This document shows positions 1 to 64,000 of a DNA stretch of 64,000 nt, in pieces; positions within the stretch are counted from its first letter, which is position 1, and each line of letters starts with the position of its first letter. Source of the stretch: Natrinema sp. DC36. Its GTDB lineage: Archaea; Halobacteriota; Halobacteria; Halobacteriales; Natrialbaceae. Location: assembly GCF_020405225.1 (NCBI RefSeq), contig NZ_CP084472.1:2232001-2296000 (forward strand), in the 5' to 3' direction. The translations under genes were made by a program, and so were the position numbers. The notes below the pieces were generated by a model. The model ran no database searches, was not told the origin of the DNA, and worked only from the letters and a program-made list of their open reading frames with translations.

Positions 1-587
1 TCGCTCTGAACCTGTGCACCTCCCCTCGCTGTCCACCACTCCCGAAACGTCTCCGTCGCGAACTCCGGCAACTCTCGCTCGCCGGTGATGCCGAGGAGTT
101 TCTCGCCGAGCCATTGCGTCGCGGAGAGCCCCATCACGAAATTCGTCGTCCGGGGGAACATCGACCCGAGCGGGGCGAGTCGGCGGTAGTTCGCGAGGAC
201 CCGATTCCGAACGTACTCTCGCGAGAATTTGTCCATCTGTTCCTCGACGTACTCCCCTCGAGCGGTGTTGTGCATCTGCGAGAGGGGAACGTCCGACGGG
301 CAGGCGCTGTCACAGCGCATGCAGTTCGAGCACTTCATCACCGAGTCGTCGATGTCGTGATCGTCCTGGCGCTTGAGCCGCCACTGCTCGGGGCCCTGGA
401 ACTTCGGCCCGGGGAACTCGTCGTCCACCTCGGCGACGGGACAGTTCGTATCGCAGGTCGAGCACTTGTAGCAGTCGTCCGCACCCGGCCGGAGGTCCAT
501 CTCCTCGGCCTCGGGGAACACCTGAATCGGCTCGAACTCGTCGTCGCCCGGTACGCTATCGTCGGTCGGCCGTTCTGCGTCACTCAT
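1..587 (-). CDS. glpC: Anaerobic glycerol-3-phosphate dehydrogenase subunit C (partial)
   Basis: This is the iron-sulfur, quinone-linked subunit that should pass electrons from the GlpAB flavoprotein to the membrane quinone pool. Translating the minus strand from the ATG at 587 gives a protein starting MSDAERPTDD. It carries two ferredoxin-type motifs, CYKCSTCDTNCP and CSNCMRCDSACP, followed by a helical region. The 3' part, where the CCG repeats of this family would lie, is beyond the window edge. It is the third gene of a leftward glpA-glpB-glpC series. The gap of about 150 bases after glpB is larger than the glpA/glpB junction, which has no gap. Confidence 0.93.
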   Translation of the reverse strand, partial: MSDAERPTDDSVPGDDEFEPIQVFPEAEEMDLRPGADDCYKCSTCDTNCPVAEVDDEFPGPKFQGPEQWRLKRQDDHDIDDSVMKCSNCMRCDSACPSDVPLSQMHNTARGEYVEEQMDKFSREYVRNRVLANYRRLAPLGSMFPRTTNFVMGLSATQWLGEKLLGITGERELPEFATETFREWWTARGGAQVQS

Positions 588-738
588 CAAATCACCTGAA
601 TCAGTCGGTTGCCGCCGTTCGTGCCGTTCGTCTCGTCCGTGGCGCTCGTATCGACCGTACCGCTCGCGTCGATCGGGCGAATCAAATTGCGCGCGTGCCG
701 TCGTTCGATTCCGCCGCTCGAGGCGCACACGTCGTCCG

Positions 739-2052
739 TCACCGTTCGCCCTCCGAGGCGGCGCGTCGGCCCGCGACGTAGCCCGTCGCGAGCGAGACGC
801 CGGCGCCCGATTTCTCCGCCGCGAAGTCGTAGCCGCCCAGCACCGCACCCGCCGCCCGGAGGTTCGAAAACTCGGGCTTGTCGGCAGCGTCGAGCGGGCG
901 GAGGTCGCGGTCGACCGGCAGCCCGAACCGCGCGTAGGGCTGGTCGCCGAAGACGTCGTCGACGAACCAGTCGTAGCGGTCCGCCGCGTGCGGGACGTGG
1001 CAGTCGAAGATCGGTTCGAACACCCGTTCGCGCTCGGACTCGACGCCCTTGCCGACGAGTCCGCCCGTCGCGAGCACGTACTGATCGGCTCGGTGGGGGA
1101 CCTCGGCTCCGTGGCGGTCGACGATGACACGATCGATCCGCTCGGAACCGGTCGCGGTCGTCCCATCACCGTCGGTCTCGTAGTCGACCACGGGGACCCC
1201 CGTCGTCACCCGGACGCCCCGCTCCTCGAGCGCGTCGTACAGGAGATCCTCGAGTCGCATCCCGGGCAGGCTGGGCGGCCCCATCGGAACCTCGAAGACG
1301 TCGACGCCGAGGCGGTCCGCGAGGTCGGCTCTGACCGCGTCGGCCCGCTCGTCGCCGAGGATCGCGGGGAAGCCGACGCGGGACTCGCCCTCGAGGTGGG
1401 ATCGAACGGTCTCGGCGAGCGCCTCGCGAGCGGTCGTCTCACCGGCCGTCGTCGCCACGGACTCGTCGTGGTCGAGCAGGTGCGCGTACCGCGTGATTTT
1501 CGCGTCGTCTCGAGCGATGCCGGGGAACCGAACCGTGACCCCGCGGGCCTCGAAGGGGACGCCCGCCGCCTCGAGGTGGGACGCTGCCAGCGGCGCTTCG
1601 AAGTCCGGCAGCGTCTCGAAGCCCACGAGCAGGGCGTCGCGATCGTCGCTCGCGAGGCCGGCGGCGGTCGAAACCGGATACCTGGCGGTCGGCTTGACCG
1701 TGCCACCGTGGGTCGGGACGAGCGCGTTCGCGTCGGTGTGGGCCCCGCTGTAGGCGTCGCCCGCGATATCGTCGAAGAACTCGAGCGCATCGCGAACCGC
1801 CTCGCTTCCGACGCGCTCGTAGGGGTGTCCGTCGGGGAGTTCTTCAAGCGCGTCGAACGGGTCCACGAGCGGGCCGTCGCCCGTCGGCGTGTATCCGAGA
1901 ACGTCGATCAACCCGCTGGCGTGCCGGAGCGTGCTCTGCTTGGACGAAACCAGCCGAACTTGCACGTCTTCGTCGCGCTCTGTCGCGGCGAGCGCAGCGG
2001 TCGTCCCGGCGAGTCCGCCGCCGATGACGAGGACGTCGTCCTCGATCGCCAT
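739..2052 (-). CDS. glpB: Anaerobic glycerol-3-phosphate dehydrogenase subunit B
   Basis: This is the flavoprotein subunit of the glycerol-3-phosphate dehydrogenase that yields dihydroxyacetone phosphate. The 437-residue protein starts with a dinucleotide-binding motif (VIGGGLAGTTAALAA, about residues 9-23). It has a typical FAD-family C-terminus with AGAVLGGYD and a Gly-rich segment near SGAGVSLATGYVAG. Its start codon abuts the glpA stop codon, so the two are almost certainly co-transcribed and probably translationally coupled. Length and order match the GlpABC complexes of other haloarchaea. The only uncertainty is how far it is co-transcribed with glpC, because of the gap after it. Confidence 0.93.
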   Translation of the reverse strand: MAIEDDVLVIGGGLAGTTAALAATERDEDVQVRLVSSKQSTLRHASGLIDVLGYTPTGDGPLVDPFDALEELPDGHPYERVGSEAVRDALEFFDDIAGDAYSGAHTDANALVPTHGGTVKPTARYPVSTAAGLASDDRDALLVGFETLPDFEAPLAASHLEAAGVPFEARGVTVRFPGIARDDAKITRYAHLLDHDESVATTAGETTAREALAETVRSHLEGESRVGFPAILGDERADAVRADLADRLGVDVFEVPMGPPSLPGMRLEDLLYDALEERGVRVTTGVPVVDYETDGDGTTATGSERIDRVIVDRHGAEVPHRADQYVLATGGLVGKGVESERERVFEPIFDCHVPHAADRYDWFVDDVFGDQPYARFGLPVDRDLRPLDAADKPEFSNLRAAGAVLGGYDFAAEKSGAGVSLATGYVAGRRAASEGER

Positions 2053-3807
2053 CTATCGGACCCCCCGTGAGCCGTCGGCCCGCTCCCCCTCGGTCCGACC
2101 GCCGTCGAAGGCCGCGAAATCGATCGCCGCCGTTTCCGCGTCCGCGCTCGCGGGATCGCGGTCCCGGTTCATCGTCGTCGCGTGCAGCGCGTAGTTGAGC
2201 ATGGCCTGCGAGAGCTGTTCGCCCCACAGCGCGTGCCGTTCTCCCTTCCACCGCTCCTGAAAAAGTTCGTCCAGCGCCTCGCGGACCGTCTCCTCGTCGT
2301 GTTCGGGGTGGAGTTCGTTCGCCATGTTCTGACAGCAGAAGCCGCCCTGACAGTTCCCCATCGAAGCGCGCGTCCGGATCCGAACCGCGTTCAGATCCGA
2401 GCCCGACTGCGAGATCGCGTCTTGGATTTCCGCGCGCGTTACCCCCTCGCACTGGCAGATCACCGGGTTCGGCTCGTCCGTCTCGAGCACGTCGCGCGCC
2501 CGGCTTCCCAACCGTTGCTTGCTCCGGCGGGCCACCGGAGAGCGCAGCCCGAAGTCGTCCATGCCGGCCTCGAGCGTCTGGATGTTCTCGCTGCCAGGCA
2601 GGGGTTCCTCGGCGGTCGTACAGGCGGCGTTCACCCCTACCTTCTCGCAGACGTGGTCGGAAATCTCCTCGGCCATCGCCCGGTAAGTGGTGAACTTGCC
2701 GCCGACGATGCTCGACATTCCCGAGACGCCGTCGCGGTCTGCGTGGTCGAGCAAGAAGAAGTCCCGCGTGATGTCGGTCGGGTCCTCGGTACCGGTTCCC
2801 GGCGGCTCGTACAGCGGTCGGACGCCCCAGAACGAGCGGACGGTCCGTGCCTCCTCGAGGATCGGGACGAGTTCCGAGAGGGTGTCGATCATCCGGTCGA
2901 CCTCCCATCCCGATTCCGGATAGTCGTCCGGATCCGAGACCTCCTCGTCGGTCGTCCCGAGGATGGCCGTCGTCTCGTGTGGCACGACGATGTCGGCGTC
3001 GCCCTTCGGCCGACAACGGTTGATCACCGTGTCGACCTGCCGGACGTTCATGATCGTCATGACGCCCTTCGAGGGGCGGACCTCGATCTCGAGATCCGCC
3101 ATCGCGCCGATCTGGCCGGCCCACGCGCCGGTCGCGTTGACGACGTAGTCGGCGGTGATCTCCTCGGTCGTCCCGGGCGTCGCGTGCGTGCGCTTCCCCG
3201 TTCCCGCCTCGTGGCGCACCTCGACGCCGTAGATGTCGTCGCCATCGCGCAAGAGGTTCACCACTTCTGCGTGGGTCTCGATCCGCGCGCCGTGGGCCTC
3301 GGCGTCGATCGCGTTCGCGACGCAGAGCCGGAACGGGTCGACCGCGCCGTCGGGGACCTCGATCGCTCGCTCGATATCGTCCGCGAGGTGCGGTTCGACT
3401 TCGCGGGCTTCCGCACCCGAGAGCACGCGGGCGGGGATCCCACAGTCACGACAGCCCTCGAGTTTCTCGCGGAAGTAGTCGTCCGAATCCTCGGGGCGCT
3501 GGACGAACAGCCCGCCGGTCTCCTCCACGCAGTGGCCCGCGATCTCGCGGAGCACCTCGTTCTCCTCGATACACTCCCGCGCGCTGGCCCGGTCGGACAC
3601 CGCGTACCGCCCGCCGCTGTGCAGCAGGCCGTGCATCCGGCCGGTCGTTCCGTCTGTGAGGGTCCCTCGCTCGACGAGCGTCACCTCGAGGCCGCGGCGC
3701 GCCAGATCGCGAGCGATACCGCAGCCGGTCGAGCCGCCGCCGAGAACGAGGACCTCCGTATCGGTTACCATCCCTTCGTCCGTCTCTACGACGACCCCTT
3801 CCTTCAT
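2053..3807 (-). CDS. glpA: Anaerobic glycerol-3-phosphate dehydrogenase subunit A
   Basis: This is the catalytic FAD subunit, oxidising glycerol 3-phosphate to dihydroxyacetone phosphate. The N-terminal FAD motif is [22 protein letters not shown]-type oxidoreductase domain follows to about residue 380. Near the C-terminus is a BFD-like [2Fe-2S] segment with CQCEG and, some 30 residues later, CQGGFCC. The first ATG (3807) adds 12 residues before [13 protein letters not shown]. The internal ATG at 3771 fits the family N-terminus better and may be the real start. The gene is divergent from glpK and leads the glpABC series. Confidence 0.94.
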
Positions 3808-4076
3808 TTTATCGGCGGCGGCGGAACGACCGTAACTTTCCGTGTGGATCCGCTCGTCCGTGGTGGGACGACGAGGTTACGCGGCCGGTTTGATGACTCC
3901 GCCTCCGTTAAATTCCACCATTTGGGCCGTTCTAAACGATTGATTCCACCGTACTGTCTCTACTACGTCATACTGTGACACGTTCAGAAACATTTATAAT
4001 GATCGTCAAAATTGTTTACCGATATCGCGCGATCACCAGTAAATAATCGCGTGGCTACACAACCGGGTGAATACGA
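3808..4076. promoter_or_regulatory. Divergent glpA/glpK control region
   Basis: This 269-base spacer separates the leftward glpABC genes from the rightward glpK gene and becomes AT-rich towards glpK. A TAAATAAT box at 4040-4047 lies 30-37 bases before the glpK GTG and is its best TATA candidate. A perfect 10-base palindrome ATCGCGCGAT (4024-4033) sits just upstream of that box. A second TATA-like stretch TTTATAAT lies at 3993-4000. I cannot place the glpA promoter with confidence. In other haloarchaea glycerol genes are induced by glycerol; a regulator site here is inference. Confidence 0.6.
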
Positions 4077-5618
4077 GTGACAGAATCCACGTACGTCGGT
4101 GCGGTCGACCAGGGGACGACCGGGACCCGCTTCATCGTCTTCGATCACGAAGGGCAGGTCGTCGCGAACGCCTACCAGAAACACGAACAGCTCTATCCGG
4201 AACCAGGCTGGGTCGAACACGACCCGATGGAAATCTGGGAGAACACCAAAGATGTCATCCGACAGGCGCTCGGGCAGGCGGATATCGGTCCCGACCGGCT
4301 CGAGGCCATCGGGGTAACCAACCAGCGGGAGACGACGCTGCTGTGGGACGCCGATTCCGGAAATCCGGTCCACAACGCCATCGTCTGGCAGGATCGACGG
4401 ACGACGGATCGCGTCGAGCAACTCGAGGACGACGGGATGGTCGAGACTATCCGCGACAAGACCGGCCTCGAGGCCGACGCCTACTTCTCGGCGACGAAAG
4501 CCGAGTGGCTGCTCGACAACGCCGATCCGATTAAACTCGAGCGCTCCCGCCCGCAGGACATCCGCGACCGCGCGGCGGAGGGGGAGGTCCTGTTCGGTAC
4601 CATCGACTCGTGGTTGATTTACAACCTCACGGGCGAGCACATTACCGAGGTCACGAACGCCTCGCGGACGATGCTCTACAACATCCACGACCTCGCGTGG
4701 GACGACGACCTCCTCGCGGAGTTCTCGATCCCCGAGGCGATGTTGCCCGAGGTCCGGCCCTCGAGCGACGACGAAACGTACGGGTCGACTGACCCCGAGG
4801 GCTTCCTCGAGGCCGAAATTCCGGTCGCGGGGGCGCTGGGCGACCAGCAAGCGGCCCTGTTCGGCCAAACCTGTTTCGACGCTGGCGACGCGAAGAACAC
4901 CTACGGTACCGGTTCCTTCTTCCTGATGAACACCGGCAACGAGGCCGTCGAGAGCGACCACGGTCTGTTGACCACGATCGGCTTCCAGCGCGCCGGCGAG
5001 GACGTCCAGTACGCGCTCGAGGGGTCGATTTTCGTTACCGGCGCGGCGATCGAGTGGCTCGAGGACATGACACTGATCGACGATCCGGCCGAGACGGCGT
5101 CGCTCGCGCGCAGCGTCGATTCGACGGACGGCGTCTACGTCGTCCCCGCCTTTACGGGACTGGGCGCTCCCCACTGGGACCAGCGCGCACGCGGTACCAT
5201 CGTCGGGATGACGCGGGGCACCCGCAAGGAACACGTCGTTCGTGCGACCCTCGAGTCGATCGCGTACCAGACGCGGGACGTGGCGACGGCGATGGAGGCC
5301 GACTCGGGGATCGAAATGACCTCGCTGAAGGTCGACGGCGGCGCGGTCAAGAACAACTTCCTCTGTCAGCTCCAGTCGGACATCATCGGCTCGGAGATCG
5401 TTCGCCCGGTCGTCGACGAAACGACGGCGCTTGGGTCGGCGTACGCGGCCGGACTCGCGGTCGGTTACTGGAGCGATCCCGACGAACTGCGGAGCAACTG
5501 GCAGGTCGACGCGGAGTTCGAACCCGAGATGGATCCGGACGACGCCGATCGGCGCTACGACCGCTGGTCGGACGCCGTCGACCGATCGCGCGACTGGGCG
5601 CGGGACGCGGAGGAGTAA
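4077..5618 (+). CDS. glpK: Glycerol kinase
   Basis: This enzyme phosphorylates glycerol with ATP to give sn-glycerol 3-phosphate, the substrate of GlpABC encoded divergently. The 513-residue FGGY-family protein has the N-terminal signature VGAVDQGTTGTRFIVFD, the substrate-binding segment NQRETTLLWD, the second ATPase half with LGDQQAALFGQ, and KNTYGTGSFFLMNTG near residue 280. The start is a GTG, giving MTESTYVGAVDQ. There is no in-frame ATG close by. It is followed after 3 bases by the membrane protein gene, implying one transcript. It is a core haloarchaeal gene because halophilic algae release glycerol. Confidence 0.96.
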   Translation: MTESTYVGAVDQGTTGTRFIVFDHEGQVVANAYQKHEQLYPEPGWVEHDPMEIWENTKDVIRQALGQADIGPDRLEAIGVTNQRETTLLWDADSGNPVHNAIVWQDRRTTDRVEQLEDDGMVETIRDKTGLEADAYFSATKAEWLLDNADPIKLERSRPQDIRDRAAEGEVLFGTIDSWLIYNLTGEHITEVTNASRTMLYNIHDLAWDDDLLAEFSIPEAMLPEVRPSSDDETYGSTDPEGFLEAEIPVAGALGDQQAALFGQTCFDAGDAKNTYGTGSFFLMNTGNEAVESDHGLLTTIGFQRAGEDVQYALEGSIFVTGAAIEWLEDMTLIDDPAETASLARSVDSTDGVYVVPAFTGLGAPHWDQRARGTIVGMTRGTRKEHVVRATLESIAYQTRDVATAMEADSGIEMTSLKVDGGAVKNNFLCQLQSDIIGSEIVRPVVDETTALGSAYAAGLAVGYWSDPDELRSNWQVDAEFEPEMDPDDADRRYDRWSDAVDRSRDWARDAEE

Positions 5619-5621
5619 CCC

Positions 5622-6695
5622 ATGTTTCAGGTACTCCTACAGGTTCCCGTCATCGGCATGGAACTCGAGGCGTTCATCGTCTTGCTCATCGCCGCTCTCG
5701 CCGGCGGCGCGTTCGGTGCGGCGCTCGGCGCGCTGCCCGCGTTCGTCTTCACGGGGTTCGTCGTCTTCCTCGGCGAGGGGCTGGCCATCCTCGAGGGCGA
5801 ACTCGGCGGACTCGACGCCGTCGGCGCCGGTAACATTGCGACCGGGATCACCGGGACGATCGGCTTCGGCGCGGTTACCGGTCCCCACATCGCCTTCGCC
5901 GGCGGTGTGGCCGCGACGGCGTACGCCGGCCGGAAGTACCCCGAGATGGAACCCGACGACTGGGACTACCACTTCGGGAAGGACATTCTGTACGCGTTCG
6001 GGACCAAGCCCGACATTCTCGCTGTCGGTGCGATCTTCGGCGCCCTCGGCATGCTCATCACTCAGGTGATGGCCGGAATCGGCTTCCCGACGGACAACAT
6101 CGCGCTCTCGGTCGTGGCGACGGCGTTCCTGGCTCGGCTCGCATTCGGTTACCCGCTCGTCGGCAGGGTCGGCGGCTCGAGCATTCTCGACATGTCCCCC
6201 TTCGAGCGCGAGGAGAAACGCGTGGCGGCCGACGGCGGCACCGAGACCGATCGGCTCGCGACTGAACCCTGGCTGCCACATCAGTACGAGTGGTCGGGCG
6301 TCACCGCCATCGGCATCGTCGGCGGGATCCTCGGCGGCTTCATCTGGCTCGAGACCGGGAGCATCTTCCTGGGTTACGCGATCTCCGCGATGAGCCTGCT
6401 GTTTCTCAACCTCGGCGTCGAGAAGATCCCCGTCACCCACCACATCACGCTGTTGGGGTCGACGGGCGCGGTGATCGCGGCGTCGGCCGTCGGAAGCGAC
6501 CCGATCGTGCTGCTCGTCGCTGGCGCGTTCGGCGCGATTAGCGGGCTGCTCGGCGAACTGAGCCAGCGAGTGTTCTACTCGCACTCCGGGACCCACGTCG
6601 ATCCGCCGGCGATGGCGATCGCGGCGTTCATGTTCGTGCTCGGACTCCTCTATCTGGCCGGCCTGCTTCCCAACGCAGGCTATCTCGGCCTCTAA
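5622..6695 (+). CDS. Polytopic membrane protein linked to glycerol kinase (glpX-like gene of haloarchaea)
   Basis: This 357-residue protein is very hydrophobic, with roughly eight to ten membrane segments in two halves. They are separated by a charged loop of about 45 residues (near residues 185-230) that would lie on one face of the membrane. Gly- and Ala-rich helices and repeated GAFGA/GAIFGALG patterns are visible. It starts 3 bases after the glpK stop. In Haloferax volcanii a membrane protein gene in this position has been called glpX and proposed to act in glycerol uptake; I recall that link rather than derive it. It is not a bacterial-type GlpF aquaporin, as I see no NPA motifs, and it is not the GlpX bisphosphatase. 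Confidence 0.85.
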   Translation: MFQVLLQVPVIGMELEAFIVLLIAALAGGAFGAALGALPAFVFTGFVVFLGEGLAILEGELGGLDAVGAGNIATGITGTIGFGAVTGPHIAFAGGVAATAYAGRKYPEMEPDDWDYHFGKDILYAFGTKPDILAVGAIFGALGMLITQVMAGIGFPTDNIALSVVATAFLARLAFGYPLVGRVGGSSILDMSPFEREEKRVAADGGTETDRLATEPWLPHQYEWSGVTAIGIVGGILGGFIWLETGSIFLGYAISAMSLLFLNLGVEKIPVTHHITLLGSTGAVIAASAVGSDPIVLLVAGAFGAISGLLGELSQRVFYSHSGTHVDPPAMAIAAFMFVLGLLYLAGLLPNAGYLGL

Positions 6696-7081
6696 ATCGC
6701 CGGTTCCGTTTCCACCCACCGACCGGGTGCGTCGATCCATCGGCTTCCGTTTCGGTCGGCGACGCTCCCGGCTCGGATCGCTATCGGCCTCGAACCTATT
6801 CGTAACCGAGATAATTAGTACGAAATGACAGTCTTCCCCCGTGATGGAATATATAGTATCTGATTGCTTCGCCGTAAATCGACGACGATCAGTGATCGAT
6901 CGCACTGATCGACAACTTACGTTCAGGACTGCATAGTTCGGTATAGAAGCAGTTTTTGTAGGATATCGGTCGCCAGACTCGATCATCATCTCCGTGATAA
7001 ATGCACTGAACTAACTCACGTCGTGTAGCTGATCTTCGCCTTTATTCCTCACTGCTCCGACTATTATTACGGGATGTCACA
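6696..7081. other. Intergenic region without a gene
   Basis: I see no plausible coding sequence in these 386 bases, which include AT-rich stretches unlike the genes on either side. The main structure is the long dyad at 6886-6911. A TTTATT box near 7040 is the closest promoter-like sequence to the cyclase gene that follows. Confidence 0.6.
6886..6911. repeat. 26-base inverted repeat
   Basis: CGATCAGTG (6886-6894) and its exact complement CACTGATCG (6903-6911) are separated by ATCGATCG. The inner spacer is almost self-complementary, so the whole 26 bases are near-palindromic. It could be an operator for the cyclase gene or a cruciform/terminator structure after the glpK transcript. There is no T-run next to it, which argues against a simple terminator. 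Confidence 0.7.
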
Positions 7082-8308
7082 ATGACCGGACACGATCGCG
7101 ATCAGGATTCGGATGTGGGCGTCGATCGACGAAACTTCGTGCAGGGTTGCGGAGCGGCCGCGGCGATGGCCGTCGCCGGACTGAGCGTCGACTCCGTCGC
7201 GGCGACGGCGGCGGATCTCGACGCGCTCCTCGAGGACTTGCCGAACAACTGGGGGCGGTGGGGCGAGGACGACGAACTCGGCGCGCTCAATCTGCTGGGT
7301 AGCGAGGAGGCGTTCGCCGGGATGGAAGCGGCGATGCAACGCGGTCCCACGGGGATCGAACGGTTCACTCTCCAGATGCCGATGACCGGCGAGGCGATCG
7401 ACGCCCTCGTGGGGGAGGGCGACGCGCCGACGACGGACACCGGCGATCCGATGTTCCCGGGCCGGACGCCGGCCCGTCGCGACAACGCTGCGGACGCGCG
7501 GACCGCCGAACCGTATCCGGGCGGCATGCAGTTCTCCGACGACCGGTTCGTCACGGAGTTCTTCCTCCACGGGACGACCCACATGGACGCTCTCGGTCAC
7601 GGCTGGTACGGCGACGAGGTGTACAACGGCCGCGACGAGTCGGTCACGGCGGCCCCGAAGGAGTTCGACCACGCGGTCCCCGGCTGCGTGGACGGGGAAG
7701 CCGGCGAGGTGAAAGAGACCCACGGCCACTCGGCCGTTGACATCTCCCCGCTAGCCGACGCCGGCGTCGCGGGTCGCGGCGTGTTGCTTGATGTCGGCCG
7801 CGCGCGCGGCGACGACTGCGACCGGCTCCCGCTCGGCGCGGAAGTGACCCTTGAGGACATGAAGGAGACGGCGAAGGCACAGGGAATTGAACTCCGGGAG
7901 CGAGATATCATCCTGCTCCGGACCGGATCGATCGAACGCGTCGCCGACCCCGATGCGGAGTGGGATCCGATGAACGAGCCCGGACTGGTCTTCAGCGAGG
8001 ACCTGATCCGCTGGGTCCACGACATGGGGGTCCCGATGATCGGCGCGGACAACGTCGCCGTCGAGAAGGTGACCCAGACCGTCGGCGACCACACGTTCGT
8101 CCTGCCGCTGCACGGCGCGCTCCTGCGGGATCTGGGCGTGTCGCTCAACGAGATCCTGTGGCTCGATGACCTCGCCGCGCAGTGTGCCGACGACGGGATC
8201 TACGACTTCCTCCTGACCTCGGCACCGCTGCACGTCGAGCGGGCGACGGGCGGGCCGGTCAACCCCATCGTGCTCAAGGCGACGAAACCGAAAGAGAAGC
8301 GATCCTGA
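7082..8308 (+). CDS. Cyclase-family (kynurenine formamidase-like) hydrolase with Tat-type signal
   Basis: This is a member of the metal-dependent cyclase/formamidase superfamily, whose members hydrolyse amides or related bonds. The 408-residue protein has the family metal motif HGTTHMDALGH (about residues 160-170) and a later GADNVAVE segment with a conserved HGALLRDLG. The N-terminus reads DRRNFVQG, followed by an Ala-rich hydrophobic stretch and an ATAADL cleavage-like site. This is typical of twin-arginine export, the main secretion route in haloarchaea. The substrate is unknown, and neither neighbour suggests one. An RR pair so close to the start of a short hydrophobic core makes export probable, not certain. 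Confidence 0.88.
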   Translation: MTGHDRDQDSDVGVDRRNFVQGCGAAAAMAVAGLSVDSVAATAADLDALLEDLPNNWGRWGEDDELGALNLLGSEEAFAGMEAAMQRGPTGIERFTLQMPMTGEAIDALVGEGDAPTTDTGDPMFPGRTPARRDNAADARTAEPYPGGMQFSDDRFVTEFFLHGTTHMDALGHGWYGDEVYNGRDESVTAAPKEFDHAVPGCVDGEAGEVKETHGHSAVDISPLADAGVAGRGVLLDVGRARGDDCDRLPLGAEVTLEDMKETAKAQGIELRERDIILLRTGSIERVADPDAEWDPMNEPGLVFSEDLIRWVHDMGVPMIGADNVAVEKVTQTVGDHTFVLPLHGALLRDLGVSLNEILWLDDLAAQCADDGIYDFLLTSAPLHVERATGGPVNPIVLKATKPKEKRS

Positions 8309-8402
8309 CCGCTGGATCGACGTTCCGTCACCGTCTCGAAGTCGACGGCAGTACCGGGCCACTGACCCGACCGTTTTAGGGGGCGGATCGCTCATCACCG
8401 AT

Positions 8403-9086
8403 ATGACCGCCGATCCGCCGCTCGCCCTCGATATCGACGGCACCCTGACCCGCCCCCAAGGCTGGGGGATCGATCCCCGCGTCTTCGATCCGCTCCGCGA
8501 GTGGGACGCGCCCGTCGTGATCGCGACCGGGAAGGCCTTCCCCTATCCCGTCGCACTCTGTCACTTCGTCGGCATCCCCGAACTCGTCGTCGCCGAAAAC
8601 GGCGGCGTCGTCTACACCGGCGACGACGTTTTCTTCACCGCCGATCGCGAGGCCGCTCGAGCCGTCACCGAGGAGTACCGGGCCGCCGGCTACGAGCTCG
8701 GCTGGGGCGCGGAGGATACCGTCAACCGCTGGCGGGAAACCGAGATTGCCGTCAACTTGGAGCAGCCGATCGACCCCTTGCGCGAGATCGCCGCGAAACA
8801 CGGTCTCGAGGTGATCGACACCGGCTACGCCTACCACGTCAAGGACGCCGATCCGAACAAGGGCGAGGGACTCGAGCGGGTCGCCGCACACGTCGGGATC
8901 GACCTCGCAGACTGCGTCGCCGTCGGCGACTCGATCAACGACGTCTCGACGTTCGAGGCCGTCGGCCGGAGCTTCGCCGTCGCGAACGCCGACGAGATGG
9001 CGAAAGCGGCCGCCGCCGAGGTACTCGACGAGGAGCACGCGGACGGGACGCTCGCGGTGCTCGAGCGCGTCCGAGATAGGAAATAA
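8403..9086 (+). CDS. Phosphoglycolate phosphatase (archaeal HAD type)
   Basis: This is a HAD-superfamily phosphatase of the archaeal phosphoglycolate phosphatase / sucrose-phosphate-phosphatase-like subgroup. It removes phosphate from 2-phosphoglycolate or related small sugar phosphates in the cytoplasm. Motif I is LDIDGTLT (residues 9-16). Motif II is IATGKAF. The final motif is GDSINDVSTFE, with the acidic pair that binds magnesium. A short cap domain lies between them. At 227 residues it has the usual length. The ATG follows an AT-containing stretch, and the gene ends about 30 bases before the convergent hypothetical gene. Confidence 0.9.
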   Translation: MTADPPLALDIDGTLTRPQGWGIDPRVFDPLREWDAPVVIATGKAFPYPVALCHFVGIPELVVAENGGVVYTGDDVFFTADREAARAVTEEYRAAGYELGWGAEDTVNRWRETEIAVNLEQPIDPLREIAAKHGLEVIDTGYAYHVKDADPNKGEGLERVAAHVGIDLADCVAVGDSINDVSTFEAVGRSFAVANADEMAKAAAAEVLDEEHADGTLAVLERVRDRK

Positions 9087-9119
9087 ATCGGCTCGTTCCG
9101 CCGCGACCTCCGTTCCGCG

Positions 9120-10187
9120 CTACTCGCCGTCCTCGAGCACGTCGTCGATCCACTGCTCCGGGACGACTCGTATCTGACTGTCGGCCTGTAGCGAGTCGGC
9201 GGTGACGAACACGATTTCGTCGCCGGAGGCGACGGCCATCCCGCCGCCCGCGACGGAATCCCAGTGGTTCAACACGGTGTCGGGAATCGTCAGGGTTCGC
9301 TCGCCGTCGATCTCGGTGCTCGCGACGTAGCGGATTCCGCCACCGTCCTGAATCGGGTCGAATTCCTGTGAGACGAAGACGGCGTCGTCGTCCTCGCGAA
9401 TCCCCCAGAACGCTTCGGATCTGAGCGACAGAATGTGTTGATCGAACGCGCGCTGGGGGACCGGTATTTCACTGCTGTGTTCGTCGAACGAAGCCGCACC
9501 CAGTCGCTCGTACGATTCGGTTGATTCGGTTTCGGCGCTGTCGGGACTGTCGGATACGCTCCCGGTACTGTCGGGACTTTCCGATTCGCTCTCAGTAGTA
9601 GTGGACTCGCTCTCGAGACCGTCGGACTCGCTGTCAGGCTCAGTGGACTCGTTCGCCACGTCCGCGAGTCGCTCCTCGTCGGTGCCGGTCTCGACGACGT
9701 CCGACTGATCGATCCCGGTCGCGTCGATATCGTTCTCGAGGTCGGGACTCGAGTCCACGTCCTCGATGTCGATGCTGGTCCCGGCGACGCGCTGGGCCTC
9801 GTCACCGGTGTGCCGGCCGCCGCCGGCGTCTCGGTCCTCGAGGTCGTCGATCTCGGGTCCGGTGCTGACGACGTCCGTCTGATCGATGTCGGCTCGAGTC
9901 TCGTCGCGCCTCCCGTCCGCCCGCCGCTGGGCGATCGCGACCGCGAGGAGTACGCCGCCCAGAGCGAGCTGGCCGACGCCGTGCTCGCGATTCCCCCGTC
10001 GGAGCGCTCTGATGCCGCGGAGGAGACTCACTCCGCCGCCGATACCCGCCGGGAGGCCCGATTCGATACCCCCTCGGGCGGACTGGAGCGCCCTCGAGAC
10101 GCCCTCGCGGCTGAGTTTCGATTCGCTGTGCTCGGATTCGGTCGCGGGACTGTCGCCGGTTTCGGTGGTGGGATCTCGCTTGCTCAT
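9120..10187 (-). CDS. Hypothetical acidic protein with one hydrophobic segment and internal repeats
   Basis: I do not recognise this family. The start chosen is the ATG at 10187 (MSKRDPTTETG); longer in-frame starts lack acidic composition. The 355-residue protein has a hydrophobic stretch near residues 90-103 (GQLALGGVLLAVAIAQ). A low-complexity Ser/Glu/Asp linker spans about residues 180-245. A C-terminal region of about 105 residues (from IPVPQRAFDQ) looks folded. A short motif IDQ(T/S)DVV(S/E)TG occurs twice in the linker, about 60 residues apart. The protein may be membrane-anchored with the C-terminal domain on one face. The next gene upstream on the same strand is built similarly. Confidence 0.72.
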   Translation of the reverse strand: MSKRDPTTETGDSPATESEHSESKLSREGVSRALQSARGGIESGLPAGIGGGVSLLRGIRALRRGNREHGVGQLALGGVLLAVAIAQRRADGRRDETRADIDQTDVVSTGPEIDDLEDRDAGGGRHTGDEAQRVAGTSIDIEDVDSSPDLENDIDATGIDQSDVVETGTDEERLADVANESTEPDSESDGLESESTTTESESESPDSTGSVSDSPDSAETESTESYERLGAASFDEHSSEIPVPQRAFDQHILSLRSEAFWGIREDDDAVFVSQEFDPIQDGGGIRYVASTEIDGERTLTIPDTVLNHWDSVAGGGMAVASGDEIVFVTADSLQADSQIRVVPEQWIDDVLEDGE

Positions 10188-10327
10188 GTTCGAGTTAGCT
10201 GTTTCGATCCGTCGCAGGCGGTCTATCGAGTAGTGAGAACGCGGTGACGGCATGGAACGCATCTGGCCAGTGGTGGCTGGCTGCTGGTGGGTGACACCCG
10301 TCTCGTGAGGGCGAGCCAGTTCCCGAT

Positions 10328-10690
10328 TCAGCTCTCGGCGCTCGAGTCACCGTCTCCCGTGCTATCGGCGAACTCGTCGGTCTCCTCTTCGGCCGACGAC
10401 TGGACGTCGTCCATATCGACGGCGGAGCTGACTTCCTCCTCGTTGATCGCCCGCTCGAGGGTCCCCGTGTCGGTCACCGCACCCAGCCCCTTCTCCTCGA
10501 CCGCGGACTGGATCTCCCCGGCGTCGATCGCCGAATCGACGTTCCCGCCGTTCGTCGCCGATTTCAGCGCTCGTCGGACGATCAGGTAGCCCGCGAGCGC
10601 CGCGCCGCCGGTCGCGATCGCGCCCGGAACCCCGTAACGTTTGTAGCCGAATTTGACCGCTTTCTTGCCGATCGTGTAGGCGCCAATCAT
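10328..10690 (-). CDS. Small membrane-anchored hypothetical protein
   Basis: The start is set at the ATG at 10690 (MIGAYTIGKKAVKFGYKRYG), giving 120 residues. A basic N-terminus is followed by a hydrophobic stretch (GAIATGGAALAGYLIVRRAL, about residues 22-41). An acidic, Ser-rich tail follows, with loosely repeated units AIDAGEIQSAVEE, AINEEEVSSAVD and VDMDDVQSSAEE. The positive-inside pattern suggests that the tail faces outward or is a docking region. It lies directly upstream of, and in the same direction as, the repeat-containing hypothetical protein at 9120-10187. The two may work together. The function is unknown. Confidence 0.72.
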   Translation of the reverse strand: MIGAYTIGKKAVKFGYKRYGVPGAIATGGAALAGYLIVRRALKSATNGGNVDSAIDAGEIQSAVEEKGLGAVTDTGTLERAINEEEVSSAVDMDDVQSSAEEETDEFADSTGDGDSSAES

Positions 10691-10937
10691 GGATACGGAT
10701 TGCACTGGAACGGGCAAGAGGGCGAGGCTTTCGTACGGAAGTCGCGATCGTCGTCAGGAACGATCGGTGAGGCGATGGTGAACCGCAGAGTCCGACCCGA
10801 GTACATCTATATAGACTTCGGCTTCACTGGCTGCACGTCGTTCTATTCGGCCCGTTTTCCCCGGGTAGAATCGCGATACCACCGGTCTAGATCGGGTACT
10901 ACAGAGCCGCTCGCTGTTCTCTATAGATTTGGCTATA

Positions 10938-10943
10938 TTTATA
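10938..10943 (+). promoter_or_regulatory. TATA box of the PhoU/AbrB regulator gene
   Basis: TTTATA lies inside a longer AT-rich stretch, about 25 bases before the ATG at 10968. That spacing predicts a leaderless transcript, the commonest arrangement in haloarchaea. It also supports the choice of METRKV as the true N-terminus. Confidence 0.7.
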
Positions 10944-10967
10944 TTCGAGCGGGCTACATCCGGCCAC

Positions 10968-11963
10968 ATGGAGACGCGAAAGGTCCAGGTGACGGGCGGG
11001 TCGACGTACACCGTCTCGCTGCCGAAAACGTGGGCAACCGACAACGACGTCAGCGCCGGCACGACCGTCGAGTTCTACCCCGAAGACAGCGCGCTGTTGC
11101 TGACGCCCCAGAGCGAAACGGAGCGCCAGGAGGGCACCCTCGATATCTCGAGCATCGAGGGCGAACGCCTGACCCGCGCTGTCATGACGATGTACGTCAG
11201 CGGTTTCGACATCATCAGACTCGAGGCGGGGCGCATTACGACCGACCAGCGCCGGGCGATCCGCAGCGCGACCCAGGGGCTGGTCGGCGTCGAAGTCCTC
11301 GAGGAGACCACCGACAGCGTGGTCATCCAGGACCTCCTCGATTCCTCGGAGCTATCGATCGTCAACGCCGTCACGCGGATGCGCCTGATCGCCCAATCGA
11401 TGCTCGAGGACGCAGTGACCGCGCTGATCGAGAACGACGACGACATCGCTCGCGACGTGATCGAGCGCGACGACGACGTCGACCGGCTCTGGCTCGTCGT
11501 CTCGCGGATCTTCCGCGCCACCCTGCGGTCGCCCCGCGCCGCCGAGGAACTCGGCGTCCCGCGCGAGGACTGTTTCGACTTCCACTCGAGCGCCCGCCAG
11601 CTCGAGCGCGTCGCCGACCACGCCGCCAAGATCAGCAACATCGCGCTCAAGCTCGAGGAGATCCCCGAGCCGGTCGCCGAGGCGCTCGAGGAGCTGCATA
11701 CGGACGCCTCAACCGTCCTCGAGAAGGCGATGGACGCCCTGTTCGCCGAGGAAACGGAGGACGCGAACCGGCTCGGCCACGACGCCCGGGAGGCCGTCCT
11801 CGAGATCGACGAGCACACCCGCCAGATCGACGATATGCTCCGGGATCTCGACTCGGTACAGGCCCAGTCGCTGGGGTTGATCGTCGACTCGCTGTCCAGG
11901 AGCGCCGACTACGGCGGCAACATCGCCGAGACGGCGCTACAGAAGGCGGCACCGCGGCCCTGA
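10968..11963 (+). CDS. PhoU-domain regulator with N-terminal AbrB/SpoVT DNA-binding domain
   Basis: This is a phosphate-response type regulator of 331 residues. The N-terminus METRKVQVTGGSTYTVSLPKTWA is the swapped-hairpin AbrB DNA-binding fold. Two PhoU-like helical repeats follow, at about residues 110-200 and 215-310. They contain the acidic motifs ERDDDVDRLW and EIDEHTRQID, which bind metal in PhoU proteins. Haloarchaeal proteins of this build often sit beside pstSCAB transporters, but no transporter is visible here, so this copy may act at a distance or sense something else. The start is supported by the TATA box 25 bases upstream. Confidence 0.92.
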   Translation: METRKVQVTGGSTYTVSLPKTWATDNDVSAGTTVEFYPEDSALLLTPQSETERQEGTLDISSIEGERLTRAVMTMYVSGFDIIRLEAGRITTDQRRAIRSATQGLVGVEVLEETTDSVVIQDLLDSSELSIVNAVTRMRLIAQSMLEDAVTALIENDDDIARDVIERDDDVDRLWLVVSRIFRATLRSPRAAEELGVPREDCFDFHSSARQLERVADHAAKISNIALKLEEIPEPVAEALEELHTDASTVLEKAMDALFAEETEDANRLGHDAREAVLEIDEHTRQIDDMLRDLDSVQAQSLGLIVDSLSRSADYGGNIAETALQKAAPRP

Positions 11964-12110
11964 CACGTTCGATCCGCACCAGTCAGCGTCCCCGTCGGCC
12001 CGATCCGCAGTAGCGTCGCGGACGGGCGGGAAAGCTACTACTATCTCCTCCTGAAATCGAATACTGATGGCTTCCCGAGCGGCTCCGCCGACGGTCGCGG
12101 AGGGGGTACC

Positions 12111-13508
12111 GTGACGAACCGCCCGCTGTCGGCGCTCGCTCGAGTCCGACCAGCGCTCACGCGCACCCGGATTCGGGCCGGCTTCGGCATCGTCGTTCTG
12201 CTCTCGACCGCCGTCGTCGCCGCTGCGGCGTCGGGCGGCCTCTCGACGGCGTCGAAAGAGGCTGTCCCGGAGGCACCGCCGACCGAGAACCACACGGTCG
12301 TGACCGAATCGGGTCGCGCCGGGACGATCACCGCCTACGCGCCCAGCGGCGAGATCCGCTACTACAACAACTCGCGAACGAAGTACTTCGACGTCGATCC
12401 GGTCGAGGGCGATCCGCTGACCGTCGAATACACTGCGACCGATACGATCCACACGGAAGGGGCCAACTGCGGCGATCCGCCGTGCGCCAGGAACGTCATC
12501 GAGCGTGCCGACCTCGAGACCGGCGCGGTCGAGGTCGTCTACGAACGCTACGATCACAAGGAGACCGCCGCCGAGTGGCACGACGTGGACCGTATCGACG
12601 AGCGCCACGTTCTCGTCGCCGACATCGTCGCGGATCAGGTCTTCATCGTCGACACGGAGACCGAGATCGTCGAGTGGCTCTGGGACGCCCAGAGCGAGTT
12701 CCCGCTGGAGAGCGGCCACTCGTTCCCGAACGACTGGACGCACATCAACGACGTCGAATACATCGAGGACGGCCGGATGGAAGGCCGGATCATGGTCAGT
12801 GTTCGAAACCAGAATCGGGTCGTCTTCCTCGACCGGGAAGAGGGCCTGCTCGAGGGGTGGACCCTCGGCGGCGAGAACGACGCCGACGTTCTGAACGAAC
12901 AGCACAACCCCGACTTCATCCCCGAGAGTCGAGGCGGACCGGCCGTCCTCGTCGCCGACTCCGAGAACGGTCAGATCAAGGAGTTCCAGCGCGAGGATGG
13001 CGAGTGGAACCGAAGCTGGCTGTGGGAAGACGATCGGATCCAATGGCCCCGCGACGCGGACCGACTTCCGAACGGGAACACCTTGATCACCGACACCCAC
13101 GGCAACCGCGTTGTGGCCGTCAACGAATCGGGCGACATCGTCTGGGAGGTCGAGTCGACACTCCCCTACGAAGCCGAGCGCCTCGAGACCGGTGCCGAAA
13201 GCGAGAGTGGCCGGAGCGCCCGGGAACTCGGCCTCGAGTCCCGAACGGTAACCGAAGACGACGGCGGAACCGGCGGCTTCGGGATCGACCCGTTCGCGTT
13301 CCTCGGCGGCATCGTCGAGTCGATCCTCCCCCATCGGATCTATAACGCGTTGATCTTCGTCGCGCCGGTCTGGATCGGCAAAACTGCAGCCGCCGCTATC
13401 GCCGTCGGACTCCTGACGGGGCTGACCTGGGCGGGTCTCGAGATCAGATGGACACTCCGCGATGCCGGTATCTGGTTCCGCCTCCCCGTCTCCCGCGAAC
13501 GGGAGTAG
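12111..13508 (+). CDS. Arylsulfotransferase-like (ASST family) membrane-anchored protein
   Basis: This 465-residue protein begins with a basic stretch and a membrane segment (about residues 22-42). A beta-propeller-like domain follows, with repeated blades such as HDVDRIDERHVLVADIVADQVFIVD and RDADRLPNGNTLITDTHGNRVVAVN. A second membrane segment near residues 420-445 precedes a short basic tail. The W-x-H-x-N sequence WTHINDVEYIEDG is typical of the arylsulfotransferase/ASST-like propellers. The bacterial enzymes transfer sulfate between phenols. Whether this protein is catalytic is unclear, and it could be a non-enzymatic propeller. The start is a GTG. Confidence 0.85.
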   Translation: MTNRPLSALARVRPALTRTRIRAGFGIVVLLSTAVVAAAASGGLSTASKEAVPEAPPTENHTVVTESGRAGTITAYAPSGEIRYYNNSRTKYFDVDPVEGDPLTVEYTATDTIHTEGANCGDPPCARNVIERADLETGAVEVVYERYDHKETAAEWHDVDRIDERHVLVADIVADQVFIVDTETEIVEWLWDAQSEFPLESGHSFPNDWTHINDVEYIEDGRMEGRIMVSVRNQNRVVFLDREEGLLEGWTLGGENDADVLNEQHNPDFIPESRGGPAVLVADSENGQIKEFQREDGEWNRSWLWEDDRIQWPRDADRLPNGNTLITDTHGNRVVAVNESGDIVWEVESTLPYEAERLETGAESESGRSARELGLESRTVTEDDGGTGGFGIDPFAFLGGIVESILPHRIYNALIFVAPVWIGKTAAAAIAVGLLTGLTWAGLEIRWTLRDAGIWFRLPVSRERE

Positions 13509-13579
13509 CGCGGTCGGTGGCCTCCGCTGCTCCGTGGGTGGGACCATCTCCGTCTCGTCGGTGAGGGAGAGCGAACCGG

Positions 13580-13918
13580 TCAGACGTCCTTCTGTCCGAC
13601 CTCCAGCGATCGAGTGCGGTTCGAGGGGGAGAGCCGCGTCCGTACGGCGCGTCCGCCGACGGCGACCAGCGAGGCGAGAATCAGGAACGAGCAGAAGTAC
13701 CACGGCTTGGATTGTATCACTGTGAGTCCCCTCGTGGAGGCGGGGACGATGCCGAGCGCCAGCAGATAGAACGCGGTGAGAAGAGCGAGCGACGACTGGC
13801 GGTAGCCGTGCCAGTAGATGACTCCGATGAGAACGCCAGACAGGAGACCGAGTTGGCCCGAATGAAGTTCGGGAACGGTACTGAAAATCGACGATAGGAC
13901 GGTCTCGACGGTAGCCAT
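13580..13918 (-). CDS. Small integral membrane protein
   Basis: The ATG at 13918 gives a 112-residue protein, MATVETVLSSIF onwards, with three hydrophobic segments (about residues 22-37, 43-60 and 73-90). A basic, Arg-rich C-terminal tail follows. The composition is clearly membrane-like and continuous across the frame, which supports it being real. It is divergent from the RPA operon and convergent with the ASST-like gene. I do not recognise a family or a function. Confidence 0.72.
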   Translation of the reverse strand: MATVETVLSSIFSTVPELHSGQLGLLSGVLIGVIYWHGYRQSSLALLTAFYLLALGIVPASTRGLTVIQSKPWYFCSFLILASLVAVGGRAVRTRLSPSNRTRSLEVGQKDV

Positions 13919-14099
13919 TCGTATTGCTCTCCGACGGGACCGTTCTATGCTGTGGCCTGCAAATCGACAGCTACTATGACGAGTCAACCGCGACACTATG
14001 GGTGCTGATCGTTGCCGAGACACCGACGACGAATATCGGCGACTTCGTCGACGTCGTCGGTCGGTCGACCTGTTCACTTTCGCCCTCCTCCGGGAACGC

Positions 14100-14107
14100 T
14101 TTTTACG
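14100..14107 (+). promoter_or_regulatory. TATA box of the RPA operon
   Basis: TTTTTACG is centred about 26 bases before the rpa ATG at 14129. This spacing fits a leaderless transcript and supports the start MELDDHAEDL over longer in-frame starts. Confidence 0.65.
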
Positions 14108-14128
14108 CCCCAACTCGAAAGGCAAGTG

Positions 14129-15403
14129 ATGGAACTCGACGATCATGCCGAGGATCTCGCCTCCGACCTCGGTGTTGACAAAGAGGAGGTCAAAGACGAC
14201 CTGCAGAATCTGGTGGAGTACAGCGTCCCGATCGACGAGGCGAAACAGAGCCTCCGGCGGAAGTACGGCGGCGGGTCCAGCGGCGGTGGCGGCGCGCCGT
14301 CGGCGAAGGATATCGCCGAAATCACGACCGACGACGGCAACGTCACCGTCACGGGCGTCGTCCTGACTGCGGGCGAACGATCGATCCGCTATCAGGGCTC
14401 CGATCACGTCATCGTCGAAGGCCGACTGGCCGACGAGACCGGCGTCATCGACTACACCGCGTGGGAGGACTTCGGCCTCTCGCCGGGCGACACGATCACC
14501 GCGGGCAACGCGGGCGTCCGCGAGTGGGACGGCGAACCCGAACTCAACCTCGGCGAGAGCACCTCACTGTCCTTCATCGAGGAGTCCCTCGAGGTACCCT
14601 ACGAGAGCGGCGGCGACGCGCAACTGGCCGAGCTCCGGACCGGTGACCGCGCGGTCACCATCGAGGTCAGCGTCCTCGAGTGCGAGCGAAAGACGATCGA
14701 CGGCCGCGACGGCGAGACGGACATCCTGAGCGGCGTCTTCGGCGACGAGAGCGGGCGGCTCCCCTTCACGAACTGGGATCCGGCCCCCGAAATCGAAGAC
14801 GGCGGCACGGTCCGCATCGAAAACGCCTACGTACAGGAGTTCCGTGGGGTACCCGAGGTCAACGTCTCGGAATTCTCGCGAGTCTCCGCACTCGACCGCG
14901 AGATCGATGTCGGAACCAACACGTCGACGATGGACGTCGGCGACGCCGTCGCTACCGGCGGCATCTACGACGTCGAAGTCATTGGGAACCTGCTCGCGGT
15001 CCGCGACGGCTCCGGACTCATTCAGCGCTGTCCGGAGTGTTACCGGGTTATCCAGAAGGGGCAGTGCCGAACCCACGGCGACGTCGACGGGATCGACGAC
15101 CTGCGCGTCAAGGCGATCCTCGACGACGGCACCGGGACCGTCACCGTCGTCCTCGACGACGAACTCACCGAACGGGTCTACGACGGCACCCTGGACGACG
15201 CCCTCGAGCAGGCCCGCGAGGCGATGGACCAGGAGGTCGTCGCGGATCGGATCCGCGAGCGCATCGTCGGCCGCGAGTACCGCGTCCGGGGGCACCTCTC
15301 GGTCGACGAGTACGGCGCGAATCTCGACGCCGAGCTATTCGAAGCGAGCGACGACGATCCGGCCGCCCGTGCGACTGCCTTCCTCGAGGAGGTGGACGCA
15401 TGA
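14129..15403 (+). CDS. rpa1: Single-stranded DNA-binding protein, replication factor A (RPA) large-subunit type
   Basis: This protein binds and protects single-stranded DNA during replication and repair. It has 424 residues. A short N-terminal helical region is followed by three OB-fold segments, roughly at residues 60-160, 170-265 and 280-424. A zinc finger C301-x2-C304-x8-C313-x2-H316 lies in the last one, as in archaeal RPA41-type proteins. The stop codon overlaps the start of the next gene (ATGA), so the RPA-associated protein is translationally coupled. In Haloferax volcanii, RPA genes sit in operons with such partners (Stroud, Liddell and Allers, recalled). The symbol is by analogy to that operon. 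Confidence 0.93.
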   Translation: MELDDHAEDLASDLGVDKEEVKDDLQNLVEYSVPIDEAKQSLRRKYGGGSSGGGGAPSAKDIAEITTDDGNVTVTGVVLTAGERSIRYQGSDHVIVEGRLADETGVIDYTAWEDFGLSPGDTITAGNAGVREWDGEPELNLGESTSLSFIEESLEVPYESGGDAQLAELRTGDRAVTIEVSVLECERKTIDGRDGETDILSGVFGDESGRLPFTNWDPAPEIEDGGTVRIENAYVQEFRGVPEVNVSEFSRVSALDREIDVGTNTSTMDVGDAVATGGIYDVEVIGNLLAVRDGSGLIQRCPECYRVIQKGQCRTHGDVDGIDDLRVKAILDDGTGTVTVVLDDELTERVYDGTLDDALEQAREAMDQEVVADRIRERIVGREYRVRGHLSVDEYGANLDAELFEASDDDPAARATAFLEEVDA

Positions 15404-17208
15404 GCGCGAACGGCGACGGTGACGACGAGATTCCGGGGCGAGAACTCGCCTACCGGCTCTTCGCTGCCGAGTACGACGACGCCTCGTTCTCCTACGCGGA
15501 GAGCGACGAGGAACGCGCGCCGAACTACGTGATCACGCCGACCGGCGCGCGACTCAACCGCGTCTTCGCCGTCGGAACGCTGACCGAAGTCACGTCGGTC
15601 AACGACGAGATGGTTCGGGCCCGCGTCGTCGACCCGACCGGCGCGTTCGTCGTCTACGCCGGCCAGTACCAGCCCGACGAACTGGCCTTCCTCGAGCAGG
15701 CCGAGCCCCCTGCGTTCGTCGCGGTGACGGGAAAGGCCCGGACCTTCCAGCCCGACGATTCGGATCAGGTCTACACCTCGATCCGGCCGGAGAGCATCGC
15801 GACGGTCGACGCCGACACCCGGGACCGCTGGGTCGTCAGCGCGGCCGAGCAGACCCTCGATCGCATCGGTACCTACGCCGGCGCTGCCGACCTCGAAGGA
15901 AGCGCGGAGCCACGCTCCGCGGACAGTCGAGCGGCGAAGCCGCGAGACGCGGATAGCGACACACTGACCAACGCCCTCCTCGAGGCCGGCGTCGAATCCG
16001 GCCTCGCGACGGGGATTCCCCTCGCACAGGAGCACTACGGAACGACGCCGTCGTACCTCGCGGCGCTGCGAGCGTGTGCGCTCGAGGCGGTCGAAGTCGT
16101 CGCGGGCGAGCGCGATCAGGTGAGCGGACTCGCTATCGCACCCGACGCGACGAGCCCCGAATTCGACGCGTCCTTCGCATCGCTCGCCGACCTCGACGGC
16201 GTCGATACCGACGCGATCGAGGCCAGTCTCGAGTCCGAAGCCGAAACCAAACCCGAATCCGAACCCGAGTCGACGGAGGCGGTCGCGGCGACGACCGACG
16301 GGAGCGGCACGGCTGCGGTCGACCCCGAGGACACGCATTCCGGCTCCGCGGCCGGAACGGCGACGAGTGACGATCCCGCGACTACCGACATCGATGCGGA
16401 ACTCGAGGCCGAGACAGCCGAAGCCGAACCCGTCTCCGAGTCGGACGACACCGATGAATTCGACGGTACCGACGACTCTCCCGAGGCCGAGCCCGACAGT
16501 GACGGGACAGCGAGCGAGGTCGACGACGAGACTGCCGACGTCGCGGCGTCGGAATCCGACGACAGTGATGGCGAAACGGACGACAGCGATGACGAAACCG
16601 ACGACGAACTCGGCGACTTCGACGCCGGCGATGTCGACGACGGCATGTACGAAATGGACGAGTCGGAACGCGAACAGCTCGAGGAAGAGTTCGGCACGGA
16701 GTTCACCGCCGGCTCCGAGGTCGACGAGCCCGGAGAAGCGGAAATCGACGTTCCCGAGCCCGAAGACGCCGCGGCCGATGAGCCCGAGGCAGAATCGGAG
16801 TCGGGCGACGACGAACCCGACGACGGCGACGCGATCACCGGTGGGGAATCCGCCGAGTCCGACGACGATATCGGTGCACCACCGGAATCCGGACTCGAGG
16901 ACGCGGAATCGGACGAAGCCGCCGAGTCGGAGTCCGGAGCCGACGAGGAATCCGAAACCGACGACGCCGAACCCGACGACGAGCCGGTCTCGAACGACGA
17001 ACCGGCCGAGGACGTCGATCTCGAGGCCGCCGTCGTCGAGACGATGACCGAACTCGACGACGGCGACGGTGCCGATCGGACGGAGCTGATCGAGACGGTC
17101 GCCGCCGACACGGGGGCGCCCGCCGACGACGTGGAGGACGCCATCCAGGACGCGCTGATGGGCGGCCAGTGTTACGAGCCCGACGACGAGACGCTGAAGG
17201 CCATCTGA
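15400..17208 (+). CDS. rpap1: RPA-associated protein (COG3390 family) with long acidic linker
   Basis: This is the partner of RPA in haloarchaeal ssDNA-binding complexes. It has 602 residues. The N-terminal OB-fold-like domain spans about residues 10-150 (YVITPTGARLNRVFAVGTLTEV). A short Ala/Arg-rich insert follows at residues 168-187, then a helical region to about residue 270. An extremely Asp/Glu/Ser-rich linker runs over roughly residues 285-545. A C-terminal winged-helix-like segment ends it (about 550-602). The insert is encoded by palindromic DNA (see the repeat at 15903-15943). The start overlaps the rpa stop by four bases. The acidic linker resembles protein-interaction tails of SSBs, which is inference. 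Confidence 0.9.
   Translation: MSANGDGDDEIPGRELAYRLFAAEYDDASFSYAESDEERAPNYVITPTGARLNRVFAVGTLTEVTSVNDEMVRARVVDPTGAFVVYAGQYQPDELAFLEQAEPPAFVAVTGKARTFQPDDSDQVYTSIRPESIATVDADTRDRWVVSAAEQTLDRIGTYAGAADLEGSAEPRSADSRAAKPRDADSDTLTNALLEAGVESGLATGIPLAQEHYGTTPSYLAALRACALEAVEVVAGERDQVSGLAIAPDATSPEFDASFASLADLDGVDTDAIEASLESEAETKPESEPESTEAVAATTDGSGTAAVDPEDTHSGSAAGTATSDDPATTDIDAELEAETAEAEPVSESDDTDEFDGTDDSPEAEPDSDGTASEVDDETADVAASESDDSDGETDDSDDETDDELGDFDAGDVDDGMYEMDESEREQLEEEFGTEFTAGSEVDEPGEAEIDVPEPEDAAADEPEAESESGDDEPDDGDAITGGESAESDDDIGAPPESGLEDAESDEAAESESGADEESETDDAEPDDEPVSNDEPAEDVDLEAAVVETMTELDDGDGADRTELIETVAADTGAPADDVEDAIQDALMGGQCYEPDDETLKAI
15903..15943 (+). repeat. Pair of trinucleotide-loop hairpins inside the RPA-associated protein gene
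   Basis: CGCGGAGC (15903-15910) pairs exactly with GCTCCGCG (15914-15921) across the loop CAC. Ten bases on, GCGGC (15931-15935) pairs with GCCGC (15939-15943) across GAA. The block keeps the reading frame and encodes residues 168-187 (rich in Ala, Arg, Ser and Asp). It lies between a folded domain and a helical segment. The design matches hairpins in the intergenic repeat at 57.9-58.1 kb, which suggests an inserted repeat element rather than ordinary coding sequence. Confidence 0.65.
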
Positions 17209-17217
17209 GCGGCCGCG

Positions 17218-18051
17218 ATGCGAGACGATCCCAACCCGACCGGGACCCCGTCGCCGCTCGCTCGCGTCGAACCGGTTCCCGGCGAACCGGCCGCGACCGC
17301 GGCGATCGGGGGCGAGAGCGCGTTGCTCGTCGCCGACTATCACGCCGGCTACGAGGCCGGCTTGCGCTCCGAGCGCGGCGTCGACGTTCCCAGCCGCGCG
17401 CCCGACCGCCGAGAGCGACTGCTGGCGTTGCTCGAGCGCACTGATCCCGATCGGCTGGTCGTCCTCGGCGACCTCATGCACTCGATCGGCGATCCGGGCG
17501 GGGCCGAACGCGGCGAACTCGAGGTGCTGTTCGAGTCTTTTTCGAGTGATCTCACAGTGACCGTCGTCAAGGGCAACCACGACGGCAGAATCGAAACCTG
17601 GCTCGCGGACAGCGACGACATCGGGGCGACGATTACCGTCGTCCCCGGCGATGGCGTCGCGCTCGGCGATATCGGCGTCTGTCACGGGCACACCTGGCCC
17701 TCTCGAGCGGTCCTCGAGAGCGAGGTGGTCTGTTTGGGTCACGAACACCCCTGCGTTCGACTCGAGGACGAGGTCGGCGGGAGCCGCGTCGAGCGTACGT
17801 GGCTGCGCGGCCGGCTCGATCCCGGCCCGTTTCGCGACCGTCCGGCGTACGAGGGGGTTACGTGGCTCGAGGATGCGGACGAAACCCCGCCGCGCGCGGT
17901 CGTCGTACCGGCGTTCAACGACCTCGTCGGCGGGACGTGGATCAACGTCGCCGGACAGTCGTTCCTCTCGCCGTTTCTTCCGGCGGGGCTGGCTGCGGGA
18001 GAGGCGTACCTGCTGGACGGCACGCGACTCGGTCCATACGAGTCGGTGTAA
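17218..18051 (+). CDS. Calcineurin-like metallophosphoesterase of the RPA operon
   Basis: This is a binuclear-metal phosphoesterase of 277 residues. Conserved motifs in order are ADYHAG (D40, H42), LGDLMH, KGNHDG and HGHTW/GHEH, the complete set of metal ligands for this superfamily. It starts 9 bases after the RPA-associated protein gene, so it is the third gene of the RPA operon. A phosphoesterase accompanies RPA genes in other haloarchaea too, where its substrate is unproven. A nucleic-acid end-processing role is plausible from context. The family also contains DNA, protein and small-molecule phosphatases. Confidence 0.88.
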   Translation: MRDDPNPTGTPSPLARVEPVPGEPAATAAIGGESALLVADYHAGYEAGLRSERGVDVPSRAPDRRERLLALLERTDPDRLVVLGDLMHSIGDPGGAERGELEVLFESFSSDLTVTVVKGNHDGRIETWLADSDDIGATITVVPGDGVALGDIGVCHGHTWPSRAVLESEVVCLGHEHPCVRLEDEVGGSRVERTWLRGRLDPGPFRDRPAYEGVTWLEDADETPPRAVVVPAFNDLVGGTWINVAGQSFLSPFLPAGLAAGEAYLLDGTRLGPYESV

Positions 18052-18172
18052 CGGAACGGAGCGGGTTCGGCGGGCGACTACCCGCAACGATCTTGCCTCG
18101 GGAGAGACTCGAGCAGCGGACGTGAAAATATCATTCAAAAAATACTTAGTCGCCGAAGTGATAGTCGTGGCC

Positions 18173-18994
18173 ATGTCGTTTCGCCGTCCGTCGGCGCTAT
18201 TCTTCGCAGTCGCTACCGGCTGGTACGTCGGTCTGTTCGGCCTCGGCGTGACGGGCCTCGCGCTGGGCGTTGGATACGTCACGCCGTGGCCACTGGTAAT
18301 CGGCGCGTGTGTCGGCCTCCTCGCGACTGCCGGCAGTTATACCCGCGCCGACCTCGCGACGAGACTCGTCCGAACGCGCCTGTCACATCTGCTGGCCGGA
18401 GTCCCGTTCGTCCTGATTTTCGGCGGGACATTGCTCCTCTTAGTTGATCTCCCGAAGTACGAGAGCTGGCTGACGACGTGGCTCTCCGAACTGCTCGTGA
18501 TCACCATTGCCGGTTTCATTTTCTATCTCGTTTCGATAAATCGTCACGTCGCGATCCGCTACGAACGAGACTCGGTGATGGTCAACTGGGTCGCGGAGCC
18601 GGACGCGCGATACCGTCGACTCGTTCGAGCGGTCGGTATCGGTGTGGGTTGCGGGTGTTTGATCCTCGGCTTCGCCGTCGATCCGATTGTCAATCCATTT
18701 CCCGGCATTGGCGGTATGTTGCTGGCTCAGGCGTTTCTTGCCGGTCGACATCGTGAGTACGTGCTTTTCGAAAGCGGGCTGTGCATCCACCGACCGGGCA
18801 CGATCAGTTACCAGTTCATTCCTCGCCAGCAGTTACGATCGGTCGACCTCACGGACGACCGGCTCGCGATCCGACGCGGATACCCGTGGCCGTTTCCGAT
18901 TCGATGTGCCACCGCAACGGTCAGACGGCCGAGGCAGGTCGCGGACGCACTCACGCAGGTACTCACGTCCACGCCGGTGGACGACCGCAACTGA
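18173..18994 (+). CDS. Hypothetical membrane protein with PH-like C-terminal region
   Basis: The ATG at 18173 gives 273 residues. Four to six hydrophobic segments lie in two pairs (about residues 8-28, 33-52, 76-96, 103-122) and again near 155-190. A soluble C-terminal part follows (YVLFESGLCIHRPGTISYQFIPRQQLRSVDLTDDRLAIRRG). Its alternating strands resemble PH-like domains of bacterial membrane proteins. In-frame GTG codons at 18122 and 18167 are possible longer starts. It stands after the RPA operon in the same direction but with a 120-base gap. The function is unknown. Confidence 0.72.
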   Translation: MSFRRPSALFFAVATGWYVGLFGLGVTGLALGVGYVTPWPLVIGACVGLLATAGSYTRADLATRLVRTRLSHLLAGVPFVLIFGGTLLLLVDLPKYESWLTTWLSELLVITIAGFIFYLVSINRHVAIRYERDSVMVNWVAEPDARYRRLVRAVGIGVGCGCLILGFAVDPIVNPFPGIGGMLLAQAFLAGRHREYVLFESGLCIHRPGTISYQFIPRQQLRSVDLTDDRLAIRRGYPWPFPIRCATATVRRPRQVADALTQVLTSTPVDDRN

Positions 18995-19041
18995 CCGTTC
19001 GCGAACGGTCACCTGATGGGCGTCGCAGTTCCCGCTGCCGT

Positions 19042-19356
19042 CTACCGCCGGACGGTTTCCGATCGGATCTCGTCGCCCTCGCGCCACTGATAGTAGTCGT
19101 ACTCGGTTCCGGCGATCTCCGTCACCGAGACGGTCGCCCGTTCCGGGACGCCGTCGGGGTACGGTTCGGCATCGGCCTCGTCCGATATCGATTCGTCGTC
19201 CGCTCCCTCACGTCGCTCCTTCCACGCCGCCACCTCCTCGAGATAGGCGCTCACTTCGCGAAGCGTCGCTGCGTCTCGTTTCGTGAATTCCTCGAGCGCC
19301 TCACGGTCCACGCGGTCCAACTCCGGCGGCGGGGTCGGTCGCTCGTCGGCAGCCAT
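19042..19356 (-). CDS. Hypothetical acidic protein
   Basis: This is a 104-residue acidic protein (MAADERPTPPPELDRVDREALEEF). A helical N-terminal half is followed by a compact C-terminal segment ending in VTEIAGTEYDYYQWREGDEIRSETVRR. Proteins of this look are widespread in haloarchaea, but I cannot name a function. Its composition is much more haloarchaeal than any other reading frame here, which is the main support for it. Confidence 0.72.
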   Translation of the reverse strand: MAADERPTPPPELDRVDREALEEFTKRDAATLREVSAYLEEVAAWKERREGADDESISDEADAEPYPDGVPERATVSVTEIAGTEYDYYQWREGDEIRSETVRR

Positions 19357-19490
19357 GTCTTGCGGTGGGAGCCGGTCGACCGTAAAACGTCGTTGTTCCG
19401 TTCGAGACCGTCTTCCGCGTCAGAATTTGCGGTGTGATGACGTAGACCGTATTGAGTCCTAATATTCGTTAGTAGCCAACCACGTGTAGA

Positions 19491-19498
19491 TTTATATA
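19491..19498 (+). promoter_or_regulatory. TATA box of the small HTH gene
   Basis: TTTATATA is centred about 25 bases before the ATG at 19519. It is a near-consensus haloarchaeal TATA box with spacing for a leaderless transcript. Confidence 0.75.
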
Positions 19499-19518
19499 CC
19501 AGAACGAGATCCGTACTG

Positions 19519-19758
19519 ATGACAATGGAATCACAGAAACACCGACCGACGGCGCGAATCGATCCGGTTCCCGACGACCTCGAGTCGGCCCAGGCAAAAC
19601 TCGTGTACATCTATCTCGAGGCGGCCGACGGCGCGACGGTCGACGAACTGGGAGAGATACTGGCGATGAAGAAGATCGACATCCTGAGCGTGCTGAACTC
19701 GCTTTCGAGCGCCGGCTACGTCACCCAGACGGGCGCGACGTACGTCGTCGCGAACTGA
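19519..19758 (+). CDS. Small winged-helix (TrmB/MarR-like) DNA-binding protein
   Basis: This 79-residue protein consists almost entirely of one helix-turn-helix unit. The sequence AQAKLVYIYLEAADGATVDELGEIL forms the first helices. KKIDILSVLNSLSSAGYVTQTGATYVVAN forms the recognition helix and wing. It has no sensor domain. The ATG at 19519 is followed by a second at 19525; the TATA spacing suits either. It is transcribed towards glnA from the opposite side (convergent), so a role in nitrogen control is possible but unproven. It may instead serve as a general small repressor. Confidence 0.8.
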   Translation: MTMESQKHRPTARIDPVPDDLESAQAKLVYIYLEAADGATVDELGEILAMKKIDILSVLNSLSSAGYVTQTGATYVVAN

Positions 19759-19883
19759 TCGGGCGAGTCGCGACGACTGGGACGACGAGATCGGCGCTCG
19801 TTCTGCCGGCGTGTCGTCAGAAACTGGAATGCAGCGTATCGGTGCTCGATGCACCGAAACACGTCGTCTTCGGGGTCAGCCGG

Positions 19884-21236
19884 TTAGAACGTCTCGAGGT
19901 AGCGGTCGAGCTCCCAGTCGGAGACGTCGACGAGGTAGTCCTCGAACTCCTGTTCTTTGGCTTCGACGAACTTCGGTCCGACGTGCTCGCCGAGGGCGCT
20001 GTAGATGACTTCGTCCTCCTCGAGGGCCTCGACGGCTTCGCCGAGATTCGTCGGCAGCGTGTCGATGCCGTACTCCTCGCGTTTCTCCTCGTCGAACTCG
20101 TAGATGTTCTCTCGAACCGGGTCCGGACAGTCGAGATCCTTTTCGACGCCGTCGAGACCCGCGTGGATGAGCGCGGCCAGCGCGAGGTACGGGTTACAGG
20201 ACGGGTCGGGGAAGCGCGCCTCGATGCGGGAAGCCGCCGGGACGCGGGCCGCCGGTTTTCGGATCAGCGCCGAGCGGTTGCGATCGGACCAGGCGACGTA
20301 GACGGGTGCCTCGTAGCCCGGCACCAGTCGCTTGTAGCTGTTCACGGTCGGGTTCGAGACGGCCGTGATCGCCGGCGCGTGCTCGAGGATCCCCGCGATG
20401 AAGGAGTGTGCCGTTTCGGAGAGGTCGAACTCGTCGTCCTCGTCGTGGAAGGCGTTCTCGCCGTCCTCGAACAGCGAGAGGTGCGTGTGCATGCCCGAGC
20501 CGTTGATGCGCGGGATCGGTTTCGGCATGAACGTCGCGTGGAGGTCGTGCTGTGCGGCGATCGCGCGGACGACGGTGCGGAAGGTGCCGACGTTGTCCGC
20601 CGTCGAGAGCGCGTCGTCGTACTCGAAGTTGATCTCGTGTTGGCCCTTGGCGACCTCGTGGTGGCTCGCTTCGATTTCGAAGCCCATGTCCTCGAGGCCG
20701 TAGATGATGTCGCGGCGAACGTCGCTCGCGAGGTCTTTCGGCGCGAGATCGAAGTAGCCGCCGTGGTCGCCCGTCTTCGTCGTCGCGCGTCCCTCCTCGT
20801 CTTCCTCGAAGAGGAAGAACTCCGGTTCGGGCGCGGCGTTGACCGTGTATCCCAGGTCGTCGGCGCGCTCGAGGGCATTCTTGAGGACGCGCCGCGGGTC
20901 GCCCTCGAAGGGCTCACCGGTCGAGGTGTCGATGACGTCGCAGATCATTCGAGCCGAGGCGCCGTCCTCACGATTTTGCCACGGGAGAACCGCGAACGTG
21001 TCGGGGTCGGGCTTGAGCCGCATGTCCGATTCCTGAATGCGCACGAACCCCTCGATCGAGGAGCCGTCGAAGTAGATCCCCTCGGTGAACGCCTTCTCGG
21101 CCTGCCGGGCGGGCACGGAGACGTTCTTGACAGTCCCCAGAATGTCGGTGAACTGCAGCCGAAGGAAGTCGATGTCTTCCTCCTCGATTTCGTCCAGTAC
21201 CTCCTCTTCCGAAGCGGTTAGATTTCCGTTCGTCAT
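19884..21236 (-). CDS. glnA: Glutamine synthetase type I
   Basis: This enzyme makes glutamine from glutamate, ammonia and ATP, the main route of ammonium assimilation in haloarchaea. It has 450 residues. The N-terminal beta-grasp domain begins about residue 20 ([14 protein letters not shown]). The catalytic domain carries [14 protein letters not shown], the substrate and metal segment [10 protein letters not shown], and [10 protein letters not shown] near the ATP site. The ATG at 21236 is preceded by a TATA box 30 bases away. I do not see the adenylylation-site region of bacterial GSI-beta, which fits the archaeal GSI-alpha group. The gene stands alone, convergent with the small HTH gene. Confidence 0.96.
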
Positions 21237-21265
21237 CTTCTGCTCGCCTAAGCCAACGAATTCTA

Positions 21266-21273
21266 CTATTAAA
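21266..21273 (-). promoter_or_regulatory. TATA box of glnA
   Basis: On the minus strand this reads TTTAATAG, about 30-37 bases upstream of the glnA ATG at 21236. It is the strongest AT-rich element in the spacer. Confidence 0.65.
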
Positions 21274-21519
21274 GTTCTACTGTTGTGGGCGAATATACGC
21301 AAATTCTCTCTCAGATGGACGAACGTAGTTTATAATATGGTATACTCGGTGTGTGGCTGACATCGGCTGAAAAAGTACGGGCAGAAATGAATAATCGTGT
21401 AGTGGTCGCTCGAGGCGTCGGTTCGTCGGAAGCGCATCGACCCCTCGAGTCGCGTTCCAGGTCTCGTCTCGAGTCACGGCTCGATCGCGTCGAACTCGTC
21501 GATTTCGAAAATCGGTTCG

Positions 21520-21870
21520 CTACGCCGAAGCGGCCCGTACGCCGGAGACGTGCCCGGCTCCGGTCAGTATCGTCAGGCTCGAGAGGCCGATCTCGACGGT
21601 CGCCCGCCAGACGGTCGTCGAGGTGCGGATCGCTCGCTGCCACGCCGCGACCGGGACGATCGGCGCTCGTTCGCGTGCCGGCCCGTTCGGTCGCGGCCGC
21701 TTCGTCAGCGCCGTCTCGCAGTTCGGACAGACGTACGCGACGTGCCGGCCGTTCGATTCCAACACCCAGTCACCGTCGACCGGGCTCGAGTGGTCGCACT
21801 CCCAGCAAAACAGCGTCGCTTTCCGCTGCGTCGGGGCGCCGTCACCGCGGGTAGATGCTGGCTGGGTCAT
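21520..21870 (-). CDS. Zinc-ribbon hypothetical protein
   Basis: This 116-residue protein has one clear zinc ribbon: FCWECDH near residue 22 and VCPNCET near residue 47, a CxxC/CxxC pair about 25 residues apart. A basic linker and a C-terminal helical, mildly hydrophobic segment (TVWRATVEIGLSSLTILTGAGHV) follow. It may bind nucleic acid or simply be a structural zinc protein. It lies between glnA and the thioredoxin-like gene, divergent from the latter. I do not know a named function. Confidence 0.75.
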   Translation of the reverse strand: MTQPASTRGDGAPTQRKATLFCWECDHSSPVDGDWVLESNGRHVAYVCPNCETALTKRPRPNGPARERAPIVPVAAWQRAIRTSTTVWRATVEIGLSSLTILTGAGHVSGVRAASA

Positions 21871-22078
21871 CGGGCGTGGGTACAGGCCCCAGCTATAAAA
21901 TCACCTCCCGTACTCGATTCACACAATACAAGCGACCGGTGAATCTTCGCTGCGACACCGTCAATCGATCCGAGAAATGCGGTGTGTCCACGAGAGTCAG
22001 GCCAGTGGTACGAGACCCGACCGTCGACTCGCCGCGCCCGGCGTCACGGATTTCCGCGCTGATCACGTATCCGTCGCC

Positions 22079-22429
22079 ATGGCCGCGACCAGTAAACCGA
22101 GCCGACTCGAGACCGGCGACGAACTCGACGACTTCGTAGACGCCCACGACGTGGCGCTCGTGGAGTTCTACACCAGCGGCTGTGCGATGTGCCAAGCCAT
22201 GGAGCCCGTCCTGGGAAACGTCTCTCGGGCCACGGACGTCGCGATCGGGATGGTCAACCCCGGCGACGACATCGAACTCGTCGACCGGTTCGATATCCGG
22301 TCGGTGCCCACGCTGATCCTATTCGAGGACGGGGCGGAAACCGCGCGGCTGGCGGAGGGGTTCCAGGGTGGCGACGCCGTCACTGCGTTCCTGGCCGAAC
22401 ACGTTCCGAACGCCGTCGGTGCCGACTGA
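22079..22429 (+). CDS. Thioredoxin-family protein with CxMC active site
   Basis: This 116-residue protein has the thioredoxin fold: VALVEFYTSGCAMCQAMEPVL holds the active site C-A-M-C, followed by the usual cis-proline segment SVPTLILFEDG. The canonical CGPC is replaced, which in related proteins changes redox potential. The preceding residues are T-S-G instead of the usual A-x-W. It could act as a thiol-disulfide exchange protein for specific clients. It is distinct from the trxA at 63.8 kb, which has the canonical WCGPC site. The gene lies just before the exonuclease gene in the same direction. Confidence 0.9.
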   Translation: MAATSKPSRLETGDELDDFVDAHDVALVEFYTSGCAMCQAMEPVLGNVSRATDVAIGMVNPGDDIELVDRFDIRSVPTLILFEDGAETARLAEGFQGGDAVTAFLAEHVPNAVGAD

Positions 22430-22505
22430 CAGAATCAGGTTCGTCACTGCAGCGCGTCGCTCGAGTCCGCGAACGCTTATCATCGCTCGCTCGTATTCCC
22501 TTTCT

Positions 22506-24071
22506 ATGTCCGACGAGGACGGTGCCGACCTGCTGGCGCTGCGCTGTGACGCCGTCGCCGATCTGGACGACACGGCGCTGCGAGACGCGCTCGAGTACTT
22601 CGGCCCGGACCTCGTCTACGTCGTTCGCGAGTCGTCGGACGTCCGCGTCGTCAGCCGCCTCCGTCGCGCGTTCGACGGGCCGGTCGTCTCCGCCGGCGGC
22701 CCCGCCAACGTTCGGACGGAGACGGTCGCCGGTATCACGTTCGTCTTCGCGGGGTCGGCGTCGCTGCTCGAGGACCGCTCTGAAGACGACGAGACGCAGA
22801 CCGCGGAGTACGTCGTCTGCGACGATATCGAGCCGACGACGGACGCCGTCGTGCTGGAGGCGACCCTCGCCGGCCGCGAACCGCTCGCCCGCTACCAGTC
22901 GCGAGCGAGCGAGACGGCAACCGTGCTGACCGGCGCGCTCGAGGCGAGTTACGATCACGTCTGGGAGCCGACCGTCGACGGAGAAGGAGTCAGGATACCG
23001 GTTCGGGGGGTCGCCCCGTTGCGCCGCTCCGGCGCGGCCGAACTCGCCTGTCTCACCTGCGACCGACGCGGTTCGGTGGCCGTCTCGTCGGCCCCGGCCG
23101 ACCGATTCGGGCTGCGAGCGCTTGCCAACGTCGGGCCGACGACCGCACAGCGGCTCCGAACGAACGGCTACGAGACGCGCGCGGCCGTCGCCGAGGCCAC
23201 CGAGGCGGACCTCCGCGCGATCGACGGCGTCGGCGCGTCGACGGCTCGAGCGATTCGCCACAGCGCGCGTTCGCTCGCGGAGTCACGCGTCGTCCGCTGC
23301 ACTGACGAGCCGGTTCCGCCGGCGGCCGAGACCGCGACGCCGCTGTTCGTCGACATCGAAACCGACGGGCTACAGCCGACGATCATCTGGCTGATCGGGG
23401 TCTACGATCCCGAACGCGACGCCTACGTCGACTTCGTCGACACCGATCCGTCCCGCGACGAGCCGGGCGCGGCGACCCGTGAGTTTGTCTCGTGGCTGGC
23501 CGCCGAGTACGACGCGCCGTCGCTCGTCGCGTGGAACGGCCACGCGTTCGACTACAAACACCTCGAGCGCTTCATCGCCCGCGACGTGCCCGAGTTCCAC
23601 GACTACTGGCGGGAGAACGTCTTCACGTACGACCTCTACGACTGGGCGGTGCGACGCGAACACGCCGTGTTGCCGGGTCGAACGAACCGGCTCGAGGACG
23701 TGGCCGAGGCGCTGGGCTGTGACCGGTCGGGAGCCGCGGCGGCCCTCGACGGGAAGAGTCTCGCGGAGCGGATCCGGCGACTGCTCGAGAGCGAGCAGCC
23801 ATCGGGTACTGAATCCGACGACGGCGCGGCCGCGACTCGGGCCGCGACGGGACCGGCTATCGACTGGGCGGCCGCCCGGGAGTACTGCGAGGCGGACGTC
23901 AGGGAACTGGCCGCGGTTGCCGAGGCGATCGCGACGGCCCCGCTCGAGACCGGCAGAGCGTCGGCGGAGACCGACGGAGCGGAGATGGAGACGAACGGAG
24001 CGGAGAATGAGACGGAACGAGAACGATCGACCGACGACTCGACGACGCAGACCGGGCTCGCCGACTTTTGA
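22506..24071 (+). CDS. RNase H-fold exonuclease with helix-hairpin-helix motifs (MrfB/YprB-like)
   Basis: This is a predicted DEDD-type 3'-5' nuclease of 521 residues. The N-terminal part (1-170) is unassigned. A cysteine pair CLTC lies near residue 183. Two helix-hairpin-helix units cover about residues 200-265 (ALANVGPTTAQRL, IDGVGASTARAI). The nuclease domain follows, with FVDIETDGLQ (D283, E285), WNGHAFDYKHLERF and a final EYCEADVREL aspartate. In Bacillus subtilis, YprB (MrfB) is an exonuclease working with the helicase MrfA in mitomycin C repair. Here a MrfA-type helicase gene follows within 2 bases. HhH motifs would add DNA binding. Assignment by domain content and pairing. Confidence 0.88.
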   Translation: MSDEDGADLLALRCDAVADLDDTALRDALEYFGPDLVYVVRESSDVRVVSRLRRAFDGPVVSAGGPANVRTETVAGITFVFAGSASLLEDRSEDDETQTAEYVVCDDIEPTTDAVVLEATLAGREPLARYQSRASETATVLTGALEASYDHVWEPTVDGEGVRIPVRGVAPLRRSGAAELACLTCDRRGSVAVSSAPADRFGLRALANVGPTTAQRLRTNGYETRAAVAEATEADLRAIDGVGASTARAIRHSARSLAESRVVRCTDEPVPPAAETATPLFVDIETDGLQPTIIWLIGVYDPERDAYVDFVDTDPSRDEPGAATREFVSWLAAEYDAPSLVAWNGHAFDYKHLERFIARDVPEFHDYWRENVFTYDLYDWAVRREHAVLPGRTNRLEDVAEALGCDRSGAAAALDGKSLAERIRRLLESEQPSGTESDDGAAATRAATGPAIDWAAAREYCEADVRELAAVAEAIATAPLETGRASAETDGAEMETNGAENETERERSTDDSTTQTGLADF

Positions 24072-24073
24072 CT

Positions 24074-26668
24074 ATGCCAACTGACGACACCGGAAACCTG
24101 ACGGACGGGGAGGACAGCACCGGAGCGGACGGCCTCGCGCTGACCGGAACGGAGCTACGCGACACCTTTCCGTCGCGTCGCTACCACGGACAGCTTCACG
24201 AACGGTTCACGCTGCCGGCCGAACCGGCCAGTCACGTTCCGGCCCGCGAGGTGTTGCCCGCCGACCTCGCGGCGACGCTCGCGGTCGACCCCTGGAGCCA
24301 CCAGGCCGAAGCGCTCGAGGCGCTGTCCGACGGCGAGAACGTCTGCGTCGCGACCTCGACGTCTTCCGGGAAGACCTACGTCTACGGATTGCACGTCGCG
24401 CGACGCTTCCGGGAAAATTCGGACGTGCGCGCGTTACTCGTTTATCCGACGAAGGCGCTCAGCCGCGACCAGGAACGGGAACTCAACGATCTCTTCGATT
24501 CGCTCGGGCTGGACGTCACGGTCGGCGTCTACGACGGCGACACGAAACGCGAGGAGAAGGCCCGCATCCGCGAGGAGGCGAACGTCGTCATCACGAACTT
24601 CGCCGGACTGAACCAGTACCTCGAGGGGCACCACCGCTGGGCCGCGTTCCACGCGGAGTGCGAACTGATCGTGATCGACGAGGCACACTCGTGGACGGGA
24701 ATCAGCGGGATGCACGCCGCCTGGATCCTTCGGCGAGCCCGGCGGCTGATCGACTGGTACGGCGGCGACCCGCAGTACGTGCTGACGACCGCGACGATCG
24801 GCAACCCGGCCGAACACGCCCGCGCGCTGACCGGGGAGCCGGCGACGGTGATCGACGAGGACGGCTCGCCCAGCGGTCGCCGCCACCTCGCGTTCTGGGA
24901 TCCGCCGACGGACGGCGGTGGAAGCGAGTACGAAGGTGGGAACGATGGCGGTGACGGTGAGAAGGACGGCGACAGTAACGGGGAAAGCGACGGTAACGGT
25001 GACAGCGGTGATAGTGATAACGGGTGGTCGCCGAGCAAACGCCCCGCCACAGTCGAGGCTCCCGAAGTCTGGGCGCACTGCTGCTATCACGGCGTTCCGT
25101 CGCTGTTGTTCTGTGACTCCCGCAAACAGACCGAACTGGCTGTCGGACGCGCGGGGGAGTACCTCGAGAATCCCACCTTGCCCTATCGGGGCAGCGCCGA
25201 CCTCGCGGCGTACAACGCGGGTCACGGAAAGCGGTCCCGGCGACGTACCGAGAACCGGCTCAAAAACGGGGATCTCGACGGCGTCGCGACGACCAGCGCG
25301 CTCGAGGTCGGCATCGACGTCGGCGGGATCGACGGCACGATCCTCATGGGGTATCCCGGCTCCCGGCAGTCGTTCTGGCAGCGCCTCGGCCGTTCGGGGC
25401 GCGACGAGCGCGAGGCGCTCTCTGTGTTCGTCCCCAGTCACGCGACGCTCGACCAGTACATCCTGCGCCATCCGGAGTACCTCCTCGAGGAGGAGCCCGA
25501 GAGCGCGGTCGTCGACCTCGCGAACAACCCGGTCTACCTCCAGCACCTGCGCTGTGCCGCCCAGGAGTTCCCGCTACGCCGCGAGGACGCGGACCGCTTC
25601 GGCGGGATCGAGCGACTGGAACGAGCAGTCGAGTACGGCCGACGGACGGGGGATTTCGAGGGCTCGCTCGCGGGCGGGGTTACCTACGCCCACCGCGATC
25701 GGCCACAGAGTGAGATCAATCTGTACGCCTCCGGCGGGAACGCCTTCGAGGTCCGGCTGGCCGGCGAGGAGACCATCGGCCATCAGCCGATCGGCAAAGC
25801 GCGCGCGTATCGGGACTACCACGAGGGCGCGACGGTGCTGTATCGGGGCGACCAGTACGAGGTCGTCGAACTGCAGGAGGATCGCCCCCAGCCGTCCGTC
25901 ACGCTCGAGCCGGTCGACGTGGACTACTACACCCAGTCCCAGCGCCGGACGACGATCTACGACACCGAGGTCCGCGAGTCGCGCGACGTCGGGCCCTTCC
26001 GGCTCAACTGGGGGTACGGAACGGTCACAGTTCACCACGATACCTTCACAAAACGGGAGATCGGGACCGGCGACGTTCTCGCGACGGGGCTCGAGACCGG
26101 CGTCCCGCCCCTGGAGATGCGAACGCAACTGTGCTGGGCCGAAGTTCCCGACGACATCGAACGGGCGGTGACGGGCGCTCACAGCGAGTATCACAACGAC
26201 GAGTGCGAGGAGCTGCCGCCGCGACTCCACGGCTACCTCGGTGGGATCCACGCCATCGAGCACGCGATGATCGCCGTCGCGCCGCTCGAGTTGACCGTCG
26301 ACGCCGCGGATCTCGGCGGGCTCGCGACCAATCGTCTCCCCGACGGGACCGGCGCGAGCGGCTGGTTTATCTACGACGGCGTCGAGGGCGGGTTGGGCTT
26401 TTCCCGGCGCATCTACGAGGAGTACGAGGCGGTCGCCAGCCGGGCGCGCGACCTGATGACCGACTGCCCGTGCGGGCGCGACGAGGGCTGTCCCGCCTGT
26501 CTCATGGACGATCGCTGTGGCAACGACAACCGGCCGCTGTACGCGCCCGCGGCGACGGACGTGATCGACGCGCTGCTCGGCGATACTGACCCGGACGCCC
26601 TGTGCTCGAGACTGAAAACCGATCTCGACGAAGGGACAGAGCGTCGACCGCCCGCGTCGATCTCGTAG
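24074..26668 (+). CDS. DEAD/DEAH-box helicase with C-terminal zinc domain (MrfA/YprA-like)
   Basis: This is a superfamily 2 helicase of 864 residues. Walker A (TSTSSGKTYV) lies near residue 97 and DEAH (VIDEAHSW) near residue 200. Motif III-like TTATIGNP follows. A low-complexity Gly/Asp/Ser insert covers about residues 280-320. The second RecA domain has QRLGRSGRDE. The C-terminal DUF1998-like domain carries cysteines in CPCGRDEGCPACLMDDRCG (about residues 797-815). This order is that of B. subtilis MrfA (YprA), a DNA helicase for interstrand-crosslink repair. The gene follows the nuclease gene with a 2-base gap, so they are co-expressed and probably form a complex. Confidence 0.9.
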   Translation: MPTDDTGNLTDGEDSTGADGLALTGTELRDTFPSRRYHGQLHERFTLPAEPASHVPAREVLPADLAATLAVDPWSHQAEALEALSDGENVCVATSTSSGKTYVYGLHVARRFRENSDVRALLVYPTKALSRDQERELNDLFDSLGLDVTVGVYDGDTKREEKARIREEANVVITNFAGLNQYLEGHHRWAAFHAECELIVIDEAHSWTGISGMHAAWILRRARRLIDWYGGDPQYVLTTATIGNPAEHARALTGEPATVIDEDGSPSGRRHLAFWDPPTDGGGSEYEGGNDGGDGEKDGDSNGESDGNGDSGDSDNGWSPSKRPATVEAPEVWAHCCYHGVPSLLFCDSRKQTELAVGRAGEYLENPTLPYRGSADLAAYNAGHGKRSRRRTENRLKNGDLDGVATTSALEVGIDVGGIDGTILMGYPGSRQSFWQRLGRSGRDEREALSVFVPSHATLDQYILRHPEYLLEEEPESAVVDLANNPVYLQHLRCAAQEFPLRREDADRFGGIERLERAVEYGRRTGDFEGSLAGGVTYAHRDRPQSEINLYASGGNAFEVRLAGEETIGHQPIGKARAYRDYHEGATVLYRGDQYEVVELQEDRPQPSVTLEPVDVDYYTQSQRRTTIYDTEVRESRDVGPFRLNWGYGTVTVHHDTFTKREIGTGDVLATGLETGVPPLEMRTQLCWAEVPDDIERAVTGAHSEYHNDECEELPPRLHGYLGGIHAIEHAMIAVAPLELTVDAADLGGLATNRLPDGTGASGWFIYDGVEGGLGFSRRIYEEYEAVASRARDLMTDCPCGRDEGCPACLMDDRCGNDNRPLYAPAATDVIDALLGDTDPDALCSRLKTDLDEGTERRPPASIS

Positions 26669-26718
26669 CCGCTGTGAGAAATCTGTCGTCTGAGCGTGCC
26701 GAGAGACTGACCCCGACG

Positions 26719-27072
26719 CTACGTTTCGGACTCGAGTTCGCTCGGATCGAGCGCCCCCTCGAGATACCGTTCGCCCAGCTCTGAGACCTCGTAGACGCCG
26801 GGCATGCGTTTCGTCAGGAGACCGTACTTGGTCATCTCGCGGCACCGATAGGCCGCGTATCTGGCCGGGGCGATCCCCTCGTCGTCGATCTGGTTCGGTT
26901 CGAAGGCGTCTTCGGACTGGAGGAACTCGAGGATCGGCTTATCCGCGGGTTCCATCCACTCGGCGTCCGTTTCTGCTTCCGTCTCTTCGTCCGCGTCTGC
27001 GTTCGTTTCGTTCTCGCGGTCGTCGGCATCGGCCGATGACTCCCCCGGATCGTCCGTCGTCGAATCGTCCAT
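26719..27072 (-). CDS. Acidic winged-helix protein
   Basis: The ATG at 27072 gives 117 residues. An Asp/Glu/Thr-rich disordered N-terminal half is followed by a compact winged-helix-like region: PADKPILEFLQSEDAFEPNQIDDEGIAPARYAAYRCREMTKYGLLTKRMPGVYEVSELGERYLEG. This matches the PhiH1-repressor-like / DUF2250 type of haloarchaeal DNA-binding proteins, as I recall them. It is a likely transcription regulator of unknown target. It is convergent with the helicase gene, with only 50 bases between their ends. Confidence 0.8.
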   Translation of the reverse strand: MDDSTTDDPGESSADADDRENETNADADEETEAETDAEWMEPADKPILEFLQSEDAFEPNQIDDEGIAPARYAAYRCREMTKYGLLTKRMPGVYEVSELGERYLEGALDPSELESET

Positions 27073-27231
27073 GGATGGGAAGACTCCCTCCGTGGGGGAA
27101 TGTGTTTCCCCATCGCTCGAGGTCCGTCGCGCGATCGGCGGCTTCGTCACCGGGACGGAACGTCCGCGAACGACTCGGCCCCCCGTTGAGTGAGAGGGAC
27201 GAAAGTGGCTGTCCGGGCTCGCCGCTGGTCG

Positions 27232-27660
27232 TTACTCCTCCGGGACGGCGTAATCGACGTGAACGTTCGGGATCGTCGCCGGTTCGTGCCCCGTGATTCC
27301 GCGATCGACGAACGTGACGTCGGTCAGGTCGCCGGTAAATCGGAACGTCACCGTTCCGCTCTCGATCGTCCCTTCGACGGTGGTACCCGAGAGGACGGTC
27401 ACGTTCGCTCCCCGTTCCTCGTCGGCCAGCTCGATCGCGCCGTCGACGGTGAGTTCGAAACTCGAGGGCGTCCCCTGTCCGATGATCGTCAGCACGTTCG
27501 GCCGGTCACCGTTTGCGTCGGTCGTGTTCGACGTCGATCTCGTCGCCGCGATGGTCGCCGTCGCCGGCGTCTCGGTCTGGATCGGTGTACTGCCACGGTC
27601 CGTCGGTTCCACGGCGACACGACCATCGTCGCGATTTCCCGTTGCGTTTTCGCGTTCCAT
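27232..27660 (-). CDS. Hypothetical beta-rich protein
   Basis: This 142-residue protein has a Thr/Ser-rich N-terminal half and a C-terminal beta-rich segment (VLTIIGQGTPSSFELTVDGAIELADEE onwards to the end). It is preceded by a clear TATA box, which supports transcription. I recognise no conserved motif and no cysteines. The repeated alternation of hydrophobic residues suggests a small beta sandwich. No signal peptide is visible. The function is unknown. Confidence 0.7.
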   Translation of the reverse strand: MERENATGNRDDGRVAVEPTDRGSTPIQTETPATATIAATRSTSNTTDANGDRPNVLTIIGQGTPSSFELTVDGAIELADEERGANVTVLSGTTVEGTIESGTVTFRFTGDLTDVTFVDRGITGHEPATIPNVHVDYAVPEE

Positions 27661-27685
27661 ATGGTGGACAGAGTCGAGTATGACT

Positions 27686-27693
27686 GTATAAAC
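27686..27693 (-). promoter_or_regulatory. TATA box of the beta-rich hypothetical gene
   Basis: On the minus strand the box reads GTTTATAC, about 28-33 bases upstream of the ATG at 27660, consistent with a leaderless transcript. Confidence 0.65.
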
Positions 27694-27915
27694 CTTCTCA
27701 CTGAACTAACGGTAGGAACTTGCGAAATATAACCACACAGGCCAGATTTCGTCGGAATTTTGCGCGTTCGTATCGGGATGTTATACCGTTTCTCTGGTCG
27801 ATGATTCCGCGGCGATTGCCGATATGAGACGCGGGGCCACTCCGAGATAACCGAGGTGGTCGAATGACGGTCTCTCTTACCCGCTCGACCGCACTCGAGT
27901 CGGAGGGATCCGTGG

Positions 27916-28140
27916 TCAGTCGTCCTCGAGGAGTCCGAGGTCGGTCGCGGCCAGATTCGCGATCTGATCGGCGATGTCGGGATCGACCGCGGCGACGTCG
28001 TCGCCGTCGTGGAGTTGCTCGTTGTGTCGGTCGATGGCGTCGGCGAGCTTCGACAGGGGGACACGGGATGTCGTGTCGCAGTCGGGACAGACGACCGGGA
28101 CGCGCGGGGTCTCTTCGTCCGACTCGCTTGTGTTCGTCAT
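27916..28140 (-). CDS. Small zinc-finger-like acidic protein
   Basis: This is a 74-residue acidic protein with one VVCPDCDTTSRVP motif (C-P-x-C-D) near residues 17-30. A helical region follows, with IDRHNEQLHDGD where His residues could complete a metal site. Small proteins with CPxC motifs are abundant in haloarchaea and some affect growth or biofilm in Haloferax. This one's role is unknown. The composition and start are convincing. Confidence 0.72.
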   Translation of the reverse strand: MTNTSESDEETPRVPVVCPDCDTTSRVPLSKLADAIDRHNEQLHDGDDVAAVDPDIADQIANLAATDLGLLEDD

Positions 28141-28590
28141 TTGTCGTGTGTCTCGCGCCGATCGTCAAAGCCTCATTGGTTCGCTTCCCGTCCGACGCAG
28201 TCGTGTATCGACTCGTTCCGCCGTTGACAGCTCGTCGATAGGAGTTTTTCTCTGGCATGGTATACCAACACAAATGTCGCGACTGACCCGGTCTATCGGT
28301 TCGTTTTCGTCGCTTCCCGGTGTCGTTGGCCAGCAGCCTTATACCAATTGAGGCGAACGATCTGATAGACGGGGGGTACGACAGTCTGTCACCGGATCAT
28401 CCCGCTCGATTTGGTCACCCCGTCACGACGTGCGAGGAACTCCATGGTTCCCGGCTACATCCGTAGCCGTTCCCTGTCTTTCTCTGCGCCATCGTTTTTG
28501 TAACTGAGAGGGAGACTATCCGCTGTCACTCTCCGCGGTGAACGTGTCGAGAGCGAATCCGATTGATTCGGATGTGTTTCCGATACAACC
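28141..28590. other. Intergenic region without a confident gene
   Basis: No reading frame in these 450 bases has haloarchaeal composition. Visible structure includes a perfect palindrome TGGTATACCA at 28258-28267, a related TTATACCA at 28338-28345, and a small hairpin ATCCGA/TCGGAT at 28557-28573 just past the stop of the PGF-CTERM gene. The hairpin may help end that transcript. Confidence 0.5.
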
Positions 28591-29553
28591 TCACCCTCGG
28601 TGTCGAGCGAGAGCGGCGACCGACAGCGCGACGACGGCCGCGAGTACGCCGAACCCGGGCATCTCGTCGTCTCCTTCGTCCTCATTGGACTGCGTGTCGG
28701 CTCCCTGTTGGGAGTCATTCGACTCCTTCGGGTCGTTCTTCGTCGGATCGGTGCTGTTCGACCCGCCGGGCTCGAGCCGTTCGTCGGCCGGTGCGTCGAG
28801 TTGCAGGACGACGACGACCTGTCCGTGTGAGGCATCGGTTTCGTAGGTCCAGCCGCCGCCGGCGTCAGCGTACGGTTCCGCGGCCGCGACCGGGTCGATG
28901 TCCGTGTCCCAGCCGTCCCCTTCGGGAACCTGCTGGATGTAGCCGGCCACGTCGATCCGGTCGGCGTGTTCGCCGGTGATCTGCGCCTCGCCGTATTCGA
29001 CGGTCGCGTCCTCCGGGAGGCCGTGCAGTTCGATGCAGTGGGAGTCCATGTAGCCGTCGCCCTGCGCGATGTCCGGGCTCGTCCCGAACTGGTCGGCGTC
29101 GAGCGGCCGTTCGTAGTTGTCCGTCATGGGGAAGTCGACGGTCATCGGGTCGGCGTGGGAGTGCCAGCTCGTCACGTCGTTCGTCGGAATCGTCACGGAC
29201 GTGTTCGGAACCGACTCGCCGACCACCGGATCGCCGTTTTCATTGACCAGCGTAACGCAGACCTTCCCGGAGCCGTCACCGAGGTACGGACTGCGGTACT
29301 CGTCGCGCGGGTTCTCGTAACTGACCCAGCTCCCGTCGCTCGCCGCCGCCTCGAAGTAGGGATCGCCCGGCTCCGGCGCGGGTTCGACGTGCGCTTCCTC
29401 CGAGACGTTCCCGTTCGAACCTTGGGCGACGGTGCCCGCGCCCACTGCACCCGTCGCGACGAGACTGGCGATCACGACCAGTCCGAGGCCGAGAGCGAGA
29501 AGTCCGCGTCGCCCGCCCGGGATCGGCCCTCGAGGTCCTAGTAGCCCGGCCAT
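28591..29553 (-). CDS. Secreted surface protein with PGF-CTERM anchor
   Basis: This 320-residue protein has an N-terminal hydrophobic signal (about residues 15-38) after a basic start. A mainly beta-rich ectodomain follows (residues 50-250) with two cysteines (KVCVTL, DSHCIELHG) and a His-containing SWHSHADPM. A disordered Ser/Asn/Asp/Glu linker spans about 255-295. The C-terminus is MPGFGVLAAVVALSVAALARHRG. The linker plus PGF, transmembrane helix and short Arg tail is the PGF-CTERM sorting signal processed by archaeosortase A in haloarchaea, giving a lipid-anchored cell-surface protein. The ectodomain's ligand or partner is unknown. Confidence 0.85.
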   Translation of the reverse strand: MAGLLGPRGPIPGGRRGLLALGLGLVVIASLVATGAVGAGTVAQGSNGNVSEEAHVEPAPEPGDPYFEAAASDGSWVSYENPRDEYRSPYLGDGSGKVCVTLVNENGDPVVGESVPNTSVTIPTNDVTSWHSHADPMTVDFPMTDNYERPLDADQFGTSPDIAQGDGYMDSHCIELHGLPEDATVEYGEAQITGEHADRIDVAGYIQQVPEGDGWDTDIDPVAAAEPYADAGGGWTYETDASHGQVVVVLQLDAPADERLEPGGSNSTDPTKNDPKESNDSQQGADTQSNEDEGDDEMPGFGVLAAVVALSVAALARHRG

Positions 29554-29953
29554 GGTTACTCCCCGTACCCGGGTTGGGCTGTCGAGACACCGTTCGTGTG
29601 ACTATTCCGCGACGATGACTGTCGTCCGAAAGTACTGGTCATCGAACGTGGGTACCGGGTTCCCCGTTCTATATATGAGCAGCGTACTCTCGAGGTAGCT
29701 GGTCGCTACCTCTAGTAGGCGGTCGTTTCGATCCCTGTGCCGCGCATAAAGGCACCTGCTACTGGGCGGCTATGGGTTCGCCCGTTCGGAGCGGTTCTCG
29801 CTCGGCATCATCGCAGTGACGCAGCCGTGTCGTACCGAATCATCGACCACGACAATACTCGGACACAGTTCAGTAGAAGCAAAGAGAAATGTACACTGTC
29901 CAGAAGATTGGGACTTAGTTAAATTTAACACCCACTATATAGCAGCATGTGGT
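29554..29953. other. Divergent intergenic region before the permease
   Basis: I see no gene in these 400 bases. A perfect 8-base stem GAGGTAGC / GCTACCTC (29692-29699 and 29705-29712) has a 5-base loop. TATA-like CTATATAT lies near 29670-29677 and could serve the leftward PGF-CTERM gene with a leader of about 90-120 bases. The rightward permease promoter lies at the other end. Confidence 0.55.
29918..29929. promoter_or_regulatory. Palindromic TATA/operator of the permease gene
   Basis: GTTAAATTTAAC is a perfect 12-base palindrome centred about 30 bases before the permease ATG at 29954. It is well placed to be both the TATA element and a dimeric regulator site. The Lrp-family regulator encoded two genes away is an obvious candidate ligand protein. 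The latter is inference. Confidence 0.6.
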
Positions 29954-31351
29954 ATGGCAGAAGATACCAGAAAGTTTGAGCGGATCCTGACGAAGAAGGA
30001 CCTCTTCGTGCTCGCATTCGGTGCAATGATCGGCTGGGGGTGGATCATCCAGACGGGGTTCTGGATCGACGAAGCCGGCGTGGCCGGCTCGGTTCTCGGA
30101 TTCGTCGTCGGGGCGATCATGGTCTGCATCGTCGGCCTGATTTACGGCGAACTCGCCTCCGCGTTGCCGTTCGTCGGCGGAGAGCACGTGTACAGCCTTC
30201 GGGCGCTCGGCCCGGTCGGATCGTTCGTGTGTACGTGGTCGCTCGTTCTCGGATACGTCGGCGTCGTCGTGTTCGAAGTTATCGCACTGCCGTCCGCGCT
30301 GGCGTACATCGTTCCGGGGTTTAACGTACTCGAGCTCTGGTCGGTGGCCGGCGAACCGGTGTATGCGTCCTGGATTCTGGTCGGGGGTATCGGTGCGATC
30401 GTGATGACGGCGCTCAACTATCGCGGTGTGAAACCCGCAGCCCAGTTCCAGACGATACTGACGCTCGTCATCGCACTGGCCGGAATCATGCTCGCCGTCG
30501 GGGCCGTTCTGAACGGCCAGTCGCAGCCGAACCCGCCGCTGTCCGACGTCGGTGCGACGGGGGTAGCCACGGTCGCGATCATGACGCCGTTCATGTTCGT
30601 GGGATTCGACGTCATTCCGCAATCCGCCGAGGAAGCGGACGTGTCTCCCCGTCTCATCGGCCTTCTCATCCCGTTCTCCGTCACGTTGGCCGCCCTATTT
30701 TACATCGGCGTCATCTGGGCGTCCGGACAGGCGATGCCCGGCTCCGTACTCGTCGAGAGCCCGCTGCCCGCCGCCGCAGCGATGGAGACGATCTTCGACA
30801 GCCAATTTATCGGCCGCATTATGGCCCTGGCGGGAATTGCGGGCGTCCTTACGAGCTGGAACTCGTTCCTGCTCGGTGCCAGTCGCGCGGTCTTCGCACT
30901 CGCGGACTCCGGGATGATTCCGAAGCGAATCAGCACGATTCACCCCGAGTACAACACGCCGTCGACGGCCGTCGTCCTCATCGGCGGACTCTCCATCTTC
31001 GCTCCGCTGTTCGGCGAGCAGATGTTGGTCTGGATCGTCAACGCGAGCGGTCTCGGGCTCGTCGTCGCGTGGTTCTTCGTCGTCGTTTCCTTCTTTGTGC
31101 TTCGGCGCAACGAACCCGAACTGGATCGACCGCTCAAACTCCCGTTCGGCTACGCGATCGGCGCTGCTGCACTCGTCTTGACGCTCGGATTCATCGGTCT
31201 GTACTTGCCCGGCGGCCCGTCGGCGCTCCTGTGGCCCTACGAGTGGCTGATCGTTCTCTGCTGGGCGCTCCTGGGTGTCGTCCTGTACAGCGTCTCGTCG
31301 ACCGACTCGGAAATCGACGTAGCGGACCTGGAGACGGAGGAACTCGAGTAG
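29954..31351 (+). CDS. APC-family amino acid permease
   Basis: This is a cytoplasmic-membrane transporter of 465 residues with about twelve hydrophobic segments. The first helix carries LFVLAFGAMIGWGWIIQTG, matching the unwound G-x-G-type helix 1 of APC transporters. Conserved NYRGVKPAAQFQ is present about residue 155. The ATG at 29954 (MAEDTRKFERIL) is chosen over upstream in-frame codons because those residues are not permease-like. The gene ends 12 bases before the convergent Lrp gene, with an aminotransferase gene beyond. Uptake of an amino acid for the aminotransferase is a reasonable inference. Confidence 0.92.
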   Translation: MAEDTRKFERILTKKDLFVLAFGAMIGWGWIIQTGFWIDEAGVAGSVLGFVVGAIMVCIVGLIYGELASALPFVGGEHVYSLRALGPVGSFVCTWSLVLGYVGVVVFEVIALPSALAYIVPGFNVLELWSVAGEPVYASWILVGGIGAIVMTALNYRGVKPAAQFQTILTLVIALAGIMLAVGAVLNGQSQPNPPLSDVGATGVATVAIMTPFMFVGFDVIPQSAEEADVSPRLIGLLIPFSVTLAALFYIGVIWASGQAMPGSVLVESPLPAAAAMETIFDSQFIGRIMALAGIAGVLTSWNSFLLGASRAVFALADSGMIPKRISTIHPEYNTPSTAVVLIGGLSIFAPLFGEQMLVWIVNASGLGLVVAWFFVVVSFFVLRRNEPELDRPLKLPFGYAIGAAALVLTLGFIGLYLPGGPSALLWPYEWLIVLCWALLGVVLYSVSSTDSEIDVADLETEELE

Positions 31352-31363
31352 TCCCTCGAGCGG

Positions 31364-31855
31364 TCAGTCGGAGTCCGTTGTGGCCTCTACCAACGTCTCC
31401 AACTCGAAGTCGTTCAGTGGATGGGGCTCGTCTTTGACGGTTTCGACGACGAACTGCGAACTCGTTCGGACGACCTCGTCGATCATCTCGTAGTCGCTGA
31501 TGAGTCGCTGGACCATTTCGCGGTCCGAGAGGTGGGCGATGACGACGAAGTCCGTGTCCCCCATCGTGAAGTACACCTGATTGACCCCCTCGATGGCGGC
31601 GAGTTTCTCCCCGACTTCCTCGTGATACTGCTCCTCGTATTCCGCGATGACTTCCGAGATAACCGTGATCTCGAGGCCCAGTTTCTCGAGATCGACATCG
31701 AACAGGTCGTCTGTGACGATCCCGTCCTCTTTGAGCTTCGTCAGTCGATAGTGGACGGTCGACTTCGGAATATCGGTGTACTCGGAGATTTCGTCCGGAC
31801 TGCCGGTCCCCAGATCCGCGACGGCCTGTAGAATGCGGATGTTTCGCTCGTCCAT
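31364..31855 (-). CDS. Lrp/AsnC-family transcription regulator
   Basis: This is an amino-acid-responsive regulator of 163 residues. An N-terminal winged helix (RNIRILQAVADLGTGSPDEISEYTDIPKSTVHYRLTKLKEDG) is followed by the ligand-binding AsnC/RAM domain (residues 68-150), with VNQVYFTMGDTDFVVIAHL. It lies between the permease and aminotransferase genes, pointing away from the latter. The ATG at 31855 is supported by a TATA box 25 bases upstream. It likely controls one or both flanking genes, and possibly itself; palindromes occur before both. Confidence 0.93.
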   Translation of the reverse strand: MDERNIRILQAVADLGTGSPDEISEYTDIPKSTVHYRLTKLKEDGIVTDDLFDVDLEKLGLEITVISEVIAEYEEQYHEEVGEKLAAIEGVNQVYFTMGDTDFVVIAHLSDREMVQRLISDYEMIDEVVRTSSQFVVETVKDEPHPLNDFELETLVEATTDSD

Positions 31856-31877
31856 ATCTCGCGGAAGGGACCCCGTC

Positions 31878-31883
31878 AATAAA
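31878..31883 (-). promoter_or_regulatory. TATA box of the Lrp gene
   Basis: TTTATT on the minus strand is centred 25 bases upstream of the Lrp ATG at 31855. The spacing predicts a leaderless transcript. Confidence 0.65.
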
Positions 31884-32028
31884 CACCATTCGAATACGGG
31901 ACCCGAAATCGGCCGAGAGTTGAATTCAGTTCGAGAGTTCGTCGGCGCGTCGACGATCGACACTGCTCGATCGAACTACCCGTGTTCAGAGTCCGAACTA
32001 CCACATTACTACTGTTCTCTATCCAAAG

Positions 32029-32043
32029 AAGTATACTTTATTA
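32029..32043 (+). promoter_or_regulatory. TATA/palindrome before the aminotransferase gene
   Basis: The palindrome AAGTATACTT (32029-32038) overlaps a TTTATTA box (32037-32043), about 26 bases before the ATG at 32068. A palindrome directly on the TATA box is how haloarchaeal repressors often act. Binding by the neighbouring Lrp protein is a guess. Confidence 0.6.
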
Positions 32044-32067
32044 GAACGTGGTGTGGATTAGGACACC

Positions 32068-33402
32068 ATGTCCGAACAGCAATCCGAATCTCCGGACGGG
32101 ACTCAGTCAAATTCGAGCGTCGTATCGACGTACGACGAGCACGTGATGCCAATCTGGAAATCACTGAACGTGCCGGTAAAGCGAGCGAGCGGCTGTACGC
32201 TCGAGGACTTCGAGGGCAACGAGTACCTCGACGTCTTCTCCGGCATCTCGGTGACGAACGTCGGCCACGGCAACGACGCCGTCGTCGACGCTGCGACGGA
32301 GCAACTCGAGGAGTTCGTCCACGGCTGCTCGTACGTCCACCCGAACGAGCCGGTCGCCGACCTCGCCGAGCGGATCGCCGACGTGACGCCGGGCGACCTC
32401 CAGAAAAGCTTCTTCTGTAACTCCGGGACTGAAGCCGTCGAGGGGGCCGTCAAACTCGCGCGGAAGTACACCGGCTCGAAGGAAGTCATCGCCCTCGAGA
32501 TGGGGTTTCACGGCCGCACCCTCGGCAGTCTGGCGCTGACGGGGAACAAGGCCTACAAGCAGGGGATGGCCCCGACGCTCAACGACGTCGCCCACACCGC
32601 GCCGCCGTACGGCTACCGCTGTCCGCGCTGTGACGGCGACCAGTGCGAGGCCAGTTGTGCCGAGGAACTCGAGCGGATCATCGGCTCGCACACCAGCGGG
32701 GACCTCGCGGCGGTCGTCGTCGAGCCCGTCATGGGCGAGGCCGGGATCGTCGTTCCACCGGCGGGGTGGCTCGAGCGAGTCCAGGAGATCACCCACGACC
32801 ACGGCGCACTGCTCATCGCCGACGAGGTCCAGACCGGCTACGGTCGAACCGGAGAGCTGTTCGCGAGTAGCCACTTCGACGTCGAGCCCGACATCCTGAC
32901 GCAGGCGAAGGGGATCGCGAACGGACTGCCACTGGGCGCGTTCACCGCCTCCGAAGAAATCGCGGACGCCTTCGAGTCCGGCGACCACCTCTCGACGTTC
33001 GGCGGCAACCCCGTCGCCTGCGCCGCCGCGCTGGCGACGATCGACGAACTGCAGGACGGCATCGTCGACAACGCTCGCGAGCAGGGACAGTGGCTCGAGT
33101 CCGAACTCGCGGCCCTCGAGGACGAGTACGAAGCCGTCGGGCAGGCGCGAGGCCTCGGACTGATGCGCGGCATCGAGCTCGTGGAACCGGGAACGGAAGG
33201 GCCGCAGAACGTCGCTCCGCGACCGGACAGCGATCTCGCATCGGCCGTGAGCGAGCACCTCCGCGAGGAGTCAAACGTCGTGATCGGCGTCGGCGGCTAC
33301 TACAAGAACGTCATGCGATTCCAGCCGCCGCTTTCGATCTCGCGCGACCAGCTCGAGTACGCCGTCGACGAGCTTCGGACGGCCCTCGAGACGACCGCCT
33401 GA
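32068..33402 (+). CDS. Class-III aminotransferase (4-aminobutyrate / ornithine type)
   Basis: This is a pyridoxal-phosphate enzyme moving an omega-amino group, most likely from GABA, ornithine, beta-alanine or a similar compound, to a keto acid. It has 444 residues. The motif FFCNSGTEAVEGAVKLARK is near residue 113. The PLP aspartate region is LLIADEVQTGYGRTG (about residue 250). The PLP lysine is in LTQAKGIANGLPLGA. The insert YGYRCPRCDGDQCEASCAEE (about 181-200) places four cysteines near the domain junction. The Lrp gene and permease next door suggest amino-acid catabolism. Which substrate it prefers cannot be told from sequence. Confidence 0.92.
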   Translation: MSEQQSESPDGTQSNSSVVSTYDEHVMPIWKSLNVPVKRASGCTLEDFEGNEYLDVFSGISVTNVGHGNDAVVDAATEQLEEFVHGCSYVHPNEPVADLAERIADVTPGDLQKSFFCNSGTEAVEGAVKLARKYTGSKEVIALEMGFHGRTLGSLALTGNKAYKQGMAPTLNDVAHTAPPYGYRCPRCDGDQCEASCAEELERIIGSHTSGDLAAVVVEPVMGEAGIVVPPAGWLERVQEITHDHGALLIADEVQTGYGRTGELFASSHFDVEPDILTQAKGIANGLPLGAFTASEEIADAFESGDHLSTFGGNPVACAAALATIDELQDGIVDNAREQGQWLESELAALEDEYEAVGQARGLGLMRGIELVEPGTEGPQNVAPRPDSDLASAVSEHLREESNVVIGVGGYYKNVMRFQPPLSISRDQLEYAVDELRTALETTA

Positions 33403-33507
33403 GGAGATGGTTGCTTCGGGAGGTGGTCGACTGAGAAGTCCGCTACGATCGTCTCGAAAGCACCGTTGGTGACCGCCGCTTCCTGCCAGTTCGTCCCGTT
33501 GCGGACC

Positions 33508-33702
33508 TTATTCGTCGCTCTCCTCGAACGAGAAATCCGAGAACGAATCGTCGACGGCGGTGAACTCCGTTCCGCCGCACCGACACCCGTCCCTGCGACC
33601 GATCGGGCGAATCTTGTCCTCGGACAGCTCGAGTGCCGCGTAGAGCGACCCGCACTGTTCGCACGCGGCAATCGTTCGTCGATTGTCGTCGCGTTCGGCC
33701 AT
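33508..33702 (-). CDS. Small zinc-ribbon-like protein
   Basis: The ATG at 33702 gives 64 residues. AACEQCGSLYAALE near residue 14 and GCRCGGTEFTAV near residue 40 make a CxxC plus CxC pair of a zinc ribbon. An acidic C-terminal tail (DDSFSDFSFEESDE) follows. This is the usual look of haloarchaeal zinc microproteins. It sits alone between the aminotransferase and the next hypothetical gene. The function is unknown. Confidence 0.72.
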   Translation of the reverse strand: MAERDDNRRTIAACEQCGSLYAALELSEDKIRPIGRRDGCRCGGTEFTAVDDSFSDFSFEESDE

Positions 33703-33935
33703 ATCGTCACTGTCACGTCGTGAAACGGAACACAAGTATCCGCCGTGAAGACTCGAGCGACATCGTGGTCGTTACTTCAATCGAAACAACATCGATCGCA
33801 CGCTCGACCGAGCGGTCGTCCCGGAGTTCGCGGCAACGAATCGACGGCGGAAGCGACTGCGATCGACGGCCGTCCGCCCTAGGCCCCGCGAGCGCCGGCC
33901 GGCCGCTTTTCCGACGGGTCGGGGAACCACCACCT

Positions 33936-34292
33936 ATGAGCGACGACGGACCGAACCGAGACCGGGCGCAGGACCGCGCCGAACAACGCAAATCCGAGCG
34001 GGCCGACCACACGGAATCGATTCTCGAGGACGTCGAACGCCATCTCGGTGAGATGGAGTATCCAGTGACCAGCGAGGAGCTCGCCTCGGAGTACGCCGAC
34101 CAGCCGATCGACATGCCCAACGAGACCGAGTCGCTGGGCAGCGTCTTCGACCGGCTGGCCGACGAGCAGTACGACTCTCCGGAGGCGGTCCGCGAAGCTG
34201 CCTACGGCGAACTCACCGGCGAAGCCGGGGACCCCAACGAGGCCAACGCCGAACGGGACCTCGACGAACTGAACGAGGAGAAACAGGGGTAG
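33936..34292 (+). CDS. Conserved haloarchaeal acidic hypothetical protein
   Basis: This is a 118-residue, very acidic protein. A helical N-terminal part (RDRAEQRKSERADHTESILEDVERHLGEMEYPVTSEELASEYADQPIDMPNETESLGSVFDRLADEQYDSPEAVREAAYGELTGEAG) looks like a small winged-helix-like unit and resembles the DUF5789 proteins of haloarchaea, as I recall them. It has no known function. The ATG at 33936 starts MSDDGPNRD. It precedes aIF2-beta by about 210 bases in the same direction. Confidence 0.78.
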   Translation: MSDDGPNRDRAQDRAEQRKSERADHTESILEDVERHLGEMEYPVTSEELASEYADQPIDMPNETESLGSVFDRLADEQYDSPEAVREAAYGELTGEAGDPNEANAERDLDELNEEKQG

Positions 34293-34476
34293 CTCGACGA
34301 AAGCCGGCAGCACGTACTGAGTCAGCGAGGTCCCACCGCATCGATCCCGTCCCACTACTGTTGCCGCTGAAACGACTCATACCCCGATCGCAGAGCCGAC
34401 GTGCGATCGGGTGTGCAATGACTTTCAGTGGCTACGATATTGCCGAGCCACCGGGGGGATCGTGATAGCAGAACGG

Positions 34477-34483
34477 ATTTACG
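34477..34483 (+). promoter_or_regulatory. TATA-like box before aIF2-beta
   Basis: ATTTACG lies about 26 bases before the ATG at 34506. The spacing is right for a leaderless transcript, although the match to the consensus is modest. Confidence 0.5.
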
Positions 34484-34505
34484 TTCCCAACACCTGTTCT
34501 CGCGT

Positions 34506-35117
34506 ATGGATTACGAAGCGAGTCTCGACCGAGCGATGGAGGACGTCCCCGATATCGGGGGCGACGAAGAGCGGCTACAGATTCCCGACCCGCAGCCCCA
34601 GAAGGACGGTGCGTTTACGCGCGTCACGAATCTCGACGAGATCGCCGACGTGCTCTCGCGGGACACGGAACATCTCCACCGGTTCATCCAGCGCGAACTG
34701 GGGACCAGCGGCAAACTCGAGGACGGTCGCGGCCGGTACAACGGCACCTTCTCGCAGACGGACCTCAGTGCGGCGATCGACGCCTACGTCGACGAGTACG
34801 TCCTCTGTTCGGAGTGTGGCCTGCCGGACACGCGCCTCGTCCGCGAGGACCGGACGCCGATGTTGCGCTGTGACGCCTGCGGTGCGTTCCGACCGGTCAC
34901 CAAGCGCTCGACCAGCAGCCAGCAGCAACAACAGCAAGACGCCGTCGAGGAGGGCCAGACCTACACGGTCGAAATCACCGGGACGGGCCGCAAGGGCGAC
35001 GGTGTCGCGGAGAAGGGGAGCTACACGATCTTCGTCCCCGGTGCCGAAGAGGGCGACGTCGTGGAGATCTATATCAAGAACATCTCGGGCAACCTCGCGT
35101 TCGCCCGACTCGACTGA
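34506..35117 (+). CDS. Translation initiation factor aIF2 subunit beta, with TRAM domain
   Basis: This is a subunit of the archaeal initiator-tRNA carrier aIF2. It has 203 residues. The N-terminal core spans about residues 30-100 (TRVTNLDEIADVLSRDTEHLHRFIQRELGTSGKLEDGR). A zinc ribbon C-x2-C-x17-C-x2-C (CSECGLPDTRLVREDRTPMLRCDAC) follows. A poly-Gln linker leads to a C-terminal TRAM domain (TYTVEITGTGRKGDGVAEKGSYTIFVPGAEEGDVVEIYI), an RNA-binding OB-like fold found fused to this factor in haloarchaea. The gene is monocistronic, with the cobamide operon beginning about 110 bases on. Confidence 0.93.
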   Translation: MDYEASLDRAMEDVPDIGGDEERLQIPDPQPQKDGAFTRVTNLDEIADVLSRDTEHLHRFIQRELGTSGKLEDGRGRYNGTFSQTDLSAAIDAYVDEYVLCSECGLPDTRLVREDRTPMLRCDACGAFRPVTKRSTSSQQQQQQDAVEEGQTYTVEITGTGRKGDGVAEKGSYTIFVPGAEEGDVVEIYIKNISGNLAFARLD

Positions 35118-35193
35118 GACGGATCCGAGTCCGCGCTCGTTCGGCTCGAGCGGTCTACTGCGCGACGTACCGCCCTGCACCGTCGGATCGAGG

Positions 35194-35200
35194 AATTAAA
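35194..35200 (+). promoter_or_regulatory. TATA box of the cobamide operon
   Basis: AATTAAA is centred about 28 bases before the ATG at 35226. It is the only good promoter in front of the seven tightly packed genes that follow, so all of them are probably transcribed from it. Confidence 0.65.
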
Positions 35201-35225
35201 GTCAGCTTGTTCTAGTCACAGTTCT

Positions 35226-35867
35226 ATGGAAGTATCGTTCGACCTCTTCGGGACGCTCGTGACCGCCGACCGGCCGGACGATCCGGCCGCAGCCGTCGCG
35301 ACCGAACTCGCCAAGCGGGACGTGGCGGTACCTGACGACTGGGGCGACGCCTACGCGGAGCCACACGTCGACGCGCCCGACGGCGCTGAAGTACCGCTTC
35401 CGGCCCACGTCTCCCGCGCGCTCGCGAGTCGCGGCGTCGAGTACGAGCACAACGCGGCCAGACGCGCGGTCGTCGCCGCGTTCGATCCAGTTGTCGAAAC
35501 CAGATCGGGGGCGCTCGAGGCGGTCGACGCCGCCCGCGAGCGGGGACCGGTCGCGATCTGTTCGAACTGCAGCGTCCCGGAGCTGGTCGGGCGGACGCTC
35601 GTCAGATCCGACTTCGAACGCGACGATTTCGACGCGATCGTGACGAGCGTCGGCTGCGGCTGGCGCAAGCCCGCCCCGGAAATCTTCGAACTGACGGCCG
35701 ACGAACTCGGCGTCGCCCCCGCGGATCTGATCCACGTCGGCGACGATCCGGAGGCCGACGGCGGGATCGAGGCCGTCGGCGGAACGGCGCTAGTGCTCGA
35801 GGGGCGATCGCTCGCGGACGTGCCGGCGCGACTGGCAACGGTCGCCGAACGCAGCAGTCATGACTGA
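35226..35867 (+). CDS. HAD-family hydrolase leading the cobamide operon
   Basis: This is a HAD-superfamily phosphatase-like protein of 213 residues. Motif I is FDLFGTLVTADR (D6 and L7-F8, in the haloacid dehalogenase DxFGT form). Motif II is ICSNCSV. Motif III is RKPAPEIFE. Motif IV is HVGDDPEADGG. It is the first gene of the cobamide operon. No dedicated alpha-ribazole phosphatase (CobC/CobZ) is visible in the operon, so this could provide that step, although many HAD proteins act on other phosphates. The annotation is by motif, and the role by context only. Confidence 0.82.
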   Translation: MEVSFDLFGTLVTADRPDDPAAAVATELAKRDVAVPDDWGDAYAEPHVDAPDGAEVPLPAHVSRALASRGVEYEHNAARRAVVAAFDPVVETRSGALEAVDAARERGPVAICSNCSVPELVGRTLVRSDFERDDFDAIVTSVGCGWRKPAPEIFELTADELGVAPADLIHVGDDPEADGGIEAVGGTALVLEGRSLADVPARLATVAERSSHD

Positions 35868-35906
35868 GCAGTCACATTCTGCTGGCAGCACGGAGGGGAC
35901 CGCGAC

Positions 35907-36944
35907 GTGCTGACGACGCTTTCGGTCATCGGGCTGGCGTTCAGCCTCGATCTCCTGCTCGGCGAGCCGCCGACCGCCGCCCATCCGGTGGCGTGGTTCG
36001 GCCGGCTCGTCGATGCCCTCGACCGGAAGTGGAGCGAGACCGAGCGCGGCCAACGGCTGGCCGGCATCGCGCTCGCCGTCCTCGCCCCCCTCGTTCCCGC
36101 CGGCATCGCCGCCGGTGTCGTCCTCGCGGCGACGACGGTTCATCCGCTAGCTGGCGGGATCACCGCCGCGCTCCTCCTCTTCCTGACGACCAGCCTGCGC
36201 TCGTTGCTCGAGCTCACCGCGGACGTCGTCGCGGCCACCGAGAGCGACCTCGAGACGGCTCGCGAGCGGGTCAGGGGACTCGTCGGCCGGGACGCGTCGA
36301 CCCTCTCTGCCGGCGAGCTTCGCAGTGCAGCCGTCGAGAGCGCGGCCGAGAACCTCGCAGACGGGGTCGTCGCGACCCTCCTTCCCTTCGCAGTACTCGC
36401 ACCGGTGTCGCTCCCGGCCGCCGCGGCGGTCGCCGCGTGGGTCAAGGGCGTCAACACGCTGGATTCGATGCTCGGCTACCCCTCGAAAGCGGTCGGCACC
36501 GGAAGCGCGCGGCTGGATGACCTCGTCATGTACCTACCCGCCCGGATCGCGGCCGGCGCGATCGCTGTGGCCGCGGCCGATCCGGTCGCGATCACCCGCG
36601 CCCGGCAGTGGGCGCGGGTCCCGCCGTCGCCGAACTCCGGCTGGCCGATGGCGACGCTCGCCTGCGCGCTCTCCGTTCGGCTCGAGAAGCCGGACGTCTA
36701 CGTGCTCAATCCCGATGCCGACCTCCCGACGCTGGCGGACGGCGAGCGAGCCGTCTCAGTCGTCGGGCGGGCGGCCGTCGTCGCGGTCGTCGTCGCCGTG
36801 GCACTCGCCGTGCTCGTTTCGGAATTCCCCGGGCTCGAGTCCGCCCGCGGATCTGTCGGCGAGCTCGTCCTTGCGGTGATCGGCGGGCCGGATCGCGACC
36901 CAGTCTTGCGACGGATCGCGGAGGTGAGCGCGAAATGGCGGTGA
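35907..36944 (+). CDS. cbiB: Adenosylcobinamide-phosphate synthase
   Basis: This integral membrane enzyme attaches (R)-1-amino-2-propanol phosphate to adenosylcobyric acid. It has 345 residues. The N-terminal motif DLLLGEPPTAAHPVAWFG is the CbiB/CobD-family hallmark. Several membrane segments follow, with WVKGVNTLDSMLGYPSKAVG in the middle of the protein. The start is a GTG, 39 bases after the HAD gene. The 3' end overlaps cobS by 10 bases. It acts after CobD, which supplies the aminopropanol phosphate, and before CobY. Confidence 0.93.
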   Translation: MLTTLSVIGLAFSLDLLLGEPPTAAHPVAWFGRLVDALDRKWSETERGQRLAGIALAVLAPLVPAGIAAGVVLAATTVHPLAGGITAALLLFLTTSLRSLLELTADVVAATESDLETARERVRGLVGRDASTLSAGELRSAAVESAAENLADGVVATLLPFAVLAPVSLPAAAAVAAWVKGVNTLDSMLGYPSKAVGTGSARLDDLVMYLPARIAAGAIAVAAADPVAITRARQWARVPPSPNSGWPMATLACALSVRLEKPDVYVLNPDADLPTLADGERAVSVVGRAAVVAVVVAVALAVLVSEFPGLESARGSVGELVLAVIGGPDRDPVLRRIAEVSAKWR

Positions 36945-37714
36945 CCGGTCGCTGGATCGGTGCCGTTCGCGGTGCGCTCGGATTTCTGACGCGGCTCCCG
37001 GTCGGCTACCGTGACGGCGACTGGGACGCGTTCCGAGCGACGCCGGCGGCGTTTCCGATCGTCGGTCTCGTGACGGGTTCGATAGCGGCGATCCCGCTAC
37101 TTGCTGCGGGAACGCTCGCAGCCCCGTCCGTCGCGCTGGGATACCTGCTGTCGGTGTACGCCGTGACGGGGATCCACCACCTCGACGGCGTCGCCGACCT
37201 GGGCGACGCACTGGTCGTCCACGGCGACCTCGAACGGCGGCGAGAGGTGCTGAAGGACACGACAACAGGCGTGGGCGCGCTACTGGCGGTCGCGATCACC
37301 GTCGCCGCGCTGGCGCTCGGCGGCCTCGGTCTGGCTGGTCTCCCCGTCCGCGCGGCGGTCGGCGTCGCGATCGGCGCGGAAGTCGGAACGAAACTCGGGA
37401 TGGTCGCGATGGCCTGTTTCGGCCGCGCGGCGTCCGACGGGATGGGCAAGCGGTTCACCGACGCGGCCACGCCTGCGTCGTTCCTGCTGCCCGCAGCGGT
37501 CGCCATCGCCGCGGCCGCCGGTATCGGGACCGCTCTGGGTCGGCCCCTCCCCGTCGCGGTCGCGCTCACCGGTTCCTCCGCCGGGATCGGAGTCCCGTGG
37601 TACTGGGCCGACCGCCATCTCGGGGGGATCAACGGCGATATCTTCGGCGCGGCCAACGAGATCGGTCGCGTCGCCGGCGTCCACCTGGGGGTGATCGCGT
37701 GGACGCTGTCGTGA
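36935..37714 (+). CDS. cobS: Adenosylcobinamide-GDP ribazoletransferase (cobamide synthase)
   Basis: This membrane enzyme joins adenosylcobinamide-GDP to alpha-ribazole 5'-phosphate, the final nucleotide-loop step. It has 259 residues with about five to seven hydrophobic segments. The family signature HHLDGVADLGDALVVHGD is near residue 85. The C-terminus has NGDIFGAANEIGR, the usual CobS end motif. It overlaps cbiB at its start and cobY at its end. All neighbours are cobamide assembly genes. Confidence 0.93.
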   Translation: MAVTGRWIGAVRGALGFLTRLPVGYRDGDWDAFRATPAAFPIVGLVTGSIAAIPLLAAGTLAAPSVALGYLLSVYAVTGIHHLDGVADLGDALVVHGDLERRREVLKDTTTGVGALLAVAITVAALALGGLGLAGLPVRAAVGVAIGAEVGTKLGMVAMACFGRAASDGMGKRFTDAATPASFLLPAAVAIAAAAGIGTALGRPLPVAVALTGSSAGIGVPWYWADRHLGGINGDIFGAANEIGRVAGVHLGVIAWTLS

Positions 37715-38307
37715 TGTGCGGCGGGAAGGGTACCCGCCTCGAGAGTCCCCACGAGAAGCCGCTGTACCCGATCGAGGGGACGGCGATGGTCGATCTCGTG
37801 CTGGCCGGACTCCGGGGGAGCGAAATCGAGACGATCTACGCCGCGGTCTCGCCGAACGCGCCGGAGACGCGGGCCCACCTCGAGGAACACGATGCCGTGA
37901 CGACGATCGAGACGGCCGGCGACGGCTACGTGGCCGACCTGATGGCCCTCCTCGAGCGGCCCGACCTCGCGCCACCGGTTCTGACCGTCGCCGCGGACCT
38001 GCCGCTGCTCGAGGGGCCGGTTGTCGACCGGATACTTGCGGCGCACGGCGACAGCGACGCCTCGCGGACCGTCTGCGTTCCCGCGGCGCTCAAACGGCGC
38101 CTCGGGGCCAGTATCGACGCGCGACTCGAGCCCGACGACCACCTCGCGCCGACCGGGGTCAACGTCGTCGGCACGACGGACGAATCCACGACTACGACTA
38201 TGACCGACGTACGCTACGATCCACGACTGGCGGTGAACGTGAACCGACTCGAAGACGCCCGCGTCGCGGCCGACCGGCTGCAGCGCCGATCCGCGGAGGG
38301 GCGCTAA
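37699..38307 (+). CDS. cobY: Adenosylcobinamide-phosphate guanylyltransferase (archaeal CobY)
   Basis: This is the archaeal non-orthologous replacement of bacterial CobU. It transfers GMP to adenosylcobinamide phosphate to give adenosylcobinamide-GDP. It has 202 residues. The nucleotidyltransferase motif is MCGGKGTRLESPHEKPL near the start, and VLTVAADLPLLEG supplies the metal-binding acidic residue. The start is a GTG at 37699 within the end of cobS. There is no kinase domain, which fits CobY and not CobU. Confidence 0.92.
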   Translation: MDAVVMCGGKGTRLESPHEKPLYPIEGTAMVDLVLAGLRGSEIETIYAAVSPNAPETRAHLEEHDAVTTIETAGDGYVADLMALLERPDLAPPVLTVAADLPLLEGPVVDRILAAHGDSDASRTVCVPAALKRRLGASIDARLEPDDHLAPTGVNVVGTTDESTTTTMTDVRYDPRLAVNVNRLEDARVAADRLQRRSAEGR

Positions 38308-38309
38308 CG

Positions 38310-39365
38310 ATGCGGCTCCTCCTCCCTGCCGGAACGACCGAAACGGCGCTGATCGACGGCATCAGCGCCGCCGGGGCTGCCCCGGAGCTGATGGAACACA
38401 CGCCCTCGGCGGACGTCGAAATCCTCGAGTACGGGGAGCCGGTCATGTCGCCGGTAACGCCCGTGAGTCCGAACGGCTGTCCCACACCCGCCGCCGTGAC
38501 CCGGGCGGTTCGGGAGGTCGTCGACTTCGACGTGTCGGTGATCGACGCGGGACTCACCCAGTCGACGGCCGCGCCGACGGTCGACCTCGACGCGGGGCCC
38601 GGCGACGACATCCGCGAATCGGTGGCCGTGCCGGACGCGACGGCCGTCTTCGACCGCGCGTACGACTACGGCGCGAGCCTGCCGGACGACCGGCTCGTGA
38701 TCGGCGAGACGGTCCCCGGCGGGACGACGACCGCGCTCGGGGTTCTCACCGCGCTCGGCGAACCCGCCGGCGTCTCCTCCTCGCTGCCCGAGAACCCGAT
38801 CGAACGCAAGCGCCGCGTGGTCGACGAGGCGCTGGCCGCGAGCAACCTCGAGCCGGGCGAGTGCGACGGTGCGCCGCTCGAGGCGATCGAAGCCGTGGGG
38901 GATCCCGTCCAACCGACGGTGGCCGGGATCGCAGCCGGCGCGCTCGAGGCCGGCGCTGACGTGACGCTGGCCGGCGGGACCCAGATGGTCGCCGTTGCAG
39001 CCCTGTTGCGCCACGCCGGGATCGACGCGCCGCTGTCGATCGCGACCACTTCCTTCGTGGCCGACGAGCAGGGGAGTCGACTCGCGGACGCCTGCGAGCG
39101 CTTCGACTGCGAGCTCACCGTCACCGATCCCGGCTTCGACGAGCGCGATCACGTCGCGATGGCGCGCTACTGCGCCGGCGAGGCCAAGGAGGGCGTCGCA
39201 ATGGGCGGCGCGCTCTCGCTCGTCCCCGAGGGCCGGATGGGCGAGGTCAGGGACCGGCTCGAGGCGGTCTGTGCTCGGTTGGGGATCGAGAGCGACGGCG
39301 GTGAATCGGGTGCCGAAAACGACGACGCCGGGAGCGAGCCTGCAGCGGGGAACCGTGGACCCTGA
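38310..39365 (+). CDS. cobT: CobT-family nicotinate-nucleotide phosphoribosyltransferase
   Basis: This enzyme activates the lower-ligand base (such as dimethylbenzimidazole) to its ribosyl phosphate with nicotinate mononucleotide. It has 351 residues. The archaeal CobT-like group is recognised by the Gly-rich GETVPGGTTTALGVLTALG, and by VTLAGGTQMVAVAALLRHAG in the second half. The family TIGR00303 fits, as I recall it. The gene starts 2 bases after cobY and overlaps cobD by 11 bases. Which base it uses is unknown from sequence. Confidence 0.88.
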   Translation: MRLLLPAGTTETALIDGISAAGAAPELMEHTPSADVEILEYGEPVMSPVTPVSPNGCPTPAAVTRAVREVVDFDVSVIDAGLTQSTAAPTVDLDAGPGDDIRESVAVPDATAVFDRAYDYGASLPDDRLVIGETVPGGTTTALGVLTALGEPAGVSSSLPENPIERKRRVVDEALAASNLEPGECDGAPLEAIEAVGDPVQPTVAGIAAGALEAGADVTLAGGTQMVAVAALLRHAGIDAPLSIATTSFVADEQGSRLADACERFDCELTVTDPGFDERDHVAMARYCAGEAKEGVAMGGALSLVPEGRMGEVRDRLEAVCARLGIESDGGESGAENDDAGSEPAAGNRGP

Positions 39366-40413
39366 TTCGATCCGAACCGGGAAGCGGGTCCCTCACGGCG
39401 GCGAATCCGACCGCGACCTGCTGGATTTCTCGGCCAACACCAACCCGCGTACCCCCGACGGCGTCGCGGACGTGTACGCCGACGCGCTCGAGGAGTCCCG
39501 CCGCTATCCGGACGACGACTATCCGGAGTTCCGGGCCGCCGCGGCGGCGTTCGTCGGCTGCGAACCGGACCGGGTAATTCCTACTCCGGGCGGGCTCGCC
39601 GCGATCCGACTGGCGATGGAAGTCACGCTCGAACCGGGCGACGAGGCGCTGGTTCCCTATCCGAGCTTCGGCGAGTACGCCCGCGAAGTCGAGCTACAGG
39701 GAGCGACACCGCGGTTCGTTCGCTACGACGAGCTGTGCGAGATCGGACCGACCGTGCTCGAGGCGTCTGCGCTCGCGGTGATCTGTACCCCGAACAATCC
39801 CACCGGGGACGCGATCGATTCGGACGCGCTCGAGGCGTTCGCAGCCCGCTGTGCGGACGCCGGCACGACGCTCCTGATCGACGAGGCCTTCCTCGGCTTC
39901 ACCGACCGCTCGTCGGCCGCCGAACTCGAGCGGGAGAACGTCGTCGTCGCCCGCTCGCTCACCAAACTGTTCGGCCTCCCGGGACTCCGCGCCGGCTTCG
40001 CCGTCGCGAGCGGCGAACAGCGGGACGCGCTCGCGACCGCCCGTCGCACGTGGTCGCTCGGGACGCCGGCCGCTCGAGTCGGGGCGCACTGCCTGCGGCG
40101 GGACGAGTTCGTTCGCGACACGCGCGAACGCGTCGCCGGCGAGCGCGAGCGGATGCGCGAGGCGCTCGAGCGGCGGTTCGAGGTCCACGAATCGGTCGCC
40201 CCGTACCTCCTCTGTGACGTGGGGGATCGGGACGCATCGGCCGTGATCGACGACGCGCGAGCGGCCGGCGTGACGATCCGCGACGCGACGACCTTCCGCG
40301 CGCTCGACTCCCATATCCGGGTCGCGGTCAAGCACCGCGCGGCGAACGACCGACTGCTCGCGGCGCTCGGCGTTCGCGATGACGAAGACGACAGCCGCGA
40401 AACCGAGCGATGA
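39355..40413 (+). CDS. cobD: Threonine-phosphate decarboxylase (PLP enzyme, class I aminotransferase fold)
   Basis: This enzyme makes (R)-1-amino-2-propanol phosphate from L-threonine phosphate for CbiB. It has 352 residues. DFSANTNPRTPDGVADVY is near the start. The PLP pocket motif is VICTPNNPTGDAID. The Asp is in LLIDEAFLGFTDR. The lysine is in ARSLTKLFGLPGLRAGFAVAS. The start is a GTG at 39355 inside cobT. Histidinol-phosphate aminotransferases look alike, but operon position makes CobD the better call. It overlaps cbiZ by four bases (ATGA). Confidence 0.9.
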   Translation: MDPDSIRTGKRVPHGGESDRDLLDFSANTNPRTPDGVADVYADALEESRRYPDDDYPEFRAAAAAFVGCEPDRVIPTPGGLAAIRLAMEVTLEPGDEALVPYPSFGEYAREVELQGATPRFVRYDELCEIGPTVLEASALAVICTPNNPTGDAIDSDALEAFAARCADAGTTLLIDEAFLGFTDRSSAAELERENVVVARSLTKLFGLPGLRAGFAVASGEQRDALATARRTWSLGTPAARVGAHCLRRDEFVRDTRERVAGERERMREALERRFEVHESVAPYLLCDVGDRDASAVIDDARAAGVTIRDATTFRALDSHIRVAVKHRAANDRLLAALGVRDDEDDSRETER

Positions 40414-41213
40414 CTGCGACGGACGCGGACTACGACGCGATCCGACGGGACGGCGTCCTCCGGGTCACTCGACCGGAGACCGAGTGGCTCTCGACCGGCT
40501 GGAACGGGGGCCGCTGTACGGCAGACTGCGCGTACAACGTCTCGGTCCCCGAGGGCTGGGAGCGGACCGATCTCGAGGCGTACGTCGACGAGCGCCTCGA
40601 GCGCGCGGGATTCGAGCCGACTGCCGCGGACACGGCCGGACCGGCCCTGCTGACCGGCGTCGACATCGCGGACGCTCGCGGCGCTCGCCGGGGTCCGGTG
40701 ACGGCCTACGCGACCGCCGGAATTTCGAATCCCGCCGCACTGCCGATGGAGCCCGATCGCGTCGATACGAACGATCTCGACGGGCCGGCGACGGACGAAT
40801 CGGTGCTCGAGCAGGGCCGGGGAACCGTCAACGTCATCGTCGGGACGACGCGGGCCCTTGCGCCGGGCGCGCTGGCGAACCTGATCGCGGTCGCCGCGGA
40901 AGCCAAGGCCGCGACGCTGCTCGCCGAAACCGGCTTTCCGGGCACGACGACGGACGCGGTCATCGTCGGCCACGATCCGTCGGGGTCGCCGGCGGCGTTT
41001 TCGGGCAGCGGCACCGAGGTCGGCGCGGCGACTCGCGCGTGCGTCCGCGACGCGATTCGGGCGTCGCTGCGCGTTCACTACGCGGACAGCGACGTCTCCC
41101 TCCCGGAATCAGTCGCGGACGCGGCGTACGGCGTTTCGACGGACGATCGCGCCGAGGTTTTTCAGCCGGCGCTCGAGCCAGAAGCCGACGACGATCGCGT
41201 TTCGAGGGAGTGA
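40410..41213 (+). CDS. cbiZ: Adenosylcobinamide amidohydrolase
   Basis: This enzyme cleaves the aminopropanol arm of adenosylcobinamide, giving adenosylcobyric acid so that salvaged cobinamides can be reused. It has 267 residues. Family features visible are WLSTGWNGGRCTADCAYNVSVP near residue 26 and, further on, LAETGFPGTTTDAVIVGHD. It is the last gene of the operon, overlapping cobD. CbiZ was first described in archaea, in cobinamide salvage. Its presence with CbiB, CobS and CobY implies that the cell rebuilds cobamides from scavenged precursors. Confidence 0.9.
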   Translation: MTATDADYDAIRRDGVLRVTRPETEWLSTGWNGGRCTADCAYNVSVPEGWERTDLEAYVDERLERAGFEPTAADTAGPALLTGVDIADARGARRGPVTAYATAGISNPAALPMEPDRVDTNDLDGPATDESVLEQGRGTVNVIVGTTRALAPGALANLIAVAAEAKAATLLAETGFPGTTTDAVIVGHDPSGSPAAFSGSGTEVGAATRACVRDAIRASLRVHYADSDVSLPESVADAAYGVSTDDRAEVFQPALEPEADDDRVSRE

Positions 41214-41339
41214 CTCGAGGCTCGAATCGACTCACCCGACGGCTTCCATCGAACGGGTTCTACGAGTTACCACGGATGCTCGAGATCCAGTGATCGAGAG
41301 GGGAAACCACGTTTCACTCCAGATCAACCAACCGACGTG

Positions 41340-41482
41340 CGGTGGCGCGCGCTGGGCCGCGGTGAACCACCGGTGAACCGCGGTCCAAAGCCGTGCGAGG
41401 GATGAGTGAGCGCCGTCGGGCGCGAACGAATCGGCTGGGGAGGGCGTGGCGATTCCCTGTTGCCACGATAGCAGGACCCCTC
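41340..41482 (+). repeat. Dispersed repeat, copy A
   Basis: This copy lies in the spacer after cbiZ, a stretch with no other gene (41214-41581). Its most conserved part, 41429-41482, matches the reverse complement of 57921-57974 at 51 of 54 bases. Two outer blocks also match copy B: 41395-41422 (GCGAGGGATGAG onwards) and 41340-41354 (CGGTGGCGCGCGCTG). Copy A lacks the roughly 67-base hairpin module present in copy B. I see no terminal target duplication. Confidence 0.8.
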
Positions 41483-41581
41483 GTTTCCCACAATTTCATC
41501 AGTAACCCACTACACTCTTCACGGACATCGCACACGTTCGAATCCCGGCAGTTAACCGGCCGCGCGTGCTATCCGCTGTCA

Positions 41582-42073
41582 ATGGTTGAGGACGGCGATC
41601 CGTCAGTCGAAGCCGACGACCCGTCGGCGATCCGCTCGGTCGCGGTCTCGCCGGACGACGCCGTCGACGCCTACGCCTACAGCCGGGAGAATCCGGGCGA
41701 GGCCGTCCTTCGCGTAACGCCGCCGTTTCACGGCCGAATGCGGGCCCGCATCCACGTCTACCGCGTCGACGACACCGAACTGACCGGCGCGGTTCATCTC
41801 TCGCCCGCCGAGATCATCGAAGACGATGTCGTCGCCGAGTATCCCGACCTCGAGTCGGCGCGCGACGACCCGGAGGAGGATCCCACCGACTCGGAGAAGG
41901 AGCCCACCGACCCGGACGAGGCCACTGATTCGAAGGAGACCGACCGGCTTCGCGAGCGCCACGCCGAGGCCGTCGAGGCGTGGCAGGAGCGGGCCCGCGA
42001 GGCAATCGTCCGGACGGTCACGCTCGAGACCGACGACGGCTCACACCGCGTCGAACTCAAGACGCTCGGATAG
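41582..42073 (+). CDS. Hypothetical acidic protein
   Basis: The ATG at 41582 gives 163 residues. A core beta-rich domain (about residues 15-90) contains VLRVTPPFHGRMRARIHVYRVDDTELTGAVHLSPAEIIEDDVV. An acidic linker follows, with repeated DP(E/T)D(S/E) units, then a helical C-terminus (LRERHAEAVEAWQERAREAIVRTVTLETDDGSHRVELKTL). Conserved in haloarchaea, judging from its regular design; I cannot assign a function. Confidence 0.72.
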   Translation: MVEDGDPSVEADDPSAIRSVAVSPDDAVDAYAYSRENPGEAVLRVTPPFHGRMRARIHVYRVDDTELTGAVHLSPAEIIEDDVVAEYPDLESARDDPEEDPTDSEKEPTDPDEATDSKETDRLRERHAEAVEAWQERAREAIVRTVTLETDDGSHRVELKTLG

Positions 42074-42218
42074 CGAGCGCTCGACCGGCAGGTCAGCGGT
42101 GACTGCTGCTGCTGTGACCCCCATCACAGTCCCGTTTCACCGACCGGGACTCCGTCCCGTACTTTCACTTTCACTCCGGACGGATCGGTTTGACGTACTA
42201 TCACTCCAACTGAAACGT

Positions 42219-42455
42219 ATGTCACTGATCATTGAAGGAGCCGACGAACAGATCGATTCCGACGAGGGGAGCGAACGGCGCGACCGACGCTCGACCGTCG
42301 ACCACGCGAACCGAGCGACTCAACAGCACCAACGGATCGACGTCACCGACCTGCACGCCGCGGGAATCGACGAGTACGTCCGCACGAACGTCGAGACCGA
42401 CGATGTCTCCCTCGAGCACCGTGGGAGCCGAACGTACCTGCGACTCGAGGAGTGA
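42219..42455 (+). CDS. Small hypothetical acidic protein
   Basis: The ATG at 42219 gives 78 residues (MSLIIEGADEQIDSDEG). The C-terminal half, RIDVTDLHAAGIDEYVRTNVETDDVSLEHRGSRTYLRLEE, looks like a compact alpha/beta unit after an acidic, charged N-terminus. No motif is recognised. The composition is haloarchaeal. Confidence 0.65.
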   Translation: MSLIIEGADEQIDSDEGSERRDRRSTVDHANRATQQHQRIDVTDLHAAGIDEYVRTNVETDDVSLEHRGSRTYLRLEE

Positions 42456-42578
42456 GCGACCGGCGCTCGAGACGACGACGACGGTCGACGGGCAGTATCG
42501 ACCTCGAGCGATCCGTCGGACTCGGCCCTTTCAGGTCGAACCGGTAGCACTAATCTCTCGGGCCCGAGAGCGCCGGGC

Positions 42579-43322
42579 ATGAAATACGCGCGGATCGCGA
42601 CCGACGACGGACCGGTTGCCGGACGGTACGAGGACGGCGTCGTTCACACCGACGACGGCGTCTACGAGGTCGACACGGAAGCGGCCTTCCTGCCGCCCTG
42701 CGAGCCCTCGGCGCTGTACTGCGTCGGCCGCAACTACGCGGCGACCCTCGATCAGATGGCGTACGAGCGGCCCGACGAACCCGCGTTCTTCATCAAGCCG
42801 CCCGCGTCGCTCGTCGGCCACGAGGATCCGATTCCCTCCCCCGGTTTCAGCGACGAAGTGACCTACGCCGGCGAGCTCGCGGCCGTCATCGACGAACCCT
42901 GTCGGAACCTCTCGGAGGACGAGGTCCCCGAGGTCGTCCGCGGCTACACGATCCTGAACGATATGGACGCGCTCGACCAGGAGGACCTATCGGCCCGGAA
43001 AGCGTTCGACGCCTCCGGTCCGCTCGGCCCGTGGATCGAAACCGCCGTCGACCCGACCGACATCGACATGCACACCGACGTGGCCGGGGAGCGGCGACAG
43101 GAAGCCAACACGGAACAGATGCTGTTCGATCCGTACGAGATCATCGCCTTTCTCTCGCGGCGGTTCACCTTCCGTCCCGGTGACGTAATTTCGTTCGGCA
43201 GCCCCGCGAATCCCGGCCTCGTCGAACCCGGCGACACCGTCGAGATCACCTACGACGGCGTCGGCACGCTCCGGAACACGGTCGTGGACTCGAGCGAGCG
43301 GGAAACGCTCCCGCTCGAGTAG
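42579..43322 (+). CDS. Fumarylacetoacetate hydrolase family protein
   Basis: This is a metal-dependent C-C hydrolase/isomerase-like protein of 247 residues. The family core is present: YCVGRNYAATLDQM, EPAFFIKPPASLVG, VTYAGELAAVID (acidic metal ligand) and GYTILNDMDALDQEDLSARKAFD. FAH-family proteins act on acylpyruvates, oxaloacetate or 2-hydroxyhepta-2,4-diene-type substrates, and the family does not tell the substrate. It is single, between small hypothetical genes, and not linked to an aromatic degradation cluster. Confidence 0.9.
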   Translation: MKYARIATDDGPVAGRYEDGVVHTDDGVYEVDTEAAFLPPCEPSALYCVGRNYAATLDQMAYERPDEPAFFIKPPASLVGHEDPIPSPGFSDEVTYAGELAAVIDEPCRNLSEDEVPEVVRGYTILNDMDALDQEDLSARKAFDASGPLGPWIETAVDPTDIDMHTDVAGERRQEANTEQMLFDPYEIIAFLSRRFTFRPGDVISFGSPANPGLVEPGDTVEITYDGVGTLRNTVVDSSERETLPLE

Positions 43323-43482
43323 GCGACGATTCGCGCATCGAACCGAATGTGGACGTGCGACGACACCCCGACCGAACGGCTATCGGGTGGAAGTTTTAGC
43401 GTCATCGCGGTGAATTCCGGTTCTCACTCTCAGAAGGCGATCGGTAGAAAGGCACTTCACGGCGAGCACCTACCACCGACAC

Positions 43483-43995
43483 GTGAGCGCTGACGCTACG
43501 CGACGCGTCGAGGTGTATCCCGACCGCGAGGTCGTCGTCGAGTTCGATCCCGACCTCACCTTCGAGTGCGTCGACGACTGCACGTGGTGTTGCCACCACG
43601 GCGTGCTCCTCTACGATCGAGACCTCCTCGAGCTCGCCCAGCGGGCGAACCTCGCCGAGACCACGACGGAGTTTCGCGGCGAGAAGTTCGTCACGCGCGA
43701 GGCGAAAGACCGCGACGACCACGTCGCCGAGGACGGCCACGCCTGCGCCTTTTTGCGGGAGGACGGCCTCTGCTCGCTGCACCTCGAGGAGGACTGGAAA
43801 CCCACCCGATGTTCGGTCTTTCCGCTCGGGGTCTGGCTCGAGGGCGGCGACCTCCACGTCGACATTCGGGAATCGGCCCACGAGCACTGCGAGGGGCTAA
43901 ACGTCAGCGAGCGGCACGTTATCGACAACCTCGAGGCCTTTCTCCCGGAAGTACTGTGGGACCTCGAGAATCCGGATTCGGACCGCGAGCTCTAG
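43483..43995 (+). CDS. YkgJ-family cysteine cluster protein
   Basis: This 170-residue protein has about seven cysteines in the YkgJ pattern: ECVDDCTWCCHHG near the N-terminus, then CAFLREDGLCSLH and TRCSVFPLGVW. The pattern suggests a metal or iron-sulfur site; in bacterial homologues the role is unproven. The start is a GTG at 43483. It precedes the aIF1A gene by about 140 bases in the same direction. The cysteine set is complete, so I expect it to be functional. Confidence 0.87.
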   Translation: MSADATRRVEVYPDREVVVEFDPDLTFECVDDCTWCCHHGVLLYDRDLLELAQRANLAETTTEFRGEKFVTREAKDRDDHVAEDGHACAFLREDGLCSLHLEEDWKPTRCSVFPLGVWLEGGDLHVDIRESAHEHCEGLNVSERHVIDNLEAFLPEVLWDLENPDSDREL

Positions 43996-44106
43996 CCGGG
44001 GAGCCGACTGGAACCGCTCGAGCGGGTAAATTCGCCCATTCTTCTGGCTCGGGGACGGATATATTGCTATCTGTTCGCACGGGGTTCGCTATCACGGCTC
44101 TCCAAG

Positions 44107-44116
44107 TATTTAAAAG
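44107..44116 (+). promoter_or_regulatory. TATA box of aIF1A
   Basis: TATTTAAAAG is centred about 26 bases before the GTG at 44138. It closely resembles the haloarchaeal TATA consensus and supports the GTG start. Confidence 0.75.
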
Positions 44117-44137
44117 TCTGCCGCACGTAGTCAACCT

Positions 44138-44422
44138 GTGTCAGAAGACTCCGGGCGACGGAACCTCCGTATGCCCAACAGCGATGAAGTATTCGCCGTC
44201 GTAACCGAACACCTCGGTGGCAATCACGTTCGCCTCCGCTGTGAGGACGGCGAGGAGCGTCTCGGCCGCATTCCCGGGCGCATGAAATACCGTACCTGGA
44301 TCGAGCAAGACGACATCGTCGTCGCCGAGCCATGGGACTGGCAGGACGAAAAGGCCACCATCGAGTGGCGCTACACTGGTCAGGACGCAGATCAACTGCG
44401 TCGCGAAGGCCACATCGATTGA
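44138..44422 (+). CDS. Translation initiation factor aIF1A
   Basis: This is the archaeal counterpart of IF1/eIF1A, which binds the ribosomal A site and helps start-codon selection. It has 94 residues. One S1-like OB fold covers most of the protein: [74 protein letters not shown]. The GTG start ([13 protein letters not shown]) fits the TATA spacing. An internal ATG is present eleven codons in but would truncate the basic N-terminus typical of this family. Confidence 0.95.
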
Positions 44423-45011
44423 ACCCCGGTATCGGTTCCGCTTTCAACTAGATTTCTCCGCACCGACAGTTCGTCCGTAGCGGTTGCACTCTCGTACCGA
44501 GAACCCCGGAGTCGTGAGACGCCGACTCCTGACAGTATTCACTCCCGCCCGCGTCCGCGCTGTCCTCGAGAATACTCGAGCGTCGCCGGAAACGCGACGC
44601 TATCGGGCCGACCGGAACGCTCTGCGAGCGACCGCTACTCTCGACGGTCGGTCCGCGCGTCGACGCGCATCTCGACGTAGCGATCCGGCCAGCTCTGGCA
44701 GTGTATCCGGAGTGACTCGAGTGCAGTCGCGACGAGTCTTTCCGTCGGGGTGCGATCGGTCGCGTCGCCGCTGTCCTCTCCCGCGGCCTGCACACCCGAT
44801 TCGTGGGACCCCTCTGAGTAACCCATTATGTTAGCATGTACCATGGCCGGCGTGATAACTATTGAGGACGTTTCGACCGGTCGGACGACGGGCGAGGATC
44901 ACCCCGTCAGTCACCAACCATTGCGCGCCTGACCCACATGAACGGTTCACAGGGTGGCGATAGACGGGAATACTCTTATTCTTCACTTCCAAACGCAGCG
45001 CTCACGGTTCA
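44423..45011. other. Intergenic region with one doubtful small gene
   Basis: Apart from the uncertain small gene on the minus strand (44635-44826), I see no supported coding sequence in these 589 bases. The end near the exporter contains an AT-rich stretch (about 44965-44985) that could be its promoter, but the spacing to the ATG at 45012 is somewhat long. Confidence 0.5.
44635..44826 (-). CDS. Possible small acidic protein
   Basis: The ATG at 44826 gives 63 residues beginning MGYSEGSHESGVQ. The composition is mildly acidic, with a helical core RTPTERLVATALESLRIHCQSWPDRYVEMRVDARTD. It may be a short haloarchaeal protein. It has no recognised motif and no strong promoter, so it could also be a chance frame. 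It is kept only as a candidate. Confidence 0.4.
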   Translation of the reverse strand: MGYSEGSHESGVQAAGEDSGDATDRTPTERLVATALESLRIHCQSWPDRYVEMRVDARTDRRE

Positions 45012-46088
45012 ATGACATCGTCGTCATCGTCACCCAGCATCCAGAAGACCTTTCTCAAGTATCAACACGTCCTCGTCTTCATCGCACCGCTGGCGTTCGT
45101 CCTCGGGGTGTACTTCTTCGCACCAACGTCCGGTAGCGGCGGGACTGGCTACTGGCTGGAGTACTGGTGGCTCTGTATCCCGTTCGTTATCGGTGCGACC
45201 ATCGTCAACACCGTCGGGATCAGCGGCTCCGCACTGTTCGTCCCCTTCCTCATCTTCGTCTTCCCGCTGTTCGCGTACCCCCTGGAGCCCGAGACGCTGG
45301 TGAAAATCGGGCTGCTCAGCGAGTCGTTCGGCCTCTCGAGTTCGTCGCTCGCGTTCATCCAGCACGGGTTGGTCGACCGTCGGCTTGCGCTCAGCCTCGT
45401 TCTCGGGGGAATTCCGTTCGTCGTCACCGGCGCGTTCCTCTCCTTCGTCATTCCGGAACCCGTATTCCACGCGTTGTTAGCAATCGCACTCCTCGCGGCG
45501 GCGTATCTGCTGTTCAAAGCCGACCTCAGCCACGGGGAGCCGGACGCGTCGGAGGACTCGACGATGGCGGCGGACGGCGGCATGCCGAACGACGCGGCCA
45601 AACCCGGCGTCGCCGGCGTCCGGACCGCCGAAAACGGTACCGTCACCCGCGCCGACCGCGACGGCAACGGCTACGAGTACTCGCGGAGTGGTTACCTCGA
45701 GCGATTCGCCAACTACAGCGTCGGCGGCGTCTTCCAGGGACTCGCGGGCTTTGGCATCGGCGAGCTGGGAATTATCTCGATGCTCCGGACGAACGTCCCC
45801 GTTCGAATCGCCATCGGTACGAACCACATCGTCGTCGCCTCGACGGCCATCCTCGCCTCCGTCGTCCACGTCTTCGGCGGCGGACTGGTCCCCGGTGGCC
45901 ACACGATGAACCTGGCGTCGACGCCGTGGAACATGGTCATCTGGACCTGTCCGGCCGCCGCGACCGGCGGCCAAATCGCCCCCTACGTTTCGGCCGCGCT
46001 GGATACGGGGACGATCAAGAAAGGTGTCGGCGCTCTGTTCGCGATTATCGCCACGGCACTGTTCCTGATGGCGTTCGGCGGCTTCTAG
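45012..46088 (+). CDS. TauE/SafE-family sulfite/anion exporter
   Basis: This is a membrane protein of 358 residues in two halves, each with about four hydrophobic segments. They are separated by an acidic loop near residues 175-225. The N-terminal half carries VNTVGISGSALFVPFLIFVFPLFAYPLEPETLVKIGL and the C-terminal half NYSVGGVFQGLAGFGIGELGIISMLRTNVPVRIAIGTNHIVVASTA. These Gly-rich repeats are typical of TauE/SafE proteins, which export sulfite, sulfoacetate or similar organic anions. The acidic loop is longer than usual. No sulfur-metabolism genes are next to it, so the substrate is unknown. Confidence 0.9.
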   Translation: MTSSSSSPSIQKTFLKYQHVLVFIAPLAFVLGVYFFAPTSGSGGTGYWLEYWWLCIPFVIGATIVNTVGISGSALFVPFLIFVFPLFAYPLEPETLVKIGLLSESFGLSSSSLAFIQHGLVDRRLALSLVLGGIPFVVTGAFLSFVIPEPVFHALLAIALLAAAYLLFKADLSHGEPDASEDSTMAADGGMPNDAAKPGVAGVRTAENGTVTRADRDGNGYEYSRSGYLERFANYSVGGVFQGLAGFGIGELGIISMLRTNVPVRIAIGTNHIVVASTAILASVVHVFGGGLVPGGHTMNLASTPWNMVIWTCPAAATGGQIAPYVSAALDTGTIKKGVGALFAIIATALFLMAFGGF

Positions 46089-46210
46089 GCCGCTCGAGTC
46101 GTAATTCGGTCAGCCGACGTTCTACGAGTGAGACGGCGACGTGTTTTCACCGTAACCCGGGATTCCGCCTCGATCGAACCGTCCCGATTCCCTACATAGG
46201 TATGATATAC

Positions 46211-46218
46211 GTTTAACA
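46211..46218 (+). promoter_or_regulatory. TATA box of the carotenoid operon
   Basis: GTTTAACA lies about 28 bases before the ATG at 46243. It is the likely promoter for the desaturase, lyeJ and cruF genes, which have no other obvious promoter. Confidence 0.6.
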
Positions 46219-46242
46219 TCGGTCCCATACTCACGTCCGGAT

Positions 46243-47724
46243 ATGGAATCGCTGGCCGGTGAGTCGGTCGTCGTGATCGGGGGCGGTATCGGTGGGCTCT
46301 CGACGGCCTGTTACCTCGCCGACGCGGGTGCCGACGTCCGCGTCGTCGAGAAGAACGAGCAGTTGGGAGGTCGTGCGAGCCGCCTCGAGAAGGACGGCTT
46401 CCGGTTCGACATGGGGCCCTCGTGGTACCTGATGCCCGACGTTTTCGAGCGCTTTTTCGCGGAATTCGATCGCACGCCGAGTGACTACTACGAGCTTTCG
46501 CATCTCGACCCCCACTACCGAATCTTCTTCAAGGATGGCGATCGGGTGGACGTCACTCCGGACCTCGAGCGAACGAAGGCCGTCTTCGAGGAGTACGAGT
46601 CGGGCGCGGGCGAGGCCCTGGAGCGCTACCTCGAGAAGTCGCGGGAGAACTACGAGGTCGGGATGGAGCACTTCGTCTACGAGGACCGGACGCGGCTGCG
46701 GGACTACATCGATCCCGACGTGGCTCGGCAGGCCCGCGGCCTCTCGCTGCTGGGGTCGATGCAGGGCCACGTCGAGCGCTACTTCGATCACCCGAAGCTC
46801 CAGCAGATCATGCAGTACACGCTGGTGTTTCTGGGTGGTTCGCCGACGAACACGCCGGCGCTGTACAACCTGATGAGCCACGTCGATTTCAACCTCGGCG
46901 TCTGGTACCCCGACGGCGGGATCGGCACGGTCATCGACGGCGTCGCGGAACTGGGAGCCGAACTCGGCGTCGAGTACGACACCGACCGGCCGGCGACGGA
47001 GATCAAGGGCCGCACGGGCGGGTTCGAGGTCGAGACACGAACGGGGCCGGTACAGGCGGATCTGGTCGTGAGCAACGCCGACTACGCCCACACCGAACAG
47101 GAGTTGCTCACGCCCGAGCGCCGCGGCTACGACGCGGACTACTGGGACGAACGGACGTACGCCCCGTCCGCGTTCCTGCTCTATCTCGGCGTCGAGGGCG
47201 ACGTCGACGAACTCGCCCATCACACGCTCGTGCTCCCGACCGACTGGGATGACCACTTCGCGCAGATATTCGACGATCCGCAGTGGCCCGACGACCCCGC
47301 GTACTACTGCTGCGTTCCGTCCGAGACCGACGACGACGTCGCGCCCGAGGGCCACAGCGCCCTGTTCGTCCTCGTCCCGATCGCCCCCGGCCTCGAGGAC
47401 ACGCCCGAAATCCGGGATCGGTATCGCGACATGATCCTCGCCGACATCGCTTCGAACACGGGAACCGACCTGCGCGACCGGATCGTCCTCGAGGAACGGT
47501 TCGCGATCGACGACTTCGCGAGCCGGTACAACAGCTACGAGGGGACGGCGCTGGGACTAGCCCACACGCTCCGCCAGACCTCCCTCTTTCGGCCGCCACA
47601 CCGCTCCAAAGAGGTCGACGGCCTCTACTTCGTGGGCGGCGACACCACGCCCGGAATCGGCGTCCCGATGTGTCTCATCAGCGGCGAACTGACCGCCGAG
47701 AAAGTGCTCGAGGATCACGGATGA
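46243..47724 (+). CDS. crtD: Carotenoid desaturase (CrtD/CrtI family)
   Basis: This is an FAD-dependent carotenoid desaturase of 493 residues. The N-terminal Rossmann motif VVIGGGIGGLSTACYLADAGADVRVVEKNEQLGGRASRL is followed by the substrate-binding DMGPSWYLMPDVF. The C-terminal bacterial-type signature is YFVGGDTTPGIGVPMCLISGELTAEKVL. It is the first of three carotenoid genes followed by lyeJ and cruF, which in Haloarcula japonica is the crtD-lyeJ-cruF arrangement for bacterioruberin. CrtD would be a 3,4-desaturase; phytoene desaturase (CrtI) is the alternative, and sequence alone cannot decide. Confidence 0.88.
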   Translation: MESLAGESVVVIGGGIGGLSTACYLADAGADVRVVEKNEQLGGRASRLEKDGFRFDMGPSWYLMPDVFERFFAEFDRTPSDYYELSHLDPHYRIFFKDGDRVDVTPDLERTKAVFEEYESGAGEALERYLEKSRENYEVGMEHFVYEDRTRLRDYIDPDVARQARGLSLLGSMQGHVERYFDHPKLQQIMQYTLVFLGGSPTNTPALYNLMSHVDFNLGVWYPDGGIGTVIDGVAELGAELGVEYDTDRPATEIKGRTGGFEVETRTGPVQADLVVSNADYAHTEQELLTPERRGYDADYWDERTYAPSAFLLYLGVEGDVDELAHHTLVLPTDWDDHFAQIFDDPQWPDDPAYYCCVPSETDDDVAPEGHSALFVLVPIAPGLEDTPEIRDRYRDMILADIASNTGTDLRDRIVLEERFAIDDFASRYNSYEGTALGLAHTLRQTSLFRPPHRSKEVDGLYFVGGDTTPGIGVPMCLISGELTAEKVLEDHG

Positions 47725-47764
47725 CGGCGTCGACCGAGCGCGACAAACCCTCGAGACGCTACCG

Positions 47765-48637
47765 ATGAGTCCGGAACCGACGGCCGCGGACGATCGGAAC
47801 GCGAGCGACCGGTTGTCATACCTGTTGACGCTCTCGCGGCCGCGGTTCTGGCTGTATCTGGCGGGCCCGGTGCTCGTGGGGGTGGCCTACGCCGCGGACG
47901 CCGTCGGCGAGCTGTTCGCGCCCGCAGCGGTCGTGCTGTTCGCCTACTTCCTCCTGCCGGCGAACGTCTTCCTCTACGGGATCAACGACGTCTACGACCG
48001 GGAGATCGACGCGGCCAACCCGAAGAAGGAAGAGCGGGAGGCGCGCTATCGGGGACAGGGAGACGTTCCCCTCGCCGTCGGGCTCTGTGCGGCTCTTCCC
48101 GTGCTGTTCGCACCGCTGGTCGGGACGGCCGCGCTGCCGTGGCTGATCGCCTTTCTCGCTCTCGGCGCGGCCTACAGCGCCCCGCCGGCCAGGCTGAAGA
48201 CGACCCCGCCGCTCGATTCGGTCTCGAACGGGCTCTACGTCACACCGGGGGTCGCCGCCTTTGCTGCCGTCGCCGGCGCGCAACCGCCCCTTCTCGCGAT
48301 CGCCGGCGGCTGGCTGTGGGCGATGGGGATGCACACGTTCTCGGCAATCCCCGACATCGAGCCCGACCGCAAGACGGGAATCCGAACGACCGCGACGGTG
48401 CTCGGCGAGCGCCGCACCTACGCGTACTGCGGCGCGTGCTGGGTCGCGAGCGCGGTCGCCTTCGGCGCGCTCGACGTGCGGCTGGGCGCGCTCATGCTCG
48501 TCTATCCCGCGCTCGTCGTCGCGATTTCGACCGCGAGCGTCGCTGTCGATCGCGCGTACTGGTGGTTCCCGTCGATAAACACCGTCGTCGGCGCGCTCCT
48601 GACGATGGGCGGCCTCTGGAGGCTGCTGTATGGGTAG
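47765..48637 (+). CDS. lyeJ: Lycopene elongase / hydratase (UbiA-family prenyltransferase)
   Basis: This membrane-bound prenyltransferase adds C5 units to lycopene ends on the way to C50 bacterioruberin. It has 290 residues and about eight hydrophobic segments. The first Asp motif is NDVYDREIDAANPKKEERE and the second is DIEPDRKTGIRT, both characteristic of UbiA enzymes. The gene follows the desaturase by 40 bases and overlaps cruF by 8 bases. LyeJ from Haloarcula japonica both adds isoprene units and introduces a hydroxyl group, as I recall it. A generic UbiA role (quinone) is less likely given its neighbours. Confidence 0.9.
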   Translation: MSPEPTAADDRNASDRLSYLLTLSRPRFWLYLAGPVLVGVAYAADAVGELFAPAAVVLFAYFLLPANVFLYGINDVYDREIDAANPKKEEREARYRGQGDVPLAVGLCAALPVLFAPLVGTAALPWLIAFLALGAAYSAPPARLKTTPPLDSVSNGLYVTPGVAAFAAVAGAQPPLLAIAGGWLWAMGMHTFSAIPDIEPDRKTGIRTTATVLGERRTYAYCGACWVASAVAFGALDVRLGALMLVYPALVVAISTASVAVDRAYWWFPSINTVVGALLTMGGLWRLLYG

Positions 48638-49625
48638 CGAGGACCCGAACCGCTCGCCGTCGAATTCACAGGCGAGTTCCGGACCAGAAGGGGGTTCGGG
48701 GCCGGAACGGAGTTCGGGTCCGGAGACGAGCGCCGATCCCGACTCGAGGCCGTGTCCCCCAGACGATGCCGACACCAACGGGATGACACGAGCGTCCGTC
48801 CAGCGGCGTCTCGAGGCCCTTATCCGCGAGAATCGGTTCACCATCGCGGTCGTCTTTCCGGTCGTCGGCGCGGTGACGCTCGTCGCGAGCGCCGAGGGGC
48901 TCCTCCCGCCGCTCCTGTCCTACAACCCCCTCCTAATCCTGTTCGGAACGCTCGTCATGCGCTCGCCGCTGGTCGTGGCCCTGCTCCCCGAAATCGACCG
49001 CCGGGCGCTCGCCCTCCTCGGCGTTCTGACGGCGTACACGTACGCGATCGAACTCGTCGGCGTGCGCACGGGCTGGCCGTACGGGACCTTCGAGTACGGG
49101 ATTCGGCTCGGGCCGATGGTTGGCGGCGAGGTACCGCTCGCGCTGCCGCTGTTTTTCGTCCCGCTGGTGCTGAACGCCACCCTGCTCACGCTCCTGGCGC
49201 TCGGCGAACGAGCCGCGCGGGTCGTCCCGCGCATCCTCGCGGCGATCGTAGCGGTCCTCGCCATCGATCTGGTGCTCGATCCCGCGGCCGTCGCCATCGG
49301 GTTCTGGGCGTACGTCCCGCCGGGGGACTACTACGGCGTTCCGGCCTCGAACTACCGCGGCTGGCTCCTCTCGGGGACCGTCGCCGTCGTCCTCGTCGAC
49401 CTCGCGTTCGATCGGGAAGCCGTGCTCGAGCGCGTCCGGACCTGCGAGTTCGCGCTGGACGATCTGGTGAGCTTCCTCGTGCTGTGGGGGACGATCAACG
49501 CGCTCTACGGCCAGTGGCTGGCCGTCGGCGTCGCCGGCCTGTTCTGTTTCGTCCTCCTCCGGACCGATCGCTACGACCTCGAGATGGTCCGGACCGCGCT
49601 CCCGGGGAATCGAGACCGACGGTAA
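48630..49625 (+). CDS. cruF: Bisanhydrobacterioruberin hydratase
   Basis: This is the last enzyme of bacterioruberin synthesis, adding hydroxyl groups at the psi-ends. It has 331 residues. A long disordered, Ser/Gly/Pro-rich N-terminal extension (about 50 residues) precedes MTRASVQRRLEALIRENRFT. Seven or so membrane segments follow, with YAIELVGVRTGWPYGTFEYG and YVPPGDYYGVPASNYRGWLLSG, both motifs of the CruF/DUF422 family. The start at 48630 overlaps lyeJ. The long polar N-terminus is unusual and may be dispensable; an ATG at residue 51 is the alternative start. Confidence 0.88.
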   Translation: MGSEDPNRSPSNSQASSGPEGGSGPERSSGPETSADPDSRPCPPDDADTNGMTRASVQRRLEALIRENRFTIAVVFPVVGAVTLVASAEGLLPPLLSYNPLLILFGTLVMRSPLVVALLPEIDRRALALLGVLTAYTYAIELVGVRTGWPYGTFEYGIRLGPMVGGEVPLALPLFFVPLVLNATLLTLLALGERAARVVPRILAAIVAVLAIDLVLDPAAVAIGFWAYVPPGDYYGVPASNYRGWLLSGTVAVVLVDLAFDREAVLERVRTCEFALDDLVSFLVLWGTINALYGQWLAVGVAGLFCFVLLRTDRYDLEMVRTALPGNRDRR

Positions 49626-49720
49626 CCCGACTAGTGTCGGTCGCGAGCGATGCGGGGATCGACGCCGTCAGCGGGAAATTCCGGCCGGTACCTTTTGCGC
49701 CCGGGAGGAGTACAACTGCT

Positions 49721-49882
49721 ATGGCGACGAAGGAGCCGGTCGAATGTCCGATCTGTCGCGAGCCGACCGACGCGGGCCAACAACTCGAGGATCACCTCTT
49801 CGCGGAACACTCGAAGCGCAAGCTAGCCAAGTTCATCGTGGCCGACACGGCCGTGCTGGCAAACGGCGACGCGGCCGAGTAG
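49721..49882 (+). CDS. Small C2H2-like zinc-finger protein
   Basis: This is a 53-residue protein, MATKEPVECPICREPTDAGQQLEDHLFAEHSKRKLAKFIVADTAVLANGDAAE. The cysteine pair C9-x2-C12 and the histidine pair H25-x4-H30 make a classic C2H2-like finger. The helix after it is basic enough to contact nucleic acid. It lies between cruF and crtB, but no link to carotenoids is shown. Small zinc proteins like this are typical of haloarchaea. Confidence 0.78.
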   Translation: MATKEPVECPICREPTDAGQQLEDHLFAEHSKRKLAKFIVADTAVLANGDAAE

Positions 49883-49974
49883 CGCCGCGATCGTTCGGCC
49901 GTGCGTCGGCCAGCGTCGATGACTGGCGGGTGCCGGTCGGCGGCCGAACGCGAGAGAGAATTTTGAAAGAGCAC

Positions 49975-50925
49975 TCAGCGCGTCGGAACGGTGTCCCCGC
50001 GTTCGGAGCCGCGGTGGTCCGGTTCGCCTGACGGCACCGCCGACACGCGCTGGAACACCGCCTCGGGATCGCGGTTCCAGTGCCAGTGCCACCGCGTCTT
50101 CGCGAGACACCACAGCTTTCGAGTCGTGGACAGCGACGGCTCCCGCGAGAGCACGTCGTACCCCTGAGCTCGGATGACGGCGTGGTGTTCCGCGTAGAGG
50201 ACCGCCGCCAGCAACACCGGAAGCTGACAGTCCTCGGGGAGATATCGAATGCCGACGACGCCCTCGCGGTAGAGTTCCTCCGCCCGCTGGAGTTCGGCGG
50301 CCATCGCTGCCGCGAACGAGTCGGAGAACTCGAGGCGCTCGATCTGGGCGGCGTCGACGCCGTGTTCCCGGAGCGTCTCCTGTGGAACGTAGATCCGACC
50401 GCGCTCGAGGACGTCCTCGCGGACGTCGCGCAGGAAGTTCGTCAACTGGAAGGCTTCGCCGAGTTTGATCGCGTGAGGGAGCGCGATCGCTTCGTCCTCG
50501 GGTTCCATGATCGCGGTCATCATCACGCCGACCGCCGCGGCCGACCCTCGCATGTAGAACTCGAGTTCGTCGTAAGTCTCGTAGCGCTCCGTCTCGATGT
50601 CGGTCGCCATCGCGTCGACAAAGGCATCGATCTCGTCGTCGGCGATGTCGTACTCCGCTCGGAGTTCCTGGAAGGCCTCGAGGACGGGATCGTCGGGCTC
50701 TCGCTCACCGAGGGCCTGCGCGCGAAGTTCCTCGAGCCGAGCGCGTTGCGTTTCCGGAGAGGCTCCGTCAGCGTCGTCGACGACTTCGTCGGCGATCCGG
50801 AAGAACGCATAGAGGACGTGCGTGGCGTGTCGCACGCGCTCGGGGAGGAATCGCGTCGCGAGATAGAACGTCTTCCCGGTTCGTTTCTGTATCGCCTTCC
50901 CTGCATCGATATGTTCCTGTTTCAT
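49975..50925 (-). CDS. crtB: Phytoene synthase
   Basis: This enzyme condenses two geranylgeranyl diphosphates to phytoene, the first committed carotenoid step. It has 316 residues. Two Asp-rich motifs are present: RIADEVVDDADG near residue 45 and DVREDVLERGRIYVP near residue 165. A further family feature is RGSAAAVGVMMTA. The ATG at 50925 is chosen, with an in-frame upstream extension rejected. It is convergent with the carotenoid genes upstream. Squalene synthases share the fold, but the neighbourhood and motifs favour CrtB. Confidence 0.93.
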   Translation of the reverse strand: MKQEHIDAGKAIQKRTGKTFYLATRFLPERVRHATHVLYAFFRIADEVVDDADGASPETQRARLEELRAQALGEREPDDPVLEAFQELRAEYDIADDEIDAFVDAMATDIETERYETYDELEFYMRGSAAAVGVMMTAIMEPEDEAIALPHAIKLGEAFQLTNFLRDVREDVLERGRIYVPQETLREHGVDAAQIERLEFSDSFAAAMAAELQRAEELYREGVVGIRYLPEDCQLPVLLAAVLYAEHHAVIRAQGYDVLSREPSLSTTRKLWCLAKTRWHWHWNRDPEAVFQRVSAVPSGEPDHRGSERGDTVPTR

Positions 50926-51708
50926 TCTCTGACTCGTTGATCCCACCAAATTGCGATCGAATGGCGATTGGATGGCGATCTGATGTCGGTACTACGACAG
51001 TAGCATATAAAGTATCATACCCTCACTATGCTTACCGACCGCTGACCGCGGGTCAGTTGGATAGTCTATACTTCGAGGGTTCGTACCGGGAAACCATCGA
51101 GTCCCGATTCAGTCGGAAGGTGAGCCGGCTATCGGTGACGGACGATCGTCCACCCTATAGTGATGTTTGTACAACATGTTTGATAACGTTTTTGTAGTCG
51201 TTCGTGGACGGCTTCCACGGAGATCGGGCGCACTGGGATACAGCTCCCTCACACGACGAACGGAGCGCTGGAAACGGGCGGGCACGTTGGCAACGACGGT
51301 CGCTCGAGTACGGGCGCTCGGAGACGGTGGCCGAACTGACGAGGCGATCTCCGATTCGATCCACGCGAACGGACGGGTCGGTCCGACAACGAACGCCGTC
51401 GTCGGAAACTGGCCCAACCCAGTAGCGCCGTCCACGCTCACTCCCCTGTCATTCGCGGTCGTCTGCGCGGCCGACCGTCTGCCGGCGGTCGGTCGGACGA
51501 CCCGTTCGCACCGACGATGGAGTCGCTACGCGAAGCGAGAGCAGTGAACCGTTCCGCCTCCAGTGGTTGCTCTCCACCGAACGATCGATAGAGTCGACAT
51601 CGGTCTCGCTCGGCGGGCGTGCAATCGACGCGTATCCCGTTTCAGCGCGTGCGACAGTCACTGCTGACCGAACAAACATCTATGGGTGTAACTAGCATAG
51701 GTCGAGAC
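50926..51708. other. Intergenic region without a confident gene
   Basis: No frame in these 783 bases has convincing composition on either strand. Visible items: a minus-strand TATA-like CTTTATATG at 51004-51012 that may serve crtB with a leader of about 50 bases or more, a hairpin CTGACC/GGTCAG at 51042-51056, and the palindrome AACATGTT near 51174-51181. This is the largest unassigned stretch besides the tRNA region. Confidence 0.5.
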
Positions 51709-51870
51709 ATGGCCAGTAACGTAGTCACACACGAACGGTCACGATGTCGCAACTGTGGCTTCGAAGCGCCCGGCGGGGACGACGAGTGGCAGCGAATCGA
51801 CGTCCCCAAACTGGGCCGAATGACGCAGTGCCCCGACTGCGAGAGTACGGACGTCATCACCAGCCGGTGA
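51709..51870 (+). CDS. Small zinc-ribbon protein
   Basis: The ATG at 51709 gives 53 residues, [53 protein letters not shown]. Two CxxC pairs (C13/C16 and C41/C44) form a zinc ribbon. This is the same class of haloarchaeal microprotein as the others in the window. It precedes msrB by about 100 bases in the same direction. The function is unknown. Confidence 0.78.
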
Positions 51871-51973
51871 CGACCGATCCTCGAGCCGGCGGGTCCAGTG
51901 CGGCGGTGATCCGTCGCGGTCCGAGGCCGAGTTCGCAGACAGACTCTTGAGTGTCTCTCCCCTAGAGTGCGCC

Positions 51974-52375
51974 ATGAGCAACGAGGCAGACCACCGGCCG
52001 AAAACCGACGACGAGTGGCGGGAGGAACTGAGCGACGAGGAGTATCGCGTCCTCCGGGAGGCAGGCACCGAATCGCCGTTCAGCGGTGAGTACGTCGACC
52101 ACAAGGACGACGGCACGTACGCCTGTGCCGGCTGCGGGGCCGAACTGTTCGACTCCGAGACGAAGTTCGAGTCGGGGTGTGGCTGGCCCAGCTTCTACGA
52201 CGCCGACGACGACCGGATCGAGACCCGAACCGATACCAGCCACGGCATGCGCCGCACCGAGGTCCTGTGTGCCGACTGCGGCGGCCACCTCGGCCATATC
52301 TTCGACGACGGTCCCGAACCGACCGGCAAACGCTACTGTATCAACTCCGCCGCCCTCGAGTTCGACGAGGAGTAA
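51974..52375 (+). CDS. msrB: Peptide methionine (R)-S-oxide reductase
   Basis: This enzyme repairs oxidised methionine in proteins using thioredoxin. It has 133 residues. Zinc-binding cysteines are in [26 protein letters not shown] and in [17 protein letters not shown]. The active-site Cys lies in [13 protein letters not shown]. The ATG at 51974 is preferred to an in-frame start nine residues upstream. In the same window are trxA and trxB, the reductants for this enzyme. Confidence 0.95.
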
Positions 52376-52489
52376 TCGGCGGACGCAGATCGGCCGTTGG
52401 GCCGCTTTCGACATCCTTCGCGAGACCGTGACTCGCCGCTATCGAGTGCAGGCAGTACCCTTTTTCAGATACCCGACTCACCTCCGACC

Positions 52490-52696
52490 ATGTCCAGCGA
52501 ACGGCCGACCGCCGAGGAACTTCGACAGGGGATGACCGTCGAAATCGTCCAGGACGATGCGGACCCAGAATCCGAGGACACGGAACCGATCATCGGCGAG
52601 GTCGGGACGGTCTACGGTGACGAACCCGAAGGCGCACGCGTGAAGTTGAAAAGCGGCGTTGTCGGTCACGTTCAGTCGGTCGCCCCCGACGAGTAA
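52490..52696 (+). CDS. YwbE-family (DUF2196) protein
   Basis: The ATG at 52490 gives 68 residues. LRQGMTVEIVQDDADPE and GEVGTVYGDEPEGARVKLKSGVVGHVQSVAPDE form the conserved beta-rich YwbE/DUF2196 unit, a small SH3-like domain of unknown function found in bacteria and haloarchaea. It has a typical length. It lies just downstream of msrB but probably has its own promoter. Confidence 0.87.
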   Translation: MSSERPTAEELRQGMTVEIVQDDADPESEDTEPIIGEVGTVYGDEPEGARVKLKSGVVGHVQSVAPDE

Positions 52697-52843
52697 CGCC
52701 CCGCTCGGTTCAAGTTCCGGTATTCGATCAGCGCTCCAGATTTGAATAGAATGTATTAGAAATAGGCGCAGTATATCCGAAATTCAACTATCAATCGAAC
52801 ACCTTTCGAAACATTCATGGCGTCTGTGAAGGGATATTCGAAC

Positions 52844-53017
52844 ATGGCACCCGAAGCGACGCCGGTCGGACGGCAGGTGGACGGGTCGAGCGATGTGATG
52901 GCGGCCATCGACGAGATCGACGGTCGATCGCATCTCGTCATCGCCGATATCGCTCGAGACGATGCCTGGCTCGCCGTGTCCGAGGACGAAGCCGTCTCCC
53001 TGGACGAGAGTCGGTAG
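52844..53017 (+). CDS. Small conserved haloarchaeal protein
   Basis: The ATG at 52844 gives 57 residues (MAPEATPVGRQVDGSSDVMAAIDEIDGRSHLVIADIARDDAWLAVSEDEAVSLDESR). The design, a single compact alpha/beta unit with an acidic surface, recurs widely in haloarchaea; I recall it as one of the uncharacterised DUF families. An upstream in-frame ATG at 52817 is possible. No function is known. Confidence 0.72.
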   Translation: MAPEATPVGRQVDGSSDVMAAIDEIDGRSHLVIADIARDDAWLAVSEDEAVSLDESR

Positions 53018-53207
53018 GCCGCTTCGGCTGTAACGCTTTCGAACGGTAGATCTTTTCGAGCCACAAATCGCGCCCGGCGGTCGATTCCGTCGTCGTGAAA
53101 AGCCGCGCCTTTCGTCGTACGTCCTCGATCGGTGACCGAGTATCGGTCGGTATCGATCACCCAACGGAGCGATAGGTTCTATCTTCAGGGGCTCATAGGG
53201 GGGACGA

Positions 53208-56200
53208 ATGGCTTCTACACGGACGCTCGACGAGGCCCGACTCCTCGTCGTAGAGCCGCCCGAACCGAGTGCCGGTGTCCTCTCGACGGCCCTCGAGGAC
53301 GACGCGCTCGAGGTGGTCGCGGTGACGACCGCGAGCGCGGCGCTCGAGCGGCTCGAGACGGACCACGTCGACTGTCTCCTGACCGCACAGTCCCTTTCGG
53401 ACGGGGAAACGACCGGGCTGGACCTCCTCGAGACGGTTCGGGAGCGCGACCTCGATCTTCCGGTCGTGCTCGCGCCGGCCGAGGGCGACGAGTCGCTGGC
53501 CAGCGAGGCGATCGCGGCGGGGGTCACGGCGTACGTGCCGCGCGATCGGACCGGCGACGGCTCGAGCGACGACTGCCGAGCGGCGATCGAACGGGCGCTC
53601 TCGGAGGGGCGCGAGAGACGGCGTCAACGAGAGCGCGCGCGCCAGTTCGACGCGATCTTCGAGGGGGCGGAAACGCACTCGTGGGTGCTCGAACCGGACG
53701 GAACCGTCCGACGGGCCAACGAACCCGCGCTCGAGGCGATCGGCGCGACCGCGAGCGACGTCCGCGGCCGACCGTTCGCGGCGCTTCCCTGGTGGCGGTG
53801 TACCGCGGACGGAAGGACGGTGCTCCGGGAGGCGATCGACCAGGCGAGGAGCGGAGAGATCGCACATCGGGAACTGACACAGATCCGCACCGACGGTAGC
53901 GGTGCGGCCGAGCCGGACGGGAGTACCGCCACGAGCGAGTCCGCTGATCCGAACGACGCTCACACCTTCGAGGTGACCGTCCGGCCGGTCCGCGACGCGT
54001 CCGGTGACGTCGTCTCGCTGCTCGCGCGGGCGAGCGACGTCACCGAGCGGGCCCGACTCGAGCGGGAGTTGCGAGCGTCGGAGGAACTCCACCGGGTGAC
54101 GCTCAACAACATGACCGATACCGTCCTCATCACCGACGACGACGGTGAGTTTACCTACGTCTGTCCGAACGTCCACTTCATCTTCGGCTACTCCGACGAC
54201 GAGATTCGCGAGATGGGGACGATCGACGAGCTGCTCGAGCCGGACCTCTTCGATCGCGACGAACTCGAGTCGGCGAGCGTGTTGACCAACATCGAGTGTA
54301 CGGCGACCGACCGCGCGGGCCGCGAACACACCTTGCTGGTCAACGTCCGCGAGGTCTCGATTCAGGGCGGGACGACCCTCTACAGCTGCCGAGACATCAC
54401 GAAGCGAAAGCGCCGCGAGGAGGCGCTGACGGCGCTCCATCGGACCGCTCGCGAACTCCTGTACGCCGAAACGGACCGCGAGATCGCCGACATCGTCGTC
54501 GACGACGCGACGGACGTGCTCGACCTCGAGGCGAGCGCCGCGTACCTGTTCGATACGGACGAGAACGTGTTACGACCGGCCGCGTCCTCGTCGGGCATGG
54601 AGCGGTTACACGGGCCGATCCACGACCACCGGGCGACGGACGACAGCATCCCGGGTCGCGTCTTCATCGACGGTGAGAGTCGGTTCTTCGCGGACGTTCA
54701 CGACGCCGCGTCGCTCTCGAATCCGGAGACCGACCTGCGAAGCGCCGCGTACGTCCCGCTCGGCGACCACGGCGTCTTCACCGTGGGGTCGACGGCGTCG
54801 GATGCGTTCGACGACGTCTCCAGTGAGGTGACCGACCTGCTGGCGGCGACCGCGGAAGCGGCGCTCGACCGGGTCGAACGGGAGCGAACGCTGCGCGAGC
54901 GAGATCGCGAACTCAAGCGCCGAAATCGGCAGCTCACCCGCCTCAACCGGATCAACGAGATCATCAGGGAACTCGATCAGGCGCTGGTCGAGGCGGAGAC
55001 CCGCGCCGAGATCGAACGGGCGGTCTGCGATCGACTCACGGCCGCCGACCGGTTCTCGTTCGCCTGGATCGGTCAGCTCGACGCCGACGGCGATCGCCTC
55101 GAGCCGCGTGCTCACGGTGGCGCACGCAACGGCCGCGAGTATCTCGACGCCGTCTCGCTCTCGCTCGCGGACGCGAACGAACCCGCGGTCGGGACGGCGG
55201 CCGATCGCGAGGCGACCGTCGTCTCGAACGTCGCCGACGGGCTCCGCGACGAACCGTGGCGCTCCGAAGCGCTCGCCCGCGAGTATCAGTCGGCCGCGAG
55301 CGTCCCGTTGTCGTACGACAAGTTCACGTACGGCGTCCTGACGGTCTACGCCGACCGCCCCGACGCGTTCGACGACATGATCCGCGCCGTGCTCGCGGAA
55401 CTCGGCGAAACGATCGCGTCCGCGATCGCCGCGGTCGAACGCAAGCGCGCGCTGGTCTCGGACGAGAACACGCGACTCGAGTTCGAGGTGGCCGACGAGA
55501 CGTTCGTCTTCGCACGACTCGCTCGAGTGGCCGACTGCGTGCTCTCCTCGGACGGTGGCGTTCGCCAGCACGAGCGGGGCGCGTCGGTGGTCGCGACCGT
55601 CGACGGCGCGTCGCCGGCCGCCGTCGCGACTGCGGCCGCGGAGCTGGTCGGCGTCGAGCGCGCACAGGTCATTAGCACGGACGAATACGGCAGTGGAGAC
55701 GGCGGCGGCGAGCCGACTACCGATGTTGATACTAGTGACGGAGAAACCACCGAGACCGAAACCACCACCACTGAGACTATCGACGCCGACGATGGCGTCG
55801 GCGGTGGCGTCCTCTTGCATCTCTCCCGACCGGTGCTCGCGGACCGGCTCGCGGATCACGGGGCGGTGTTGCGAGGCGTCGAAGCGACCCCTTCGGTCGC
55901 CCGGGTCGTGATCGACGTCCCCCGATCAGCCGACGCGAGGGAAAGCGCCGACATCGTCTCGACGACGTTCTCGGACGTCGAGCTCCGATCGAAACGGACC
56001 GTCGAACGCACGACGCCGCGGGACCTCCGCTCGGAGCTGCACGATCGGCTTACCGAGCGCCAGCTCGAGGTCGTCACGCTCGCCTACTACGGCGGGTACT
56101 TCGAATCGCCGCGCGAGAATTCGGGCGAAGACGTCGCAGACGCCCTCGAGATTTCGCCGGCGGCGTTCTACCGGCACGTCCGGCGCGTCCAGCGGACGCT

Positions 56201-56261
56201 CTTCGAAGTCGTGTTCGACGAGATCGGACTGCCGGAACCTCGATCGGGAGGGGGTGAATAG
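53208..56261 (+). CDS. Bacterio-opsin-activator-like multi-sensor regulator (HTH-10)
   Basis: This 1017-residue transcription regulator shows, in order: a receiver-like domain (about 10-125) that lacks the usual phospho-aspartate (CLLTAQSLSD at the site); a PAS domain (about 145-285); a second PAS domain (about 290-405); a GAF-like domain (about 410-560); a second GAF-like domain (about 585-745); a Bat-type regulatory region with an acidic Thr/Glu loop (about 760-930); and an HTH-10 domain at the C-terminus (LTERQLEVVTLAYYGGYFESPREN). Bat in Halobacterium controls opsin and carotenoid genes. This copy lies 2.3 kb from crtB. Which genes it controls is unknown. Confidence 0.9.
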   Translation: MASTRTLDEARLLVVEPPEPSAGVLSTALEDDALEVVAVTTASAALERLETDHVDCLLTAQSLSDGETTGLDLLETVRERDLDLPVVLAPAEGDESLASEAIAAGVTAYVPRDRTGDGSSDDCRAAIERALSEGRERRRQRERARQFDAIFEGAETHSWVLEPDGTVRRANEPALEAIGATASDVRGRPFAALPWWRCTADGRTVLREAIDQARSGEIAHRELTQIRTDGSGAAEPDGSTATSESADPNDAHTFEVTVRPVRDASGDVVSLLARASDVTERARLERELRASEELHRVTLNNMTDTVLITDDDGEFTYVCPNVHFIFGYSDDEIREMGTIDELLEPDLFDRDELESASVLTNIECTATDRAGREHTLLVNVREVSIQGGTTLYSCRDITKRKRREEALTALHRTARELLYAETDREIADIVVDDATDVLDLEASAAYLFDTDENVLRPAASSSGMERLHGPIHDHRATDDSIPGRVFIDGESRFFADVHDAASLSNPETDLRSAAYVPLGDHGVFTVGSTASDAFDDVSSEVTDLLAATAEAALDRVERERTLRERDRELKRRNRQLTRLNRINEIIRELDQALVEAETRAEIERAVCDRLTAADRFSFAWIGQLDADGDRLEPRAHGGARNGREYLDAVSLSLADANEPAVGTAADREATVVSNVADGLRDEPWRSEALAREYQSAASVPLSYDKFTYGVLTVYADRPDAFDDMIRAVLAELGETIASAIAAVERKRALVSDENTRLEFEVADETFVFARLARVADCVLSSDGGVRQHERGASVVATVDGASPAAVATAAAELVGVERAQVISTDEYGSGDGGGEPTTDVDTSDGETTETETTTTETIDADDGVGGGVLLHLSRPVLADRLADHGAVLRGVEATPSVARVVIDVPRSADARESADIVSTTFSDVELRSKRTVERTTPRDLRSELHDRLTERQLEVVTLAYYGGYFESPRENSGEDVADALEISPAAFYRHVRRVQRTLFEVVFDEIGLPEPRSGGGE

Positions 56262-56372
56262 TGAACCCTCCCCGCTTGTCGACGCTAGGTATCTGACGGA
56301 TATACTCATCCTAATATACCTTGTATTCGGGGATACGACGAGTGTCGTGACACACCGTCAATCGTCTCTCCC

Positions 56373-56519
56373 ATGAACCACAAAGACGCCGAATTCGACC
56401 CGCGGGCGGAATCGACCTACGAGTGCTTCGACTGCGGAACCGTCGTTCGCGCGTCCGCACCGGACGCCTGTCCCGAGTGCGGTGCCGAAATGCGCAATCG
56501 AGGGACACCGATCGAATAG
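56373..56519 (+). CDS. Small rubrerythrin-like zinc-ribbon protein
   Basis: This 48-residue protein reads [48 protein letters not shown]. The CxxC / CxxC pair is the rubredoxin-like ribbon seen in rubrerythrin tails. The gene stops 2 bases before the glutamate dehydrogenase start, so the two are co-transcribed. A link between the ribbon and the dehydrogenase is not known to me. In haloarchaea such short proteins are often found as operon partners. Confidence 0.8.
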
Positions 56520-56521
56520 GG

Positions 56522-57847
56522 ATGGCCTCTCAGAATCGTTCTTCGCCGCCGCCCCGAGAAGCGACCGCTGAATCGACCGACGCCGAAACCGCACTCGAGA
56601 CCGCGCGCCGACAGCTGGATCGCGTCGCCGCACAGCTGGATATCGACGACGCCGTCATCGAGCGCCTCTCTCACCCCACGGCGGTCCACGAGGTGACGGT
56701 CCCCCTCGAGCGCGACGACGCCTCGCTCGAGGTCTTCACCGGCTACAGGGCCCACCACGACAGCGTCCGGGGCCCCTACAAGGGCGGGCTGCGCTACCAC
56801 CCCGACGTGACCCGCGACGAGTGCGTGGGGCTGTCGATGTGGATGACCTGGAAATGCGCGGTGATGAATCTCCCCTTCGGCGGCGCGAAAGGCGGCATCG
56901 TCGTCGATCCGAAATCACTGAGCGACGACGAGACGGAACGGCTCACGCGTCGCTTCGCACAGGAGATCCGCGACGTGATCGGGCCGAACACGGACATTCC
57001 GGCGCCGGACATGGGCACCGATCCGCAGACGATGGCCTGGCTGATGGACGCCTACAGCATGCAGGAGGGCGAGACCATCCCCGGCGTCGTCACCGGCAAA
57101 CCGCCGGTCATCGGCGGCTCCTACGGCCGCGAGAAAGCGCCCGGCCGGAGCGTCGCCATCGTCACGCGAGAGACCTGCGAGTACTACGACTACCCGCTCG
57201 CCGAGACGACCGTCGCCGTCCAGGGCTTCGGCAGCGTCGGTGCGAACGCCGCGCGCCTGCTCGAGGACTGGGGTGCGACGATCGTCGCCGTCAGCGACGT
57301 CAACGGTGCGGTCTACGATCCCGAGGGGGTCGACGTCGACGCGATCCCCTCCCACGACGTGGAGCCGGAAGCGGTCACCAGCTTCGCGAACGAGATCGAC
57401 GACAGCACTGCGGGCGTGCGCCGAATCTCGAACGGCGAACTGCTCGAACTCGACGTCGACGTCCTCGTCCCGGCCGCCGTCGGTAACGTCATCACCGCCG
57501 ACAACGCCGACGACATCGCGGCCGACATCGTCGTCGAAGGCGCGAACGGCCCGACGACGTTCGCCGCCGACGCCATCCTCGAGGACCGCGGAATTCGCGT
57601 GATCCCGGACATCCTCGCGAACGCCGGCGGCGTCACGGTCAGCTACTTCGAGTGGCTTCAGGACATCAACCGTCGCTCGTGGTCACTCGAGCGGGTCAAC
57701 GAGGAACTCGAGTCCGAGATGGTGACGGCCTGGACCACCCTCAAAGACGAGGTCGAACGACAGGACGTCTCCTGGCGCGACGCCGCGTACGCCGTCGCGC
57801 TCGATCGGGTCGCCGAGGCCCACGAGATGCGCGGCCTCTGGCCGTGA
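56522..57847 (+). CDS. gdhB: Glutamate dehydrogenase
   Basis: This enzyme interconverts glutamate with 2-oxoglutarate and ammonia. It has 441 residues. The substrate-domain features are [14 protein letters not shown] and [13 protein letters not shown], with catalytic lysines in the conserved places. [17 protein letters not shown] follows. The Rossmann domain has [19 protein letters not shown], a GxGxxG cofactor site. The ATG at 56522 follows a 2-base gap after the zinc-ribbon gene. Haloarchaea have several gdh genes. Whether this one is NAD- or NADP-linked I cannot read from the sequence. Confidence 0.93.
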
Positions 57848-58298
57848 GTGAGCAGGTGCGTCGAACCGCGATTGATTTCCGTTCCCTTGTCACGGTACTC
57901 CAACCGGATGAGAGTGAGAAGAGGTGTCCTGTTATCGTGGCAACAGGGAATCGCCACGCCCACCCCAGCCGATTTCTGCTCACGGGCGCGCAGCGCCCGT
58001 TCGCATGGTTCGCGGAACCGAAGGTTCCGCGCTAACGCTCACGCCTGCGGCGTTCGCTCATCCCTCGCGCAGCGTCGCCGGCCACCCTCACTGGCGTTCG
58101 GCCGGCCGACAGCGCGCGCCACCGCCGTCGTTAGCTGGTCTGGACTAATACGTAGCTACTTCCCTGTTTGCCGATTGGGTCGACATCGGTATCCATCTCA
58201 AACTAAGTGCTAAGGGCTCGCGCACTGACGGGAAAACGAGTTTTAGTCAGGTCACCGTCCGTTGGACCGAGTGGCACGATGACAGACAGTACTCCACG
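57848..58298. other. Intergenic region, mostly repeat
   Basis: No gene is supported in these 451 bases. Positions 57921-58124 are copy B of the dispersed repeat with two strong hairpins. The rest carries no clear promoter. Confidence 0.6.
57921..58124 (-). repeat. Dispersed repeat, copy B, with hairpin module
   Basis: The core 57921-57974 is the reverse complement of 41429-41482 with three mismatches. Outer blocks 58042-58068 and 58110-58124 also match copy A. Between them lies a module absent from copy A, with two perfect hairpins: ACGGGCGC (57982-57989) with GCGCCCGT (57993-58000), loop GCA; and CGCGGAACC (58011-58019) with GGTTCCGCG (58023-58031), loop GAA. This may be a structured, mobile or modular repeat. 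Confidence 0.8.
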
Positions 58299-58955
58299 GT
58301 GCGCCGCGCGCGATCGGACGATCTCACACCCGCGTTCGCCGCGCTGTACGATCGGTTCGTGCCGGATCGGTTCCTGCTCGGCCCCCACCGCGAGTACCTC
58401 GCGGCCGACCTCTCCGGTCGCGTTCTCGATATCGGCGCGGGCAGCGGCGTGATGATTCCGTACGTAGCCGACGCCGGCGGCGACCTCGAGTACCACGCGA
58501 TCGAACCGGATCCGCACATGCGACGCCGGGCCGCCCGCGAGGCGAGGGGAACCGACCTTGCGGTTCACCTCCGCGGTGACCGCGCCGAGTCGCTGTCCTA
58601 CGCCGACAACAGCTTCGACGTCGTCCTCTCGAGTCTGGTCTTCTGTACCATCGCGGACCCCGAAACGGCGCTCGAGGAGGTCGCACGCGTCCTGCGACCG
58701 GGCGGCGAACTGCGCTTCCTCGAGCACGTCCGCAACGACGGCTGGCGGGCTCGAGCGCAGGACGCCCTCACGCCGCTGTGGGAACGCGCTGCGGGCGGCT
58801 GCCAGTTGAACCGCGAGACGGTCGAGCGGTTCGTCAGATGCGACGCGTTCGACGTCCTCGAGATCGAGCGAGTCACCGTCGGGGTGTTTCCGGTGACGCC
58901 GATCGTACGCGGGCGACTTCGACGTCGGCGGGCTGCGACGGGTTCGATTCGATAG
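58299..58955 (+). CDS. Class I SAM-dependent methyltransferase
   Basis: This is a small-molecule or lipid methyltransferase of 218 residues. Motif I is GRVLDIGAGSGVMIPYVADAGG. Motif II is YHAIEPDPHMR. Motif IV is FDVVLSSLVFCTIADPETALEEVARVLRPGGELRFLEHV, with the post-motif region LRPGG. It resembles ubiquinone/menaquinone or arsenite-type methyltransferases. The substrate is unclear. The start is GTG at 58299. A nearby ATG at 58279 is out of frame. Confidence 0.88.
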   Translation: MRRARSDDLTPAFAALYDRFVPDRFLLGPHREYLAADLSGRVLDIGAGSGVMIPYVADAGGDLEYHAIEPDPHMRRRAAREARGTDLAVHLRGDRAESLSYADNSFDVVLSSLVFCTIADPETALEEVARVLRPGGELRFLEHVRNDGWRARAQDALTPLWERAAGGCQLNRETVERFVRCDAFDVLEIERVTVGVFPVTPIVRGRLRRRRAATGSIR

Positions 58956-59025
58956 CCTGCCAGCACGTGCGAATTTCCCGGGATCGTGAAATCGTCTTAC
59001 ATCGGTGCAGGTGGTACTCTCCCGC

Positions 59026-59457
59026 ATGGTCCGGAAAACGCTGGTCGCGACCGACGATTCCCCGCAAGCCGAGGCGGCGCTCGAGTACGCGCTCGAGGAG
59101 TTCCCGGAGTCCGCGATCACGGCGATACACGTCGTTCGACTGCCGGAGGGGTACTGGGCGTCGTTCGCGACCTCCGAGGCGGCGCTCCCGGGATACGAGA
59201 ACGCGCGAGAACGCGGCGAAGAGGTCGTAGAGACGGCCGTGCAATCGGCCGCTGACACCGACCGCGAGATCGAGACGGCCGTCGAGAAGGGGAAGCCGGC
59301 GCGGGAAATCGTCGACTACGCGGTCGAAAACGGATTCGAGCAAATCGTCGTCGGCAGTCACGGACGACACGGGGTCGATCGCGTCATGCTCGGAAGCGTC
59401 TCCGAGGCGGTGGTCCGCCGCGCACCGATGACGGTGATCGTCGTCCGCGAACAGTAG
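59026..59457 (+). CDS. Universal stress protein (UspA family)
   Basis: This is a small cytoplasmic nucleotide-binding protein of 143 residues. MVRKTLVATDDSPQAEAALEYALEEFPESAITAIHVV is the N-terminal strand-helix unit. The ATP-binding signature is GSHGRHGVDRVMLGSVSEAVVRRAPMTVIVV, with the G-x2-G-x9-G-S spacing. Haloarchaea have many. The ATG at 59026 is preferred over an in-frame upstream one. The neighbouring genes do not define a role. Confidence 0.92.
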   Translation: MVRKTLVATDDSPQAEAALEYALEEFPESAITAIHVVRLPEGYWASFATSEAALPGYENARERGEEVVETAVQSAADTDREIETAVEKGKPAREIVDYAVENGFEQIVVGSHGRHGVDRVMLGSVSEAVVRRAPMTVIVVREQ

Positions 59458-59754
59458 CCGGTCCGAAAGCGGATACCGGAGCCGGTCCGCAGCGCTGCGC
59501 GCCCGACGAGCGCGGTCTGGCTCGGGTACGCGACGCTCGCACCGACGATCGCGACGCGACTGCTGTCCTTGTTCCGTCTCGTCGCTGACGTTCGAGAGCG
59601 GTTGCTGGAGGCGTCTCAGACGACCTCCCCCGAACGCCACCGTGTCGACGTTCGGCAGGCGTGTTCCGGTTCGATCTCCATCATTCCAGATCACTGTCCC
59701 GGCGCGTGCGGCGCAAACGCGTAGTACGTCGATACCGTACTGCCCGACAGGATC

Positions 59755-60384
59755 ATGTTCGACGACAGAACCGACGCCGGCGAACGCCTCGCAGCGGCAC
59801 TCGAGCGCCGCGACCTCGCGGTCGACGTCGTCCTCGGAATTCCCCGCGGTGCCCTGCCCGTCGCGCGACCGGTCGCCGACGCGCTCGAGGCCGACCTCGA
59901 CGTCGTCGTCGCGCGCAAGATGGGCGCACCGCAGAACCCCGAAGTAGCGCTGGGCGCGGTCGCCAGCGACGGCAGCGTCTGGGAGAACGACGATCTGATC
60001 GATCGACTCAACGTTTCCGAAGGGTACCTCGAGGAGATCCGGGCCGAGGAAGCCGAAAACGCACGCGAAAAGGCCGACCGCTACCGCGAAACGGCGGGCT
60101 TACCAGACCTACGGGGAAAGCGAGTCCTGATCGTCGACGACGGCGTCGCGACCGGCGCGACCGCGACCGCCTGTCTCCGGCAAGTGCAGGAGACCGATGC
60201 GGACTGGATCACACTGGCCGTGCCCGTCGCCTCCCCGCGAGCCGTCAACGACCTCGAGCGGGAGGCCGACGAGGTGATCGCACTGGAGACGCCGGCGGAC
60301 TTCCGCGCCGTCGGGCAGTACTACCGAACTTTTGATCAGGTGAGCGACGAGGAGGCGCTCGAGTACCTCGCTCGAGAATCGTGA
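59755..60384 (+). CDS. Phosphoribosyltransferase family protein
   Basis: This is a PRPP-binding protein of 209 residues. The signature is VLIVDDGVATGATATACLRQVQ (about residues 123-144), the type I PRTase loop. Upstream are VVLGIPRGALPVARPVADAL and VVARKMGAPQNPEVALGAVASDG, as in phosphoribosyltransferases fused to or near dienelactone hydrolases in bacteria. It does not match purine or uracil PRTases in an obvious way, so the base is unknown. The gene is single. Confidence 0.9.
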   Translation: MFDDRTDAGERLAAALERRDLAVDVVLGIPRGALPVARPVADALEADLDVVVARKMGAPQNPEVALGAVASDGSVWENDDLIDRLNVSEGYLEEIRAEEAENAREKADRYRETAGLPDLRGKRVLIVDDGVATGATATACLRQVQETDADWITLAVPVASPRAVNDLEREADEVIALETPADFRAVGQYYRTFDQVSDEEALEYLARES

Positions 60385-60593
60385 AATGGGCTGCCGATCG
60401 ATACCGAAAAGCTATGGATCGCTTCGACTGACTAACCGACGTTCGGGGCGTCTTCCTTCACCTACGTAGTCGATTTTCTCGGCTCCCGCGTCCGGCAGCG
60501 AGAGAATTACTATAGCGGTTTTTGGTTTATCCAAACGAACGCGGATCGACACCGAAACGTCAGCGTTACGGCGGCGCGCCGGCCAGTTCGCGT

Positions 60594-61583
60594 ATGGAAG
60601 TGCCGTGCGTCCGCGTCGCGCGCGAAGCGGGGGAAGCGACGCGCTCGTCGCTCGCCGATGCGGACCTGATCGACGACGCCTACGAGATCACCGTCGCGGA
60701 CGGCCAGCTCTACATTCCGATCACCGACTCCGACGCCGCGTCAACGGTGCTCGAGGAGTGCGAGATCGTTCCCCGGACAGTCACCGAGCGCGAGCAGCAG
60801 ACGACGCCCGCGGATCTCCTCGCGTTCGACCCCACCTACGAGCGACTCGGCGAGGCCGCGCTCATCGACGAGGACGATCCCGAGCGGGCACGAGAAATCG
60901 CGGACGCCATCCTCGAGTCGGATCTCCCCGTCGCAACCGTCCTGAACAAGGCCTCGAAAGTCAAAGGCGAGACGCGCGTGCGCGACTGGGAGCTGCTCGC
61001 CGGCGAGAACACGGAGGTCGTCCACCGCGAGTACGGCTGCGAGTTCGCGCTGGATCTCGCGACGGTCTACTTCTCGCCGCGCCTCGCGACCGAGCGCCAC
61101 CGCGTGGCCGAGCAGGGAGACGCGACCGAGCGCGCGTTCGATATGTTCGCCGGCGTCGGCCCCTTCGTGATCCCGTTCGCGAAACGCGGCGCGACGTGCG
61201 TCGGCGTGGACATCAACGCCGAGGCGATCGACTACCTGCGCGAGAACGCCCGCCGAAACGGGGTCGCGGACCGCGTGACCGCTATTAACGACGATGTGCG
61301 CGAGGTGGCCGCCGAATACGAGAACTGGGCCGACCGGCTCGTGATGAACCTCCCCCACAGCGCCGACGAGTTCCTCGAGGCTGCCGTCACTCTGGCCGGC
61401 GACGACTGTACCCTCCACTACTACGACATCCAATACGAGGACGATCCGTTCGGGCCGGGCGAACGCGCGATTCGCGCGGCCGCCGAACCCGAGTATTCGG
61501 TCACCGTCGAAACCCGCCATACCGTCCGTTCCTACGCCCCCCACGAGCTGAACGTCTGTCTGGACGTCCGCCTCGAGCGGTAA
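60594..61583 (+). CDS. tRNA (guanine-37-N1)-methyltransferase, Trm5 family
   Basis: This enzyme methylates G37 next to the anticodon in tRNAs, preventing frameshifts. It has 329 residues. A Trm5-type N-terminal part is followed by CEFALDLATVYFSPRLATERHRVAEQ and the SAM motif FDMFAGVGPFVIPFAKRG. VGVDINAEAIDYLRENA follows. The catalytic NLPHS motif (the family pattern is NLP plus two residues) lies near residue 250. The ATG at 60594 is supported by composition; an in-frame upstream ATG would add a non-acidic extension. It stands 160 bases before a tRNA-Thr gene. Confidence 0.93.
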   Translation: MEVPCVRVAREAGEATRSSLADADLIDDAYEITVADGQLYIPITDSDAASTVLEECEIVPRTVTEREQQTTPADLLAFDPTYERLGEAALIDEDDPERAREIADAILESDLPVATVLNKASKVKGETRVRDWELLAGENTEVVHREYGCEFALDLATVYFSPRLATERHRVAEQGDATERAFDMFAGVGPFVIPFAKRGATCVGVDINAEAIDYLRENARRNGVADRVTAINDDVREVAAEYENWADRLVMNLPHSADEFLEAAVTLAGDDCTLHYYDIQYEDDPFGPGERAIRAAAEPEYSVTVETRHTVRSYAPHELNVCLDVRLER

Positions 61584-61743
61584 TCGGGAACGTCACCGCG
61601 CACCATCTGCCATGAACTCCCATCGCACGAGCGCACCGATTCGCAATCCTTATGGCTGGTATCGGTCCTACGAATGAATGCACTCGCATCGGTGTTGAGG
61701 CGACGGTCGTCGCCGATGCGCGGGACACGAGCGAAGTGAGTGT

Positions 61744-61817
61744 GCCGGTGTAGCTCAGACTGGCAGAGCGAATCCTTCGTAAGGATTAGGTCGAGGGTTC
61801 AAATCCCTCCACCGGCT
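61744..61817 (+). tRNA. tRNA-Thr (anticodon CGU)
   Basis: A full cloverleaf can be folded by hand. The acceptor stem GCCGGTG pairs with CACCGGC. A D-arm (TAGCTCAGACTGGCAGAGC) follows. The anticodon stem AATCC/GGATT holds the loop TTCGTAA with anticodon CGT, which reads the ACG codon for threonine. The T-arm GAGGGTTCAAATCCCTC is complete. CCA is not encoded, as is normal in archaea, and no intron is visible. The 3' end is repeated downstream, as described in the following repeats. Confidence 0.93.
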
Positions 61818-61858
61818 TATTCTGTCGCGAACAAACTCGTGAGCGACGAATATGCTCT

Positions 61859-61919
61859 GGAGGGGTTTGAATCAGGGAGCAGCTTTGCTGCGACCGTGGT
61901 TCACAATCCCTCCACCGGC
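61859..61919 (+). repeat. Tandem tRNA-tail repeat, unit 1
   Basis: This unit ends with a copy of the tRNA-Thr 3' end (CCCTCCACCGGC at 61908-61919), 103 bases after the tRNA's own. The 5' arm GGAGGGG (61859-61865) and the following bases are an imperfect complement of the 3' arm. Inside it, GCAGC (61879-61883) pairs with GCTGC (61887-61891) across TTT. The whole folds as a nested hairpin. Confidence 0.75.
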
Positions 61920-61960
61920 TTGTCTTCTGCGACGGACATCACGTGAAGAGCGAAGCAAGC

Positions 61961-62019
61961 CGTGGGAGATTCAAATCAGGGAGGAGCCCGCTCCGACCGC
62001 GGTTCACAACCTCCACCGG
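61961..62019 (+). repeat. Tandem tRNA-tail repeat, unit 2
   Basis: This second degenerate copy ends with CCTCCACCGG (62010-62019), 101 bases after that of unit 1. Its inner hairpin is GGAGC (61983-61987) with GCTCC (61990-61994) and a two-base loop. Relative to unit 1 the stem bases differ on both sides but pairing is kept. Downstream, 62021-62045 again resembles the sequence that follows the tRNA, suggesting a further partial unit. Confidence 0.72.
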
Positions 62020-62415
62020 TTCTTTCTGCGACATCATCACGGCCGGTGAGAGTGACGGCTCGAAGTAGCTCGCCGCTTTGGTGAACACCGTGAGGTGCGA
62101 AGCGAACTCCAGTGGATTTGAACGAGAAGCGAGTTACTGTGATCGACGCACGGTATCCTCGAGCGGCTGTTCTCCGCCGAATTACCGGTTCGTGCGGGCC
62201 GGATCGCTCGAGGACGCTGGACGCCAGATCGAAGCGACCCGGCCGAAGGGAGACATCAGTGAGCGAGTCGAGCACAGCGGTTGACGCCGCGATTCGCCAA
62301 CCAACGAGTGTCCAGTCACCGGCGAGTACTTATTATAAATTGTATATCGCGATATCAAATTGAGTGGTTCCGTGCGGAAGCGACTATCGGCGGGGAAAGT
62401 ACTGCGAGAAGACGA

Positions 62416-63456
62416 TTACGGCGAGACCTCGGTTGGCTCCGCCGCGCGTTCGAGCGTCTCGAGGTGTGCGTCGGCGTCGAGAGCTGCCATGCTACCGGTT
62501 CCGGCAGCGGTGATCGCCTGCTGGTAGTGGGGGTCTGCGACGTCTCCAGCGGCGAACACGCCCGCGACCGTCGTTGCGGTCGTCACACGACCGACGCCGT
62601 CCGATCGGGTGACGAGATACCCAGCCTCGTCGCGTTCGACGTCGGTTCCCGCGAGGAATTCGGTGTTCGGCGTGTGACCGATCGCGTAGAAGACGCCGCC
62701 GACGTCGACCGTCTTCCGTTCGACCTCTACGCCGCTTTCTGCCTTCGCCGTGGGATGGCCGTCCGAATGAGAGACGAGCGTCGCGCCGGTTATCCCCTCG
62801 TCACGAGAGCCGTAAAGCGCCTCGAGTTCCGTGTTCCAGCGGAACTCGATGGCGTCGTGGTCGCGGGCCCGGTCGGCCATGATCTCCGACGCGCGCAGTT
62901 CCTCGCGGCGGTGGACGACCGTCACGCTGTCGGCGAACTTCGCGAGGAAGAGCGCCTCTTCCATCGCGCTGTCGCCGCCGCCGACCACGAGGACGTCGTC
63001 GCCGCGGTGGAACGCGCCGTCGCAGGTCGCACACGTCGAGAGCCCGTAGCCCATGAGTTCGGTCTCGTTTTCGGCGCCGACCCAGCGCGCGCTCGCACCG
63101 CTCGCGACGATCAGTGCACGCGTTCGCAGGGTGTCACCGGTCGAGAGCTCGAGTTCGTAGGGACGCTCCGCGAGCAACGCACGTTCGACAGTACCGTGCG
63201 TGAACTCCGCGCCGAAGCGCGTCGCCTGCTCTTTTCCGTTCTGGATCAGTTCCATCCCACCGATTCCCTCGGGGAAGCCGAGGTAGTTCTCGACGTCGGT
63301 CGTCAACGTGAGTTGACCGCCCGGTTCGGGCCCCTCGAGCACCAGTGGCTCGAGGTCCGCTCGCGCGGCGTAAACCGCTGCCGAGAGTCCAGCGACGCCG
63401 GTACCGACGATGACCACGTCGTGGACCGGGTCGGAGTCAGTGCTGTTCTCGTTCAT
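62416..63456 (-). CDS. trxB: Thioredoxin reductase
   Basis: This is a flavoenzyme that reduces thioredoxin with NAD(P)H or another donor. It has 346 residues. The FAD motif is VVIVGTGVAGLSAAVYAARADLEPLVLEG. The redox-active disulfide is STCATCDGAF. The second dinucleotide motif is VLVVGGGDSAMEEALFLAKFADSVTVVHRREELRASE. The C-terminal FAD motif is GVFAAGDVADPHYQQAITAAGTGSMAALDA. The basic HRRxxxR element after the second motif suggests NADPH. It overlaps trxA by four bases. Confidence 0.95.
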   Translation of the reverse strand: MNENSTDSDPVHDVVIVGTGVAGLSAAVYAARADLEPLVLEGPEPGGQLTLTTDVENYLGFPEGIGGMELIQNGKEQATRFGAEFTHGTVERALLAERPYELELSTGDTLRTRALIVASGASARWVGAENETELMGYGLSTCATCDGAFHRGDDVLVVGGGDSAMEEALFLAKFADSVTVVHRREELRASEIMADRARDHDAIEFRWNTELEALYGSRDEGITGATLVSHSDGHPTAKAESGVEVERKTVDVGGVFYAIGHTPNTEFLAGTDVERDEAGYLVTRSDGVGRVTTATTVAGVFAAGDVADPHYQQAITAAGTGSMAALDADAHLETLERAAEPTEVSP

Positions 63457-63815
63457 TCGTTCGTGTATCCCTCGATCAGATCACGGAGTCGGTCCGCCGG
63501 CAGCGCACCGGTGTGCTGTTCGACCTGTTCGCCGTCCGCGAAGAGCGCGAGCGTCGGTACGCCTCGGACGCCGTAGGCTCCCGCGAGCTGCTGGTGTTCG
63601 TCGACATCCACCTTCGCGATCACGGCCGCGGTCTCGCCAGCCAACCCCACGAGGACGGGCTCGAGCATCTGACAGGGGCCACACCAGTCGGCGTAGAAGT
63701 CGACGAGCACGACCTCGTGCTCGTTCACGACATTGTTGAGGTGTCCCTGACTCTCGATGGGGACCGGTTCGTTGATCGATTGTCCGGAAGATCCGCGGTG
63801 TCCATCAGTTGTCAT
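63453..63815 (-). CDS. trxA: Thioredoxin
   Basis: This is a canonical thioredoxin with VLVDFYADWCGPCQMLEPVL (WCGPC active site) and the cis-proline GVPTLALFADG. It has 120 residues including a short disordered N-terminal extension. The ATG at 63815 is chosen; a GTG one codon upstream is possible. The stop overlaps the trxB start (ATGA), so the pair makes a complete thioredoxin system. MsrB elsewhere in the window is a likely client. Confidence 0.95.
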   Translation of the reverse strand: MTTDGHRGSSGQSINEPVPIESQGHLNNVVNEHEVVLVDFYADWCGPCQMLEPVLVGLAGETAAVIAKVDVDEHQQLAGAYGVRGVPTLALFADGEQVEQHTGALPADRLRDLIEGYTNE

Positions 63816-63841
63816 CACGTCTCCGTACGGTCCGACGACGG

Positions 63842-63869
63842 TTAAAGGTGTTGTGAGTATTGTACAATA
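63842..63869 (-). promoter_or_regulatory. trxA-trxB promoter with upstream palindrome
   Basis: A TTTAA box on the minus strand (63842-63846) lies about 26-30 bases before the trxA start. The perfect palindrome TATTGTACAATA (63858-63869) lies just upstream of it. It could bind a dimeric redox regulator; that part is inference. Confidence 0.6.
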
Positions 63870-64000
63870 TTGGAGTGTGAATGAGACGTTCGCTCACTCG
63901 GATTAGCGAAACCGAATCGAGTCTCGGTCGGCGTCTCGACGGATTGTGTCGAGTATGCGGCCGGGCCGACGACGTCAAACAAGGGATCGAAACTGAGCGA

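Follow-up and report, generated by a model that had tools for sequence, protein, structure and literature searches.

An MrfA/YprA-family helicase and a predicted DEDDy exonuclease with a PIP-box-like tail, encoded as a gene pair in haloarchaea

Introduction

In Bacillus subtilis the MrfAB pair (YprA-YprB), which excises mitomycin adducts, consists of a helicase and an RNase_H_2-type DEDD exonuclease encoded next to it. The mode of cooperation between MrfA and MrfB is an open question (PMC11194089). Helicases of the YprA family also form the core of the defence systems DISARM, Dpd and Druantia (PMC12458937). Among archaeal repair proteins, Hjm of P. furiosus, a Hel308 homolog, requires its PIP box for binding to PCNA (PMC2636818), and in H. 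volcanii NreA works through its PIP motif in the repair of mitomycin damage (PMC4929162).

The present study concerns two adjacent genes in a 64-kb window of Natrinema sp. DC36 (the whole stretch of DNA analysed), and all coordinates given here are positions within it. An earlier note, made from this DNA, had described them as an MrfAB-like helicase and nuclease pair.

Results

The gene pair lies on the forward strand:

22506..24071, + strand: nuclease gene, 521 aa (ATG at 22506, stop codon ending at 24071)
24074..26668, + strand: helicase gene, 864 aa, MrfA/YprA family (ATG at 24074)

The genes are separated by 2 bases, exactly as the earlier note had located them. That note had named conservation of adjacency across Halobacteria as a check, and the nuclease gene was found directly upstream of the helicase gene, always in this order, in 50/50 surveyed haloarchaeal loci and in 80/80 named GTDB loci. 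Protein identities of the nuclease and of the helicase across loci were strongly correlated (r 0.97). The genes thus co-occur and the catalytic acidic set is intact on alignment, the two points on which the note had staked its proposal. The pair is a fixed module with a predicted role in DNA processing. A promoter scan with a bacterial model gave no information on it.

The following features were assigned to the helicase:

24296..24805, + strand: first motor half (DEAD domain; PF00270, E 3e-26)
24908..25039, + strand: Gly/Asp/Ser-rich linker between the motor halves, differing among relatives in both length and composition
25100..25402, + strand: second motor half (Helicase_C; PF00271, E 3e-11)
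25511..25633, + strand: winged-helix domain, HRQ1 type (WHD_HRQ1; PF22982, E 4e-6, over the model cut-off)
26255..26503, + strand: MZB, the MrfA Zn-binding domain, formerly DUF1998 (PF09369, E 1e-18)
26465..26518, + strand: Cys cluster C798, C800, C806, C809 and C815, invariant in 29 aligned helicases

B. subtilis MrfA (6znp) was matched nearly over its full length (helicase residues 71-279 and 322-811, E 2.9e-106), and the match to TIGR03817 (E 9e-154) lay under the curated cut-off of that model. By sequence, the protein is a true member of the MrfA/YprA/SftH family, and the MZB domain with its invariant Cys columns confirms the DUF1998-like Cys tail that had been proposed. The reported Gly/Asp/Ser stretch is indeed present between the motor halves, but it is a variable linker, and a functional insert was rejected since the stretch is not conserved across relatives. 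A helicase tree did not settle the placement of halo-paired helicases with respect to solo haloarchaeal, methanogen-paired and bacterial ones.

The features of the nuclease, in order, were:

22506..23111, + strand: predicted calcineurin-like metallophosphoesterase fold without metal-ligand residues, residues 1-202 (AlphaFold2 pLDDT 90.6)
23112..23285, + strand: helix-hairpin-helix (HhH) pair, residues 203-260 (HHH_5 at residues 207-255; in 31/31 aligned members)
23334..23939, + strand: predicted DEDDy exonuclease domain (RNase_H_2), residues 277-478 (PF13482 at residues 280-474, E 3e-17)
23352..23360, + strand: catalytic D283 and E285, invariant
23550..23552, + strand: catalytic D349, invariant
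23883..23897, + strand: YxxxD motif, Y460 to D464, both identical in 50/50
23940..24047, + strand: disordered, unconserved linker (low pLDDT from residue 484 on; no conserved column before 515)
24048..24068, + strand: PIP-box-like motif QTGLADF, in 80/80 named loci

The RNase_H_2 match, together with four acidic residues (D283, E285, D349 and D464) invariant in an alignment of 31 sequences and an HHH_5 pair common to all its members, bears out the earlier description of a DEDD-type nuclease with HhH units. The YxxxD motif places the site in the DEDDy class, and the best structure match of this domain came from family-B DNA polymerases, namely their proofreading domain (Z 15.5). The CLTC pair listed as a nuclease feature had to be dropped, as it is not conserved even in close relatives; a metal half-site at this motif was rejected on the same ground. 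Three features are missing from the earlier note: YxxxD as the third motif, a fold for the first 200 residues, and the PIP-like motif at the C-terminus.

All 50 structure matches listed for the N-terminal domain were metallophosphoesterases, the best with Z 11.0 over 178 residues (rmsd 3.9). The conserved metal-binding His/Asp/Asn set was absent: no conserved His column was seen in 43 relatives, and the domain of the window nuclease has a single His. Searches with this domain alone against Pfam and PDB sequences gave scattered weak matches only, so the fold rests on prediction and structure comparison. A decayed RecB/PD-(D/E)XK domain was considered because TM0106 proteins carry one, but structure comparison pointed to metallophosphoesterases; no RecB-like protein is among the matches listed, which by itself does not prove that such a domain is lacking. 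The domain is predicted to be a degenerate metallophosphoesterase, probably serving as a docking or scaffold part. The predicted order of degenerate metallophosphoesterase, HhH pair, DEDDy exonuclease, disordered linker and PIP-box-like tail is new here.

As far as an MrfA-type helicase, a DEDD nuclease and their adjacency go, the description of the pair as MrfAB-like holds, but it does not extend to the lineage of the nuclease. Where B. subtilis MrfB has His258 (DEDDh), the nuclease has Tyr460, invariant in 50/50 sequences. It barely matched the MrfB profile (E 0.016), against E 4.7e-22 for one methanogen MrfB; the methanogen MrfB proteins are DEDDh, with the His present. In a tree of RNase_H_2 domains, to be read with a long-branch warning and with bacterial MrfB thinly sampled (three rows, one partial), the nuclease lay opposite MrfB across a branch with support 100/98. 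It grouped on the TM0106 branch (clan support 100/98), with a weakly supported exact sister order (93/36). The score to TIGR03491 (TM0106 family RecB-like nuclease) was 33.9 bits, below the curated cut-off of 97.45, and no paper describing TM0106 nucleases was found. A C-terminal TPR domain as in MrfB was not detected; about 40 residues predicted to be disordered follow the exonuclease domain. Sequence comparison thus places the nuclease outside the lineage and catalytic class of MrfB, and groups it with TM0106-type nucleases. Since related methanogens have true MrfB orthologs upstream of their helicase, it is a different exonuclease that accompanies the MrfA-type motor in haloarchaea.

The window nuclease ends in TQTGLADF, which follows the terminal pattern of PIP-box proteins (Q-x-x-[LIM]-x-x-aromatic) and agrees with the archaeal PIP consensus and its position. 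A terminal Qxx[LI]x[DES][FW] was conserved in the nucleases of 80/80 named loci, compared with 5/1131 other ORFs in these loci; genome-wide, the terminal motif occurred three times and a control motif not at all. In the same genome FEN1 ends in TQTGLDRWT and Hel308 in SQASLGDF. The tail therefore looks like a hook for the PCNA sliding clamp, a putative function. The standard terminal motif was absent from a divergent second copy in Salinibaculum (L261).

Homologs of the nuclease were present in about 111/292 haloarchaeal genomes, with a patchy distribution also within genera, and the pair was often plasmid-borne, as in Halobacterium salinarum R1 (plasmid PHS3), where OE_RS12870 encodes the nuclease and OE_RS12865 the helicase. 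This suggests an accessory module, and not the dedicated crosslink-repair route general to haloarchaea that the earlier note had proposed. In some sub-clades only, the neighbours were defence genes (prokaryotic Argonaute; PglZ and BrxHII; a McrB-like AAA protein; or ThiF/JAB and a second YprA helicase). No constant third gene was found, the commonest neighbour occurring in at most 18 of 93 neighbourhoods, and none of the genes read around the window copy was a defence gene. Among PADLOC component models the nuclease had no match and the helicase matched general helicase models only. Phage records gave no match to the nuclease, and no paper linking Argonaute and YprA in such an arrangement was found.

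Discussion

The favoured reading, to which we assign a probability of about 0.55, is that the two proteins unwind and resect damaged DNA as a module tethered to PCNA. The helicase would translocate on DNA and unwind it, probably 3'-5', and the exposed strand would be digested by the nuclease, a putative DEDDy 3'-5' exonuclease. The HhH pair may hold the DNA while the PIP-box-like tail holds the nuclease on the clamp, so that damaged or stalled DNA would be cleared for resynthesis. The data behind this reading are the adjacency and co-divergence of the genes, the helicase family, the catalytic residues, the predicted folds, and a motif at the C-terminus that is conserved in the nucleases yet rare in other ORFs. 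From these we infer what the enzymes do and with which polarity, that helicase and nuclease touch, that PCNA is bound and which lesion is served; a mitomycin role of the haloarchaeal pair is conjectural.

The patchy, plasmid-rich distribution and the defence neighbours would also suit an accessory or defence role, in which the pair degrades foreign or replicating invader DNA, possibly with neighbouring defence genes, as the central place of YprA helicases in known systems might suggest. Such a role is considered unlikely given the lack of a constant third gene, the neighbourhood of the window copy, the absence of a PADLOC match for the nuclease and a PCNA motif that fits repair or replication better. 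It is improbable that the pair is a plain MrfAB, with a diverged MrfB that excises mitomycin adducts and does not need PCNA. The helicase family, the shared PF13482 domain and the true MrfB of methanogens in the same gene order make a single line of descent with strong divergence conceivable, but the DEDDy site, the MrfB profile values and the split in the tree argue against it, as do the listed methanogen proteins, which end without a PIP-like motif.

The terminal motif might contact another partner, such as the helicase, instead of PCNA. In favour of this, the motif goes with paired nucleases, and in 59/80 helicases the C-terminus likewise ends in a conserved tail (RRPPASIS or RRPPLFYS type). 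We give this little credence, as the motif matches the archaeal PIP consensus and position and near-copies terminate FEN1 and Hel308 of the same genome. The clamp-tethered repair module thus remains the preferred reading, although the L261 copy does not fit it well.

A broader proposal, put forward tentatively and at somewhat less than even odds, is non-orthologous replacement, by which MrfB would have given way in haloarchaea to a DEDDy exonuclease with a dead metallophosphoesterase domain and a clamp hook. Since the exonuclease carries the hook, resection would be done on the clamp, and the module would have spread to plasmids and defence islands with Argonautes and ubiquitin-like conjugation genes. 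If true, the MrfA-type motor is flexible in its partner, with different exonuclease lineages in bacteria and methanogens and in haloarchaea, and the haloarchaeal nuclease is plugged into PCNA. It would then be a further candidate among the few non-core partners of archaeal PCNA, one of which is NreA, with its established PIP-dependent role in mitomycin repair. The pair of H. salinarum R1 is at hand for the question of how MrfA and its partner cooperate.

Comparison with known systems

The haloarchaeal pair resembles B. subtilis MrfAB in its helicase, of the same family and with the same domains, and in the adjoining RNase_H_2-type DEDD exonuclease gene. Unlike MrfB, the nuclease is of the DEDDy and not the DEDDh class, belongs to another RNase_H_2 lineage, has no detected TPR, and adds a predicted metallophosphoesterase-fold domain, an HhH pair and a PIP-like tail. 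In the MrfAB-like pairs found in methanogens and in further Halobacteriota (loci L210-L241) an HhH-like/RNase_H_2 nuclease likewise lies directly upstream of an MZB helicase. These nucleases differ from the haloarchaeal one in being DEDDh and matching MrfB; at about 310-420 aa they leave no room for the extra N-terminal domain, and those listed end without a PIP-like motif.

TM0106 proteins (TIGR03491), the nearest lineage in the tree, likewise have HhH ahead of a DEDDy RNase_H_2 domain; the predicted metallophosphoesterase fold sets the N-terminal domain of the haloarchaeal nuclease apart from them, and no such helicase adjoined the TM0106-like loci retrieved. The YprA-based defence systems (DISARM, Dpd, Druantia, ARMADA and BRIGADE) likewise combine a YprA-family helicase with a nuclease, but the nuclease type differs and no constant set of defence genes surrounds the haloarchaeal pair. 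The C-terminal PIP motif is shared with the archaeal PCNA-binding repair proteins FEN1, Hjm/Hel308, NucS and NreA, which are otherwise unrelated, none of them being an MrfA-partnered DEDD exonuclease.

Gene pair and its conservation

Two adjoining genes encode the proteins of interest:
22506-24071, + strand, nuclease gene (521 aa)
24074-26668, + strand, helicase gene (864 aa)

This arrangement, with 2 bases between the genes, is that described in the earlier note, which had likened the pair to MrfA and MrfB (YprA and YprB) of B. subtilis. According to Pfam, the nuclease contains an RNase_H_2 domain and a helix-hairpin-helix (HhH) pair, and the helicase contains DEAD, Helicase_C, WHD_HRQ1 and MZB (MrfA Zn-binding) domains; their public annotations are 'ribonuclease H-like domain-containing protein' and 'DEAD/DEAH box helicase'. 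The genome is 5.1 Mb in size and encodes one MZB helicase; the window is part of its main contig, and the closest named relative found was Natrinema zhouii (nuclease 89% identical). A thioredoxin-family gene (21977-22429), also on the + strand, ends 76 bases 5' of the nuclease start and was not a recurrent neighbour among other copies of the pair. About 5 kb upstream (14680-18051, + strand), an OB-fold RPA-associated-like gene is followed by a calcineurin-like phosphoesterase gene, which we take to resemble the haloarchaeal rpa operon.

Nuclease matches (E 1e-5 or better) were detected in 126 of 292 haloarchaeal genomes, 15 of them weak and partial, leaving about 111 genomes with a real copy; MZB helicases of any kind were present in 267. 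Haloarchaea without the nuclease possess a different, solo YprA helicase (~29-35% identity). In 50/50 fetched nuclease-bearing haloarchaeal loci (two with gaps of 610 and 1447 bases), the nuclease gene directly precedes its helicase gene in the same orientation, and the same order was found in all 80 named loci of the GTDB collection (median gap 2 bases; 30 bases or less in 73). Among the plasmid records listed, the nuclease was present in each of the 32 whose helicase reached 41% identity or more. Nuclease and helicase identities were correlated (r 0.97, reached by 0 of 2000 permutations), a value to which shared species history contributes. Gene adjacency is thus conserved, and the co-occurrence of both genes in the loci surveyed therefore argues against the objection, foreseen in the earlier note, that they might not occur together across haloarchaea. 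A Natronobeatus plasmid copy (locus L099) has an intact helicase but a nuclease divided between two frames (6078-7684).

Helicase

Among solved structures, the best match to the helicase was MrfA of B. subtilis (6znp), at E 2.9e-106 over residues 71-279 and 322-811, and the alignment takes in the terminal Cys cluster; this match and the MZB domain bear out the proposed MrfA type. The Gly/Asp/Ser insert is indeed present between the motor halves, but is only a variable linker. The haloarchaeal paired helicases fell into a single clade (support 100), distinct from the solo haloarchaeal and the methanogen-paired helicases, with no settled branching order among these three clades in the tree. A conserved C-terminal tail of the RRPPASIS / RRPPLFYS type (26642-26665 in the window) follows a variable stretch in 59 of 80 paired helicases, and is missing from the others.

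Nuclease lineage and architecture

Residues D283, E285, D349 and D464 were invariant in aligned relatives, and the active site therefore looks intact. Since Tyr460, four residues before the last Asp, was present in 50/50 nucleases, the enzyme is assigned to the DEDDy class; MrfB, in contrast, carries His258 and belongs to the DEDDh class (PMC11194089). The likeness to MrfB thus held for the acidic set, but not for the catalytic class or the position in the tree. The MrfB core (8un9) matched a profile of the exonuclease domain with an E of only 0.016. Among loci L210-L241, from methanogens and others of the same phylum, a nuclease of ~310-420 aa often lies directly 5' of an MZB helicase; these nucleases have HNRQD-type motifs, and for the one tested the match to MrfB (E 4.7e-22) includes the catalytic His.

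In the exonuclease-domain tree, the haloarchaeal paired and TM0106-like (TIGR03491-type) nucleases were separated from MrfB, methanogen-paired and standalone haloarchaeal nucleases (branch 100/98, with small bacterial sampling and a program warning of long branches). The simplest reading of these sequences is that the haloarchaeal MrfA-type helicase is paired with a nuclease of another RNase_H_2 lineage, the two genes being ordered as in methanogens; less probably, the haloarchaeal nuclease is an extremely diverged member of a single MrfB lineage. The genome's only other PF13482 protein (L255, C1:858450), a standalone HhH-RNase_H_2 protein of ~250 aa, lies on the MrfB side on a long branch, yet has Tyr instead of His. 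A 418-aa reading frame in L237 (4446-5702) consists of a tyrosine-recombinase-like half and an RNase_H_2 half of the TM0106 type.

The AlphaFold2 model of the nuclease was good (pLDDT 86.5), and its exonuclease domain matched family-B polymerase proofreading domains (Z 15.5). The anticipated HhH pair was found in 31/31 aligned members; conservation of the 'CLTC' pair was not seen among relatives. Modelled alone (pLDDT 90.6), the N-terminal domain is predicted to have a calcineurin-like metallophosphoesterase fold (50/50 structure matches listed), the best of these being Rv0805 (2hyo; Z 11.0, rmsd 3.9, 178 of 202 residues). An independent Foldseek search placed Mre11-Rad50 and an archaeal phosphodiesterase high in its ranking (E ~1e-3, weak by itself), and polymerase B-subunits lower. 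The metal-binding residues of this fold are gone: the domain in the window has a single His, and among 43 relatives no His position is conserved. We infer a docking role for this domain.

C-terminal motif

The nuclease tail is disordered and unconserved up to its end (QTGLADF), where Q515, L518, D520 and F521 stand out. The motif Q-x-x-[L/I]-x-[D/E/S]-[F/W], with at most 3 residues beyond it, ends the nuclease in 80/80 named loci, and was found in 5 of 1131 other ORFs of the same loci, one of the five being a split nuclease. Genome-wide, the QxxLxDF-stop DNA pattern occurred three times (reversed control, 0): in this nuclease, in Hel308 (ending SQASLGDF) and, on another contig, in a protein whose gene adjoins one for ParA. 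FEN1 of the same genome ends TQTGLDRWT. Archaeal PIP boxes are usually at the extreme C-terminus (PMC3504372), their second aromatic position can be weaker in haloarchaea (PMC2737543), and PCNA binding by P. furiosus Hjm requires one (PMC2636818). The motif, being conserved, rare and similar to these ends, is therefore read as a putative PCNA hook. No PIP-like tail was found on the methanogen proteins listed.

Neighbouring genes

A function of the pair as a defence module would fit its patchy distribution, with many copies on plasmids, and the well known defence role of YprA helicases (PMC12458937). Particular sub-clades also adjoin a prokaryotic Argonaute, PglZ with BrxHII, an McrB-like AAA protein, or a ThiF/JAB protein and a second YprA helicase. 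However, there is no constant third gene, the most frequent neighbour occurring in at most 18 of 93 neighbourhoods, and we consider a defence module unlikely.

The Argonaute gene (Piwi, PADLOC pAgo) is directly upstream of the pair in L057, L059, L132, L135 and L142, and upstream on the opposite strand in L060. In four of these loci (L059, L132, L135 and L142), the Argonaute gene follows same-strand genes for a DUF2797 protein, a 239-aa protein with a PIP-like end of its own (FQGTLGGY) and an ATPase ending in a wHTH; this gene set is a candidate multi-gene system. On haloarchaeal plasmids, a solo-type YprA helicase lies directly 5' of the nuclease (L253, 6714-16028), and this helicase-nuclease-helicase order also occurs in L049, L050, L051, L053, L109 and L115. 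The extra helicase is preceded in L253, L049 and L109 by a ThiF/JAB (E1-like) gene and small genes of unassigned type, resembling a ubiquitin-like conjugation operon. PglZ and BrxHII genes are directly 5' of the pair in Halosimplex carlsbadense (L111, 230-4714). After the helicase, a further DEDD-type exonuclease-like gene is found on Halobacterium salinarum R1 plasmid PHS3 (L252, 8536-9180), and an OB-plus-exonuclease-like gene in L060 (1828-2835).

Proposed function

The pairing of a YprA helicase with an MrfB homolog is already published (PMC12458937). For the haloarchaeal form, which combines a metallophosphoesterase-fold domain, HhH, a DEDDy exonuclease and a PIP-like tail, no description was found in the openly licensed literature searched, and within that literature this domain arrangement is apparently new. 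In the best-supported model, the helicase would unwind DNA and the exonuclease, tethered to the clamp, would digest the exposed 3' end. Even in B. subtilis, that MrfA and MrfB cooperate is only a model (PMC11194089). In B. subtilis, mitomycin repair is served by MrfAB. In H. volcanii, NreA acts in mitomycin repair via a PIP motif (PMC4929162). Because MrfAB serves this repair and NreA acts there through its PIP motif, a role of the haloarchaeal pair in mitomycin damage is plausible by analogy.
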